Shown piece after piece: positions 1 through 43,289 of a stretch of DNA of 43,289 nucleotides. Within the stretch, counting starts at the first letter, position 1. Each line of letters begins with the position of its first letter. The notes below the pieces were generated by a model. That model saw only the letters and a program-made list of their open reading frames with translations. It did not search any database and was not told where the DNA came from. The DNA is from Chloroflexota bacterium. Its GTDB lineage: Bacteria > Chloroflexota > UBA11872 > VXOZ01. The position numbers and the translations under genes were made by a program. The stretch lies in assembly GCA_012270555.1 (NCBI GenBank), contig JAAXIC010000037.1, positions 1 through 43,289 on the forward strand, in the 5' to 3' direction.

Positions 1-209
1 TTCTTCCAGTCCCCGTAGTCCGGTGGCAAGTCGCGCCAGGGAGCGCCAGTGCGCAAAATCCAGAACACGGCGTTGATGAAACGGCGGTTGTCCTGAGCCG
101 GACGACCCGTCTTGCCCGCGCCACCGGGCAGAAGCGGCTCCAAAATCCCCCACGCCCGGTCTGAAATATCGTGGCGACGGTGCGCCGGCGCTGCGACCAT
201 TGCTGACAT
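1..209 (-). CDS. IS5-family transposase, N-terminal part (truncated by window edge)
   Basis: Translation from the ATG at 209 gives about 69 residues matching the DUF4096-type N-terminal domain of IS5/IS427 transposases. The key stretches are ISDRAWGILEPLLPG, a GRPAQDNRRFINAV block and WILRTGAPWRDLPPDYG. This domain precedes the DDE catalytic core, which is off the window, so activity cannot be judged. A second in-frame ATG at 200 is possible. The gene starts about 68 bases inside the element end, the usual distance. In many IS427 elements the transposase is split into two frames joined by frameshifting; whether that applies here cannot be seen. Confidence 0.8.
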   Translation of the reverse strand, partial: MSAMVAAPAHRRHDISDRAWGILEPLLPGGAGKTGRPAQDNRRFINAVFWILRTGAPWRDLPPDYGDWK

Positions 210-277
210 AGCTCCCGTCCTGCTACAGTGATTACATCCTCAGCTTACCAGCACTAACTGACTTTGACGACACCCCC
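1..277 (-). mobile_element. IS5-family (IS427-like) insertion sequence, one end only
   Basis: The start of the transposase gene and the outer end of the element are present; the rest lies beyond the left edge of the window. On the minus strand the outer end reads GGGGGTGTCGTCAAAG, typical of the terminal inverted repeats of the IS427 group of IS5. It abuts CTAG at 277-280, a target sequence used by this family. The other terminal repeat and target duplication cannot be seen here. Confidence 0.75.
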
Positions 278-280
278 TAG

Positions 281-301
281 CCCTCTCCCTCGGGGAGAGG
301 G
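281..301. repeat. REP-like palindrome, CCCTCTCCC/GGGAGAGGG family
   Basis: CCCTCTCCC and GGGAGAGGG arms surround a 3-base loop. This is one of eight copies in the window. It lies directly beside the IS end, so the element may have inserted at the edge of the repeat, which supplies the CTAG-like target. Confidence 0.7.
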
Positions 302-348
302 GACAAGCTTGGTGCCGAGTTATCTGTCAAATCCATTTAGAAGCGGTA

Positions 349-786
349 CTAACGGCACATGAACGAGAGCGGAGACTCATAGTACGTCGCCGCGCTGATA
401 CTTGCCAGCACCCTGCCGTCGGTCTGCTCCACATACCAACTGACGTAGGGGATATGGAAATCGGTCTCCAACTCCACCTCCCACACCGGACTCTGCGAGT
501 AAAGATAGTACCTAGTGGACCGGCGCGCTGCGAACTTACCGCGGGCGAAGTCCTCTTGAAAGCGGGTGCGCGCGGCCTGGCACGCAGTAATCCGGGCCAA
601 GTGCGCCTGCACCGCTGCCAATGCCTCCTCCTCGTCATCGACGGACGTGCCGACACCGGCGCGCACGGACGGCCCGCTTGCAGCTCCGGTAGCAGGGATA
701 CCCCCATCGCCACCGCAGGCAACTGCCAGCGCGGCGACCACGAGACAGCCAACCACTTTCCTAAACCGGTGACCTACGGTGTGCAC
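349..786 (-). CDS. putative lipoprotein of unknown function
   Basis: A 145-residue protein with a lipoprotein signal peptide: basic n-region (RFRK), hydrophobic segment, and lipobox LAVAC with the modified cysteine at residue 24, followed by a Gly-rich spacer. It should be exported and lipid-anchored outside the membrane. The mature part has an acidic alpha-helical stretch (DDEEEALAAVQAHLARI) and a beta-rich Tyr/Trp-rich C-terminus; I recognise no family. The GTG start at 786 is preceded by GCGGAG at a good distance. A TACAAT box about 40 bases upstream on the same strand could be its -10. Being real is supported by the signal peptide rather than by homology. Confidence 0.6.
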   Translation of the reverse strand: MHTVGHRFRKVVGCLVVAALAVACGGDGGIPATGAASGPSVRAGVGTSVDDEEEALAAVQAHLARITACQAARTRFQEDFARGKFAARRSTRYYLYSQSPVWEVELETDFHIPYVSWYVEQTDGRVLASISAATYYESPLSFMCR

Positions 787-1221
787 GGCATCGCTCCGCT
801 TTCACTGACTGCTCCTATTGTAGTGCCCTTATGCGGCCGGGGTGCGAACAAGCATCAGCATTCCGCATTTCTCTCACACAAATCCCCAAACCTTGCGCCA
901 CCGCTCAGCACAAGCCCGCAATTCCGGTAGCGCAGGCCCTTCGACAGAGCCTGTGCTGAGCCTGCCGCAGTGCTCAGCACACGTTTGCAACCCCGTATCG
1001 TGTCGATACGCTGTATCGAGTACGGGGCAGGCTCTGCGTTCTGCTCACTCCCTGTAAAGAATACATCTTCCGCCCGTCATAGCTACCCAAGAGCTTATCC
1101 ATAATGCTATGGTTGTACTATCTTGAAAGACAACCGCGCAGGACACGCACTCGCGCATTGTCGATTGCAGTCGGATTTACGCGATCAATCGCCTTTTGTG
1201 GTAGACGAGGAGTAGCAAGCA
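787..1221. other. intergenic region with composite repeat, no gene
   Basis: About 435 bases without a convincing gene. It holds the likely promoter of the lipoprotein gene near 818-830 on the minus strand, a composite dispersed repeat at 924-1038, and the leader of the first PhyH gene with its GAGGAG ribosome site near 1207. The short open frames here are made of repeat sequence. Confidence 0.6.
924..1038. repeat. composite dispersed repeat (CCGGTAGCGCAGG family plus 48-base hairpin unit)
   Basis: It begins with CCGGTAGCGCAGG and the arms GACAGAGCCTGTGCTGAG, then carries a hairpin unit at 991-1038 (CCCCGTA...TACGGGG, with inner TCGATA/TATCGA pairing). The 48-base unit is identical to 4979-5026. 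The CCGGTAGCGCAGG motif recurs at 5992, 8609 (inverted), 17882, 18088 (inverted) and 19109. Confidence 0.75.
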
Positions 1222-2190
1222 ATGGCCGGTCTCACGCAAGCGCAACTCGAACAGTTCGCGGAGCAGGGGTACGTTGTCGCAGAAAACGTGCTCGATCCGG
1301 CGGAAGACCTGGCGCCGGTGATGGCGGAATACGGCGACGTGCTGGACGGCATCGCCCGCGGCCTCCATGCCGAGGGCGTAATATCCTCCACCTATGCCGA
1401 ACTACCGTTCGACCAGCGTCTGATTCAGGTCTGCGACGAAAGCCGCCAGCTCTTTACCCAGCCGTTCGACATCTCACTCCCGCAGAGCGCCGAGCGCGCC
1501 GACGCGCCGATGCACACGGGCGCAGCCGTTTTCTATCTGCTCGTGAATGCGCGCCTGCTCGATTGCGTCGAGAGCATCATGGGGCCGGAAATCTCATCCA
1601 ATCCCATTCAGCACGTGCGCATGAAATTGCCGACCCAAGTGAGACACCCGGAGGGGCGAAACGGCCTTGCCGGTCCCACGCCCTGGCACCAGGACAACGG
1701 TGTGGTGGTGGAAGAGGCGGACGAAACCGAAATGCTTACCGTCTGGCTGCCCTTGAACGATGCCACCCTCGAAAATAGCTGCCTGAACGTGGTGCCGTAC
1801 TCGCACCGGGACGGCCTTGCCGTACACTGCCCGGGCACGGGCGGACTGAGCATTCCGGAGAGCCAGATGGACGAGGCGAAAGCCGTGCCGCTGCCTATGC
1901 AGGCCGGCAGCGTGCTCTTCATGCACCGCCGGACCATGCACTGCTCGTATGACAATAAGACCAAAGACGAGGTGCGCTGGAGTTTCGACCTGCGCTACCA
2001 GCCGAGCGGGCAACCCTCGGGCCGCCCGCTCTTCCCCGATTTCGTGGCCCGCAGCCGCGCCAACCCGGAGTCAGAAGTCCGCGACCCAGCGGCATGGGCA
2101 CAGCTCTGGGCAGACACGCGCGTTCGGCTGGCTGCTTCGGCTAAGCAGAAGTTCAACCGCTGGTCCGCCGACCATCCCGTATGTGCCTAG
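1222..2190 (+). CDS. phytanoyl-CoA dioxygenase (PhyH) family protein, copy 1
   Basis: A 322-residue Fe(II)/2-oxoglutarate-dependent oxygenase of the PhyH family, which hydroxylate CoA esters and many small metabolites; the substrate is unknown. The iron-binding H-x-D is in PWHQDNG (His156, Asp158). The distal His is in the MHxRTMHCSYDN stretch (His235 or His240). The 2-oxoglutarate-binding Arg is probably Arg252 in RWSFDLRY. The double-stranded beta-helix core spans roughly residues 130-260. Start: ATG with GAGGAG 10 bases upstream. It is followed by a close paralogue in the same orientation after 341 bases. Cytoplasmic, with no signal peptide. Family is confident, reaction is not. Confidence 0.88.
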   Translation: MAGLTQAQLEQFAEQGYVVAENVLDPAEDLAPVMAEYGDVLDGIARGLHAEGVISSTYAELPFDQRLIQVCDESRQLFTQPFDISLPQSAERADAPMHTGAAVFYLLVNARLLDCVESIMGPEISSNPIQHVRMKLPTQVRHPEGRNGLAGPTPWHQDNGVVVEEADETEMLTVWLPLNDATLENSCLNVVPYSHRDGLAVHCPGTGGLSIPESQMDEAKAVPLPMQAGSVLFMHRRTMHCSYDNKTKDEVRWSFDLRYQPSGQPSGRPLFPDFVARSRANPESEVRDPAAWAQLWADTRVRLAASAKQKFNRWSADHPVCA

Positions 2191-2531
2191 GCTGATTGAA
2201 TGCCGTGGCTTACTTCTGCACAATGAATTCTGTGCGTTCGAGACTTGGGCGTTACGTGTAGGCGCTCCTCTGCTTCGAAGAAGGACTGGGTAAGTCCTGA
2301 AGAACGGTTCTCGCTTTCGCGGGAATGACGGATAGGATTTCGTCTTTCCAAATCTGTAGCACGGAGGCTTGTCCCCCGCTCCCAGCTATCCCTTGGGGGC
2401 TTGCCTTGTGTGCTCTAGATGTATTATTTTGATACAGGACGGTGATTAAAAAGGCAAGAGCGTTGAACGTAGGCATCAACAGCAACTGCACATACATACG
2501 GTTCGCATGTGAACTCTAGGAGCAGCAAGAA
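2191..2531. other. intergenic region between PhyH paralogues
   Basis: 341 bases with no gene. It contains a half copy of the TTTCGCGGGAATGACGG repeat (2309-2332) and a GGAGGCTTGTCCCCCGC stretch near 2363, related to the palindrome at 9571. The AT-rich part at 2410-2450 may carry a promoter for the second PhyH gene. Confidence 0.55.
2309..2332. repeat. dispersed repeat, CGCGGGAATGACGG family (half copy)
   Basis: TCTCGCTTTCGCGGGAATGACGGA matches the right arm of the full hairpin at 28148-28174 and the copy inside the DUF2298 gene at 31292-31337. Confidence 0.6.
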
Positions 2532-3503
2532 ATGGCCGGCCTGACGCAAGCGCAACTCGATCAACTCAGTGAACAGGGGTACGTGGTCGTGGAAAACGTC
2601 CTCGATCCCGAGGAAGACCTGGCGCCGGTGATGGCGGAATACGGCGAGGTGTTGGACGGCATCGCCCACGATCTCTTCGCGGAGGGCATACTCTCATCGG
2701 CCTACGCCGATCTGCCGTTCGACCAACGCCTCATTCAGGTGTGCGATGAGAGCGGCCAGATTTTCGCCCAGCCTTTCGATATCTCACTGCCTCAAAAGTC
2801 CGAGGGGGCCGATGCGCCCATGCACACCGGGCCGGCCGTCTTCAATCTGCTTACTAACCCGCGCTTGCTCGACTGCGCCGAGAGCGTGGTTGGGCCTGAA
2901 ATCCTCTCCAACCCCGTGCAGCACGTCCGCATGAAGCTGCCGCGGCACGTCGTCCACGTGGAGAATCCGAGTAATCTTTCCGTGGCCGTGCCCTGGCACC
3001 AGGACAACGGCGTGGTGGTGGAAGAGGCCGACGAGACCGAAATGCTCACGGTATGGCTGCCCTTGAACGACGCCACCATCGAGAATAGCTGCATGTACGC
3101 CGTGCCCTACTCCCACCGCGAAGAGGAACTCGCGGTACACTGCCCGGGCGTCGGCGGTGTCTGGATTCCGGAAAAGCTGATTGACATAGATAACGCCATT
3201 CCCCTGCCCATGAAAGCCGGCAGCATCTTGCTCATGCACCGCAAGACCATGCATTGCTCTTACGACAACAAGACCAAGGACCAGGTGCGCTGGAGTTTCG
3301 ACCTGCGCTACCAGCCTATCGGCCAGCCCACCGGCCGCCCGGTTTTCCCGGATTTCGTGGCACGCAGTCGCGCCAATCCTGAATCGGAACTGCGCGACGC
3401 CGGCACGTGGACCCAAATGTGGGAAGACGCTCGCCCGAAACTGGCCGCTTCCACCACCAAGAACTTCAACCGCTGGTCCGCCGACCATCCGGTGTGCGCT
3501 TGA
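2532..3503 (+). CDS. phytanoyl-CoA dioxygenase (PhyH) family protein, copy 2
   Basis: A 323-residue paralogue of the preceding gene, collinear over its whole length. Both begin MAGLTQAQL and end FNRWSADHPVCA. Iron ligands are conserved: His156 and Asp158 in PWHQDNG and a distal His near residue 241 in HCSYDNKTKD. Differences cluster around residues 140-155 and 195-220, which flank the active site in this fold, so the two may act on different substrates. Start: ATG preceded by CTAGGAGCAGCAAGA. The pair is a tandem duplication that has diverged. It is followed by an acid-sugar dehydratase in the same direction. Confidence 0.88.
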   Translation: MAGLTQAQLDQLSEQGYVVVENVLDPEEDLAPVMAEYGEVLDGIAHDLFAEGILSSAYADLPFDQRLIQVCDESGQIFAQPFDISLPQKSEGADAPMHTGPAVFNLLTNPRLLDCAESVVGPEILSNPVQHVRMKLPRHVVHVENPSNLSVAVPWHQDNGVVVEEADETEMLTVWLPLNDATIENSCMYAVPYSHREEELAVHCPGVGGVWIPEKLIDIDNAIPLPMKAGSILLMHRKTMHCSYDNKTKDQVRWSFDLRYQPIGQPTGRPVFPDFVARSRANPESELRDAGTWTQMWEDARPKLAASTTKNFNRWSADHPVCA

Positions 3504-3623
3504 CGAACGGTTTCTGCTTCAACGAGGCAACCCATGCGACAGGGTGGCAAGCGCTCCGTATGCGAGCGCGGGTAGGCATTCTTCTCTAGCCGCAGCGCGG
3601 GCCTTGTCCTCCGCCGGATAATT

Positions 3624-3644
3624 CCCTCTCCCCGTGGGAGAGGG
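3624..3644. repeat. REP-like palindrome, CCCTCTCCC/GGGAGAGGG family
   Basis: The CCCTCTCCC and GGGAGAGGG arms are intact, followed by TTAG as in other copies. It lies between the PhyH and dehydratase genes. Confidence 0.7.
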
Positions 3645-3757
3645 TTAGAACCTGCCTCGTACGCCGCTAGGCAGTAGCGGATGATACGGGGGTTAGGGTC
3701 TTAGCGCAAGAGCATTACCCCATTTACTGAGCCTCGCAAATCGCAGGAGTAAGCCGC

Positions 3758-4900
3758 ATGAAGATCACCTCAGTCGAGACCTTTGCCGCGCCGATTACAT
3801 CGCGCGACGTGCTCATTGTGAAGATCAACACATCCGAAGGGATTAGCGGCATCGGCGAAGCGTATCCGGTGGGGCCCAACCGGGCGGTGGCGGCGGCCAT
3901 TGACGACTTTGCCGATTGGATCGTGGGCAAAGACCCCCGCGACATCAACGCCATCTGGTACCACATGTACGTACACTCGCGCTTCCCCGGCGGCTCGGTG
4001 ATTAACGCCGCCATCAGCGGCATTGACCATGCCCTGTGGGACATCAGCGGCAAGGCGGCGGGTCAGCCGGTGTACCGCTTGCTCGGCGGCAAATGCCGCG
4101 ACCGCATTCGCGTCTACCAGGGTTGCGGCGGGGCGACACCGGAGGACTGCGCGGAGAACGCGAAGACGCTCGTAGCAAAGTACGGCTACACCGCGCTCAA
4201 GATGGCGCCGCATCCGCCCAACGCGAGCCAGATGTCGTGGAACGCCGTGGTAGCCGCGGCCGGTGAGCGCATCGCGGCGGTGCGTGAAGCGGTGGGCCCG
4301 GACGTGGATATCGGGCTTGACCCCCACGCGAAGATCTTTGAACCGGCCCGCGCCCTGGAAATGGCAGCGGCGGTGGCGCCCTCGCAGCCGTTCTTCTTCG
4401 AGGAGCCGCTGCGGCCGGAGAACATCGACGCCATGGCCTGGTTCGCGCAGAAATCTCCTGTGGCCGTCGCCACCGGCGAGATGCTCTACACGTCCTTCGG
4501 CTTTCGCGAGCTGCTGGAGAAGCAGGCGGCGACCATCATCCAGCCGGACATCTGCGTCTGCGGCGGCCTGACCGAGATGCGCAAGATCGCGGCTTTGGCC
4601 GAGGCGCATTACGTGAAAGTAGCGCCCCACAATCCGCTGGGGCCGGTGGCCACAGCCGTGAACGTCCACTTTGCCGCTGCCACGCACAACTTTATCATCC
4701 TGGAGTACCACGCCGACGATGAGTCGCCGCGCAAGGACATTCTGGATGAGCCGGTGAAACTCAATGACGGCTACCTGGAAATACCAGAGAAGCCCGGCTG
4801 GGGCATCGAACTGAACGAGGACTACGTGCGCGGTCAGCCGATACGCTCCTGGCACCGGCCGTTCGACGTGGGCCCCGATGGCTCAGCGGCGTTTATCTAG
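3758..4900 (+). CDS. mandelate racemase/muconate lactonizing enzyme family, acid-sugar dehydratase-like
   Basis: A 380-residue enolase-superfamily enzyme with an N-terminal capping domain (residues 1-120) and a C-terminal barrel. Candidate Mg ligands are Asp188 (GLDPH), Glu215/216 (FFFEEP) and Glu241 (TGEM). His190 and His291 (APHNPLGP) sit where galactonate-dehydratase-type enzymes place their acid/base histidines. This pattern suggests dehydration of a sugar acid to a 2-keto-3-deoxy acid; the exact substrate cannot be read from the sequence. Start: ATG with GCAGGAG at good spacing. A KdgD-like keto-deoxy acid enzyme at 27013 could act further along such a pathway. Cytoplasmic. Confidence 0.85.
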   Translation: MKITSVETFAAPITSRDVLIVKINTSEGISGIGEAYPVGPNRAVAAAIDDFADWIVGKDPRDINAIWYHMYVHSRFPGGSVINAAISGIDHALWDISGKAAGQPVYRLLGGKCRDRIRVYQGCGGATPEDCAENAKTLVAKYGYTALKMAPHPPNASQMSWNAVVAAAGERIAAVREAVGPDVDIGLDPHAKIFEPARALEMAAAVAPSQPFFFEEPLRPENIDAMAWFAQKSPVAVATGEMLYTSFGFRELLEKQAATIIQPDICVCGGLTEMRKIAALAEAHYVKVAPHNPLGPVATAVNVHFAAATHNFIILEYHADDESPRKDILDEPVKLNDGYLEIPEKPGWGIELNEDYVRGQPIRSWHRPFDVGPDGSAAFI

Positions 4901-4978
4901 GCCAGTCGCCAAAACACAATGTAGCGTGGGGACTTGTGCTCCGCCAGCGCGAGCAGTTTCCCTGCAAACGCCGTTCGC

Positions 4979-5026
4979 CCCCGTATCGTGTCGATACGCT
5001 GTATCGAGTACGGGGCAGGCTCTGCG
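4979..5026. repeat. 48-base hairpin repeat, identical to 991-1038
   Basis: CCCCGTA and TACGGGG form the outer arms and TCGATA/TATCGA the inner arms, followed by GGCAGGCTCTGCG. By eye it matches 991-1038 base for base. It lies between the convergent dehydratase and SDR genes. Confidence 0.8.
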
Positions 5027-5062
5027 CTTGTCGCAGGGCAGATTCTTGCGATGGGACAAGCC

Positions 5063-5812
5063 CTAGTACGTCGCTCGTCCGCCGCTGAGATCAAAGACCG
5101 CGCCGGTGCTGAAGGAACACTCGGCCGACGCCAGCCACGCCACCAGCGCCGCTACCTCGCTGATCTCGCCGCTGCGCTTCATGGGGATGCGCGCCAGCAG
5201 CATCTCCATTTGCGCCGCCGTGGTCTGCTCCCAGATGGGCGTGCGGACGACGGCGGGCGTGAGGCAGTTCACGCGGATGCCGGTCTCTGCCAACTCCTTG
5301 CCGAGTGACTTGGTGAGGCCGATGATGGCGGCTTTGGTGGCGGAGTAGGGCACCATATTGGGGTTGCCCTCTTTGCCCGCAATGGACGCCATGTTCACGA
5401 TGCGGCCGTAGTTGTTTTCGAGCATGTGGGGGATCGCTTGCTGGCAGAAGAGGTACGAGCCGCGCAGATTCACCGCATAGACGCGGTCCAACTCGCTCAC
5501 CGGCAGTTCCCAGAGTGGGGCCGTGCTGCCGATGATGCCGGTGTTGTTGACGAGCACGTCGATGCGCCCCCACGCTGACATGGCCTGCGCCACGGCGCAC
5601 TCAGCCGTAGACTCCTCCGCCGTATCGCCGTCCACGGCCAGCGCGGTTATGCCTTGCGTTCCAAGTGCTGCCACGGCTTGGTCGGCAACCGCGCCGTCAA
5701 TATCGGTGATGAGCACCTGGGCGCCCTCGCTCCCCAGCCGCTCCGCAATGCCCAAGCCAATGCCGCTGCCAGCGCCGGTAATAATCGCTACTTGTCCCTC
5801 AAACCGCCGCAC
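5063..5812 (-). CDS. short-chain dehydrogenase/reductase (SDR, FabG-like)
   Basis: A 249-residue classical SDR, a typical length. The N-terminal Rossmann fold has the cofactor loop TGAGSGIG near residues 13-20, the structural NNTG, and the catalytic set Ser143 (NMASIAG), Tyr156 and Lys160 (YSATK). These enzymes interconvert alcohols and ketones with NAD(P)H; the substrate is unknown. An acidic Asp after the second strand (ITDIDG) hints at NAD rather than NADP. It is convergent with the dehydratase gene and could act on related metabolites, but position is the only support for that. Cytoplasmic. Confidence 0.85.
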   Translation of the reverse strand: MRRFEGQVAIITGAGSGIGLGIAERLGSEGAQVLITDIDGAVADQAVAALGTQGITALAVDGDTAEESTAECAVAQAMSAWGRIDVLVNNTGIIGSTAPLWELPVSELDRVYAVNLRGSYLFCQQAIPHMLENNYGRIVNMASIAGKEGNPNMVPYSATKAAIIGLTKSLGKELAETGIRVNCLTPAVVRTPIWEQTTAAQMEMLLARIPMKRSGEISEVAALVAWLASAECSFSTGAVFDLSGGRATY

Positions 5813-5991
5813 GGAAACTTCCTTCCGTAAGAATTCGCGCCTGCTTTACGTGTAAGCATGTCCACTCCGCTACAGCCCTAATTCATTATCTATGCGCCCA
5901 CTATTGTAACGGAGGCGCGCATGTCGCTCCCAATGCTCTCGCGCCACAACCAGCGGCCAAAGACATGCTTTGCCACATGTCCTCCACCGAT

Positions 5992-6019
5992 CCGGTAGCG
6001 CAGGTTTGCAACCTGCGCC
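5992..6019. repeat. CCGGTAGCGCAGGTT hairpin repeat
   Basis: The arms GCGCAGGTT and AACCTGCGC (9 bp, perfect) enclose TGC, preceded by CCGGTA. Other copies are at 17882-17908 and 19109-19135. Confidence 0.7.
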
Positions 6020-6090
6020 CATGCGATGAAGCAGTCACCTCTGGCAGTATTCTATTCTCCGCTGCAACGCTAACGAGAGGCCCAACACCA

Positions 6091-6112
6091 TCGCGTCAAC
6101 CGGTTGACGCGA
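6091..6112. promoter_or_regulatory. 22-bp perfect palindrome, candidate operator
   Basis: The half-site TCGCGTCAACC is followed directly by its exact complement GGTTGACGCGA. The right half contains TTGACG, which fits as the -35 box of the tRNA-Gln promoter. A dimeric regulator bound here would cover that -35. It is not a member of the dispersed repeat families in the window. Confidence 0.5.
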
Positions 6113-6133
6113 GTCAAAGCCGCTTAGTACCAT
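6104..6133 (+). promoter_or_regulatory. candidate promoter of tRNA-Gln
   Basis: TTGACG (6104-6109) and TACCAT (6128-6133) are 18 bases apart. Transcription would start about 20 bases before the tRNA. The -35 is near-consensus, the -10 only partial. Confidence 0.4.
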
Positions 6134-6162
6134 GAAATTGGTCGCGTTTGCGGCGGCCGCCT

Positions 6163-6236
6163 TGGGGAATCGTCTAATGGTAGGACAGTGGATTCTGGAT
6201 CCATAAGTCCAGGTTCGAATCCTGGTTCCCCAGCCA
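6163..6236 (+). tRNA. tRNA-Gln(CTG)
   Basis: A complete cloverleaf of 74 bases. The acceptor stem TGGGGAA pairs with TTCCCCA, with the U1-A72 pair typical of glutamine tRNAs. The D arm is GTC...GGAC, the anticodon stem GTGGA/TCCAT has loop TTCTGGA and anticodon CTG, and the T arm is CCAGG-TTCGAAT-CCTGG. G73 and CCA (6234-6236) are encoded. It decodes CAG. No other tRNA lies nearby. Confidence 0.95.
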
Positions 6237-6489
6237 ATGTGGGTCTGGCATTGGGACTTGTCGCCTGTTAGAGAGGAATTGCCTCTTGATGCGGCGATAG
6301 ACTTGCAGGTTACACTTACTTTTACTCAGTCTATCCTCGATTGCATTTGCGCATCGGTGCAAGCCCAGGCAGTTTTGTGCGCGTCAATGAGGAGAATTGG
6401 GCCAACTGAGAGTTAGGTTCTCCTCTTCTAGGTAGTTACGCAATTCGATACTCTGGTTGCTATTTGTGATACAATCGATACTATTCATC

Positions 6490-6501
6490 CGAAAAGTTTC
6501 G
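6490..6501. promoter_or_regulatory. inverted repeat in the fic leader
   Basis: CGAAA-AG-TTTCG lies about 30 bases before the fic start codon, downstream of a TACAAT box (6470-6475) that may be its -10. An autoregulatory site for the protein's own winged-helix domain is possible, but there is no direct support. Confidence 0.3.
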
Positions 6502-6532
6502 ATTAGGTCAGAAATTACAACTGGAGTACGCA

Positions 6533-7687
6533 ATGGCCCTTAAGGACCTCATCGGAAGCCCGTGTGGCAGTTTGGCACCGATTACTGGTGGTGTCCAAGC
6601 ATTTGTTCCGGACAATCTTCCTCGTAACATAGACCTCAGCCCGCCTCTAATCTACCGACTCGATGAGGCGTCACGGGCGGTGGCCATGCTCGCTGGCGTT
6701 GGAGAGACGATCCCTAACCCTCACCTGCTCATTAGGCCATTCGTACGCCGGGAAGCTGTACTTTCATCTAGAATCGAGGGTACGCAGGCTTCGCTCTCAG
6801 ACCTATTCCTTTACGAGGCGACGACAGTCGGGCGTCCTAAGGGAGACGTCGCCGAAGTGGCAAATTACGTGAGGGCCTTAGAACATGGTCTTGGGGGACT
6901 GGAAACGTTGCCAATTTGTGTGCGCCTAACGAACGAGATGCACGGAGTGTTACTCGATGGTGTGAGGGGAGCCGGCGCATACACAGGCAAGCTACGGCAG
7001 CACCAGGTGTGGATAGGTTCGCAAGACAGCCCGCTTGCAGAGGCAACGTACATCCCTCCACCAGCCAATCTGGTCCGTGACTTACTACAAGATTGGGAGG
7101 AATTCGTAAACCTCGATTCCGTCTTGCCGCCATTGGTCCAATGCGCGTTGATGCACTATCAGTTTGAGGCTGTACACCCTTACGTCGATGGCAACGGCCG
7201 GCTCGGGCGTCTCCTTATTATTCTGTTTCTCTGTGCTCAGAAGGTGTTAACGCAACCACTCCTCTATCTCAGCGCCTATTTCGAGCGTGATAGGGGCGCA
7301 TACTATGACCACCTATTCAGAGTGAGCGTAACTGGAGACTGGCAAACCTGGATTGCATATTTCTTGGATGGCGTCGTTGAACAGGCCCGCGATGCCCTTA
7401 AACGAGCCAGGCGATTGCGAGACCTTCACGAGGCCTTTAAGAATACACTACAGAACAGTGGAGAATCTGCAAACGCTCTCAAACTGCTCGACACGCTGTT
7501 CGAGAGGCCATTCATGACCGCACCTACTGCAGCAAGGCTTTTGGGGCTTTCTTCCGCAGGCGTCAGACGCATACTCGATAAGCTTGTCAGTTTGGAGATA
7601 GTCGAATATCACCCAGAAAGATGGCCAAGACTCTTCATCATGCGCGACTTGCTCGACATCCTTGACGCGCCTGCTACCCTAAACTAA
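6533..7687 (+). CDS. Fic family protein (AMPylator-type) with C-terminal winged helix
   Basis: A 384-residue class II Fic protein. The N-terminal Fic_N region carries the autoinhibitory helix motif SSRIEG (Glu82). The Fic core has VHPYVDGNGRLGR (catalytic His215). The C-terminus, about 310-375, looks like a winged helix-turn-helix (TAPTAARLLGLSSAGVRRIL). Fic enzymes transfer AMP, or another nucleotide moiety, to hydroxyls of target proteins; the target is unknown. All motif residues are intact, so it is probably active but self-inhibited. No separate antitoxin gene is adjacent. The region is less GC-rich than its neighbours, suggesting acquisition beside the tRNA gene. Start: ATG at 6533. Confidence 0.9.
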   Translation: MALKDLIGSPCGSLAPITGGVQAFVPDNLPRNIDLSPPLIYRLDEASRAVAMLAGVGETIPNPHLLIRPFVRREAVLSSRIEGTQASLSDLFLYEATTVGRPKGDVAEVANYVRALEHGLGGLETLPICVRLTNEMHGVLLDGVRGAGAYTGKLRQHQVWIGSQDSPLAEATYIPPPANLVRDLLQDWEEFVNLDSVLPPLVQCALMHYQFEAVHPYVDGNGRLGRLLIILFLCAQKVLTQPLLYLSAYFERDRGAYYDHLFRVSVTGDWQTWIAYFLDGVVEQARDALKRARRLRDLHEAFKNTLQNSGESANALKLLDTLFERPFMTAPTAARLLGLSSAGVRRILDKLVSLEIVEYHPERWPRLFIMRDLLDILDAPATLN

Positions 7688-7728
7688 ACGCGAGACTCCA
7701 ACCTGATGCACTGGCTCTTGCGTGAAAA

Positions 7729-8451
7729 CTACCCTCGCGCGATGTCGGTCGGCAGCAGCGGCACGGTCGTCGTGCGGCCCCAGACGCGCACCTGGCGGAA
7801 CCCTTCCGCATACGGCGTGCCGACCTGCAGGCCGCGGTATTTCGCCACGGTGATCATCGAATCGATGTAGTCGATGTTGTCGTGTTCCATGAGCCACGCA
7901 TACTGGCTTTCGTGGCACGCGAGCATTTGGCGCTTGGTCTCGATGGTCTCGCTGATGTCCACCCACATTTCCGGCAGAAAGTCCACGCCCAATAGGGTAT
8001 CCATGTGGAAGATGGGCACGAGCTGGGCGGGGTTCGCTTGCTTTGACTCCAGATGGGGGATGGTGGCGTCGAAACTTGCTTTCAGCACGAGCTCGGCCAC
8101 CAGGCGGTGATCGTCCATGTAGTCGTTGGGCGAATGGGTGATGATGACGTCCGGTTGGGCTTCGCGCACGGCGTCGACCAAGCCGGCTAGCGCTTCGTTG
8201 GTACTCTGGCGCACGTCGGCGTCGTCGATGTCGAGCCATTGGAAGTCCGCGCCGATCACGGCGGCGCTGTTCTTGGATTCCTGCTTGCGCACTTCTTTCA
8301 ATTCCGGCGGCATGATCTCCACGTGACCCAGCCCGCCGTTGCACACGTAGCACATGGTCACGTGGTGCCCCTGCTGCGCGTATTTCGCCAGTGTGCCCGC
8401 GCAGAGTAGCTCGATGTCGTCAGGATGCGCGCCGATTGCCTGCACTCGCAT
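7729..8451 (-). CDS. PIG-L/LmbE family deacetylase
   Basis: A 240-residue zinc-dependent de-N-acetylase of the GlcNAc-PI deacetylase/LmbE family. The signature GAHPDDIE gives His9 and Asp11/Asp12. The second metal and catalytic region is THSPNDYMDDHR with His near residue 115. These enzymes remove acetyl groups from N-acetylglucosamine-type sugars, as in mycothiol or lipid-linked glycans, and some act on other amides. Substrate unknown. Cytoplasmic, with no signal peptide. It is divergent from rsmA and ends about 40 bases after the end of the convergent fic gene. No partner for thiol biosynthesis is visible here. Confidence 0.85.
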   Translation of the reverse strand: MRVQAIGAHPDDIELLCAGTLAKYAQQGHHVTMCYVCNGGLGHVEIMPPELKEVRKQESKNSAAVIGADFQWLDIDDADVRQSTNEALAGLVDAVREAQPDVIITHSPNDYMDDHRLVAELVLKASFDATIPHLESKQANPAQLVPIFHMDTLLGVDFLPEMWVDISETIETKRQMLACHESQYAWLMEHDNIDYIDSMITVAKYRGLQVGTPYAEGFRQVRVWGRTTTVPLLPTDIARG

Positions 8452-8560
8452 GGTTTTCGCTCCTTTTCGTAGAAGAATGTCGTTTCCGTCTCTACGGTAT
8501 TATAAGAACTAGGGGCGCTCTGCACTACAGGCGCCATGCATCACAACATGGCCGGAGCGA

Positions 8561-8609
8561 CGCAGGTCGCAAACGTGTCCTGAGCCTGTCGAAGGGACTG
8601 CGCTACCGG
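8561..8609. repeat. dispersed repeat, CTGAGCCTGTCGAAGGG family
   Basis: CGCAGGTCGCAAACGTGTCCTGAGCCTGTCGAAGGGACTGCGCTACCGG, described here in pieces: CGCAGG-, CCTGAGCC-, TGTCGAAGGG- and GCGCTACCGG. It shares parts with 924-990 and 18013-18088. It lies just upstream of rsmA. Confidence 0.6.
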
Positions 8610-8636
8610 GCGTTGCTTACCACGTAGATTTGAAAG

Positions 8637-9530
8637 ATGCTTGATTCCAAAGTCTATAACATCCCAGCGCAAGCGCGCGATCTGTGCCGTCCGCGCACCA
8701 TGCGGACGCTGTTGCGCCAGGTTGACCTGCGCCTGAGCCGCAAGCTCGGCCAGCACCTGCTCGCAGATCCGGCCGTGCTGCGTGCGATCATGCGCCACGT
8801 GCGGCAGGGAGAACACGACCGGATCTTGGAGATCGGGCCCGGTCTCGGCAGCCTGACCGTCTGCCTCGCGGAGGTGGCCAAGCGCGTGGTGACCGTGGAG
8901 ATCGATGCCCGCATGTTGGCGCTGCTGGACGCCACGCTCGCGTTCTATCGGAACGTTGAGACAGTGCACCAGGACGCCGTGGCGTTCGATCCGCAGCCGT
9001 ATTTTGGCGCGGAGCCGTACGTGCTGGCGGCGAATTTGCCCTACAGTGTCGCGACGCCGGTGATCAGGCAGCTTGCGGCGCATCTGGCTGGCCCGCAACG
9101 CATGGTCGTGATGCTGCAACGCGAGGTCGCGGAGCGCGTCTGCGCAAAGCCCGGCGAGATGAGCTATCTCTCGCTGCTCATGCAGACGTATACGGAAACC
9201 AAGCACCTCTTAGCCGTGCCCTCGCAGGCGTTCTTCCCGCCGCCGCAGGTGGATTCTGCGGTGGTTGAATTGAAGAGGCGCGCAGAGCCGTACTATCCCG
9301 CAGATGCCGTAGACGACGTGCTGCGCCTGGCGCGGGCAGGCTTCTCCCAACGCCGGAAGCAGGTGCACAATTCCGTGCGCTCGCTGCTGCGCATTGACGA
9401 CGACCACATGATTTGGCTGCTGAAGGAAGCAGGTATTGCGCCGCAGTGCCGTCCGCAGGAGTTATCGCTGGATGAATGGTTTGCGCTGTATCGGACGGTG
9501 AAGGCGGACGGCCTGCTCATTGGAAGTTAA
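8637..9530 (+). CDS. rsmA: 16S rRNA (adenine1518/1519-N6) dimethyltransferase
   Basis: A 297-residue KsgA/RsmA-family methyltransferase that dimethylates two adjacent adenosines near the 3' end of 16S rRNA during late 30S assembly. The sequence shows KLGQHLLADPAVL at the N-terminus, SAM motif I ILEIGPGLGSLT, the acidic VEID, motif IV NLPYSV (the N-L-P-Y target-base pocket), and the FFPPPQVDSAVV and FSQRRKQVHNSV blocks typical of the family. The start is uncertain: ATG 8637 has only a weak GAAAG, and an internal ATG at 8700 would give a more usual N-terminus. It is followed by pth in the same direction. Confidence 0.92.
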   Translation: MLDSKVYNIPAQARDLCRPRTMRTLLRQVDLRLSRKLGQHLLADPAVLRAIMRHVRQGEHDRILEIGPGLGSLTVCLAEVAKRVVTVEIDARMLALLDATLAFYRNVETVHQDAVAFDPQPYFGAEPYVLAANLPYSVATPVIRQLAAHLAGPQRMVVMLQREVAERVCAKPGEMSYLSLLMQTYTETKHLLAVPSQAFFPPPQVDSAVVELKRRAEPYYPADAVDDVLRLARAGFSQRRKQVHNSVRSLLRIDDDHMIWLLKEAGIAPQCRPQELSLDEWFALYRTVKADGLLIGS

Positions 9531-9570
9531 TCATCTTGCCTGAAATGGTGAGTATGCATTCTGCCAAGAG

Positions 9571-9589
9571 GCGGGGGACAAGCCCCCGC
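9571..9589. repeat. palindrome GCGGGGG-ACAAG-CCCCCGC
   Basis: Seven-base arms enclose ACAAG, followed by GCTACCG as in other dispersed repeats. A diverged relative is at 2363-2380. Confidence 0.5.
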
Positions 9590-9604
9590 GCTACCGTCTC
9601 TGAT

Positions 9605-9639
9605 CCCCTCTCCCTGTGGGAGAGGGTTAGGGTGAGGGG
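9605..9639. repeat. REP-like palindrome, CCCTCTCCC/GGGAGAGGG family, full form
   Basis: Arms CCCTCTCCC and GGGAGAGGG, then the tail TTAGGGTGAGGGG. It lies in the rsmA-pth intergenic gap. Confidence 0.7.
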
Positions 9640-9684
9640 AACACAAGAAAACAGGCATTTGTATCGGTTCGTCCAGGCATCACC

Positions 9685-10392
9685 ATGTCACAATTATCGG
9701 AAGAACCCGCCCGCTGGCTCATTGTCGGGCTGGGCAATCCAGAGAAGAAGTACACCGCTAACCGTCACAACGTGGGCTTTCACGTGCTTGACCGGCTTGC
9801 AGAAAAGGCTGGTGTGTCCATTACCGATAGGCGCTTTCAAGGCTGGTTCGGTAAAGCCGCGGTAGGATCGCATTCGCTGCTGCTCCTCAAGCCGTCGACG
9901 TTCATGAACGCCAGCGGTAAGGCCGCGGCGGAGGCTGCGCGTTTCTACAAGATCGCCCCGCCAAACGTCGCAGTGGTTTACGACGATATCGATCTGGAGT
10001 TCCCGCGGCTGCGCATTCGCGCGGGGGGTAGCCACGGCGGGCATCGCGGGGTAGAATCGGTGATTGCGGCTTTGGGCACCCGCGACTTTCCGCGCGTGCG
10101 CATCGGCGTGGGGCGTCCGCCGTCTGGTGTTGACCCGATCGAGCACGTGCTCAGCGACTTTTCGGCGGAAGAGCAACCGGAGATTGAAAAGACGATTGAA
10201 CAGGCTGTGACGGCCGCGCTGAGCCTCGTGACAGATGGGCTAGACAAGACTATGACACGCTTCAACAGCCGCCCAAGAGCAACCGCTCAGCCAAGCTCTT
10301 GTGAGCGTAAAGAGCCGCAGCCGGTTACGTCGGCTGAGACCCAGCCGGTTAAGCCGCCTGAGACTCAGCCGGTTAAGCCGCCGGAGGCGTAG
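9685..10392 (+). CDS. pth: peptidyl-tRNA hydrolase with repetitive C-terminal tail
   Basis: A 235-residue Pth. It cleaves the ester of peptidyl-tRNAs released from stalled ribosomes. Conserved blocks are LIVGLGNPEKKY (Asn of GLGNP), RHNVGF (catalytic His), KPSTFMNASG (substrate-binding Asn), YDDIDLE (Asp) and GSHGGHRG. The enzyme body ends near residue 190, the usual family length. The last 45 or so residues are a low-complexity tail with a repeated QPVKPPE-type unit, which may be a recent expansion. The start ATG lacks a strong ribosome site. It lies between rsmA and mfd in the same direction. Confidence 0.93.
   Translation: MSQLSEEPARWLIVGLGNPEKKYTANRHNVGFHVLDRLAEKAGVSITDRRFQGWFGKAAVGSHSLLLLKPSTFMNASGKAAAEAARFYKIAPPNVAVVYDDIDLEFPRLRIRAGGSHGGHRGVESVIAALGTRDFPRVRIGVGRPPSGVDPIEHVLSDFSAEEQPEIEKTIEQAVTAALSLVTDGLDKTMTRFNSRPRATAQPSSCERKEPQPVTSAETQPVKPPETQPVKPPEA
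10317..10389 (+). repeat. short tandem repeat in the 3' end of pth
   Basis: About three copies of a 24-base unit with core CAGCCGGTTAAGCCGCCTGA encode the T-Q-P-V-K-P-P-E tail. The two last copies are nearly identical. CAGCC/CCGGT elements continue just past the stop codon. Confidence 0.7.
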
Positions 10393-10515
10393 CCGGTAGA
10401 ATCAGAACCGGCCAGATTACTGTGGCATGTACGCTGAGTTTCAGCGATAGGCTAACGTCCCTTTGCGTGCATTTCTGTGGAATAGATTGACGTTGAAGCG
10501 AGGACGGGCATCTTT

Positions 10516-10542
10516 AGATTTCTCGCTTCGCTCGAAATGACA
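10516..10542. repeat. dispersed repeat, AGATTTCTCGCTTCGCTCGAAATGACA family
   Basis: The imperfect palindrome has arms ATTTCTCGC and the complementary GCTCGAAAT. The same unit, inverted, is at 28041-28065. It lies in the pth-mfd gap. Confidence 0.6.
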
Positions 10543-10631
10543 TGCACCAGGCTCATACGGGAGGTTGTTCGACATTTGAAATCTTCAGAATCCTCCAAGC
10601 GAGCAACCCAAGAACCTAGGAAACGCAAGAT

Positions 10632-13600
10632 ATGAATCTTAACGGCATCCGCGCGCTGGTCGGCACGCTGCCATGGGCGGAGGCGGTGCGGAATTGGATA
10701 TCCACGCGACAATCCCAGCAGGCAGCGGTACGTGCCGGTGCGCGGCCGGTTCTGGCCGCGCTTGCGCAGCAGCACGCCACACGGCCGCTGCTTATACTCT
10801 GCGCCGACCGAGACCGGGCGCACCGCTTCTACCAGGAACTGTCCTCGTGGTCGCCGCGCGCGGCAAACGTGCTCTTCTACCCGGAACTCGACTACCTGCC
10901 CTACGAAAACCTGCCCCACTTCTCCAGCACGTTGAGCGCGCGCATTACTGTGCTTGGCGCCTTGCTCGCCGGCCAGAGCGCGAACCGGCCAGTGGGAAAC
11001 CATCCCGTCGTTGTGACTTCTGTCCGCGCTTTGCTTGAGCGGGTTCCCTCGCCGATGGAGTTGGGCGAACACGTTCTCGTGCTGGCGCCGGGCCAGCGCA
11101 CCGATCCGGCGGCGCTCAAGAACCGGCTCATTCGCTTTGGCTACGAACCGATGCCGCAGGTGGAAGAACCCGGCACCTTCACCGGCCGTGGCGGCATCGT
11201 GGATATTTTCCCGCCCTCGGAAGACCAGCCCATCCGGGTTGAGTTCTTTGGCGACGAGATTGATTCGGTGCGTCCTTTCAACGTCTCCACGCAGCGGAGC
11301 ACGGCCCAGCACACGGCGCTTTCCATCCTCCCCGCCAACGAAGTGCCGACGTGGCGGAGCGGAGACTTCGCGGCTGAAGTGCGCGCGCTTGACCGCAGCG
11401 GCCTGCGGCCGGAAGTGCGTGAGCAATGGCAGCGCCACCTGCGCCTGCTGGAAGAAGGCGTGTACTTCGAGCACGCATCTTTCTACACCATGCCCTTTCT
11501 CGAGCACAACCTGCTCCATTACCTGCCGGAGGGTCTCCTGCTCGCGGAGGATGCCGCGAACTTGCAAGACGTGGCCTACGCATTGGAAACCCAAACTGCC
11601 GAGCGGAAGCGGCGCCTGATTGCGGGCGGCGAACTCTCCGCCGACTGGCCGGAATCCTACCATGCGGCTGCGGCGGTGCAGGAGCAGATAAGCGCCTACG
11701 CCGTGTTGGACGTGGGCGACCAGAGCGGGGACAACAGCGACGGTCTCGATACGTTGCCTACGTTCGCCGGCCGCCCGGGAAGGCTCGCCAAAGGCATGGC
11801 AGGCTTCAGCGAGCAAGGGTTGCGCGTGGTGCTGGCAACCACCCAAGTAGAGCGGGTCACCGAAATCCTCCTGGAATACGAACTCGTGCCCACCGTGCTC
11901 GATACATTGCGAACGGCTCCCCCTGTGGGCAGCATTAACGTCGTGCCGCTTTCCCTGGCGGAAGGTCTTCGCTGCGAGCAAGCGGGACTCATCGTGCTCT
12001 CCGACGCCGAGATTTTCGGCTGGAAGCGGCCGCCCACGGCAACGCGCCTGCGGCCCTCCGTGCGCGGGCAGCGGCTGTTGGACGAACTCCAGGTCGGCGA
12101 CCACGTCGTGCACATTGACCACGGCATCGGGCGGTTCGCCGGTATCCAGCGCATGCCCGGACCTTCCGGCGAGCGCGAGTACCTGGTGCTGGAGTTCGCC
12201 CGCGACGACCGCATCTACGTGCCAACCGACCACATGGACCGCGTGGAGAAGTACGTCGGCATGGGCGAACGCGTGCCGAATCTTTCACGCTTGGGCACCC
12301 AGGAGTGGCAACGCGCCAAGCAGCGGGCGCAGCAATCGGTGGTGGACATGGCGCACGACCTCGTGGACGTAGCCGTTGCCCGCGAATCCGAACCCGGGCA
12401 CGCTTTTGCCGCCGATACCGACTGGCAGCGGCAACTCGAACAGGCCTTTCCCTATGCCGAAACTCCGGACCAGGAGAAAGCCATCACCGACGTCAAGGCC
12501 GACATGGAGCAGCCGAAACCCGCGGACCGGCTCATTTGCGGGGACGTTGGCTTCGGCAAGACTGAGGTAGCCATCCGCGCCGCCTTCAAAGCGGTCATGG
12601 ACGGCAAGCAAGTCGCGGTGCTCGTGCCTACCACCGTGCTCGCGCTCCAGCACTATGAGACGCTGAGCAGTCGCCTGCGGCCGTTTCCCGTGCGGGTGGG
12701 TCTGGTGAGCCGGTTCCGCACGCCCAAAGAGATCAAGAAGCACCTGGCGGACCTGGGCACCGGCAGGCTTGATATTGCCGTCGGCACGCACCGCCTACTT
12801 TCCAAGGACGTGGACTTCAAAGACCTGGGGCTTGTGATTGTCGACGAAGAGCAGCGCTTCGGCGTAGCGCAGAAAGAGCACTTCAAGCAACTGCGCAAGC
12901 AGGTGGACGTGCTGGCGCTTTCCGCGACGCCCATTCCCCGCACGCTGCACATGGCCTTGGCGGGTATTCGCGATCTGAGCGTCATCGAGACACCGCCGCC
13001 CAACCGCCTGGCCGTGAAGACCTACGTCACCGCCTTCCACGACGACCTCGTCCGCGACGCCATCCAGCGCGAACTCAACCGCGGCGGGCAGATCTTCATG
13101 GTGCACAACGATATCGAGACGATCTACTCACTGGCATACCACGTGCGGGAGTTGGTGCCGACGGCGCGGGTCACCGTTGGGCACGGCCAGATGGAGTCCG
13201 ACCGCCTGGAAAAGGTAATGCACGAGTTCGTGCAGGGCGAATTCGACATTCTGGTGAGCACCACCATCATCGAGAACGGTCTGGATATCCCGCGCGTGAA
13301 CACCCTCATCGTCAACGACGCCTGGCGCTTCGGGCTGGCGCAGCTTTACCAACTGCGCGGGCGCGTTGGCCGCGCCGACGTACAGGCCTATTCGTATTTT
13401 CTCTACAATCCCGTGAAGACGCTCACGGAGGAGGCCGAGAAGCGGCTGGACGCCATCATGGAAGCCACGGAGCTGGGGGCGGGCTTCAAAATCGCACTGC
13501 GCGACCTGGAGATTCGCGGCGCGGGGAACCTGTTGGGATCAGAGCAACACGGCTTTGTGAACGCCGTCGGCCTCAACCTCTACACCAAGATGCTCCAGCA

Positions 13601-14108
13601 AACGGTGCAATCCATGTTGGGCCAGAAACCGAAAGAGGACTTGCCGCCGGAGCAAGCCCTGGAGACCGTGGTCGACTTGCCGCTGGCCGCCTACATACCC
13701 GATGAGTACGTGGGCGGCGTGGGCACCAAGATGAAGCTCTATCAGCGGGCGGCTGCGCTGAAAGGGCGGAAGGAGACCGAGGCCTTTGCCGAAGAACTCC
13801 GCGACCGGTTCGGCCCGCCGCCGCCAGCAGTGAAGAACATCCTGGCGCTCCTGCGGCTGCGCGCGCGTGCGGCAGAAAACGGCATTCTCTCGCTGGCATT
13901 CGAGGACGACGTGCTCGTCATTCGCTTCCGCGAGGAACGCGTGTTCGACCGCATGCGCATCTTCAAGGAGTTCGGCACCGATGTGCGCCTGACCCGCAAC
14001 GTGGTGCGCTGGCACGTGGGCCGCCGGGAAGAGCAGTGGCGCGACGGACTGGATAGCTTGCTAGATATGCTGCTGGAATCGAAGGTGCTGGTAGGGTCGC
14101 AGGGGTAG
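10632..14108 (+). CDS. mfd: transcription-repair coupling factor
   Basis: A 1158-residue Mfd, full length. It removes RNA polymerase stalled at DNA lesions and recruits UvrA. Residues 1-340 are the UvrB-like module; 480-550 the CarD-like RNA-polymerase-interaction domain (QVGDHVVHIDHGIGRFAG); 590-960 the RecG-like translocase with Walker A GDVGFGKT near 637-644, DEEQ near 737, SATPIPRT, and the Q-L-R-G-R-V-G-R motif VI. The C-terminal TRCF domain, about 1010-1110, is recognisable (LPLAAYIPDEYV). Start: ATG 10632 with no strong ribosome site, but the preceding sequence is repeat. Lies downstream of pth, a common neighbour. Confidence 0.96.
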   Translation: MNLNGIRALVGTLPWAEAVRNWISTRQSQQAAVRAGARPVLAALAQQHATRPLLILCADRDRAHRFYQELSSWSPRAANVLFYPELDYLPYENLPHFSSTLSARITVLGALLAGQSANRPVGNHPVVVTSVRALLERVPSPMELGEHVLVLAPGQRTDPAALKNRLIRFGYEPMPQVEEPGTFTGRGGIVDIFPPSEDQPIRVEFFGDEIDSVRPFNVSTQRSTAQHTALSILPANEVPTWRSGDFAAEVRALDRSGLRPEVREQWQRHLRLLEEGVYFEHASFYTMPFLEHNLLHYLPEGLLLAEDAANLQDVAYALETQTAERKRRLIAGGELSADWPESYHAAAAVQEQISAYAVLDVGDQSGDNSDGLDTLPTFAGRPGRLAKGMAGFSEQGLRVVLATTQVERVTEILLEYELVPTVLDTLRTAPPVGSINVVPLSLAEGLRCEQAGLIVLSDAEIFGWKRPPTATRLRPSVRGQRLLDELQVGDHVVHIDHGIGRFAGIQRMPGPSGEREYLVLEFARDDRIYVPTDHMDRVEKYVGMGERVPNLSRLGTQEWQRAKQRAQQSVVDMAHDLVDVAVARESEPGHAFAADTDWQRQLEQAFPYAETPDQEKAITDVKADMEQPKPADRLICGDVGFGKTEVAIRAAFKAVMDGKQVAVLVPTTVLALQHYETLSSRLRPFPVRVGLVSRFRTPKEIKKHLADLGTGRLDIAVGTHRLLSKDVDFKDLGLVIVDEEQRFGVAQKEHFKQLRKQVDVLALSATPIPRTLHMALAGIRDLSVIETPPPNRLAVKTYVTAFHDDLVRDAIQRELNRGGQIFMVHNDIETIYSLAYHVRELVPTARVTVGHGQMESDRLEKVMHEFVQGEFDILVSTTIIENGLDIPRVNTLIVNDAWRFGLAQLYQLRGRVGRADVQAYSYFLYNPVKTLTEEAEKRLDAIMEATELGAGFKIALRDLEIRGAGNLLGSEQHGFVNAVGLNLYTKMLQQTVQSMLGQKPKEDLPPEQALETVVDLPLAAYIPDEYVGGVGTKMKLYQRAAALKGRKETEAFAEELRDRFGPPPPAVKNILALLRLRARAAENGILSLAFEDDVLVIRFREERVFDRMRIFKEFGTDVRLTRNVVRWHVGRREEQWRDGLDSLLDMLLESKVLVGSQG

Positions 14109-14117
14109 AGCCGCTGC

Positions 14118-14417
14118 CTACACGGCCTGTCGCTCTTCCTGCTGGCGGTTGCCATGATCCTCTGTCTGCAACGGCGTATGGCGTCGATACGATGCCTCAA
14201 GGTTCAGCCAGAAGTCCGCGTCCGTGCCGAACGCATCGCCAAGTTCTCTGGCAATGTCCGGTGAAACGCTGTGCTTGCCAGCGATGATCTCGTCTATGAG
14301 GCGCGCAGGACGCCCCATGATGTTTGCGAGGTCGGTGTGCGACCAACCGCGAGATTCCAGTTCGTCCTGTATGAATTCTCCAAGGGGAAACGCCTCAGCT
14401 ACCGTCCTCTTGGGCAT
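14118..14417 (-). CDS. higA: HigA-family antitoxin (HTH, XRE type)
   Basis: A 99-residue antitoxin of the HigA (VapI-like) family: a helix-turn-helix DNA-binding protein that neutralises the partner toxin and represses the operon. The sequence shows PLGEFIQDELESRGWSHTDLA, the HTH (LANIMGRPARLIDEIIAG), the K-H-S-V-S-P-D-I-A-R-E-L-G-D-A-F-G-T block and FWLNLEASY, all family hallmarks. It is transcribed after the toxin with a 29-base gap, the toxin-first order typical of higBA. The C-terminal tail is Gln/Glu-rich. It ends 10 bases after the stop of the convergent mfd. Confidence 0.88.
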   Translation of the reverse strand: MPKRTVAEAFPLGEFIQDELESRGWSHTDLANIMGRPARLIDEIIAGKHSVSPDIARELGDAFGTDADFWLNLEASYRRHTPLQTEDHGNRQQEERQAV

Positions 14418-14446
14418 GTGATTGTGCCCTCCTCTTTACTGCTATC

Positions 14447-14743
14447 TCAGTGATAGTCTTCGATCGAAATCACTACGACTGTCTTATTGGGCGACCTTCC
14501 TTCGTACTCCACTATTAGCCGGAATTGGTTATTCAAACGCATAGAGCGCTGGTGGCTGCGCGTGCCTGCTAATTTCTCGTAGTGAAAGGATTTCATACGA
14601 TAGAATACTCGCTCGTCGGGAGCTGCACGTATAGCCTGCATACGTTTGCGAAACGCTCTCACTACCGCTCGCGACCATCTTCCTCGAAAAGAAGGTTCGG
14701 TTTCCAGTCTTTCTAGGTCATTGTCCGCGAAGCGTACATCCAT
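14447..14743 (-). CDS. higB: HigB/RelE-family toxin
   Basis: A 98-residue RelE-superfamily mRNA endonuclease of the HigB type, which cleaves mRNA on the ribosome unless bound by HigA. The sequence shows the typical order: short N-terminal strand (VRFADNDLERL), a basic helix (RAVVRAFRKRMQAI), then the beta-sheet with LAGTRSHQRSMRLNNQFRLIVEYE and a C-terminal ISIEDYH. Conserved Arg and His residues needed for RNA cleavage are present, so it looks intact. It is first in the operon. Base composition is lower in GC than the housekeeping genes either side. Confidence 0.88.
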   Translation of the reverse strand: MDVRFADNDLERLETEPSFRGRWSRAVVRAFRKRMQAIRAAPDERVFYRMKSFHYEKLAGTRSHQRSMRLNNQFRLIVEYEGRSPNKTVVVISIEDYH

Positions 14744-14779
14744 CGTGATGCTTGATTTTTCGATCCCTCAAGTATGATT

Positions 14780-14802
14780 ATTATACTATCCTGAGTCGGA
14801 TA
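14780..14802 (-). promoter_or_regulatory. candidate higBA promoter and operator
   Basis: On the minus strand TATAAT (14785-14780) lies about 40 bases before the higB start, and overlaps an inverted repeat TATCC-GACTCA-GGATA (14802-14787). Autoregulation by HigA at such a site would be usual. A good -35 at standard spacing is not evident. Confidence 0.45.
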
Positions 14803-14896
14803 ACAAACGCAGGGATACATGCTGCCATAAGAAGAAGGCGGTTATGCAATTTGCGAAATGGGTTTGGTTTCGTACTGCGTTGTGAGAAGGTAGGCA

Positions 14897-15253
14897 ATGA
14901 CGTTCAAAAGAAGGTCGCCAAAAACGCTAACGCGGTCACACACTTTGCACATGCTCGCAGCAAATCGCGCGCAACTCAAGCGTCTTGGCGTGGAGAAGAT
15001 CGCGCTTTACGGGTCGGTGGCACGGGATGAAGCCACGCAGCAGAGTGACGTGGATGTGTTGGTAGAACTGGCCGATGCGTTCCTGACGTTGGAGGGCTGC
15101 ATGGACTTCTGCTTCTACTTGGAGGAGCTCTTTGGGCGCAGAGTGGACATTACGACCTTCCGCAGCATCAAGCCGCACATGCGCGACCGTGTGCTGGCCG
15201 ACGCCGTGTATCTGGAAATGAGAGAAAACATATCGGTAGGGTCCGGTTCATGA
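14897..15253 (+). CDS. MNT-type nucleotidyltransferase (MntA-like), orphan
   Basis: A 118-residue minimal nucleotidyltransferase. The polymerase-beta fold motif YGSVARDEATQQSDVDVLVEL gives the G-S and D-x-D metal site; the third acidic residue is in GRRVDITTF. In the best-known systems MntA AMPylates and silences an adjacent HEPN RNase toxin. Here no HEPN gene follows: the next bases give only a four-codon frame and then a terminator. ATG 14951 is an alternative start that removes 18 atypical residues. It is therefore either a solitary NTase or the remnant of a HEPN/MNT pair. Confidence 0.8.
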   Translation: MTFKRRSPKTLTRSHTLHMLAANRAQLKRLGVEKIALYGSVARDEATQQSDVDVLVELADAFLTLEGCMDFCFYLEELFGRRVDITTFRSIKPHMRDRVLADAVYLEMRENISVGSGS

Positions 15254-15297
15254 TGGAGAAGTAAGCACCAGCCACTCTCTCTACCGATGAACGAAGA

Positions 15298-15333
15298 GAC
15301 ACCCGGGTCAATCGACCTGGGTGTCTTATTTTG
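15298..15333 (+). terminator. rho-independent terminator after the MNT gene
   Basis: GACACCCGGGTC (15298-15309) pairs with GACCTGGGTGTC (15314-15325) with one G-U pair and a 4-base loop, followed by TTATTTTG. A strong hairpin with a moderate T tract. Confidence 0.8.
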
Positions 15334-15864
15334 TCATGCCAGCCTGTCTCATTCGTGTTAACGGTATACCACCTTGACGGTACGCGTACACATTTCCCCC
15401 CAAATTGGTGTGTTTTGCAGGGATTCTTTACGGAAATTGCTGGGAGCGTATACTAGCTGGTTTGCGGGAGGCGCAGCCCGTGCAAGGGGACAGGCTTGTT
15501 CTCTAGCCGAGTGGCCCAACAGGATTGCCGGTCGCGGATCACCCTCACCCTAGCCCTCTCCCGTCGAGGGAGAGGGGACTTTCTCGCTTCCGCTGGGGTT
15601 ACGCAAAGGTCTCCGCCACGGGAGAGGGGGAAAGAGATGTGCCGGTGGGCATTCGTCGGATCCGAATGAGGAACAAAATGGATACGGAGAGAGGAAGGAT
15701 AAGGAGAGAGGAACCGAAAAAGGAGGGATTATCCGGTGCAGAGAGAATGTACCCGTGTAGGTGGGTCAAACCTGATCTTAGTGGGAGGCGTCACCGTTCC
15801 AAATCCCGCCACGACTTTACCGAGGAAGGAGGTCTGAAGTACGCAAGGCAGCTAAGAATACTTC
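15334..15864. other. long leader/intergenic region before the ABC exporter
   Basis: About 530 bases. It holds a REP-like palindrome (15542-15577), a purine-rich stretch near 15680-15730 with several AGGAGG-like motifs, and a possible hairpin GTGGGA...TCCCGCCAC at 15781-15813. One open frame crosses it but is partly repeat sequence and has no recognisable product. I see no known riboswitch signature. Confidence 0.45.
15542..15577. repeat. REP-like palindrome, CCCTCACCCTAGCCCTCTCCC form
   Basis: The full form: CCCTCACCCTAG, then arms CCCTCTCCC and GGGAGAGGGG with loop GTCGA. It lies upstream of the ABC exporter. Confidence 0.7.
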
Positions 15865-15880
15865 AGGAGGGAGCACCATC
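15865..15880 (+). promoter_or_regulatory. ribosome binding site pointing to an ATC start codon
   Basis: AGGAGG (15865-15870) is followed after 7 bases by ATC (15878-15880), in frame with the exporter. No ATG, GTG or TTG occurs in this frame between the stop at 15779 and GTG 15956. Confidence 0.5.
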
Positions 15881-17809
15881 GAGAGAAACCACAAGACCTA
15901 CCACGTTGTTACGCGGCAACTGCGCGCGCATTGGCACCTCATCGCAGGTATCGTCGTGCTTGTCATCGTGAGCACCGGCGTGAGCCTTATCTCACCCTTG
16001 CTTCTCAAGCGCCTCTTTGATGAGGCAATTCCCGCCGGCGACGTCGCGCTGATCGTGCCACTCCTCGTAGGGATAGTTGTTTTTCCGTTTATTACGATGG
16101 CGCTTGGGGCGGTGCAGAACTATCTCCGCGCCAGCATTGGTGAAGCGGTCTCCCAATCGCTCCGGCAGGCGCTCTTTAATCACATGCTCTATGTAAGGCT
16201 GCGTGACCTGGAGCGGGTCGTGAGCGGTCGCATCATCCATACGATCCGAAAGGTGTGTGGTGAGGTTGGCGAAGTATACGTGACCAATCAGCTTTTGCCC
16301 GTGTTCACGAACACCGTGCTCCTGCTTGGCACGTTGGGCGTGATGTTCTTTCTCAATGGCCGCTTATCGTTGGTGAGTTTGGCGATACTTCCACTTGCGT
16401 ACCTCATAGTTCGACGCATGCAGAACTACGCAGAAGTGCTCGACCGGGAGTTCTACCTGAATAGAGAACGCGGCGCGAACTATCTGCAAGAGGTTATCTC
16501 CGGTATACGCACCGTGCGCGCCCACACCGCCGCGCCCTATGAAGCGGCGCGCTGGCACGAGTGGATACAGTCCGACTGGCGTTTGAAGGCAAAGACCATT
16601 ACCTTCCACAACCTCGTGCGCGTGTTGCCAATGGACCTGATCCAGAACATCGGGATCGGGCTTGTGTACGGCTATGGCGCATACGAGGTCATAAACGGTC
16701 GGCTGAGCATCGGAGGCTTGGTGGCGTTTATCCTCTATGTGCCGCGCGCGTACTTTGCGCTGGAAGCCATCCTCGACGGTCACATCAGCACCGGCCAGGC
16801 GAAGGCCGCTGCCGAACGCATCGACTCTCTGCTAGCCCTGCCGTGCGAGGAGACTCCACCCGGCGCACAGGATGCCGTTCGCGATTTGGCAGCTAAGGCG
16901 GAACCGGAGGGGCAGACTATTGCTGACAGCATAGGGGATATTGGCGATGTAGAGTCTCCGCTGGATAAAAGCGCCGTAGCTTCCGTTCGTGCTGAGCACT
17001 TCGACAAGCTCAGCACAGGCCCTGTCGAAGTACGAACGGAAGCGGAAAAAGGCGAGACGATGCATACCTCGGCCATGCCAAGCGGTGCTGCCATCGAATT
17101 CTCCAACGTCTCATTCGACTACGGCCGCGAGGGCTTCGGCCTGGAGGACGTTTCTTTTCAGATCGAGCCCGGCGCGTTCATTGGCGTCGTGGGGCCGAGC
17201 GGCGGCGGTAAGAGCACGATCATCGATCTGCTGCTCCGCTTCTACGAACCCCGCTCCGGCGCAATCCGCGTGGATGGCACAAACGTAGAGAAGTTGCCGC
17301 TGCCGCACCTGCGCGGGATGATCGGGCTCGTGCCACAGGATGTCTTTCTCTGGAACGACAGCATCTACGCCAATCTCGTCTACCCGTCTCGTGATGTGTC
17401 ACGCGAGAGCGTCGTCAATGCAGCCAAGGCCGCGCAACTCCACGACTTTGTGGCGTCGCTGCCGGATGGCTACGACACGCACGTCGGCGAGCGCGGTCTG
17501 GCCCTCTCCGGCGGCGAACGCCAGCGCCTCGCGCTCTGCCGGGCAATCCTGGAACAACCCCAGATACTATTATTGGACGAAGCCACATCCGCCCTGGACG
17601 CGCTCACCGACCAAAAGGTGCGCGCCGCCCTGGAGACGGCGCGGCGCGGTCGGACCACCCTCGTTGTGGCGCACCGGCTCGTAACCGTGATGCACGCCGA
17701 CACAATCCTGGTCCTCGATGAAGGCAAGCTGGTCCAAGAGGGCGCGCCGCAAACATTGCTCGCACAGCCGGGCCTTTTCCAAGACCTCTACGAGGCACAG
17801 CGTTTGTAA
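15878..17809 (+). CDS. ABC exporter, fused permease and ATPase (MsbA/type IV fold)
   Basis: A half-transporter of about 643 residues if it starts at ATC 15878, or 617 from the first canonical start, GTG 15956. The longer form restores the cytosolic entry to TM1 (TRQLRAHWHLIAGIVVLV), which the GTG start would cut. Six TM helices span roughly 15-320. The ATPase has Walker A GPSGGGKS (about 438-445), signature LSGGERQRLA (about 543) and Walker B LLLDEATSALD (about 564), plus an H-loop in VVAHRL. It probably works as a homodimer; substrate unknown. The TMD-NBD linker is unusually long and includes translated repeat sequence at 16985-17038. Confidence 0.88.
   Translation: MERNHKTYHVVTRQLRAHWHLIAGIVVLVIVSTGVSLISPLLLKRLFDEAIPAGDVALIVPLLVGIVVFPFITMALGAVQNYLRASIGEAVSQSLRQALFNHMLYVRLRDLERVVSGRIIHTIRKVCGEVGEVYVTNQLLPVFTNTVLLLGTLGVMFFLNGRLSLVSLAILPLAYLIVRRMQNYAEVLDREFYLNRERGANYLQEVISGIRTVRAHTAAPYEAARWHEWIQSDWRLKAKTITFHNLVRVLPMDLIQNIGIGLVYGYGAYEVINGRLSIGGLVAFILYVPRAYFALEAILDGHISTGQAKAAAERIDSLLALPCEETPPGAQDAVRDLAAKAEPEGQTIADSIGDIGDVESPLDKSAVASVRAEHFDKLSTGPVEVRTEAEKGETMHTSAMPSGAAIEFSNVSFDYGREGFGLEDVSFQIEPGAFIGVVGPSGGGKSTIIDLLLRFYEPRSGAIRVDGTNVEKLPLPHLRGMIGLVPQDVFLWNDSIYANLVYPSRDVSRESVVNAAKAAQLHDFVASLPDGYDTHVGERGLALSGGERQRLALCRAILEQPQILLLDEATSALDALTDQKVRAALETARRGRTTLVVAHRLVTVMHADTILVLDEGKLVQEGAPQTLLAQPGLFQDLYEAQRL
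16985..17038. repeat. dispersed hairpin repeat inside the ABC exporter gene
   Basis: TTCGT...ACGAA outer arms, GTGCTGAGC/GCTCAGCAC inner arms, and a CTTCGACA/TGTCGAAG pair. Its parts match the intergenic repeats at 924-990 and 18040-18075. It is read in frame as about 18 residues of linker. Confidence 0.65.
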
Positions 17810-17845
17810 CCACCCGGCTGTGGGGCTTTACCTCACCCAATGACG

Positions 17846-17874
17846 GTAGGGGCAACCACAAGGGTTGCCCCTAC
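17846..17874. repeat. perfect hairpin GTAGGGGCAACC/GGTTGCCCCTAC
   Basis: 12-bp arms and a 5-base loop, 37 bases after the exporter stop codon. It may act as a terminator, but has no T tract; similar GTAGGGGCAxxx palindromes are dispersed repeats in many genomes. Confidence 0.65.
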
Positions 17875-17881
17875 GCTTCTC

Positions 17882-17908
17882 TGGTAGCGCAGGTTTGCAA
17901 CCTGCGCC
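17882..17908. repeat. GGTAGCGCAGGTT hairpin repeat
   Basis: GCGCAGGTT-TGC-AACCTGCGC, the same as 5998-6018. Confidence 0.7.
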
Positions 17909-18012
17909 AATGTGGGTGTGGCGGCACATGCACAGTGGGCACCGTTCTTCTCACTGTGCGGTTGTCGCAGCCAACCACAGCCGCGTATAATCGCCACAGA
18001 AATCCACCGCGA

Positions 18013-18088
18013 GGCGCAGGTTGCAAGCCTGTCCTGAGCACTTCGGCAGGCTCAGCACAGGCTCTGTCGAAGGGCCTGCGCTACCTGC
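18013..18088. repeat. composite dispersed repeat (GCGCAGG...CCTGCGC)
   Basis: Outer GCGCAGG and CCTGCGC arms enclose CCTGAGCACTTCGG, CAGGCTCAGCACAGG and CTCTGTCGAAGGG blocks found in inverse order at 924-990. It ends 3 bases before the first ATG of the epimerase frame. Confidence 0.65.
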
Positions 18089-18111
18089 GTATGATGCGAG
18101 AAGCCATCCCC

Positions 18112-19074
18112 ATGCGCGTACTCATCACCGGCATCACCGGCTTTGCGGGCAGCCACTTGGCGGATGTGTGTGTGGCGCAGGGGGTTGAGGTGTGGGGCTT
18201 AGCGCACACGCCGGGGCCGCATCCGCATCTTGCCCATCTCGGCGAGAGCATTCAGCTTTACGCGGCAAACATCACCAACGAGGTCGGCATGAACACCGCG
18301 CTTGCCGACATTGCGCCTGATTGGATTTTCCATCTTGCGGCCCAGGCCCACGTGCCGACCGCGTGGAGCAATCCCGCCGAAACGCTCGCCACCAACATTC
18401 TGGGGCAACTGAACGTCATCCTGGCAATGCAAGAACACGTGCCTGCGGCGCGGCTGCTCGTGGTGAGTTCGAGCCACGTCTACGGTATGGTGGAAGAACA
18501 CGACCAACCCGTAAACGAGTCCACGCCTTTGCGTCCCGCCGACCCCTACGCGGTGAGCAAGGTAGCGCAAGACATGCTGGCGTTGCAGTACTGGCAGAGC
18601 CACGGGCTGCCCATTGTGCGGGTGCGCCCCTTCAACCACATCGGGCCGCGCCAAGCGCCGGACTACGTCGTCGCCCGCTTTGCACGGGAGATCGCGCAGA
18701 TGGAGACGGGGCTGGTAGCGCCGACTTTGAAAGTGGGCAATATGACCGCCAAGCGCGACTTTTGCGACGTACGCGACGTCGCCCGGGCTTACTGGCTTGC
18801 GTTGGAAAAGGGAACGCCCGGCGCGGTGTACACCATCGGATCGGGCACGGCGCGGTCGATTGACGAGATGCTGCAAATCTTGTTGCGTCTGGCGCGCGTA
18901 AACATAGAGGTGGAAACAGACCCGGCGCTCTTCAGGCCCGGCGACCTGCCGGTGCTGCAATCGGACCCGCGCGCGTTCGAAGAGCAAACCGGCTGGCGCG
19001 CCGCGATCCCTCTGGAACAGACATTAGAGGACACCCTAAACTACTGGCGGGACCAAGTACGCGCGGCATCCTAG
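18112..19074 (+). CDS. NAD-dependent epimerase/dehydratase, GDP-4-keto-6-deoxymannose reductase-like
   Basis: A 320-residue extended SDR. The cofactor loop GITGFAGSH is at residues 6-14, with the conserved HLAAQAHV, VVSSSHVYG and catalytic Tyr-x-x-x-Lys DPYAVSK. The block RPFNHIGPRQAPDYVVARFA is close to GDP-4-keto-6-deoxy-D-mannose reductases (RMD), which make GDP-rhamnose; RmlB/GalE-type functions are less likely. Start chosen at ATG 18112 because it begins the Rossmann strand (MRVLITGITG); ATG 18091 and 18094 are possible. Upstream codons come from the repeat. Likely supplies a deoxy sugar for surface glycans. Confidence 0.85.
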   Translation: MRVLITGITGFAGSHLADVCVAQGVEVWGLAHTPGPHPHLAHLGESIQLYAANITNEVGMNTALADIAPDWIFHLAAQAHVPTAWSNPAETLATNILGQLNVILAMQEHVPAARLLVVSSSHVYGMVEEHDQPVNESTPLRPADPYAVSKVAQDMLALQYWQSHGLPIVRVRPFNHIGPRQAPDYVVARFAREIAQMETGLVAPTLKVGNMTAKRDFCDVRDVARAYWLALEKGTPGAVYTIGSGTARSIDEMLQILLRLARVNIEVETDPALFRPGDLPVLQSDPRAFEEQTGWRAAIPLEQTLEDTLNYWRDQVRAAS

Positions 19075-19108
19075 TAGTGCGACACGTTTGCTTTGATGGG
19101 TAGGGTCG

Positions 19109-19135
19109 CCGGTAGCGTAGGTTTGTAACCTGCGC
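19109..19135. repeat. CCGGTAGCGTAGGTT hairpin repeat, diverged copy
   Basis: CCGGTAGCGTAGGTTTGTAACCTGCGC, split as CCGGTAGCG, TAGGTT, TGT and AACCTGCGC; related to 5992-6019. It lies between the convergent epimerase and rpoD. Confidence 0.6.
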
Positions 19136-19310
19136 GGTCTTGCCGTGTTGCCAGGCAGCGTCCTGCGCGCAACTCGCCATCATTACAATAATGCTCAACC
19201 ACTAGCACCGTCCCACCGAGCTTGCGGCCCTTGTCAGAGTTGCGCAACGGTCTGCGACAATGCAAGAAGACAGATCAAAGACCCTCATACCTCGACCGTG
19301 AGGAATTGCG

Positions 19311-20642
19311 CTACAGATCCAGGTAGTCCTTGAGCTTCTGGCTGCGGGCCGGGTGGCGCAGTTTGCGCAGGGCTTTGGCCTCGATCTGGCGGATGCGCTC
19401 GCGGGTGACGTTGAATTCGCGGCCCACCTCTTCCAGCGTGCGGGTGCGGCCGTCTTCCAGACCGAACCGCAGCCGCAGCACCTTGCGCTCGCGATCGGAG
19501 AGTGAGTTGAGCACTGCCTCCACCTGTTCCCGCAACATCTGGTAGGATGCCGCATCGGCCGGAGACATCGTCGCTTCGTCGGGGATGAACTCGCCCAAGT
19601 GGCTGTCTTCTTCTTCGCCGATGGGCGTCTCCAAGCTCACCGGTTCCTGTGAGACCTTGATGATTTCGCGCACCTTGGTTTCCGGAATGCCCATTTCGCC
19701 GCCGATCTCCTGTGAGGTCGGCTCGCGCCCCTTCTCCTGGACGAGGCGGCGGGAGATGCGCACCAGCTTGTTGATGGTCTCCACCATGTGCACGGGAATG
19801 CGGATCGTGCGGGCTTGGTCGGCGATCGAGCGGGTGATGGCTTGCCGAATCCACCAGGTCGCGTAGGTGCTGAACTTGAAACCCTTGCGGTAGTCGAACT
19901 TTTCCACCGCGCGGATGAGGCCGATGTTGCCTTCCTGGATCAGGTCCAACAGCGACATGCCGCGGCCCACGTACTTCTTCGCCATGCTTACCACAAGACG
20001 CAGATTTGCCTCGGTCAAGCGTTTGCGCGCCTCAATGCCGACAACAATGTCGCGCTCGAGCCGCCGGATCTCCTCCAGACTCATGCCGTCGCGGTTCTCG
20101 AGTTTCTCTTCGGCAAGGGGTCGCCGCTCCATCTGCTTGGCCAGCATCACTTCCTGCGCGGCGGTGAGCAGCGGCACGCGTCCAATCTCACGCAAATACG
20201 TCCGCACCGGGTCATCAAGCGTGCCCGGCTCTTCTTCGGTCTTGGCCGACTTGAGGGCGGCCCGCTCCAGGGCTACCATCTCCGGGATGCTGGGGGAGGC
20301 TGATTCTTCTTCTTCGTCGCGGCTGTCAACTTCCTTAGCCGGCAGCACCTCTAGCCCGAGTTCGGAAAACAAGGTGAAGAGTTCTTCCGCTTCTTCGCTG
20401 TCGGCTTCAATATCCGGAAACGCTTCCAGCAACTCTTCCTGCGTCAGATGCCCGCGCCGCTTGCCGCGATTGACGAGTTTGCGGATGTCTTCCTCGGTGA
20501 TTTCAAGCTCGGTCGCTTCGGTGGCGTTAGGCTGTGCCGCCGCAACCTTAGGCGCTTCCTTTTCTCCTTTGTCCTGTACCGCGGTTTTGTTCTGGACAAC
20601 GGCTTTGTCCTTGACAACGGTGTCGGTCGTATTCGCAGCCAT
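19311..20642 (-). CDS. rpoD: RNA polymerase primary sigma factor
   Basis: A 443-residue sigma-70 that directs RNA polymerase to housekeeping promoters. After a Lys/Gln-rich N-terminal extension (1-45) comes a region 1.1-like helical part ([19 protein letters not shown]), region 1.2 ([17 protein letters not shown]), regions 2.1-2.4 ([33 protein letters not shown]), region 3 ([14 protein letters not shown]) and region 4 ([20 protein letters not shown]). All core-binding and -10/-35 contact regions are intact. The N-terminus has short KDK/QNK repeats. Start: ATG 20642 with GGAGGAAAG. It follows dnaG by 81 bases in the same direction, as in the macromolecular-synthesis operon. Confidence 0.96.
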
Positions 20643-20723
20643 CTTTCCTCCTTCACAGGCATGCCTGTGCGAATTGTGCGGGCTTTCTCTAATCTTCCTC
20701 GTCCAACGGCTATTGCGTGACGG

Positions 20724-22586
20724 CTAAGACGTGCGGATGAAACTCGTTTGCTTCAGCGCACGGTTAACCTGGCGCAATTGCTCGCCGATTCTCCGAATCT
20801 CCTGCCGGATCTGAGAGCCAAGCGGTTTGTTTTCGTTGGCATTCTCACTGGCTAAGAGAAGCTGTAGGTCTTCATATTCCTCTTGCACATTGCGCCGCTT
20901 GAGCCGCAGGGCGGCGGCTATCACCGTTGGCCGCAGATATTCTTCATCGATAGGCGGCTCTATGCTGCGCTCCCGGCGCAACCGGTCAAGGAGTTCATGC
21001 ACGCCTTCTTCTGATTCCCCTACCGACGCAGTGCCGTTTCCCTCAGCCGCTCGCACGTATTCATACGCCTGCCGAAAGAGCGGTTGATGAAAGTCCTCTG
21101 CGTCTATCACCTCGGCAGCAAGTCCACGCGCTTCAGGATGCATGGTGAGCAACCCTAGCAGATATTTCTCAAGCCTGTCTGCCGGTTGCTCCTGCCCGTT
21201 CGCGGACGGCTGCTCTCCATCGTTTGGTCGCACAGCACGAGGCGACTGCCGTGTCGGCCGCCGCGCGTGCATGAGGTTCATCAACACTTCGCTCTGAATG
21301 CCCAAGTCGAGCACCTGCGCCAGGCGCTTGAGGTACTGCTGGCGCGCCACGGGATCGCCAATGTCGGTGATGAGCGGGGCCAGGGCCTCCACGGCCCGGC
21401 GCTTGCCCTGCATGCTGCTGAGGTCGTGTTGCCGCGCGATCATGCGAAACGCGTAGTCTACAAACGGCACCGCAGTGTCGATACACTCCTGCCAAGCGCC
21501 GTTACCCTCACGGAGCACTTCGTCCGGGTCCTTCCCTTCAGGCAGCACCGCGATGCGAATATCGGCTTCCAGCGTGCTCTCCAGGCGCATGATGTCGCCA
21601 ACGGAGACCTGCGTATCCACGCGGTCGAAGGCCCGGCGCGCGACTTCCAGTCCCCGCAACGTGGCGGCGCTGCCAGCGGCATCGGGATCGAGCGCCAAGA
21701 CGAGGTTCGTAGTAAGGCTCTTGACCGACTTGACGTGTTTTTCCGTCAGGGCGGTGCCCATGCTCGCGACGACGTTGGTTTCGCCGTGCTGATGCGCCAT
21801 CATGACGTCCGTGTAGCCTTCCACGATGATGCATTGCTTCCGCTCGCGGATGGACTGCTGGGCGAGGTCCAACCCATAGAGCAGACCGCTCTTGTCGAAG
21901 ATGGGCGTCTGCGGCGTGTTGAGATATTTCGGCTGAATCTCGGCGCTAAGCGTGCGTGCCCCAAAACCGCAGAAGCGGCCCCGGGCGTCCCGGATGGGGA
22001 ACATGATCCGCCCGCGAAACCGGTCGTACGGCCCACGATTGCCCTCGGTAAGCAGTCCGACCGCCGTCAGGTCTTCCGGCGAGAAGCCAAGCTGGACGAG
22101 GTGTTTGCGGACCGTATCGAAGCGGTTGGGCGCATACCCCAGCATGAAGCGTGCGATAGTTTCCTGCTCGATGCCGCGTTCCGCCAGGTAGTCGCGCGCC
22201 CGCGCCGCATCCGGCGCTTCGTTGAGCACGCGGTGGTAAAGCTGCGCCGCTTCCAGGTTGATCTGGGCGAGTATCTGCTGGCGGCTGCGCTTGCGTTCCT
22301 CTTGTTGCGAGAGGGCAATACCGGCCTCACGAGCCAGGGACTCTACTGCCTCAACAAATGAGGCTTTCTCACGCTCCATGACAAACGAGATGACGTCGCC
22401 GCCGCGTCCGCAGCCAAAGCAACGCCACGTGCCGCGCTCCGGGAAGACGAAGAACGACGGGGTCTTCTCTTCATGGAAAGGGCACAGTCCCTTAAGGTAC
22501 CGGCCGCTCTGTTGCAGCCGCACCGCCGCGTTCACCACGTCCACCAGCGGGACTTGTGCCTTTACATCTTCAACCGGCAACGGCAT
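20724..22586 (-). CDS. dnaG: DNA primase
   Basis: A 620-residue bacterial primase that makes RNA primers at the replication fork. The zinc-binding CHC2 domain has Cys35, His38, Cys56 and Cys59 (LCPFHEEKTPSF, WRCFGCGRGGD). The catalytic core has the FPIRDARGRFCGFGAR block and a TOPRIM domain with IIVEGYTDVM and LALDPDAAG acidic residues. The C-terminal part (about 430-620) would bind the DnaB helicase. Length is normal. Start: ATG 22586, with GGGAGGTG somewhat far upstream. It is first in the dnaG-rpoD unit. Confidence 0.96.
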   Translation of the reverse strand: MPLPVEDVKAQVPLVDVVNAAVRLQQSGRYLKGLCPFHEEKTPSFFVFPERGTWRCFGCGRGGDVISFVMEREKASFVEAVESLAREAGIALSQQEERKRSRQQILAQINLEAAQLYHRVLNEAPDAARARDYLAERGIEQETIARFMLGYAPNRFDTVRKHLVQLGFSPEDLTAVGLLTEGNRGPYDRFRGRIMFPIRDARGRFCGFGARTLSAEIQPKYLNTPQTPIFDKSGLLYGLDLAQQSIRERKQCIIVEGYTDVMMAHQHGETNVVASMGTALTEKHVKSVKSLTTNLVLALDPDAAGSAATLRGLEVARRAFDRVDTQVSVGDIMRLESTLEADIRIAVLPEGKDPDEVLREGNGAWQECIDTAVPFVDYAFRMIARQHDLSSMQGKRRAVEALAPLITDIGDPVARQQYLKRLAQVLDLGIQSEVLMNLMHARRPTRQSPRAVRPNDGEQPSANGQEQPADRLEKYLLGLLTMHPEARGLAAEVIDAEDFHQPLFRQAYEYVRAAEGNGTASVGESEEGVHELLDRLRRERSIEPPIDEEYLRPTVIAAALRLKRRNVQEEYEDLQLLLASENANENKPLGSQIRQEIRRIGEQLRQVNRALKQTSFIRTS

Positions 22587-23071
22587 GCGCTCGTTGGCAC
22601 CTCCCTCACAGTTCCAGGCGCGGTCTCAGGATCGAGCCAACCACAACGCCAACGCAATCCTGAGAAAGAAAGACCTCTCGCACTCTCGTCGGCATGCGGC
22701 GCGGCTACACCCGAAATGGTCGTCCGGCGCGCCGGCTGGCGTTTCCTAGAAACCACCCTTATTTTGCAACTCTGAACGCCGAAGCTGACACCCTGTGCAA
22801 GAGGCATACTGCCTTTAGTATACCACACTTAGTACACTATTGGGTATGTCAAGAGGTTAAATCCGTTACTTTTGTGGACCCTTTCTGGAGAAGGCGGAAT
22901 CCCGCGTCACTGTGACTCTCGCTTGAGCGTTGCATACACCCCAAACTGCGCTGGCTGCTCCTATGATATGCTCACACTGAGCGTCGGCGGCATACTCCCA
23001 TCCCCGATTCGCAATTTGCCGCCCGTAGCGCGTAGCCTGCGGGACGAAGTCTTAAGGAGTGTAGAGAAACC
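22587..23071. other. divergent intergenic region between dnaG and the Gfo/Idh gene
   Basis: 485 bases, AT-rich around 22800-22870. It should hold the promoters of both divergent units. On the minus strand TTGACA (22852-22847) and TATACT (22822-22817) are present but 24 bases apart, too far to be one promoter. On the plus strand CTATGATATG near 22960 is a possible -10. No gene or known repeat family is evident. Confidence 0.5.
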
Positions 23072-24061
23072 ATGATAACACTCGGTGTGATTGGCTGCGG
23101 CAACATGGCGCGCAACCACATGCGCAATGCGGTGGTGATGGACGGCATTCGTCTCCACGGCTACGCCGACGTTTTCCCGGAGGCTGCCACAGGGTTTCTC
23201 AATGAATTCGGCGGCGCGTATGCCACGGCGCACGCCAACGACATTCTGGCCGATGACGCCATCGACGCCGTGCTTATCTCCACCCACCACGATACCCACG
23301 TGACCCTCGGCGTAGCGGCGGCGGAAGCCGGCAAGCACATCCTCATGGAAAAACCCATGTCCATGACGGTGCCCCAGTGCGACGCGGTGGTGGAAGCCGT
23401 GGAAGAGGCCGGCGTGCGCCTGATGACGGGCTTCAAGCTGCGTTTCGCGCCGCTCATCCAAGAGACCAAGCGGCTGGTGCCGGAACCGTTTCTGCTGGTG
23501 GGACAGATGATGTGCAACCGCTGGCCTGATACAAGCTGGGCGGCCGATCCGGTGAAGGGCGGCGGCAACATTCTCTCGCAGGGGTGCCATACGTTCGATC
23601 TCGTCTGCTATTTGGCCGGATCCGAGCCGGTGGAGGTCTTTGCCGTCGGCGGCAACTATACGCATGAGAACAAGACGTATCCCGACAACTTGGCCGGAAT
23701 CATTCGTTTTGCCAGCGGCGCGGCGGCCAGCATCATCCAAGGCGACGCCGCCGATTCGACTGCGGTCTCGAAATTCTTCTTTGAGGTCTTTGACAACGGC
23801 ACGAGCGTACAGCTCTACGACCGCCTGCACCGCGCGACGGTCTCCGGGTCCAAGGTAGAAGAGCCGGGAGAACGCTATGCGCCCGACGACGCCGACCCCG
23901 AAGGACTTCAGCAAGAACTGGCGGAATTCGTGACCTGCTTGAATTCCGGCGAACCGTGGCGCATTGGCGCCGACCAGTTTGCGGGACGACGCGCGACGGC
24001 GGTGGCGCATGCCTTCTTCACGGCGATTGAAACGGGACAGCCCCAGGGTCTCTCCCTGTAA
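23072..24061 (+). CDS. Gfo/Idh/MocA family oxidoreductase
   Basis: A 329-residue NAD(P)-dependent oxidoreductase of the family acting on sugars, inositols and related polyols. The N-terminal Rossmann fold begins GVIGCGNMARNH (glycine-rich loop), followed by the VLISTHHDTH strand and the hallmark EKPMSMT with its lysine near residue 93. The C-terminal alpha/beta domain starts around 125 and includes the LSQGCHTFDLVCYL helix with the His found in the active site of many members. Substrate unknown. Start: ATG 23072 after AAGGAG. The next gene, an amidohydrolase, begins 70 bases later in the same direction, suggesting a joint pathway. Confidence 0.87.
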   Translation: MITLGVIGCGNMARNHMRNAVVMDGIRLHGYADVFPEAATGFLNEFGGAYATAHANDILADDAIDAVLISTHHDTHVTLGVAAAEAGKHILMEKPMSMTVPQCDAVVEAVEEAGVRLMTGFKLRFAPLIQETKRLVPEPFLLVGQMMCNRWPDTSWAADPVKGGGNILSQGCHTFDLVCYLAGSEPVEVFAVGGNYTHENKTYPDNLAGIIRFASGAAASIIQGDAADSTAVSKFFFEVFDNGTSVQLYDRLHRATVSGSKVEEPGERYAPDDADPEGLQQELAEFVTCLNSGEPWRIGADQFAGRRATAVAHAFFTAIETGQPQGLSL

Positions 24062-24131
24062 AGATTGCGATCCCTTGATACATTTGATTGTCGATGCAGA
24101 TGAATAGCTAAGGGAGAAAGGAAACGTAAGA

Positions 24132-25028
24132 ATGCCGATTGATTTTCATCAGCACATCATGGTGCCGACGGACTACGACGCCGGCAATCCGCGCATCGGT
24201 GAGCACGTGGTGGCGCACATTGATGCCCACGGCGGCGGCAAGGCGGTGGTGCTGCCGCTGGCCAAGGGCAACAGCACGGCCATGGCCAAAGAGAAGTGGG
24301 GTGTGGAGCAGACGGCCATGCGCACCGACTACGCGCTGCAGGCCTACGACCGTTTTCCCGACACCATCATTCCCTTCTGCCACGTAGACCCCCTGCGGCC
24401 CGACGCGTTGGATGAGATCCGCCGGTTCCATGAACTGGGCTGTATGGGCTTTGGCGAGCACAAGGTGCGGTTGCCGGTAGACCACCCGGATAGCCTGGAC
24501 ATTTACGAGCTTTGCGGTAAGCTGGGGTGGGTAGTGCTCCTCCACTTCGAGTACCGCAACTACAACTACAACTTTGAAGTCTTCGACCAGGTGCTGGAAT
24601 CGTTTCCGGACACGGTTTTTGTGGCGCACGCCCAGGCGTGGTGGGCGAACGTGAGCGCCGAGGTGCCCCGCGACTGGCGCGCCGAGGGCTACACCAGCTA
24701 TCCCCCGGGACCGGTGGTGCGCGGCGGCCTGAGCGACCAGTGGCTGTCCAAGTACCCGAATCTCTACGGCGACCTCTCTGCCGGTTCCGGCCTGAACGCG
24801 ATTTCCCGCGATCCGGAATTCGGCGCGGAGTTCGTGAACCGCCACTGGCAGAAGCTGCTCTGGGCCACGGACTGCCACTGCCTGGACGGCAAAGGCAACT
24901 GGGAGGGCATGGGACCCCGCCCGTGCTTCGCCTCGCAGACTCTGCCCTTACTCAAAGAGTATTGCGACTCGGACGAGAAGTACCACGCGATAACGCAGGG
25001 CAACGCCGAGCGCGTGTTGGGACTGTAG
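24132..25028 (+). CDS. amidohydrolase-related (COG2159-type) metal-dependent hydrolase
   Basis: A 298-residue TIM-barrel protein of the amidohydrolase_2 group, which includes decarboxylases and lactonases. The N-terminal DFHQH (His5, His7) supplies the H-x-H metal ligands. VLLHFEYRN and FVAHAQAWW carry the later His residues, and LLWATDCHC the terminal Asp. Such proteins are often linked with sugar lactone or aromatic acid breakdown; the substrate cannot be read here. Start: ATG with AAAGGAAA at 9 bases. It is co-oriented with the Gfo/Idh gene, and an oxidoreductase-plus-lactonase pairing would make sense for sugar oxidation. Cytoplasmic. Confidence 0.8.
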   Translation: MPIDFHQHIMVPTDYDAGNPRIGEHVVAHIDAHGGGKAVVLPLAKGNSTAMAKEKWGVEQTAMRTDYALQAYDRFPDTIIPFCHVDPLRPDALDEIRRFHELGCMGFGEHKVRLPVDHPDSLDIYELCGKLGWVVLLHFEYRNYNYNFEVFDQVLESFPDTVFVAHAQAWWANVSAEVPRDWRAEGYTSYPPGPVVRGGLSDQWLSKYPNLYGDLSAGSGLNAISRDPEFGAEFVNRHWQKLLWATDCHCLDGKGNWEGMGPRPCFASQTLPLLKEYCDSDEKYHAITQGNAERVLGL

Positions 25029-25079
25029 GTAAAGTGTCCCGCTGGCAAGTGCTACTCGTGGAAAACGAGACCCACGCTC

Positions 25080-25526
25080 TCATTCCGCGTTGACAGGGGC
25101 GAGCGAGCGTACCTCGAGAACGAGTTCGCTACCAAGAATACGCAGCGCTCGGTTAATGCTAGCTGTGTCCGTGGCGTGTCGCGGATTGAGCATTTGGCTG
25201 ACCGTTTCTTGATCTATATCTAGGATTCTCGCGAGCGCGGCCTGTGACAACTCGCTCCGACGGCACGCAATAGCAAGCGCAGCTTTTGAGGCCACTTCGG
25301 TAGGTACCGGAACAAGCAATTCGCCGCTGCGCCGAGCACTCGGCCTCGGAATCGGCTCATTGTCATCGATCCGTCCCGCAATTGCTTCTGCAAGCGCGTC
25401 CTGAGCCTCGACAAGCGCATCGGCTTCGTTTACACCGGCTGTATGGCACTCGGGTACGTCACGAAAGGAGACAACAACCTCGATATCACTTACGCGCTGC
25501 AGAAGCGCCGGATAGATAAAGCGCAT
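25080..25526 (-). CDS. hicB: HicB-family antitoxin
   Basis: A 148-residue HicB antitoxin. The N-terminal half is the degraded RNase-H-like HicB fold (IEVVVSFRDVPECHTAGVNEADAL, EAQDALAEAI). The C-terminal half (about 80-140) is a helix-turn-helix (RRSELSQAALARILDIDQETVSQML) for operator binding. It neutralises the HicA RNase. It follows hicA by 19 bases in the same direction, the typical toxin-first order. The divergent helix-turn-helix form, rather than ribbon-helix-helix, is common in this subgroup. It is convergent with the amidohydrolase gene. Confidence 0.9.
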   Translation of the reverse strand: MRFIYPALLQRVSDIEVVVSFRDVPECHTAGVNEADALVEAQDALAEAIAGRIDDNEPIPRPSARRSGELLVPVPTEVASKAALAIACRRSELSQAALARILDIDQETVSQMLNPRHATDTASINRALRILGSELVLEVRSLAPVNAE

Positions 25527-25545
25527 ACCATTCTTCCCTGTTCCG

Positions 25546-25761
25546 TTACCGAAAATCGTCCTTAGCCAGTCCCAATTGGCGAATCATGTTGGATAGCAGG
25601 CCCGGACCGATTTCTTTGCGCCGATCTTTCAAGACCGTCTTGCGGTCCCCAAAATGGAGAGTTACGTGGCTGCCTTTGCCTCGCTTGGCGTCAACACGGA
25701 TAGGAATGCCACGCCTGCGTCCAATCTCGGATACCCTTTCGATGAACTCTCTGCCAGTCAT
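25546..25761 (-). CDS. hicA: HicA-family mRNA interferase toxin
   Basis: A 71-residue HicA with a dsRBD-like alpha-beta-beta-beta-alpha fold that cleaves mRNA when free of HicB. The catalytic His32 is in GKGSHVTLHF, the usual G-S-H signature. GREFIERVSEIGRRRG is the first helix, and the C-terminal LLSNMIRQLGLAKDDF the last. It looks intact. Start: ATG 25761. It is first gene of the hicAB unit; the sequence just upstream (25762-25850) should contain the promoter. Confidence 0.92.
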   Translation of the reverse strand: MTGREFIERVSEIGRRRGIPIRVDAKRGKGSHVTLHFGDRKTVLKDRRKEIGPGLLSNMIRQLGLAKDDFR

Positions 25762-26066
25762 GCTCCCAATTATAGAGTATGCACATGGAATCTTGGTGAC
25801 TATAGCGAAAGGCCAAAACTCGACCGCTCATTGACTGTGAAGGGTTCTATCACACAAGTGGACTCGTTCCACCCGCACATTGACCGCGACATCCCAATAC
25901 CCAGTCAGCACGAACAGGGCTGTTTGTCCGCAAAGCGATTGGCCTCACAGGGGAACATCCGACCGGTTCTTCAGGTATTGGGCAGCCACATCTAGGGCAA
26001 CTGCAATAGGCCGCAAAGGATCTGAAGTCAGATCGTGATCGCTCAGATCGGCCTCTTTGCAGGTTG
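25762..26066. other. intergenic region between hicA and yceI-like gene
   Basis: 305 bases. It contains the hicA promoter region on the minus strand (AT-rich, 25765-25800). I see nothing else recognisable; short open frames here match nothing. Confidence 0.5.
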
Positions 26067-26771
26067 CTACTTCTCCCGCACCACAGTAAAGTCAATCTCC
26101 AAGCGAATCTCGTCGACCACACTGAGGACAATCGCCACGCGCGGTTTCTCCAGGGCGAACTGCTCAAACGTGATTTGTGTCTTGGCGCTGCCCGTTGACT
26201 CGCTGGCGCCGGCTTGGATCACCGTCTCCCATGTCACCTCGCGGGTCTGATCTTTAACCGTAAAGTCACCCACCATCTGCACGGTCACTTCGCCGGAGGT
26301 CGGCAGCGGCCAAGGCAGTCCCTGAATCGATTTCACCACGAACGTGGCAGTCGGAAACTGGCTCGTCTGCAAGGTGTTGCGCCGCACGTAGCCGTCACGC
26401 CGGGAGGAGTCGCTGGTGAGGCTGTCCATGCCGACCACGATTTGCGATTGATCGCTCACCACGTTGCCATCCGCGTCCAGGACGATCGCGCCGGTAACGT
26501 CCATAGTCTCGCCGATGGCATCAACCGGCGAAGCCACGTTGGCAAGCCGTTCGTTGATAAGGTAGCGAGCGGTTGAGCGCGCCGGGTCGATGGTGAAGAC
26601 GATATTGGCGGGATCTGCGCTATCCTTCTGCTCCGGTTCCGCCGTCGCCGCGGGCGCTTCAGTCGCCGCCGGGGCCGCCGTGGGCTCCGGCTCGGCCGGT
26701 TCATCACCGCCGCACGCGACTAGTCCGAGTGTTAATGCAAGTACGAGGGCAATTACAAAGAATCTCCGCAT
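26067..26771 (-). CDS. YceI-family lipoprotein
   Basis: A 234-residue exported lipoprotein. The signal peptide MRRFFVIALVLALTLGLVAC places the lipid-modified Cys at residue 20, followed by a long acidic Ala/Glu/Pro linker (21-55) that probably spans to the domain. Residues 58-232 are a YceI lipocalin-like beta barrel (FTIDPARSTARYLI, DVTGAIVLD, SSRRDGYVRRNTLQTSQFPTATF). YceI proteins bind isoprenoid or fatty-amide molecules; function in this setting is unknown. The conserved D-x-R-D(G)-Y/H-x-L region, here SSRRDGYVRRNTL, is present. Alone on the minus strand between hicA and the divergent KdgD-like gene. Confidence 0.88.
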   Translation of the reverse strand: MRRFFVIALVLALTLGLVACGGDEPAEPEPTAAPAATEAPAATAEPEQKDSADPANIVFTIDPARSTARYLINERLANVASPVDAIGETMDVTGAIVLDADGNVVSDQSQIVVGMDSLTSDSSRRDGYVRRNTLQTSQFPTATFVVKSIQGLPWPLPTSGEVTVQMVGDFTVKDQTREVTWETVIQAGASESTGSAKTQITFEQFALEKPRVAIVLSVVDEIRLEIDFTVVREK

Positions 26772-27012
26772 GCCTGGCTCCTTCCGCTGTCTGGCTCACT
26801 TTATTGTATGATCTCCCATTATATGCGCTTAGCTTAGGAATGTCTGAGAAACGGTCCTGCTCGACCATTCAGTATTCATGTAATCCCAACGAGCGTGCCA
26901 CTCCCCGATAATTGGAAATTGCCTGCCCTCATTGGTACGATAGGCCATGATGTCTAAGAAATCGTGAAGATCTGAGAGCTTATCCACACATATTGGTAAG
27001 GAGTTTATTCCC

Positions 27013-27936
27013 GTGATGAGTCCTGCGGAACTGCGCGAACGCCTGCGCACCGTGATCCCGTTTCCTGTGACCCCGTTTCATGACGATTATTCCCTCGATC
27101 TCGACGGCTTGCGCCGCAACGTCGACTTCCTGGCGCGAGAAGGTTCCCCCGCGGTGCTGGCGGCCGGCGGCACCGGCGAATTCTTTTCATTAACGTTCAC
27201 CGAGTGGAAGGCTGTCGTTGCCGCCACTGCCGAAGCGGCAGACGGTCGCTGTCTCCTGCTGGCGGGCGTCGGCGTAAATCCGGCCGTGGCCGCGGAGATG
27301 GCGGAGTTCGCCGAAAGCGTCGGCGTGGACGGCCTGCTCATGATGCCGCCGCACTACGGCGAGGCCAGCGACGATGGCTTCTACCAGTACTACAAGGCCA
27401 TTGCGGACTCCACGAGCCTCGGCGTCTTCCCCTACGCCCGCGATCACGCGAAGCTCGGTCCGGCGTTGGTCGACCGCCTGGCGGACGTGCCCAACATCGT
27501 GGCGTTCAAGGACGGCCAGGGCGACGTGCGTATGTTCCAGCGCATTCGCTCGCACGTGGGCGATAAGCTGCTCTGGCTGGCAGGCGTCGGCGATGACATG
27601 GTACACGCCTATTTTGCGGCGGGCGCCGAGGGCTATACCTCCAGCAACGCTAACTATAACCCCAAATCGGCTATAGAGGCGCTGGAGTTGGCACGAGCGG
27701 GCAAGTTCAGCGAACTCCAGGCGAAGATCGAGCGCGAGACCCTGCCGATCTATGACATCCGCTACAAGGTGCGCGGCTATGAGGTCACGGTGATGAAAGA
27801 GGTGATGATGGCTATCGGCCTGGCCGGCGGACCCGTCCGTCCGCCTCTCGCCGAACTCTCACCGGACGACAAAGCCGCCGTGCACGCAGCCATCGCCAAG
27901 ATCGGCCTGCGGGACATGGTGGCCGCCCACGTGTGA
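27013..27936 (+). CDS. dihydrodipicolinate synthase family; probable 5-dehydro-4-deoxyglucarate dehydratase
   Basis: A 307-residue class I aldolase-type barrel of the DapA/NAL superfamily. The Schiff-base Lys166 is in VAFKDGQGD and the assisting Tyr141 in FPYAR. The GGTGEFFSL block binds the keto acid carboxylate. The F-K-D-G-Q-G-D version, rather than K-x-(A/S)-S-G-D, matches 5-dehydro-4-deoxyglucarate dehydratases (KdgD), which give 2-oxoglutarate semialdehyde from glucarate/galactarate breakdown. That would link with the acid-sugar dehydratase at 3758. Start: GTG 27013 with AAGGAG at 9 bases; ATG 27016 is possible. Confidence 0.85.
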   Translation: MMSPAELRERLRTVIPFPVTPFHDDYSLDLDGLRRNVDFLAREGSPAVLAAGGTGEFFSLTFTEWKAVVAATAEAADGRCLLLAGVGVNPAVAAEMAEFAESVGVDGLLMMPPHYGEASDDGFYQYYKAIADSTSLGVFPYARDHAKLGPALVDRLADVPNIVAFKDGQGDVRMFQRIRSHVGDKLLWLAGVGDDMVHAYFAAGAEGYTSSNANYNPKSAIEALELARAGKFSELQAKIERETLPIYDIRYKVRGYEVTVMKEVMMAIGLAGGPVRPPLAELSPDDKAAVHAAIAKIGLRDMVAAHV

Positions 27937-27979
27937 GGCCAGCCTCACCGGTCAAATCGCCCATTGAAAGTTAGAAAGC

Positions 27980-28009
27980 ATGAGTTCCGGCAGGGCTGCC
28001 GGAACTCAT
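27980..28009. terminator. candidate terminator hairpin after the kdgD-like gene
   Basis: ATGAGTTCCGGCA and TGCCGGAACTCAT form a perfect 13-bp stem with loop GGGC. It is 43 bases after the stop codon. The downstream tract (ACCATTTC) is only weakly T-rich, so termination is likely but not certain. Confidence 0.55.
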
Positions 28010-28040
28010 ACCATTTCAAGCATAGCGCTGCCATTGATTG

Positions 28041-28065
28041 TCATTTCGAGCGCAGCGAGAAATCT
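28041..28065. repeat. dispersed repeat, TCATTTCGAGC...GCGAGAAATCT family
   Basis: The inverse of the unit at 10516-10542; ATTTCGAGC pairs imperfectly with GCGAGAAAT. Confidence 0.6.
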
Positions 28066-28147
28066 AGAATTGCGGAAGTCTAAGCGCAGCGTGGGGGATT
28101 GTTCCCAGCTCTAATCGAGAATGCTCTTGACGTGAGAAAGAAAAGAT

Positions 28148-28174
28148 GGATTCCCGCGTGCGCGGGAATGACGG
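28148..28174. repeat. dispersed hairpin repeat GGATTCCCGCG/CGCGGGAATGACGG
   Basis: ATTCCCGCG-TG-CGCGGGAAT, 9-bp perfect arms, then GACGG. A longer form lies inside the DUF2298 gene at 31292-31337, and a half copy is at 2309-2332. Confidence 0.7.
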
Positions 28175-28250
28175 ATTAGAAAGCGTTCTCTCCGCATCTA
28201 ATTCACTTGGAGGTTCCGATATTGCGGCATAGCACCTAATCTCTTCAGGC

Positions 28251-31200
28251 TTAGGGCTGCTCTACACGGTATATCGTCACCCGCTCGTTGCGGTAGACGG
28301 GCGTGATCCCGAGGTCGCCCATTAGCTCGAATTTTTGCAGGCCGGGTCCCTGGTAGTAGGCGCGTTCTAGGTCTCCCAGGTAGATGTAGTCCACGTTGTA
28401 TTGCCGCAGGAGCCTCAGAGCCAGATCAATATCTGCGGTCTCGTAGATCGTTTGGATATCCACTTTGCGCTGCTCAATCATGGGGCGGTACTCCCAGCGT
28501 TGAAGCCACTGATGGGAATCCCAGCCCAGCACGGTGGGCAGGCCAGTGTGGATGGCGACGCGGGCGCCCCAGCGGAAATACGGGATCGTCGCTTCCAGCA
28601 TTGTCGGCGTGCCTTCAATGTTGTCTTGGAGCCAGCGGATCGCCTCCAGGTCCCACTTGAGCGGGATTTCGCGGTCCTGGTCGACGATCACGGCCTGTTC
28701 CATGAACGCCGCGCCGTCCAACGTGACGAGTCCCGGCGCCAGCCGCTGTTCGGCGCGGTCGGGTATCGCCGAGAGCGGGTAGAGGAGCGCAAGCAGGACG
28801 AGCAGCGTACCTACAGGCAATACCGTGCGCCGCAAACGCACCTGCTGCCATAGGTACGGCAGGGAGACGGCAGCCACCAAGGCCAGCAGATTCCAGGCTT
28901 GGAGGTAGAACTTGAAGATGGTGTTCATGCGCCCCACGTCGCCGTCGATGGCGAAAAACTCGGGGAAGATTCCCAGCAGCAGCGCAAGCGCGACCATGCC
29001 GGCGAGCAGCCGCGTGGGTAGCGGCGCTTGGGGACGCAGCGCCACCAGCAGCGCCAATCCAATACCAATCTGAAGCATGAGCACGATGGGCCGCTGCCAC
29101 AGGACGCTGGCAAGCACCAGTTGCATTACGACCAGGACTCCTAAGAGGCGGATGTCATAGGCAGTGCGTGATCGAAAGAGCTCCCGCGCCAGGAAAACAC
29201 CCACAAAGAAGAGCGGTACCCCATGGATCACGAGGTACTGCCAGAGCGGCGTTTGGTCGTCTATGCCGCGCGCGCCAAAGAAGAAGGACTGGTAGTGGTC
29301 TATGTAGGGGCCAAAGGCGATGCGTCCGACGATGTACAGCCCGATTGCCGCTATCCCCAGGCGCGCCCATGCCGGTATCTCGAGGCGCATAAGGCCGTGG
29401 CGCTCCACGAGAATTAAAGCCCCGCCCAAGAGCAAGGCGTACGTGGGATAGTCCCACGTATTGGCGGTGCGCAGGAAACCCAGCACAAAGCCGGCAAGCA
29501 ACAAGAGCGGCAGCGTGGGAAAACGTAGCAGCGGACGCAACCACACGAAAAGTGTCGGGGTGGAGTCGTCCACCCTTTCGATGGCGTTGCGTCGATAGCT
29601 CAAAACAAACGCCAAGGCGAGCACCGGGACAACCAGGGTAAAGGGCAATGCCAACACATGGGGATGGAGATCGCCGTAGAGAAAGCTGAAGAAGGGGAAC
29701 TCGTGGATAGCGCCCTCGATCAAGCGCGTGCTGTGCCAGTAATCGAAACCCGGCGGCGGTTCTCCCCGCAGGATATTACCGAGGGTTTGTCCGAACCAAG
29801 CGCCACCGGCGGGCAAGCGATCGGGGACCGCATCTGCCGTCAACTGCAAGAACCACTGCATGGCGGCATCTAAGTTGCCGATCACCGCCACGAGGACAAT
29901 TCCGCCAAGTCCTGCCAGCATCCGCATGTTGCGCGTCGATTTGCGCCAAAACGTGCTCCCAAACGTGTAGACATTCGCCGCGAGCAAGGCGGCTACCAGC
30001 GGCAGCACCAAGTTGTATGCCACCGACGGCACGATACCGAGCAGGCGAATCAGCGTAGCGAACACCTGATGCCCCATGTAGTAGTAGTTGATGTAGCCAC
30101 CCGCAAACCACGGGTCGAACGGCGGATACTGGACAGCCTTGATGAGCGCGTTCATGTGGGCAAAATCCATCGGTTTCTCGCCGCCGTAGTAGGGGTGCCA
30201 GAGATCGGGATTCGTCAGGCGCACCCACAAGAAGAAGAGAAAGCACACGGTGAAGACCGTCTCACTGAGTATGAGTTCCGATCGCCGCTGCTTCAGAAAG
30301 TCCACAAATCGCCGCCACGTGCGGGTAAGCACGAAGGCGCTGGTGAGACCAACCAGCGCGATGGCAAGCCACGTAGTGGCGCGACCGGCCGCCAGCACAC
30401 CGGTACTCGCCAACAACCAGGGAATGTACGCGATGAAGAGAAGGCCGATGCTCTTTGCCAGCAGATAGCCGTGGTCGGGCACCATAGGCAGAATGCGCCA
30501 CAGCAGCGGCCACGTGATCCAGCCGAGCAATAGAATGGCGAGCCACCAGACCAGCCACGGCACAGCGTTGACGACACTGTTGCGGTTGAAGTGCGCCGAC
30601 CACGAGCCACTATCCTTGAGACTCTCTTGCTGCGCCACAGTGAGCAAGAGACCGTTGTAGGTCAGTTGCTTCGGCGTTAGCGTCTGGGGCAGCGTTGTCA
30701 GGTGCGGTTCTAGCAGCGCACGCACGCGCTCAGGACTATAGTCGGCGGTCTTCACGAAGAGATGTACGGTCGGGTGATCGAAGACGATGAATTGCTCTTC
30801 CGCCTGGCTGTCGTCAATCTCCCAACCGAGGAGGTGGGGAAAGTGAGTAAATGTGCGCAGCGGCGCGAAACCAAGCGCACCCGCAAAGAGGTGACGGTAA
30901 TACTCGGACGTCATTGGGTAACGGGCGGGAAGTTGCCGGATCACACCGTGGGTGCGGCTGCTGCTGACGACGATGTAGTCGGCCTGCGTGAGCGCCTGAA
31001 CCATCTCTTCCAGCTTGCCGGGCGTATCGGCGCCGAAGACAGGAAGCTGCACGTACTGGTAGCGGTCAGGGGTGTGGACGTGCCCCGGTAATCGCAGCGG
31101 CAGCGCGTCATCCCAGAGTTCTGCCGTCAGCACGGCGCCGGCCGGGACGTTTTGGTAGATCCACTCGCTTGCGCGCACGCGGGCTACCGGCTCCGTGTAG

Positions 31201-32630
31201 ATGCGCGTGTAGGCAAAGGCCCACGCACACGTGCTTAGCAGCACGAGGGCGGCGAGACCCGGCCCGGCATAGGGCAGCCAGCGTCGATGAGATGGATTCC
31301 GCGCCCCTTGCGGGGGCGAGCTTTCGCGGGAATGACGTGACTGTTGTCCAATGCGCTGCAGCCAGGCGAAGGCATCCCCTTTGTAGAGTTGATACGCCAA
31401 CCAACAGAGGAAAACGCCGCCAAGCACGGCGAAGGCAGGATAGATAGGCAGGAAGTAGCGACCGGGCTTGGCGAATTGGAGGGCTTGATAGCCGTATAGG
31501 GCGAGCACCCAGGTGACTACCGGCGCGAAATCCAGCTTGTTGTGACGCACCAGGCGCCAGATGCCCCAAAGCAGGCCCAGCCACGCTACACCTGCCAGCG
31601 CCCAGCCCATCTCCCAGCGAAACATCTGTTCGAGCGGAAACAAAGCATAGTTGGCCGTGGCCCAACTGTAGGCAGGAGGAAAGTCCACGGCACCCCCGGC
31701 CAGATAGCGCAGGTTTTCAATGTCCTCCGTGTAGCGTGGGTTGAGCCGGGGGTCCCACGGGGAAGCGGACGCAAAGACGTACGGCAAGCAGAGGCGGAGC
31801 GTAGCATAGACCAGCGCTGCACCCATAATCAGGTGGCCGCCGAGACGCAGGAGCAGACGGCCGGTGACGGCCACGTCCGGCGGTTGCGTCATTCGCCAGG
31901 CGCGCAGCCAGAACGCGACACCGATAGGCAGAGCCAGTGTCGCTACACCCAGCTTGCTGGCCAGGGCGAGACCGGCAACGATGCTTACTCCAACGAGATC
32001 GTACCAGCGGCCCTCTTCCTGCCAGCGGAGTGCCCACCAAAGCGCCAGTGTGGCAAAGAACGTCACCCAGGTGTCGGTCGTGTAGAAGTGCGCCTGCTGG
32101 ATCGCCTGCACCGCGCACGCGTAGAGAGCGGCGGCGAATGCGCCACCCCAGCGGCCGCTCAAGCGGCGCGCTATGAGGAAGACGAGCAGAATTGTCAGCG
32201 TATCCAGCGAGGCCGTCAGAAAGCGGCCGACGAGGTGAATGCCGTCGTAGGCATCTTTGTCGACGATGCCGGCCGCAGCCTTGGTGATGAAGACCGGCAG
32301 CGTGCCGTAGACGAAGGAGCCGATGCCCTGGTTGTACGGATTGAGCGGCGAGGTCTCTGTATCGAAGTACTGCGAAAGAGAATCCGGCCACTGAATCTGC
32401 GCCGTCGTTATGGTGATATGCCGCTCGTCGGGATGGAGATGGGTACTGGAATCCCAGTCCAGGCCCGTGAAGCGAAACCACGTGCCGACGAGCAACGCCA
32501 GTCCGAGTAGCAGCCACGGCCCATGTTTGCGAATAGAAGCGAGGCTCAAGAGCGACGCATACTGCTCCCTTGTCAGACCGGAGGGCTCTTGAGCGTCCGT
32601 CGTAGCTTCGGAAGCGTCGGGAAGACTCAT
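28251..32630 (-). CDS. giant membrane protein: GT39-like glycosyltransferase fused to DUF2298 (Chlor_Arch_YYY)
   Basis: A 1459-residue polytopic membrane protein in two halves. Residues 1-700 resemble GT-C/GT39 (PMT-type) glycosyltransferases: after TM1 comes LDWDSSTHLHPDERH, with the acidic Asp68/Glu69 expected in the first outer loop. Residues 800-1459 are a DUF2298 domain, with GGEKPMDFAHMNAL and the naming motif YINYYYMGH near 846-852. Many TM helices follow. It is likely to move sugars from polyprenyl-linked donors to an outer acceptor. Its ATG overlaps the stop of the upstream GT4 by 4 bases, so the two are translationally coupled. A repeat unit is read through at residues 429-448. Confidence 0.85.
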   Translation of the reverse strand: MSLPDASEATTDAQEPSGLTREQYASLLSLASIRKHGPWLLLGLALLVGTWFRFTGLDWDSSTHLHPDERHITITTAQIQWPDSLSQYFDTETSPLNPYNQGIGSFVYGTLPVFITKAAAGIVDKDAYDGIHLVGRFLTASLDTLTILLVFLIARRLSGRWGGAFAAALYACAVQAIQQAHFYTTDTWVTFFATLALWWALRWQEEGRWYDLVGVSIVAGLALASKLGVATLALPIGVAFWLRAWRMTQPPDVAVTGRLLLRLGGHLIMGAALVYATLRLCLPYVFASASPWDPRLNPRYTEDIENLRYLAGGAVDFPPAYSWATANYALFPLEQMFRWEMGWALAGVAWLGLLWGIWRLVRHNKLDFAPVVTWVLALYGYQALQFAKPGRYFLPIYPAFAVLGGVFLCWLAYQLYKGDAFAWLQRIGQQSRHSRESSPPQGARNPSHRRWLPYAGPGLAALVLLSTCAWAFAYTRIYTEPVARVRASEWIYQNVPAGAVLTAELWDDALPLRLPGHVHTPDRYQYVQLPVFGADTPGKLEEMVQALTQADYIVVSSSRTHGVIRQLPARYPMTSEYYRHLFAGALGFAPLRTFTHFPHLLGWEIDDSQAEEQFIVFDHPTVHLFVKTADYSPERVRALLEPHLTTLPQTLTPKQLTYNGLLLTVAQQESLKDSGSWSAHFNRNSVVNAVPWLVWWLAILLLGWITWPLLWRILPMVPDHGYLLAKSIGLLFIAYIPWLLASTGVLAAGRATTWLAIALVGLTSAFVLTRTWRRFVDFLKQRRSELILSETVFTVCFLFFLWVRLTNPDLWHPYYGGEKPMDFAHMNALIKAVQYPPFDPWFAGGYINYYYMGHQVFATLIRLLGIVPSVAYNLVLPLVAALLAANVYTFGSTFWRKSTRNMRMLAGLGGIVLVAVIGNLDAAMQWFLQLTADAVPDRLPAGGAWFGQTLGNILRGEPPPGFDYWHSTRLIEGAIHEFPFFSFLYGDLHPHVLALPFTLVVPVLALAFVLSYRRNAIERVDDSTPTLFVWLRPLLRFPTLPLLLLAGFVLGFLRTANTWDYPTYALLLGGALILVERHGLMRLEIPAWARLGIAAIGLYIVGRIAFGPYIDHYQSFFFGARGIDDQTPLWQYLVIHGVPLFFVGVFLARELFRSRTAYDIRLLGVLVVMQLVLASVLWQRPIVLMLQIGIGLALLVALRPQAPLPTRLLAGMVALALLLGIFPEFFAIDGDVGRMNTIFKFYLQAWNLLALVAAVSLPYLWQQVRLRRTVLPVGTLLVLLALLYPLSAIPDRAEQRLAPGLVTLDGAAFMEQAVIVDQDREIPLKWDLEAIRWLQDNIEGTPTMLEATIPYFRWGARVAIHTGLPTVLGWDSHQWLQRWEYRPMIEQRKVDIQTIYETADIDLALRLLRQYNVDYIYLGDLERAYYQGPGLQKFELMGDLGITPVYRNERVTIYRVEQP
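31292..31337. repeat. dispersed repeat inside the DUF2298 gene
   Basis: ATTCCGCG, then CCCCTTGCGGGGGCGAG, then TTTCGCGGGAATGACG: the long form of the 28148-28174 repeat. In the protein it gives the hydrophilic stretch RHSRESSPPQGARNPS between two TM segments, in frame. Confidence 0.7.
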
Positions 32631-33832
32631 ACCACCTTCAGCTCTTGGCCAACTTCATGAGAAGCGTTCGCTTGCTCAAAAGCGCGGTCGTCTTGGACTA
32701 TCCGGTTGGAGCGATAGAGTTCCTCGTGCAGGTCTATGGCACGTTCATAGCTGAAGACGCGTTCGATTTCCGCGCGCGGCTTCGTGTACTGGCCGGGGTT
32801 CTGAAGAACGGCGAGCAATGCTTCAGCCAGCGCCGTGCTATCGCGGGGCGGCACTATGCGTCCCATATCGGTGAGGCGCACGGCTTGGCGACCGCCGGGG
32901 AAGTCGGTGGCGACGACCGGCGTACCGCAGAGCATGGCTTCAACTTGCACGAGGCCGAACGTCTCCATCGGATTGATGCTTGGCAACGCCAGGACGTCGC
33001 ACGCCGCATAGAAGCTTGCAAGCTCCTGCCCATCGAGATGGCCCAGAAGTGCAACGCGATCCCCGAATTCTTCAAGTTGGGGGCGCAGACGTTCGTAATA
33101 GTCTTCGCCAACGACGTTGCGGTACTCTCCGGCCAGCGCGAGGCGAACGTGCGGCATCCGCTGCAAGACATGCGCGAGGGCGTCAAAGAGGACGTGGAGC
33201 CCCTTTTGCTCGGCGAATCTGCCGGAAAAACCAATGAGCGTTCCCTCCAGTGCGTACTTCTTGCGAAAGTCAGCTACGTCTGCCTGAGTCGAGGCGGCTA
33301 CCGTCACTGGCGGGTGAATAACCAAAGTCTTGTCAAGATAGTCGGCAAGGAGATCTGAGTGCTGGGCGAAGTCCCACGTGAAGGAACACAGCCAATCAGC
33401 CCGTCGCGCCGCAAAACGTTGCATTACGTTGACCGCGGCACTCGCAAGCCGGTTGCTGAACCCAGCCGGCAAGTGGAGATCGGCATGAACGGTGAGGATG
33501 AGGGGTATGCGCCCGCGATTCAAAAGGGCCGCGTACGCTGATTCCAGGAAAGGAAGGTGGACGTGTACCACGTCGTGAGTCCGCAGGTATCGATGTATAT
33601 CCCACAAGAAGGTGGGCATCACCGGCCCTTTGCTGACGCGAAAAAGCACCGGGAGCCGTATGATGCGCACACCATCCAGGGATTCATCGTCGCTCAGCGC
33701 CGGGTCGTGGCGGGAGGTCAGCACGGTAACCGTGTGGCCGCGCTGCGCCAGTGCCCGCGCGACGCAATGCAAGTAGGCGGTTATGCCGCTGCTGTGGGGC
33801 AGATAGTACGTTGTGAGGTACAGGATTCGCAT
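32627..33832 (-). CDS. glycosyltransferase family 4
   Basis: A 401-residue GT-B fold enzyme of family GT4. The N-terminal domain begins RILYLTTYYLPHSSGI with the glycine-containing acceptor loop, then VVHVHLPFLES. The C-terminal donor domain has IGFSGRFAEQKGL and the retaining-enzyme E-x7-E motif METFGLVQVEAMLCGTPVV. It transfers a sugar from a nucleotide donor to a lipid or glycan on the cytosolic membrane face. Start chosen at ATG 33832, where the Rossmann strand begins; the frame is open further upstream but that extension resembles no GT4. Its TGA overlaps the DUF2298 ATG. Confidence 0.9.
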   Translation of the reverse strand: MRILYLTTYYLPHSSGITAYLHCVARALAQRGHTVTVLTSRHDPALSDDESLDGVRIIRLPVLFRVSKGPVMPTFLWDIHRYLRTHDVVHVHLPFLESAYAALLNRGRIPLILTVHADLHLPAGFSNRLASAAVNVMQRFAARRADWLCSFTWDFAQHSDLLADYLDKTLVIHPPVTVAASTQADVADFRKKYALEGTLIGFSGRFAEQKGLHVLFDALAHVLQRMPHVRLALAGEYRNVVGEDYYERLRPQLEEFGDRVALLGHLDGQELASFYAACDVLALPSINPMETFGLVQVEAMLCGTPVVATDFPGGRQAVRLTDMGRIVPPRDSTALAEALLAVLQNPGQYTKPRAEIERVFSYERAIDLHEELYRSNRIVQDDRAFEQANASHEVGQELKVV

Positions 33833-34068
33833 TGCATTCTTGCTACCACGGGATCGGCTCGCGATCCGTGTTTGCACCAAACGTGAAGTCTGAGGACGGG
33901 ACACGTAATTGGGCAGCAAATTGGGTCGCGCAAAGTGAAATGCTGGAAATGGGCGTGAGATTACGCGGAAAACCGCGCAGGATACGCTGCTAGCGCTAGA
34001 CAGTATGCATGCTACTACTAATCGGCATGTGTCGCTACACCTTGAGGCACGTGCGCGCTTTGGTAACA

Positions 34069-34554
34069 CTACGAGGGATTCGAGGAGACGGGATCAGGCG
34101 CCAACCGCCGTTCTCGTACGGTACCGACTTCGAGTTTCCCAAACCGCTTGAGCAAGGTAAACTCCAACTCCACGCCGCCGTAGCGTGGTGTGGTCCAGCG
34201 CATGAGATATGTGCCTGGCTCCAGCGTGCCTTGCCAGATAGCGAGCGTCGCTTCCTCGTCAACCGCCAGCCGCTCAACCGGCTGTTGCAAGAAGCGAGCG
34301 AGCAACTGCTCCGCGCTGTTAAAGATCTCGCCGCGGCCGTCGATCTCCTCTTCATCGGTGTACAGTCGATTGCCCACGTTCCGCACCACAATAGAAATGT
34401 GCGTGTTCTCATCGGTGTCTAGCCGTACACTGCCTCTGAACGTCAAACGGTCACTTGCTTCTTCACCGAGCGAACAGCCAGTGAGAAGCACGCACGTGAA
34501 CAAAAAGACTGCCGCGAGCGCAAGTACCTTACTAAGGTAGCGTCCAAGCTGCAC
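34069..34554 (-). CDS. putative lipoprotein of unknown function
   Basis: A 161-residue lipoprotein when started at GTG 34554, which has GAGG 8 bases upstream. The signal is LGRYLSK, a hydrophobic core and LLTGC (Cys27). The mature part, about 130 residues, looks beta-rich: FRGSVRLDTDENTHISIVVRN, LYTDEEEIDGRGEIFNSAEQL and GTYLMRWTTPRYGGVELEF. This pattern suggests an Ig-like or immunoglobulin-binding type sandwich, but I recognise no family. An ATG at 34608 would give an unusually long n-region, and further upstream the frame enters a REP-like repeat. Between GT4 and the M16 peptidase, same strand. Confidence 0.6.
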   Translation of the reverse strand: MQLGRYLSKVLALAAVFLFTCVLLTGCSLGEEASDRLTFRGSVRLDTDENTHISIVVRNVGNRLYTDEEEIDGRGEIFNSAEQLLARFLQQPVERLAVDEEATLAIWQGTLEPGTYLMRWTTPRYGGVELEFTLLKRFGKLEVGTVRERRLAPDPVSSNPS

Positions 34555-34636
34555 CGATTGTGCCTCTACCCGAGGATTTTGTGCCTCAACCTGAGGAATC
34601 CTCCGCATAGCTCTTGTCGCCAGCGCGAGAGCGCCT

Positions 34637-34669
34637 CCCTCTCCCGGAGGAGAGGGCCGGGGTGAGGGG
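34637..34669. repeat. REP-like palindrome, CCCTCTCCC/GGAGAGGG family
   Basis: Arms CCCTCTCC and GGAGAGGG, tail CCGGGGTGAGGGG. It lies upstream of the lipoprotein gene on the minus strand. Confidence 0.65.
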
Positions 34670-34772
34670 AATTCGGTGTTAATCCTGTCCAATTCCAACT
34701 GCTTTCACAGATGCGCAAAGCCCTCCTTGGATACTTCGCACGCTTTGATACGCCGCGCTTGGTGCGTTCGGG

Positions 34773-36038
34773 TCAATCCGTCACCAGAGGCAACAGTTCC
34801 TGGCTGAGGTCGCGGGGTCCGATGACGGCGAGCTTGGCGGCATTGGCACTGAAAATGCGTCCGGCAACGCGCTGAATGTCGTCAGCGGTCACCGCCTCGA
34901 TGCGGGCCACGGCTTCGTCGGGCGTAATGAGTTCGCCGTGCAGGAGCTCGCGCACGCCGCCCCAACCGGCCACGCTTTGCGTACTCTCCAAACCGAGCAA
35001 GAGGTGTCCTTTGGTGAATTCCTTTGCTTTGCGCAGTTCCGTTTCCGGTACGGGCTCGTGCAGGCCGCCGACTTGCTCCATGATGCAGCGCAGGGCATCT
35101 GCCGCGTTATCCGGATCGACGCCGCCATAGATGGTGAAAATGCCGGTATCGAGATGGTGGCGCGGGTACGACCCGACACTGTAGGCCAACCCACGCTTCT
35201 CGCGGACTTCCAGGAAGAGCCGTGAACTCATGCCTTCACCAAGCACGGTATTAAGGAGGCCCTGCGCGTAGCGGTCTTCATCGAACATCGAAAGTCCCGG
35301 GAAAGAGAGCAGCATGCTCATTTGCTCGACGGACTCCCGCGCTTCGCCGATGGCTACCGGTTCAGCACCGTTCTCATTCCAGGGCAGATAGCCAGCAGGC
35401 GCGCCGTTCGTCCAAGCGCCGTAGAGGCGCTCGGCATCGTTTACCACTTGCTCGTGGGTGATGTTGCCCGCCACCGCCAGCACGGTGTTTGCCGGACTGT
35501 ACATGCGGCCGCGGTAGTCGTGGATCATCTCCGGCGTGATGGACTGCACGGTCTCGGGGCTGCCGCCGATGTCCCGGCCCAGCGGATGCCCCGGCCAGCA
35601 AATCTGATCGCTGAGAATGCTCACCCAACTGCGGGGATCGTCGTGGTACATCCGCAGCTCTTCCAAGATGACGCCCTGCTCGCGCTTCAGCTCCTCATGC
35701 TCCAAGAGCGGGTTCAAGAAAATATCGGCGAGCAACTCCATCGCTACGGCATAGTGAGGTTGAGCGACGCGGCACCAGTAGTCCACGATCTCCTTATCCG
35801 TGCTGGCATTCATCGAGCCGCCGACACCTTCGATGGACTCGCTGACAATCTGCGCTGAAGGAAAGTCCGTGCTGCCTTTTAACAGCATGTGCTCGAAAAC
35901 ATGGGCGATGCCGGCCTCGGAGTCGTGTTCGTAACGCGAACCGGCGCGCACGAGCACAATTACCGAAACTGAGCGGGTGTGCGGGAGTGTGGCAGTGACA
36001 ACACGCATGCCGTTCGCCAAGGCAGTTTTCTCAAACAT
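34773..36038 (-). CDS. M16-family zinc peptidase (insulinase/processing-peptidase-like)
   Basis: A 421-residue M16 peptidase. The inverted zinc motif H-x-x-E-H is HVFEH (His46, Glu49, His50), and the third zinc ligand is a Glu about 76 residues on, within REQGVILEELRMYHDDP. The catalytic half spans 1-220 and the second, non-catalytic half 225-421, with the R-Y family signature GLAYSVGSY. Bacterial members degrade short peptides or signal peptides. Start: ATG 36038, preceded by AGAAGGA; a longer frame to 36095 lacks that support. No signal peptide, so probably cytosolic. Neighbours give no substrate clue. Confidence 0.92.
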   Translation of the reverse strand: MFEKTALANGMRVVTATLPHTRSVSVIVLVRAGSRYEHDSEAGIAHVFEHMLLKGSTDFPSAQIVSESIEGVGGSMNASTDKEIVDYWCRVAQPHYAVAMELLADIFLNPLLEHEELKREQGVILEELRMYHDDPRSWVSILSDQICWPGHPLGRDIGGSPETVQSITPEMIHDYRGRMYSPANTVLAVAGNITHEQVVNDAERLYGAWTNGAPAGYLPWNENGAEPVAIGEARESVEQMSMLLSFPGLSMFDEDRYAQGLLNTVLGEGMSSRLFLEVREKRGLAYSVGSYPRHHLDTGIFTIYGGVDPDNAADALRCIMEQVGGLHEPVPETELRKAKEFTKGHLLLGLESTQSVAGWGGVRELLHGELITPDEAVARIEAVTADDIQRVAGRIFSANAAKLAVIGPRDLSQELLPLVTD

Positions 36039-36590
36039 CGATTGACAGTCCTTCTCATCTAGATTTGAAACGTGAAAGTGTGTGCGGATTCGCACTCTAT
36101 TTCGACTTCAACCAACTCTCATTGTACTCTACAGGATGACGCGACACGTGGTGCGATGATCACCCGGCTGCACGCTTGGTTCTCGCGCGGCGCTCTGGCC
36201 ATCCGTTCCTTTACACTCCGTTTTCAATCATGCTATCGTGGGAACTGGACGCGATACTGCAATAATTGAAGTAAAGCAAACGCGTTTTGGGCAGCGGTGC
36301 AGGCGGCGTGGCGAGGGCTACTGCTTTCGGCTCGCTGAAATGAGATCTCAGCATAGAGAGTTGGCTGGAGTGTCGTATCCTGCCCCCTCTTCCTGAGGAG
36401 AACCTTGAATGACCCGCGTGCAGGCAATTGGAACTCCCTCTCCCTGAGGGAGAGGGTTGGGGTGAGGGCATACAGAGCCGCTCCTGCCCGATGCCAACTA
36501 CATCGCAACGTCACGAAGAAATCTGCAGAGAAGCGTTTTGCTCAGCAGAGAATTGTAGGCAAACCAGAGAACTGAAAGAGGCGATACGAC
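36039..36590. other. intergenic region between divergent M16 peptidase and mrp genes
   Basis: About 550 bases. It contains one REP-like palindrome (36436-36468) and presumably both promoters. No recognisable gene; the open frames on both strands include the repeat. Confidence 0.5.
36436..36468. repeat. REP-like palindrome, CCCTCTCCC/GGGAGAGGG family, full form
   Basis: CCCTCTCCC-TGA-GGGAGAGGG, then TTGGGGTGAGGG. Confidence 0.7.
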
Positions 36591-37664
36591 ATGGCGGTAA
36601 ATGGATCCCCGCAAACCGATGACCTTGTAAACGCGCTGCGCGTGGTGCAGGACCCCGACCTGCACAAGGACATCGTCACGCTGAACATGGTGCGAGAGAT
36701 GACGTTCGAGAAAGGCACGGCGGCCTTTCAATTGGTATTGACTACGCCCGCTTGCCCCATGAAGGAGCACCTGGAGAACGAGTGCCGCAAGGCGCTCTTG
36801 GGCGTGCCCGGCGTGGAAGCTGTCGAAATCGACACCCGCGCGGAAGTGGCCAAGCGCATGTCCCCGGAATCGGCAGACTTCCTGACCGACGTGAAGAACG
36901 TCCTCTTCGTCGCCAGCGGCAAGGGCGGCGTGGGCAAGTCCACGACCGCCGTGAACCTGGCAATCGCGCTGGCGCAGTCCGGCGCGGAAGTGGGGCTGCT
37001 CGACGCGGACGTCTACGGGCCCAATGTCCCCCAGATGATGGGATCGCAGGCGCAACTGCGCGGCGCGGGCAACAAGGTGATCCCCGCGGAGGCCTACGGT
37101 ATCACCCTCATGTCCGCCGGGTTCGTTATCAAGCCCGAACAGGCCATGATCTGGCGCGGGCCCATCGTCCACCGCCTGCTCACGCAGTTTCTTGGCGACG
37201 TGCACTGGGGCGAGCGCGACTACCTGGTGGTCGACTTGCCGCCCGGCACCGGCGACGCGCCGCTCAGTTTGGCGCAATCCATTCCCGGCGCGGGCGCCGT
37301 GATCGTCTGCACGCCGCAGGACGTGGCTCTATCCGATGCCCGCAAAGCCATCGGCATGTTCCAGCAACTGCGCGTGCCGATCCTGGGCATCGTGGAGAAC
37401 ATGAGCTACTTCCTCTGCCCCCACTGCGACGAGCGTACGGAAATCTTCAGCCACGGCGGCGCGCGCCAAGCGGCGGAGGCCATGGGTGTGCCCTTCCTCG
37501 GCGAGGTGCCCCTGAACGTCGCCATCCGCGAGGGCGGCGATAGCGGCAAACCCATCACCGCCACCGAGCCCGACTCATCCCTAGCCGCCATCTACCGCGA
37601 AGTCGCCGGTTCAGTAGCCCAACAGATAAGCATCGTCGGGCAAGAGAGCGTAGTAATCAACTAG
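36591..37664 (+). CDS. mrp: Mrp/NBP35-type iron-sulfur cluster carrier ATPase
   Basis: A 357-residue P-loop protein that carries and transfers Fe-S clusters. Residues 8-85 form a MIP18/DUF59 domain (LRVVQDPDLHKDIVTLNMV). The deviant Walker A GKGGVGKST is at about 110-118, DADVYGPNVPQMM follows, and LVVDLPPGTGDAPL carries Walker B-like acids. The cluster-binding C-x-x-C is CPHC (Cys276, Cys279). Length and domain order are normal. Start: ATG 36591, preceded by GAAAGAGGCGATACGAC. Its TAG stop shares the palindrome CTAG (37661-37664) with the stop of the convergent toxin gene. Confidence 0.95.
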   Translation: MAVNGSPQTDDLVNALRVVQDPDLHKDIVTLNMVREMTFEKGTAAFQLVLTTPACPMKEHLENECRKALLGVPGVEAVEIDTRAEVAKRMSPESADFLTDVKNVLFVASGKGGVGKSTTAVNLAIALAQSGAEVGLLDADVYGPNVPQMMGSQAQLRGAGNKVIPAEAYGITLMSAGFVIKPEQAMIWRGPIVHRLLTQFLGDVHWGERDYLVVDLPPGTGDAPLSLAQSIPGAGAVIVCTPQDVALSDARKAIGMFQQLRVPILGIVENMSYFLCPHCDERTEIFSHGGARQAAEAMGVPFLGEVPLNVAIREGGDSGKPITATEPDSSLAAIYREVAGSVAQQISIVGQESVVIN

Positions 37665-37954
37665 CGCTGTCGGTAGGTGTCCTTTTCCCGGCGAAGGACT
37701 CTGCCCACTACTACAAGCCGCTTGGGGTCATCAACGATATAGATGACCCTCCAAGCACCGATTCGGATGCGATAGGCCTTGTCCCAGAGCTTTACTGCAC
37801 CAGCAGGACGTGGAGTCTGCGATAGTGCAGCTATGCGCTCGTCTATTCGTTGGAAGTCTGTAGACGATAGACGGTGAAGGTCACGTTCAGCACGAGTAGC
37901 TATGCGGATCTCATACTTAGGAGTCTGACCCAAGACGCTGCGCTCGGTATTCAC
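37661..37954 (-). CDS. RelE/ParE-family toxin
   Basis: A 97-residue RelE/ParE-superfamily toxin, probably an mRNA endonuclease. The sequence shows YEIRIATRAERDLHRL (first strand and helix), a second helix (RIDERIAALSQ), VKLWDKAYRIRIGAWRVIYIVDD and VVVGRVLRREKDTYR; this R-x-R-x-G-x-W-R-V-x-Y and terminal R-R-x-x-x-Y-R pattern is typical of active RelE proteins. The GTG start at 37954 overlaps the antitoxin gene by 38 bases; TTG 37933 is an alternative. It is the last gene of a three-gene unit whose first gene is proteasome-like. It ends on the mrp stop. Confidence 0.88.
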   Translation of the reverse strand: MNTERSVLGQTPKYEIRIATRAERDLHRLSSTDFQRIDERIAALSQTPRPAGAVKLWDKAYRIRIGAWRVIYIVDDPKRLVVVGRVLRREKDTYRQR

Positions 37955-38189
37955 TGTAAGGTGTAGTGTCAGCTACACCTGAAGCCTCGTACTCCTCCAA
38001 GGCCTCTTTGGCCACCGCTAAGTCTTCAATCGTCTCGTAATAATCTTCATCAGCGACTTCCCTAAGTTCACCGGGGGCAGTTGAAGGCGGGGGCGGCGCC
38101 TCGACTACCGCGAGGACATGGCTCGCCGTAATGACCCATCCCGATTTGTGCCAGTCTTTCATGCTAGCTGTCGCGGTTGTGGCGCCCAT
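37917..38189 (-). CDS. antitoxin-like small acidic protein
   Basis: A 90-residue protein whose position directly before a RelE toxin, overlapping it by 38 bases, marks it as the antitoxin. Residues 45-85 form an acidic helix (DEDYYETIEDLAVAKEALEEYEASG), as in the toxin-wrapping part of Phd/RelB antitoxins. The N-terminal 40 residues (WHKSGWVITASHVL, then a Pro-rich stretch) do not look like a Phd or RelB DNA-binding domain. ATG 38189 was chosen because GGAGAAG lies upstream; it overlaps the preceding gene by 26 bases. ATG 38162 is possible. Family uncertain. Confidence 0.7.
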   Translation of the reverse strand: MGATTATASMKDWHKSGWVITASHVLAVVEAPPPPSTAPGELREVADEDYYETIEDLAVAKEALEEYEASGVADTTPYSEYRAQRLGSDS

Positions 38190-38988
38190 GGTGATCTTCT
38201 CCGTGCAGCTCTTTTTTCTGAATCCATTCTAAGCCATCTGTCCGTGTTATGGTCGCTACTTCAATAGTTCCGCCGACGCCCCGCACACCTACAGCGAGAT
38301 TCTGGGCGGATATTGTAGTCCTTATCAAGAAGGTCGCTAAGTCGACGCAGTCCTGTAAAGGCAGAATCTCGTAGGGAATGGAGTACCCAAAGCTTTGTCC
38401 GAGGTCATCTTCTAGAGACCGTATTTCAGAATCGGAGAGATTGAAACGGTCCTGAAGTGTCGCTATTAGGCGGGGATCGTATCCAACGACAATGCGACTA
38501 GCTATTTCCAGTTGTCCTCCCCACGTCATACCGAATTGGTTTGTGTTTTGTTCCTCTGGCTTGGGAGAGTCTGGGATATTGAACGTATATACTGCGCCAT
38601 AGGGCTGATTCGTATCATATCCCCCCACTACGAAGGACATTCCTCCCCCTGGTGCTACTTCAAGCGGCATTCCTGAATTAGTCCAAAGTTCTTGGAAGAA
38701 CTGGCTTAGTTCCCGCGCATAGCCAAGGATCGACCGTCGCTCATTGCCTAGCCTCAGTTGGAATTCCGGAATGAAGCTATGGGCTGTCCTCGTACCAATT
38801 ACAGCATCGCCGTAGGTCACCGCACCAACCCAATCGTGACATTTGCCAAATGTCAGTAGCTTCGTCGCATTATCGAAGTTCACCACCAAAGGTGGGTTGC
38901 CATTCTGCTTTTGGGCGAGAAGAGTTACTCGGGTGTCTGCTGCTAGGACGACACCTTCTGGCCCTTTTACAACTACGCCCAGCGACAC
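38164..38988 (-). CDS. proteasome beta-like Ntn-hydrolase-fold protein, probably non-catalytic
   Basis: A 274-residue protein resembling 20S proteasome subunits. The N-terminus SLGVVVKGPEGVVLAADTRVT aligns with beta-subunit strands S1-S2; NATKLLTFG, AVTYGDAVIG, SFVVGGYDT (first half) and the C-terminal IEVATITRTDG also match in order. Aligned by hand, residue 1 of a beta subunit (the catalytic Thr) has no counterpart and the Lys33 position appears to be Thr. A central insert (SPKPEEQNTNQF) is extra. The GTG start has GGAGGA upstream. It heads a unit with an antitoxin-like gene and RelE. Base composition is visibly lower in GC than the neighbours. Confidence 0.72.
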   Translation of the reverse strand: MSLGVVVKGPEGVVLAADTRVTLLAQKQNGNPPLVVNFDNATKLLTFGKCHDWVGAVTYGDAVIGTRTAHSFIPEFQLRLGNERRSILGYARELSQFFQELWTNSGMPLEVAPGGGMSFVVGGYDTNQPYGAVYTFNIPDSPKPEEQNTNQFGMTWGGQLEIASRIVVGYDPRLIATLQDRFNLSDSEIRSLEDDLGQSFGYSIPYEILPLQDCVDLATFLIRTTISAQNLAVGVRGVGGTIEVATITRTDGLEWIQKKELHGEDHHGRHNRDS

Positions 38989-39294
38989 TTATTCCTCCGC
39001 TTTGTGATAGGAATATCTGAGACTACGATTGTAATTCCTATCAGATTTCATATCGCGCATAAAAGTCAAATCTAATTGTATCAGCAGGATGACTACGCGG
39101 TTGATTTAGGCGCTCCCCACCAATTAGAAGAACCCGAATAGTGATCTGGTGGAAGTTAAGACTCAGTGGCAATATGTGTGATCTTGGCCAAAGAACTCGT
39201 CTGGAGCAAGCTTGCCCGACGCTCCTAGTCAATTGAATTCACTTGACGCTAGTTCGTCCCAACGGGCTGCTTCGGAGGCAATGTGCCCCTTTAA
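38989..39294. other. leader of the proteasome-like gene and spacer
   Basis: 306 bases, AT-rich. It holds the candidate operator at 39005-39043; the rest shows no gene or repeat I recognise. Confidence 0.55.
39005..39043 (-). promoter_or_regulatory. candidate promoter/operator of the proteasome-like/toxin operon
   Basis: TGATAGGAAT (39005-39014) and ATTCCTATCA (39034-39043) are perfect 10-base inverted copies with 19 bases between. On the minus strand TACAAT (39033-39028) lies directly inside one arm and would serve as a -10 about 40 bases before the GTG. A repressor binding both arms would block it. No good -35 at 17 bases; TTGACT lies further upstream. Confidence 0.55.
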
Positions 39295-39510
39295 CTAACT
39301 CGCGCCGGATTTGCCGAGGAAGACGTGGGTGAGGATGTCGGAGTCGCGGATGGCGTTGGGGGTGCCGGTGAAGACGATGCGGCCTTTGTCGAGGACGTAG
39401 GCGCGGTTGACGATGTCGAGCACGCCTTTGATGTTGTGCTCCACGATCATGATGGTCGTCTTGAGCTCATCGCTGATTTCGGAGACCTTTTCAAACACCT
39501 CTTTGACCAC
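39295..39510 (-). pseudogene. livF fragment, 3' end of a second copy
   Basis: The last 71 codons of a LivF-type ATPase, ending K-S-G-A-S and a stop. They match the C-terminus of the intact livF at 40219 with five differences in 71 residues by hand count. Similarity ends abruptly at 39511 on the 5' side, and at the stop codon on the 3' side. Walker A, signature and Walker B are absent, so it cannot be a functional ATPase. It is either the remnant of a diverged paralogue or of a partial duplication; accumulated silent changes suggest it is not very recent. Confidence 0.85.
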
Positions 39511-39575
39511 GTTACCTCTGCTCTCTCACGCGCACCTCATGCTTCGGTACGTGGTTGCGGCTTGCTCGACGAAAC

Positions 39576-39839
39576 TTAGGAGACCTTGTCGTGCTTCTCG
39601 ATGAGGGGGGTCAGGTCAGTCGGAGCCTTGCCGGTCTGGTCCATTTGGTATTCGATAGCCGCACTAGGACTAGGTGGATCAATTGGATAGTGCTTGTCCT
39701 CGTATTCTTCGACGAGGTCAACGAGGCTCTCGAGTTCATCACTCTCGGGAGTGCCGGGTGCTGCGTGGAAGATTTCATGAATTCTGGCAAGCGCGGCCTC
39801 GTAGTCTTCTTCCGTGCGGATGGATTCAACGTTTGCCAT
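39576..39839 (-). CDS. HigA-family antitoxin (COG5499), truncated by early stop
   Basis: An 87-residue protein matching the N-terminal helical domain of HigA antitoxins of the COG5499 type: IRTEEDYEAALARI, APGTPESDELESLVDLVEEYED and HYPIDPPSPSAAIEYQMDQTG, then LTPLIEKHDKVS and TAA. Family members continue with E-V-L and a helix-turn-helix of about 30-45 more residues. Beyond the stop, bases 39575-39530 still resemble that continuation (S-S-K-P, E-A-M-R, across a frame change), so GAA probably became TAA and the rest decayed. The toxin-first order is normal. Whether this half still neutralises HigB is unknown. Confidence 0.8.
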   Translation of the reverse strand: MANVESIRTEEDYEAALARIHEIFHAAPGTPESDELESLVDLVEEYEDKHYPIDPPSPSAAIEYQMDQTGKAPTDLTPLIEKHDKVS

Positions 39840-39841
39840 GC

Positions 39842-40135
39842 CTACACCTCCCGAACATTGATGCGGTCGTATTCCGCGTGTGTGCCGATGAAGCGGATGA
39901 AAACCATCCCGCGTTCGTAGTTGACCTCTACTACCAGACGGTAGGTATTGCCCCTTATCCTAAAGACCGCACGATTGTTGCCAACGATGCTGGTTTTGGG
40001 GTACTGCTCTCCAATTTTCGCTGGTGTGTCCCAGTCGTCTCTTCGGGCTCGCTCATACCAGCTTTCGAGTGACTGCTTTGCATCCGGGTGACGTTCCCAG
40101 AATTCCCTAAGGGTTCCCTTGGCGATTATGCGCAC
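39842..40135 (-). CDS. HigB-family toxin
   Basis: A 97-residue HigB of the RelE superfamily, apparently full length: IAKGTLREFWERHPDAKQSLESWYERA, KIGEQYPKTSIVGNNRAVFRIRGNTYRLVV and FIRFIGTHAEYDRINV, the last being the family's conserved end with the catalytic-type His. GTG 40135 was chosen because the family begins with the strand M-R-I-I-A-K; the frame stays open to 40201. The antitoxin follows after 2 bases. Intact toxin with a damaged antitoxin is unusual. It sits between the livF fragment and intact livF. Confidence 0.85.
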   Translation of the reverse strand: MRIIAKGTLREFWERHPDAKQSLESWYERARRDDWDTPAKIGEQYPKTSIVGNNRAVFRIRGNTYRLVVEVNYERGMVFIRFIGTHAEYDRINVREV

Positions 40136-40218
40136 AGCGAGAGTACAATTCACCCTTCTAGGGACAATTATACGCTCTACTTCTAGCGAAACATCCTGCA
40201 AATCCCTAGCTTTCTCGG

Positions 40219-41028
40219 CTAGCTCGCGCCGGATTTGCCGAGGAAGACGTGCGTGAGGATGTCGGAGGAGCGGATGGCGTTGGGGGTGCCGGTGAAGACG
40301 ATGCGGCCTTTATCGAGGACGTAGGCGCGGTCGACGATGTCGAGCACGCCTTTGATGTTGTGCTCCACGATCATGATGGTCGTCTTGAGTTGCTCGCTGA
40401 TCTCGGAGACCTTGTCAAATACTTCCTTGACCACAATAGGCGCGAGGCCCAGAGTCGGTTCGTCGAGCAGGAGCACGTCGGGGGCGGCCATCAGGCCCCG
40501 GCCCAGGGCGAGCATCTGTTGCTGGCCGCCGGACATTGCGCTGGCGAGGTCGCCGCGTTTGCTCTGGAGGATGGGGAAGATGCGCATCACGCCCTCGAGG
40601 CGGCGTTGTTTTTCCGCTTTGTCCTTCAGGTGGAGGCAGCCCATCTCCAGGTTCTCCTCGATGGTAAGGTGCGTGAAGACGCGCCTACCCTGCGGCACGA
40701 ACGCGATGCCTTCCTTCACTATCTCGTGGGTAGCGGCGGCCAGCGGGGCTTTCCGCCAAAAGACCTCTCCGGCGACAACGGGCGCCAGCCCCATGATGGC
40801 CTTGAGCACTGTGGACTTGCCGGCGCCGTTGGGACCCATCACGGCCACCACCTCGCCGCGGCGCACGCCCAGCGAGACGTCATTCAGCGCGATTACGGCT
40901 CCGTAGTGCACGGAGATGCCGGCAAGCTCGAGGATCGGCCCGTCGTGGACGGCCTGCCCTTGAGTGTCGTCACCAGAGGGAGGCTGGTTGGGGTCTTGCG
41001 TTCCGCTTGTCTCTTCCGGTGTGTTCAT
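40219..41028 (-). CDS. livF: branched-chain amino acid ABC transporter, ATP-binding protein LivF-like
   Basis: A 269-residue ABC ATPase. Walker A GPNGAGKST, signature MSGGQQQMLALGRGLM, Walker B VLLLDEPTLGL and the H-loop in MIVEHN are intact. The C-terminal IVFTGTPNAIRSSDILTHVFLG is typical of LivF. With LivG it energises import through LivH/LivM. An acidic, hydrophilic stretch of about 30 residues precedes the ABC domain. Start: ATG 41028 with AGAG 5 bases upstream; GTG 41034 has none. It is separated from livG by 331 bases with two REP-like palindromes, so it may have its own expression level. Confidence 0.93.
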   Translation of the reverse strand: MNTPEETSGTQDPNQPPSGDDTQGQAVHDGPILELAGISVHYGAVIALNDVSLGVRRGEVVAVMGPNGAGKSTVLKAIMGLAPVVAGEVFWRKAPLAAATHEIVKEGIAFVPQGRRVFTHLTIEENLEMGCLHLKDKAEKQRRLEGVMRIFPILQSKRGDLASAMSGGQQQMLALGRGLMAAPDVLLLDEPTLGLAPIVVKEVFDKVSEISEQLKTTIMIVEHNIKGVLDIVDRAYVLDKGRIVFTGTPNAIRSSDILTHVFLGKSGAS

Positions 41029-41114
41029 TTGCACTCTTCGTTGATTAATTGCATCGGGATCTGCCTGGAAGCACGTCTGGATCTCCTCAGGTCTAGTTCA
41101 TCCCCAGTCTCTCG

Positions 41115-41146
41115 CCCTCACCCTAACCCTTTCCCCCGGGAGAGGG
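41115..41146. repeat. REP-like palindrome, CCCTCACCCTAACCC form
   Basis: CCCTCACCCTAACCCTTTCCC followed by CCGGGAGAGGG, given here in parts; diverged left arm. Confidence 0.65.
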
Positions 41147-41245
41147 AACAGGAGCGTAGCCAAGGCGTCAGTCGCTACTAGACGCCAGCGACTATGGGTT
41201 GATGCCGGAGCCTCAAATCCACTCAGCGTCAGACATGTACCGATG

Positions 41246-41279
41246 CCCTCACCCTGGCCCTCTTCCACGTGGAGAGGGT
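41246..41279. repeat. REP-like palindrome, CCCTCACCCTGGCCC form
   Basis: CCCTCACCCTGG, then CCCTCTTCCACGTGGAGAGGG with arms CCCTCT-CCAC/GTGG-AGAGGG. Confidence 0.65.
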
Positions 41280-41359
41280 GGAACAACGGTGGTTGGGCAA
41301 CTGTTAAAAACTATCAAATGACGACATCAAGCATCAGCAAGCTTCGGCATGATTCGTCG

Positions 41360-42121
41360 CTACACCCCCAAGTAGGCCTTAATCACCTTTGGTTGGCTTA
41401 GTACCTCGTCAACATCACCCTCGGCCAGCAGGCTGCCGCTATCCAGCACGATCAAGTGATCGGAAAGCTCGCGCACGATATCCATGTTGTGGGAGATGAA
41501 AACGATGGTGTCGCCCTGTTCCCGCATGCGGTTTAGAATCTCCTTCACCTTCACCACCATCTCCGGAAAGAGGCCGGCGAACGGCTCGTCGAAGAGGTAG
41601 ATGTTCGCCTCCATGGCCATGGCGCGCCCGATTTCCAGCAGCTTGCGCTGACCGTAGGATAAGTTCTCCGCCAGGGCGTCCCGCTTGTCCCAGAGGCCGA
41701 CGTTTTCCAGAATGCCCCGCGCCCGGTCCCGTTGCATTGGCTTCACGCGCTCCAGCATCGCCGGAAAGAGCCGCCGCTTGGTGAGGACCACCATGATGTT
41801 GTCCCACACGCTGACCTGGTCGAAGAGCCGCACTTCCTGAAACGTGCGGGTCAGTCCGTGTGACGGGTTTTCGTGCGCCTTCACCACTTTCAAGCTGGCG
41901 CCTTCTATGATGACGATCCCGCCGTCCAAGGGCAGCACGCCGCTCAAGAGGTTTACCAAAGTGGACTTGCCCGATCCATTCGGCCCGACGATGCTGGTCA
42001 AGCCTCGCTTGGGGATGGAGATGGAGAGCCTGCGCACGGCCTTCACCGCGCCGAAGTGCTTGGAGATGTCATCCGTCTGTATCGCGAAAGGATCGTCTAT
42101 CTTCTCAGCGCCGGGTCTCAC
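41360..42121 (-). CDS. livG: branched-chain amino acid ABC transporter, ATP-binding protein LivG-like
   Basis: A 253-residue ABC ATPase. Walker A GPNGSGKST, signature LSYGQRKLLEIGRAM (the Y-G-Q-R-K variant common in LivG), Walker B IYLFDEPFAGL and the H-loop FISHNMD. The helical insert between Walker A and signature is long, as in LivG. The GTG start (42121-42119) overlaps the livM stop in GTGA, giving translational coupling. The end is K-A-Y-L-G-V, also typical. Acts at the inner membrane face as partner of LivF. Confidence 0.93.
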   Translation of the reverse strand: MRPGAEKIDDPFAIQTDDISKHFGAVKAVRRLSISIPKRGLTSIVGPNGSGKSTLVNLLSGVLPLDGGIVIIEGASLKVVKAHENPSHGLTRTFQEVRLFDQVSVWDNIMVVLTKRRLFPAMLERVKPMQRDRARGILENVGLWDKRDALAENLSYGQRKLLEIGRAMAMEANIYLFDEPFAGLFPEMVVKVKEILNRMREQGDTIVFISHNMDIVRELSDHLIVLDSGSLLAEGDVDEVLSQPKVIKAYLGV

Positions 42122-43173
42122 AGCCTATACCTCCCTACCAAGCCCTGGGGCCGGAAGAGCATCAGCAGCACCAGGAGTATTCCCAAAACTACGAGTCTGG
42201 CTTGGCCGACGTGTATCTCGGGGAGAAACGGCAGGAAGCGCATGCCCTCTTCCAACAGCACAAAGGCCATAGCACCCAGCAAAGATCCCCAGATCGTAGC
42301 CAGCCCGCCGAGAATCACGATGGCGACGAGCAGCATCGATTCCAACAGAATGAAGGAATTCGGGTCTACGAAGCGCGTCCAGCTTGCGAACAAGCCGCCG
42401 GCCAGACCCGCCATCATGGCCGACATGGTCCATACGGCCAGCTTGTAGTGGGTGGTCCGGTAGCCAAAGACCGCGACGGCTTGCTCGTCCTCGCGGATGG
42501 CGGTCAGTACGCGCCCGAATGAAGAGGTCACGATGAGCCAAGAAAGCAGCATGATTATACCCAGCACGGCGAGGGTGAACACAAGGAACGCCAACTCGTT
42601 GTCCAGCACCCATCCGCCTACCGCCGGCCGCGGTATCTCGTGAATGCCGAACGCGCCGCGGGTGAGGCCGCGCCAATTGAGGAAGACGTTAAAGCTGATG
42701 ATGGCAAAGCCAAAGGAGACAAGGACGTAAATGTCGTCCCGGAACCGATTGAAGACCACGCCCACGGCGACGGCAATCACACCCGCAAGCAGGACGCCAA
42801 GGGGCAACGCCGCAAAGAACGGCCAGCCAAAGGTAGGGATGGCCTCGGTGCGCAATTGCTCGTATTCGGCCCGCGAGGTGAGAATCGCCACGGTGTACGC
42901 CCCGATGCCAAAGAAGCCGACATGACCGACTGAAAGGAGGCCCGTAAACCCCACGACGAGGTTCAGGCTGACACTCAAGATAGCCCAGATAGCGAAGACC
43001 GTGCCCACTGTGATGGCAAAGCCGACCCCTTGCCACAGCATGAAGCCGAGCGCCCACCCGATGATGAGGAGGTTTGCCCAAAGTTCCACGTTGCTCCTGG
43101 CGGCTGCCGCGAGTGCCTGTGGATTGCGCACCATCTGCGTAAACGATCTGTTGTGCTCTGTTTCCGCCTGCAT
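42118..43173 (-). CDS. livM: branched-chain amino acid ABC transporter permease LivM-like
   Basis: A 351-residue inner-membrane permease from ATG 43173, with about eight to nine TM helices. Family landmarks: LSVSLNLVVGFTGLLSVGHVGFFGIGAY (the G-x-x-S-x-G-H loop), RDDIYVLVSFGFAII, GLTRGAFGI and the ATPase-coupling loop RVLTAIREDEQAVAVFGY. It ends in MLFRPQGLVGR, the typical LivM/LivH tail. The frame is open further upstream to 43257, but that part overlaps livH, so ATG 43173 is preferred. It starts 5 bases after the livH stop and overlaps livG by 4 bases. Confidence 0.93.
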   Translation of the reverse strand: MQAETEHNRSFTQMVRNPQALAAAARSNVELWANLLIIGWALGFMLWQGVGFAITVGTVFAIWAILSVSLNLVVGFTGLLSVGHVGFFGIGAYTVAILTSRAEYEQLRTEAIPTFGWPFFAALPLGVLLAGVIAVAVGVVFNRFRDDIYVLVSFGFAIISFNVFLNWRGLTRGAFGIHEIPRPAVGGWVLDNELAFLVFTLAVLGIIMLLSWLIVTSSFGRVLTAIREDEQAVAVFGYRTTHYKLAVWTMSAMMAGLAGGLFASWTRFVDPNSFILLESMLLVAIVILGGLATIWGSLLGAMAFVLLEEGMRFLPFLPEIHVGQARLVVLGILLVLLMLFRPQGLVGRYRL

Positions 43174-43178
43174 CGCGT

Positions 43179-43289
43179 CTACTTTCTCGGCAAGAGGCCT
43201 TTGGGCCAAAACGATAGGAAGAGGATGAGAAGCACGAAGGAGATAACGTCGCGCCACTCGCCCGCCAGGTCCCAGATGCCGAACTGCTC
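43179..43289 (-). CDS. livH: branched-chain amino acid ABC transporter permease LivH-like, C-terminal end
   Basis: The last 36 codons of a permease cut by the window edge. The translation ends with a hydrophobic segment ISFVLLILFLSFWPKGLLPRK and TAG (key residues F-x-P-x-G-L). This tail, F-R-P-x-G-L-F-G in most relatives, closes LivH and LivM proteins. Given that livM follows, this is most likely livH. Gene order livH-livM-livG-livF is the usual one. Confidence 0.82.
   Translation of the reverse strand, partial: EQFGIWDLAGEWRDVISFVLLILFLSFWPKGLLPRK

What the first reader, a model, noticed from the sequence alone, without database searches (positions are those of the whole stretch)
31292..31337. 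A second repeat family translated inside the DUF2298 protein
The ATTCCCGC...GCGGGAATGACG element, present intergenically at 28148-28174 and 2309-2332, is read in frame as about 16-20 hydrophilic residues in a loop between TM helices. Two different repeat families tolerated inside genes in one window suggest ongoing mobility and a protein-loop filter.
Basis: partly seen in the sequence, partly recalled or inferred. Interest (0 to 1): 0.5.

Follow-up and report, generated by a model that had tools for sequence, protein, structure and literature searches.

The report
CGTC-type palindromic repeat in protein loop
A short palindromic DNA repeat, scattered through this bacterium's genome, sits in frame inside a membrane-protein gene and is read as a floppy loop; the repeat type and the habit are known from other bacteria, but here the same thing has happened in many conserved proteins of a whole genus.

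Summary
At 31293-31337 a repeat lies in frame inside the DUF2298/PMT_2 gene (28251-32630, minus), read RHSRESSPPQGARNPS (residues 432-447). The genome has 59 two-armed copies (42 short, 17 long). The short form fits the published CGTC-1 REP definition (CGTC head, 8-bp stem, 4-nt loop, CCA tail; = Neisseria dRS3, Rickettsia RPE-6). The copy in the gene is a long form with a nested hairpin. AlphaFold2 puts it in a pLDDT<50 coil between helices.

It is not a fresh insertion: the closest relative (87% identical) has it, a third species keeps a decayed short form at the same codons (best of 1422 in-frame windows), two others have neither, and no target duplication is seen. In another genus of the class a different repeat sits in the same loop.

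Beyond the window, six further conserved genes (MoeA, UvrA and others) carry CGTC REPs in frame at matching sites across the genus; the UvrA insert is 62-163 aa in five genomes, against 4 or fewer in 10 of 11 loci outside the genus. Known kind; new lineage, nested long form, unusually extensive.

The parts
31293..31337 (-). Long-form CGTC REP element read in frame (CGTC head at 31337-31334, CCA tail at 31295-31293; weaker conservation extends to about 31291)
31302..31318 (-). Nested G+C-rich hairpin that distinguishes the long form from the short form (stems 31318-31313 and 31307-31302)
31290..31337 (-). Codons 432-447 of the host gene, RHSRESSPPQGARNPS; pLDDT below 50 over 429-439 and 441-445
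28251..32630 (-). Host gene, 1459 aa: PMT_2 (residues 135-242) and DUF2298 (733-1249)
28147..28173 (-). Intergenic short-form copy, core ATTCCCGCGTGCGCGGGAAT
2309..2332 (-). Intergenic partial copy; only the right (CGTC-head) half matches well
16989..17030 (+). Copy of a different repeat family in frame (AEHFDKLSTGPVEV) in the linker of an ABC exporter gene 15956-17809

Best explanation
The feature is a long-form member of the CGTC-1 kind of repetitive palindrome (REP), a non-autonomous repeat. A short copy (about 31 nt; five of its six frames are open) most likely entered this gene before G000, G004 and G005 split, in a disordered loop before a transmembrane helix, where the protein tolerates extra residues. 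In the G000/G004 lineage the short form became the long form by gain of a nested hairpin, a net +18 nt that keeps the frame; in G005 the short form decayed. The peptide is most likely tolerated rather than needed. Shown: that the short form fits the family, in-frame reading, sharing with G004, the remnant in G005, the same short/long +18-nt alternation at orthologous sites in two other genes, low model confidence of the segment. Inferred: direction (short to long), the trans-acting machinery that spreads the repeat (unknown), neutrality of the peptide.
For: 59 two-armed copies in the genome, 42 short and 17 long; short pattern in 6 of 6 genus genomes, 31-96 copies each, control 0. G004 carries the same long form at the same codons, 2 of 47 nt different. 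G005 has 20/30 nt and RVSHLSGNPL against RHSRESGNPS at the aligned codons, first of 1422 in-frame windows. Apart from the termini, this 6-aa step is the only indel among five orthologues. The same +18-nt alternation occurs in the HerA-like gene (long in G001, G004; short in G000, G003, G005) and in the Type ISP gene (long in G003, G005; short in G000, G004). AlphaFold2 coil. Short-form fold: 8-bp stem, 4-nt loop, z -4.0. Six-frame reading. Definition of CGTC-1 from PMC3733652.
Against: G003 and G002 show no convincing remnant (12/30 and 11/30; 50 and 101 of 1442 windows as good), so an origin in the genus ancestor is not shown. The equal loop length of G002, G003 and G005 is explained only if the first two have lost all resemblance. 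The long form folds weakly (z -1.3). No clean empty site was found for this gene. No mobilising enzyme was linked to the repeat.
Confidence: 0.82

Rival explanations
1. The long element entered once, only in the common ancestor of G000 and G004, replacing about 30 nt of an older loop; the resemblance in G005 is coincidence.
For: G000 and G004 share one diagnostic long form; G002 and G003 lack any convincing trace.
Against: G005's codons are the best of 1422 in-frame windows for the short form, and at the place fixed by the alignment. A 45-nt insert with a net gain of exactly 18 nt would need an exact compensating loss. The same 18-nt step occurs in two other genes.
Confidence: 0.12
2. The repeat-encoded peptide is selected for what it does in the protein (a functional linker), which is why it stays.
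For: Only 3 of 5 open frames are used at 13 sites in 7 genes; (3/5)^13 = 0.0013 if sites are independent, 0.028 if only genes are. The UvrA loop keeps RHSRES plus MDSR units in 6 of 6 genus genomes.
Against: In this gene the element is not unusually conserved (224 of 1443 windows of 47 nt are as similar or more); G002 and G003 lack it; the peptides sit in many unrelated proteins; frame choice may only reflect which peptides are harmless.
Confidence: 0.12
3. The element acts as DNA or RNA (pausing, recombination, phage or IS target) and its translation is incidental.
For: The short core fits the dRS3 pattern ATTCCC(N8)GGGAAT; one dRS3 subtype is the integration target of a Neisseria filamentous phage (PMC3898611), and copies in G015, G055 and G105 with inner bases GCCTGCGC fit that subtype.
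Against: The copy here has only a 5-bp outer stem with a nested hairpin and does not fit dRS3. IS110-type PF02371 genes were found in 2 of 6 genus genomes and not in G000.
Confidence: 0.1
4. Assembly artefact of a metagenome bin.
For: All six genus genomes used here are in several contigs (9-490), the named ones are metagenome bins, and short repeats can mislead assembly.
Against: A separately deposited record (JAPPLM010000007.1, length and match as the G004 contig) has the same element in the same codons, and the frame is open through 1459 residues.
Confidence: 0.02

Closest known systems
CGTC-1 REP family (Di Nocera et al. 2013, PMC3733652; abstract, passages and sections 6, 15, 17 part 1 read)
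   Same: CGTC head, CCA tail; the short form has the 8-bp A/T-ended stem and 4-nt loop; tens of copies; intragenic copies known, uvrA among the targets in other bacteria; flexible loops proposed there as the reason for tolerance.
   Different: The copy here is a long form with a nested hairpin and a 5-bp outer stem. That paper lists CGTC repeats in five phyla, Chloroflexi not among them (it lists GTAG repeats there). Orthologous sites across a genus with short/long alternation are not described in the sections read.
Rickettsia palindromic elements (RPE; Ogata et al., known here through passages of PMC10969869 and PMC3733652)
   Same: Palindromes inserted in frame in unrelated protein genes; RPE-6 is stated to be a CGTC-1 repeat.
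   Different: The review gives about 150 bp for RPEs; here 27 or 45-46 nt (TGGATTCC to GACG). Different phylum.
Neisseria dRS3 (PMC3898611, passages read)
   Same: 20-bp ATTCCC(N8)GGGAAT with 6-bp terminal inverted repeats; the intergenic copy at 28150-28169 fits exactly.
   Different: The gene copy does not fit; dRS3 there is concentrated in intergenic arrays and one subtype is a phage target.
GTAG REPs with RAYT transposases
   Same: Also present in this genus: Y1_Tnp genes in 5 of 6 genomes; 3 of 11 such loci carry palindromes (GTAGGGGCAGGTTT..., GCGCAGGTT...) like the window's other repeat at 5991, 17880 and 19108.
   Different: CGTC head, not GTAG; no full CGTC element in any of the 11 Y1_Tnp loci (one half copy in L085).

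Membership tests
CGTC-1 REP | Unpaired CGTC at one end | tested here: met
   CGTC at 31337-31334, unpaired in both folds
CGTC-1 REP | 8-bp stem beginning with A/T pairs | tested here: not met
   Met by the short form of the family (8 bp), not by the copy in the gene (5-bp outer stem plus nested hairpin)
CGTC-1 REP | 4-nt loop | tested here: not met
   Met by the short form; the gene copy has a nested hairpin in its 3' arm
CGTC-1 REP | Short unpaired CCA tail | tested here: met
   CCA at 31295-31293
CGTC-1 REP | Many copies per genome | tested here: met
   59 two-armed copies
CGTC-1 REP | No dedicated transposase nearby | tested here: inconclusive
   0 full copies in 11 Y1_Tnp loci; PF02371 absent from G000; other transposases not examined
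dRS3 | ATTCCC(N8)GGGAAT | tested here: not met
   Fits the copy at 28150-28169, not the gene copy
Rickettsia palindromic element | In-frame insertion in unrelated protein genes | tested here: met
   Seven genes
Rickettsia palindromic element | Size of about 150 bp | tested here: not met
   27, 45 or 46 nt between TGGATTCC and GACG
MITE | Target-site duplication | tested here: not met
   3-nt or longer matches at the borders 5 of 59 against 4.84 by shuffling (offsets 2,0). Of 42 border offsets scanned, one exceeded z 2.5 (2 of 59 against 0.39)
GTAG REP / RAYT-mobilised | GTAG head | tested here: not met
   Head is CGTC

The most novel reading that the evidence does not exclude
In this Chloroflexota genus CGTC palindromes act as standing raw material for protein loops: harmless reading frames are retained, nested hairpins switch loop length in frame-keeping steps of 18 nt, and loops of core enzymes (UvrA 62-163 aa, MoeA 63-160 aa) have been built up from several repeat families and kept through the genus, some perhaps now useful to the protein.
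Probability: 0.25. Interest if true: 0.75.

Novelty: new variant of a known kind. Interest (0 to 1): 0.45.

Why it matters
In-frame palindromes in protein genes are best known from Rickettsia, an intracellular bacterium. Here the same class of repeat decorates conserved proteins across a genus of Chloroflexota, at orthologous sites, with visible stages (absent, short, long, decayed, multiplied). That offers a natural series to test whether such inserts are only tolerated or become functional, and a caution for annotation and structure prediction: the peptides RHSRES.., SVIPAKAGI.. and MDSR..GNDG in a protein can be a repeat, not a domain.

Tried and rejected
RAYT as the mover: Y1_Tnp genes exist in 5 of 6 genus genomes, but none of the 11 loci holds a full CGTC copy. 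IS110-type recombinase as the mover: PF02371 in G003 (1) and G005 (2) only. Target duplications: none convincing. The second repeat suspected at 31693-31720 of the same gene (repeat finder family D11) falls in codons for ENLRYLAGG, which the orthologues largely share: chance. A codon-usage classifier of coding against non-coding copies was weak (true frame best in 40 of 47 training windows), so the count of coding copies rests on orthologues and Pfam instead. Ten ORFs over repeat copies that I judged doubtful were scanned: 1 of 10 had a Pfam match, and that one has the repeat at its N-terminus; these ORFs hold the otherwise unused frames. The membrane-protein (FeS) short/long difference was left out of the alternation count because the copies do not align to one site. 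A search for the repeat peptides as strings found no paper.

Rows dropped before counts: of 70 CGGGAATGACG hits, 11 lacked a recognised left arm; by eye four of these look like real but divergent copies (L007 second site, L010, L015, window 2320), seven like chance. G001's MoeA and 3HCDH/ECH and G002's Type ISP contigs were too short to judge the site fully.

Full report
What is there. The window is contig C30 of a 3.18-Mb, 56-contig genome. The ORF 28251-32630 (minus, 1459 aa) has PMT_2 at residues 135-242 and DUF2298 at 733-1249. At 31293-31337 it contains TGGATTCCGCGCCCCTTGCGGGGGCGAGCTTTCGCGGGAATGACG, read on the gene strand as RHSRESSPPQGARNPS, residues 432-447.

The repeat family. CGGGAATGACG occurs 70 times in the genome, 2 times for the reversed control. 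All 70 sites were read. 59 have both arms; TGGATTCC to GACG measures 27 nt in 42, 46 nt in 9 and 45 nt in 8. Sequence conservation fades within a few bases outside these limits, and no target duplication is seen. The short form folds into an 8-bp stem with a 4-nt loop (-9.0 kcal/mol, z -4.0); the long form of this gene gives an outer 5-bp stem, a small inner hairpin and a nested G+C-rich hairpin (-9.7, z -1.3). The short pattern is in 6 of 6 genus genomes (31-96 copies, control 0) and in 15 of 151 genomes sampled from the phylum, patchily: all 4 of the own genus that were drawn, 6 of 6 of genus g2, G089, G093 and three single hits.

History of the copy in this gene. Orthologues were found in 5 of 6 genus genomes, the window's own included; G001, 69% complete, gave none. 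G004 (87% identical) has the same long form at the same codons; G002, G003 and G005 are exactly 6 aa shorter there, and apart from the termini this is the only indel in the alignment. In G005 the aligned codons are 20/30 identical to the short form, first of 1422 in-frame windows (mean 7.0, sd 2.3); G003 and G002 give 12/30 and 11/30, not remarkable. Between G000 and G004 the element differs at 2 of 47 positions, against a mean of 6.4 per window of that size, but 224 of 1443 windows are as similar or more. So the copy is inherited, not fresh, and not unusually conserved.

The spacer next door. Between this gene and the downstream dapA-like gene G000 has the short copy at 28147-28173 and G005 has a short copy in unlike flanks; G002 has the same neighbour and no CGTC copy there; G003 and G004 have other neighbours.

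The loop. AlphaFold2 on residues 1-720 with 26 sequences (mean pLDDT 78.7) places 429-439 and 441-445 below 50, between helices 419-432 and 446-478. Of 41 genomes of the class searched, 39 matched; 30 loci were aligned. The loop varies from nearly nothing (for example L163-L166) to long and unrelated. In genus g5 of another family, both genomes searched (G089, G162) carry TPSPLMGEGRGEGD / TPSPLIGEGGGEGD, the translation of a CCCTCTCCC...GGAGAGGG palindrome, in the same loop. Genus-g2 genomes, which hold the CGTC repeat (10-80 short copies), have short loops without it (L163, L164, L168-L170).

Other genes. In G000 six more genuine genes carry the repeat in frame away from their N-terminus: MoeA, UvrA, a HerA-like ATPase (DUF87), 3HCDH/ECH, a Type ISP protein and a membrane protein with cysteine motifs but no Pfam match at E 0.001. 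Orthologues in the genus carry it at matching sites: UvrA 6 of 6 genomes; MoeA 5 of 5 that cover the site; HerA-like 5 of 6 (not G002); 3HCDH/ECH 6 of 6, G001 partial; the membrane protein 5 of 5 (G002 and G005 only with the divergent CATTCCGGC form); Type ISP 4 of 4 that cover it. The UvrA insert measures 83, 62, 65, 163 and 150 aa in G000, G001, G005, G004 and G003 (G002, which has many copies, was not measured by that script), built largely of these units and duplicated in G003 and G004. In 13 genomes outside the genus 11 loci were measured: 4 aa or fewer between the flanking alignments in 10, and 15 in one (L184) whose left alignment ended earlier. MoeA inserts are 63-160 aa. Short and long forms alternate at one site, always by 18 nt, in the HerA-like and Type ISP genes as in DUF2298. 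Over 13 sites in 7 genes only three frames occur (RHSRES/RHSGES, SVIPAKAGI, MDSR..GNDG); the hydrophobic WIPAFAGMT and the PSFPRKRES frames do not, p about 0.001 if sites are independent and 0.03 if only genes are. That count was made after looking at the data, and the seven genes were chosen by me as genuine.

Compared with what is known. PMC3733652 (abstract, passages, sections 6 and 15 and part 1 of 17 read) sorts REPs into GTAG and CGTC superfamilies. CGTC-1 has an 8-bp stem, 4-nt loop and CCA tail, equals Neisseria dRS3 and Rickettsia RPE-6, and CGTC repeats lack a dedicated transposase; REPs occur inside genes including uvrA in other bacteria, and the authors already suggest flexible loops as tolerant sites. 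It lists CGTC repeats in five phyla without Chloroflexi, and GTAG repeats in Chloroflexi. Here the short form meets the CGTC-1 definition; the copy in the gene meets head and tail but not stem and loop, and is best called a long variant. Searches for earlier reports showed none in this phylum; they cover open-licence papers only. RepRanger (PMC12306157, passages) counts REPs in three Chloroflexota species; nothing on intragenic copies was seen in the passages.

Judgement. The repeat and the habit are known; the lineage, the nested long form and the genus-wide decoration of core proteins at orthologous sites are what is new. How the repeat spreads remains unknown.

Noticed in passing
L048, L115-L118, L121 (UvrA genes of G000-G005): UvrA of all six genus genomes carries an insert built of CGTC-repeat peptides (62-163 aa in the five measured); relatives outside the genus have almost nothing there.
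   Followed up: yes
L007, L100, L102-L104 (MoeA genes): A 63-160-aa loop before the VPVVGLPGNP motif is built of at least two repeat families (SVIPAKAGI.. and PSPWGEGQGEG..).
   Followed up: partly
L084, L085, L086: Y1_Tnp (RAYT-like) genes with nearby palindromes resembling the window's GTAG-type repeat at 5991, 17880 and 19108.
   Followed up: partly
L015, about 50-131: A CGTC element that seems to carry two nested hairpins in a row.
   Followed up: no
window 1208-3428: Two adjacent genes (1222-2190 and 2532-3503) are tandem paralogues, 77-85% alike in DNA, spacing about 1310.
   Followed up: no
window 991-1038 and 4979-5026: A perfect 48-nt direct repeat 4 kb apart.
   Followed up: no
window 39295-39510 and 40219-40434: A 216-nt direct repeat, 94% identical, 924 nt apart.
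   Followed up: no
L066, 4218-4247; L009; L012: A repeat copy read as MDSRFHGNDG lies at or near the start of long ORFs (in L066 it supplies the ATG), which may mislead start-codon annotation.
   Followed up: no
G015, G055, G105: Genus-g2 copies with core ATTCCCGCCTGCGCGGGAAT fit the dRS3 subtype reported as target of Neisseria phage Nf1 (PMC3898611).
   Followed up: no
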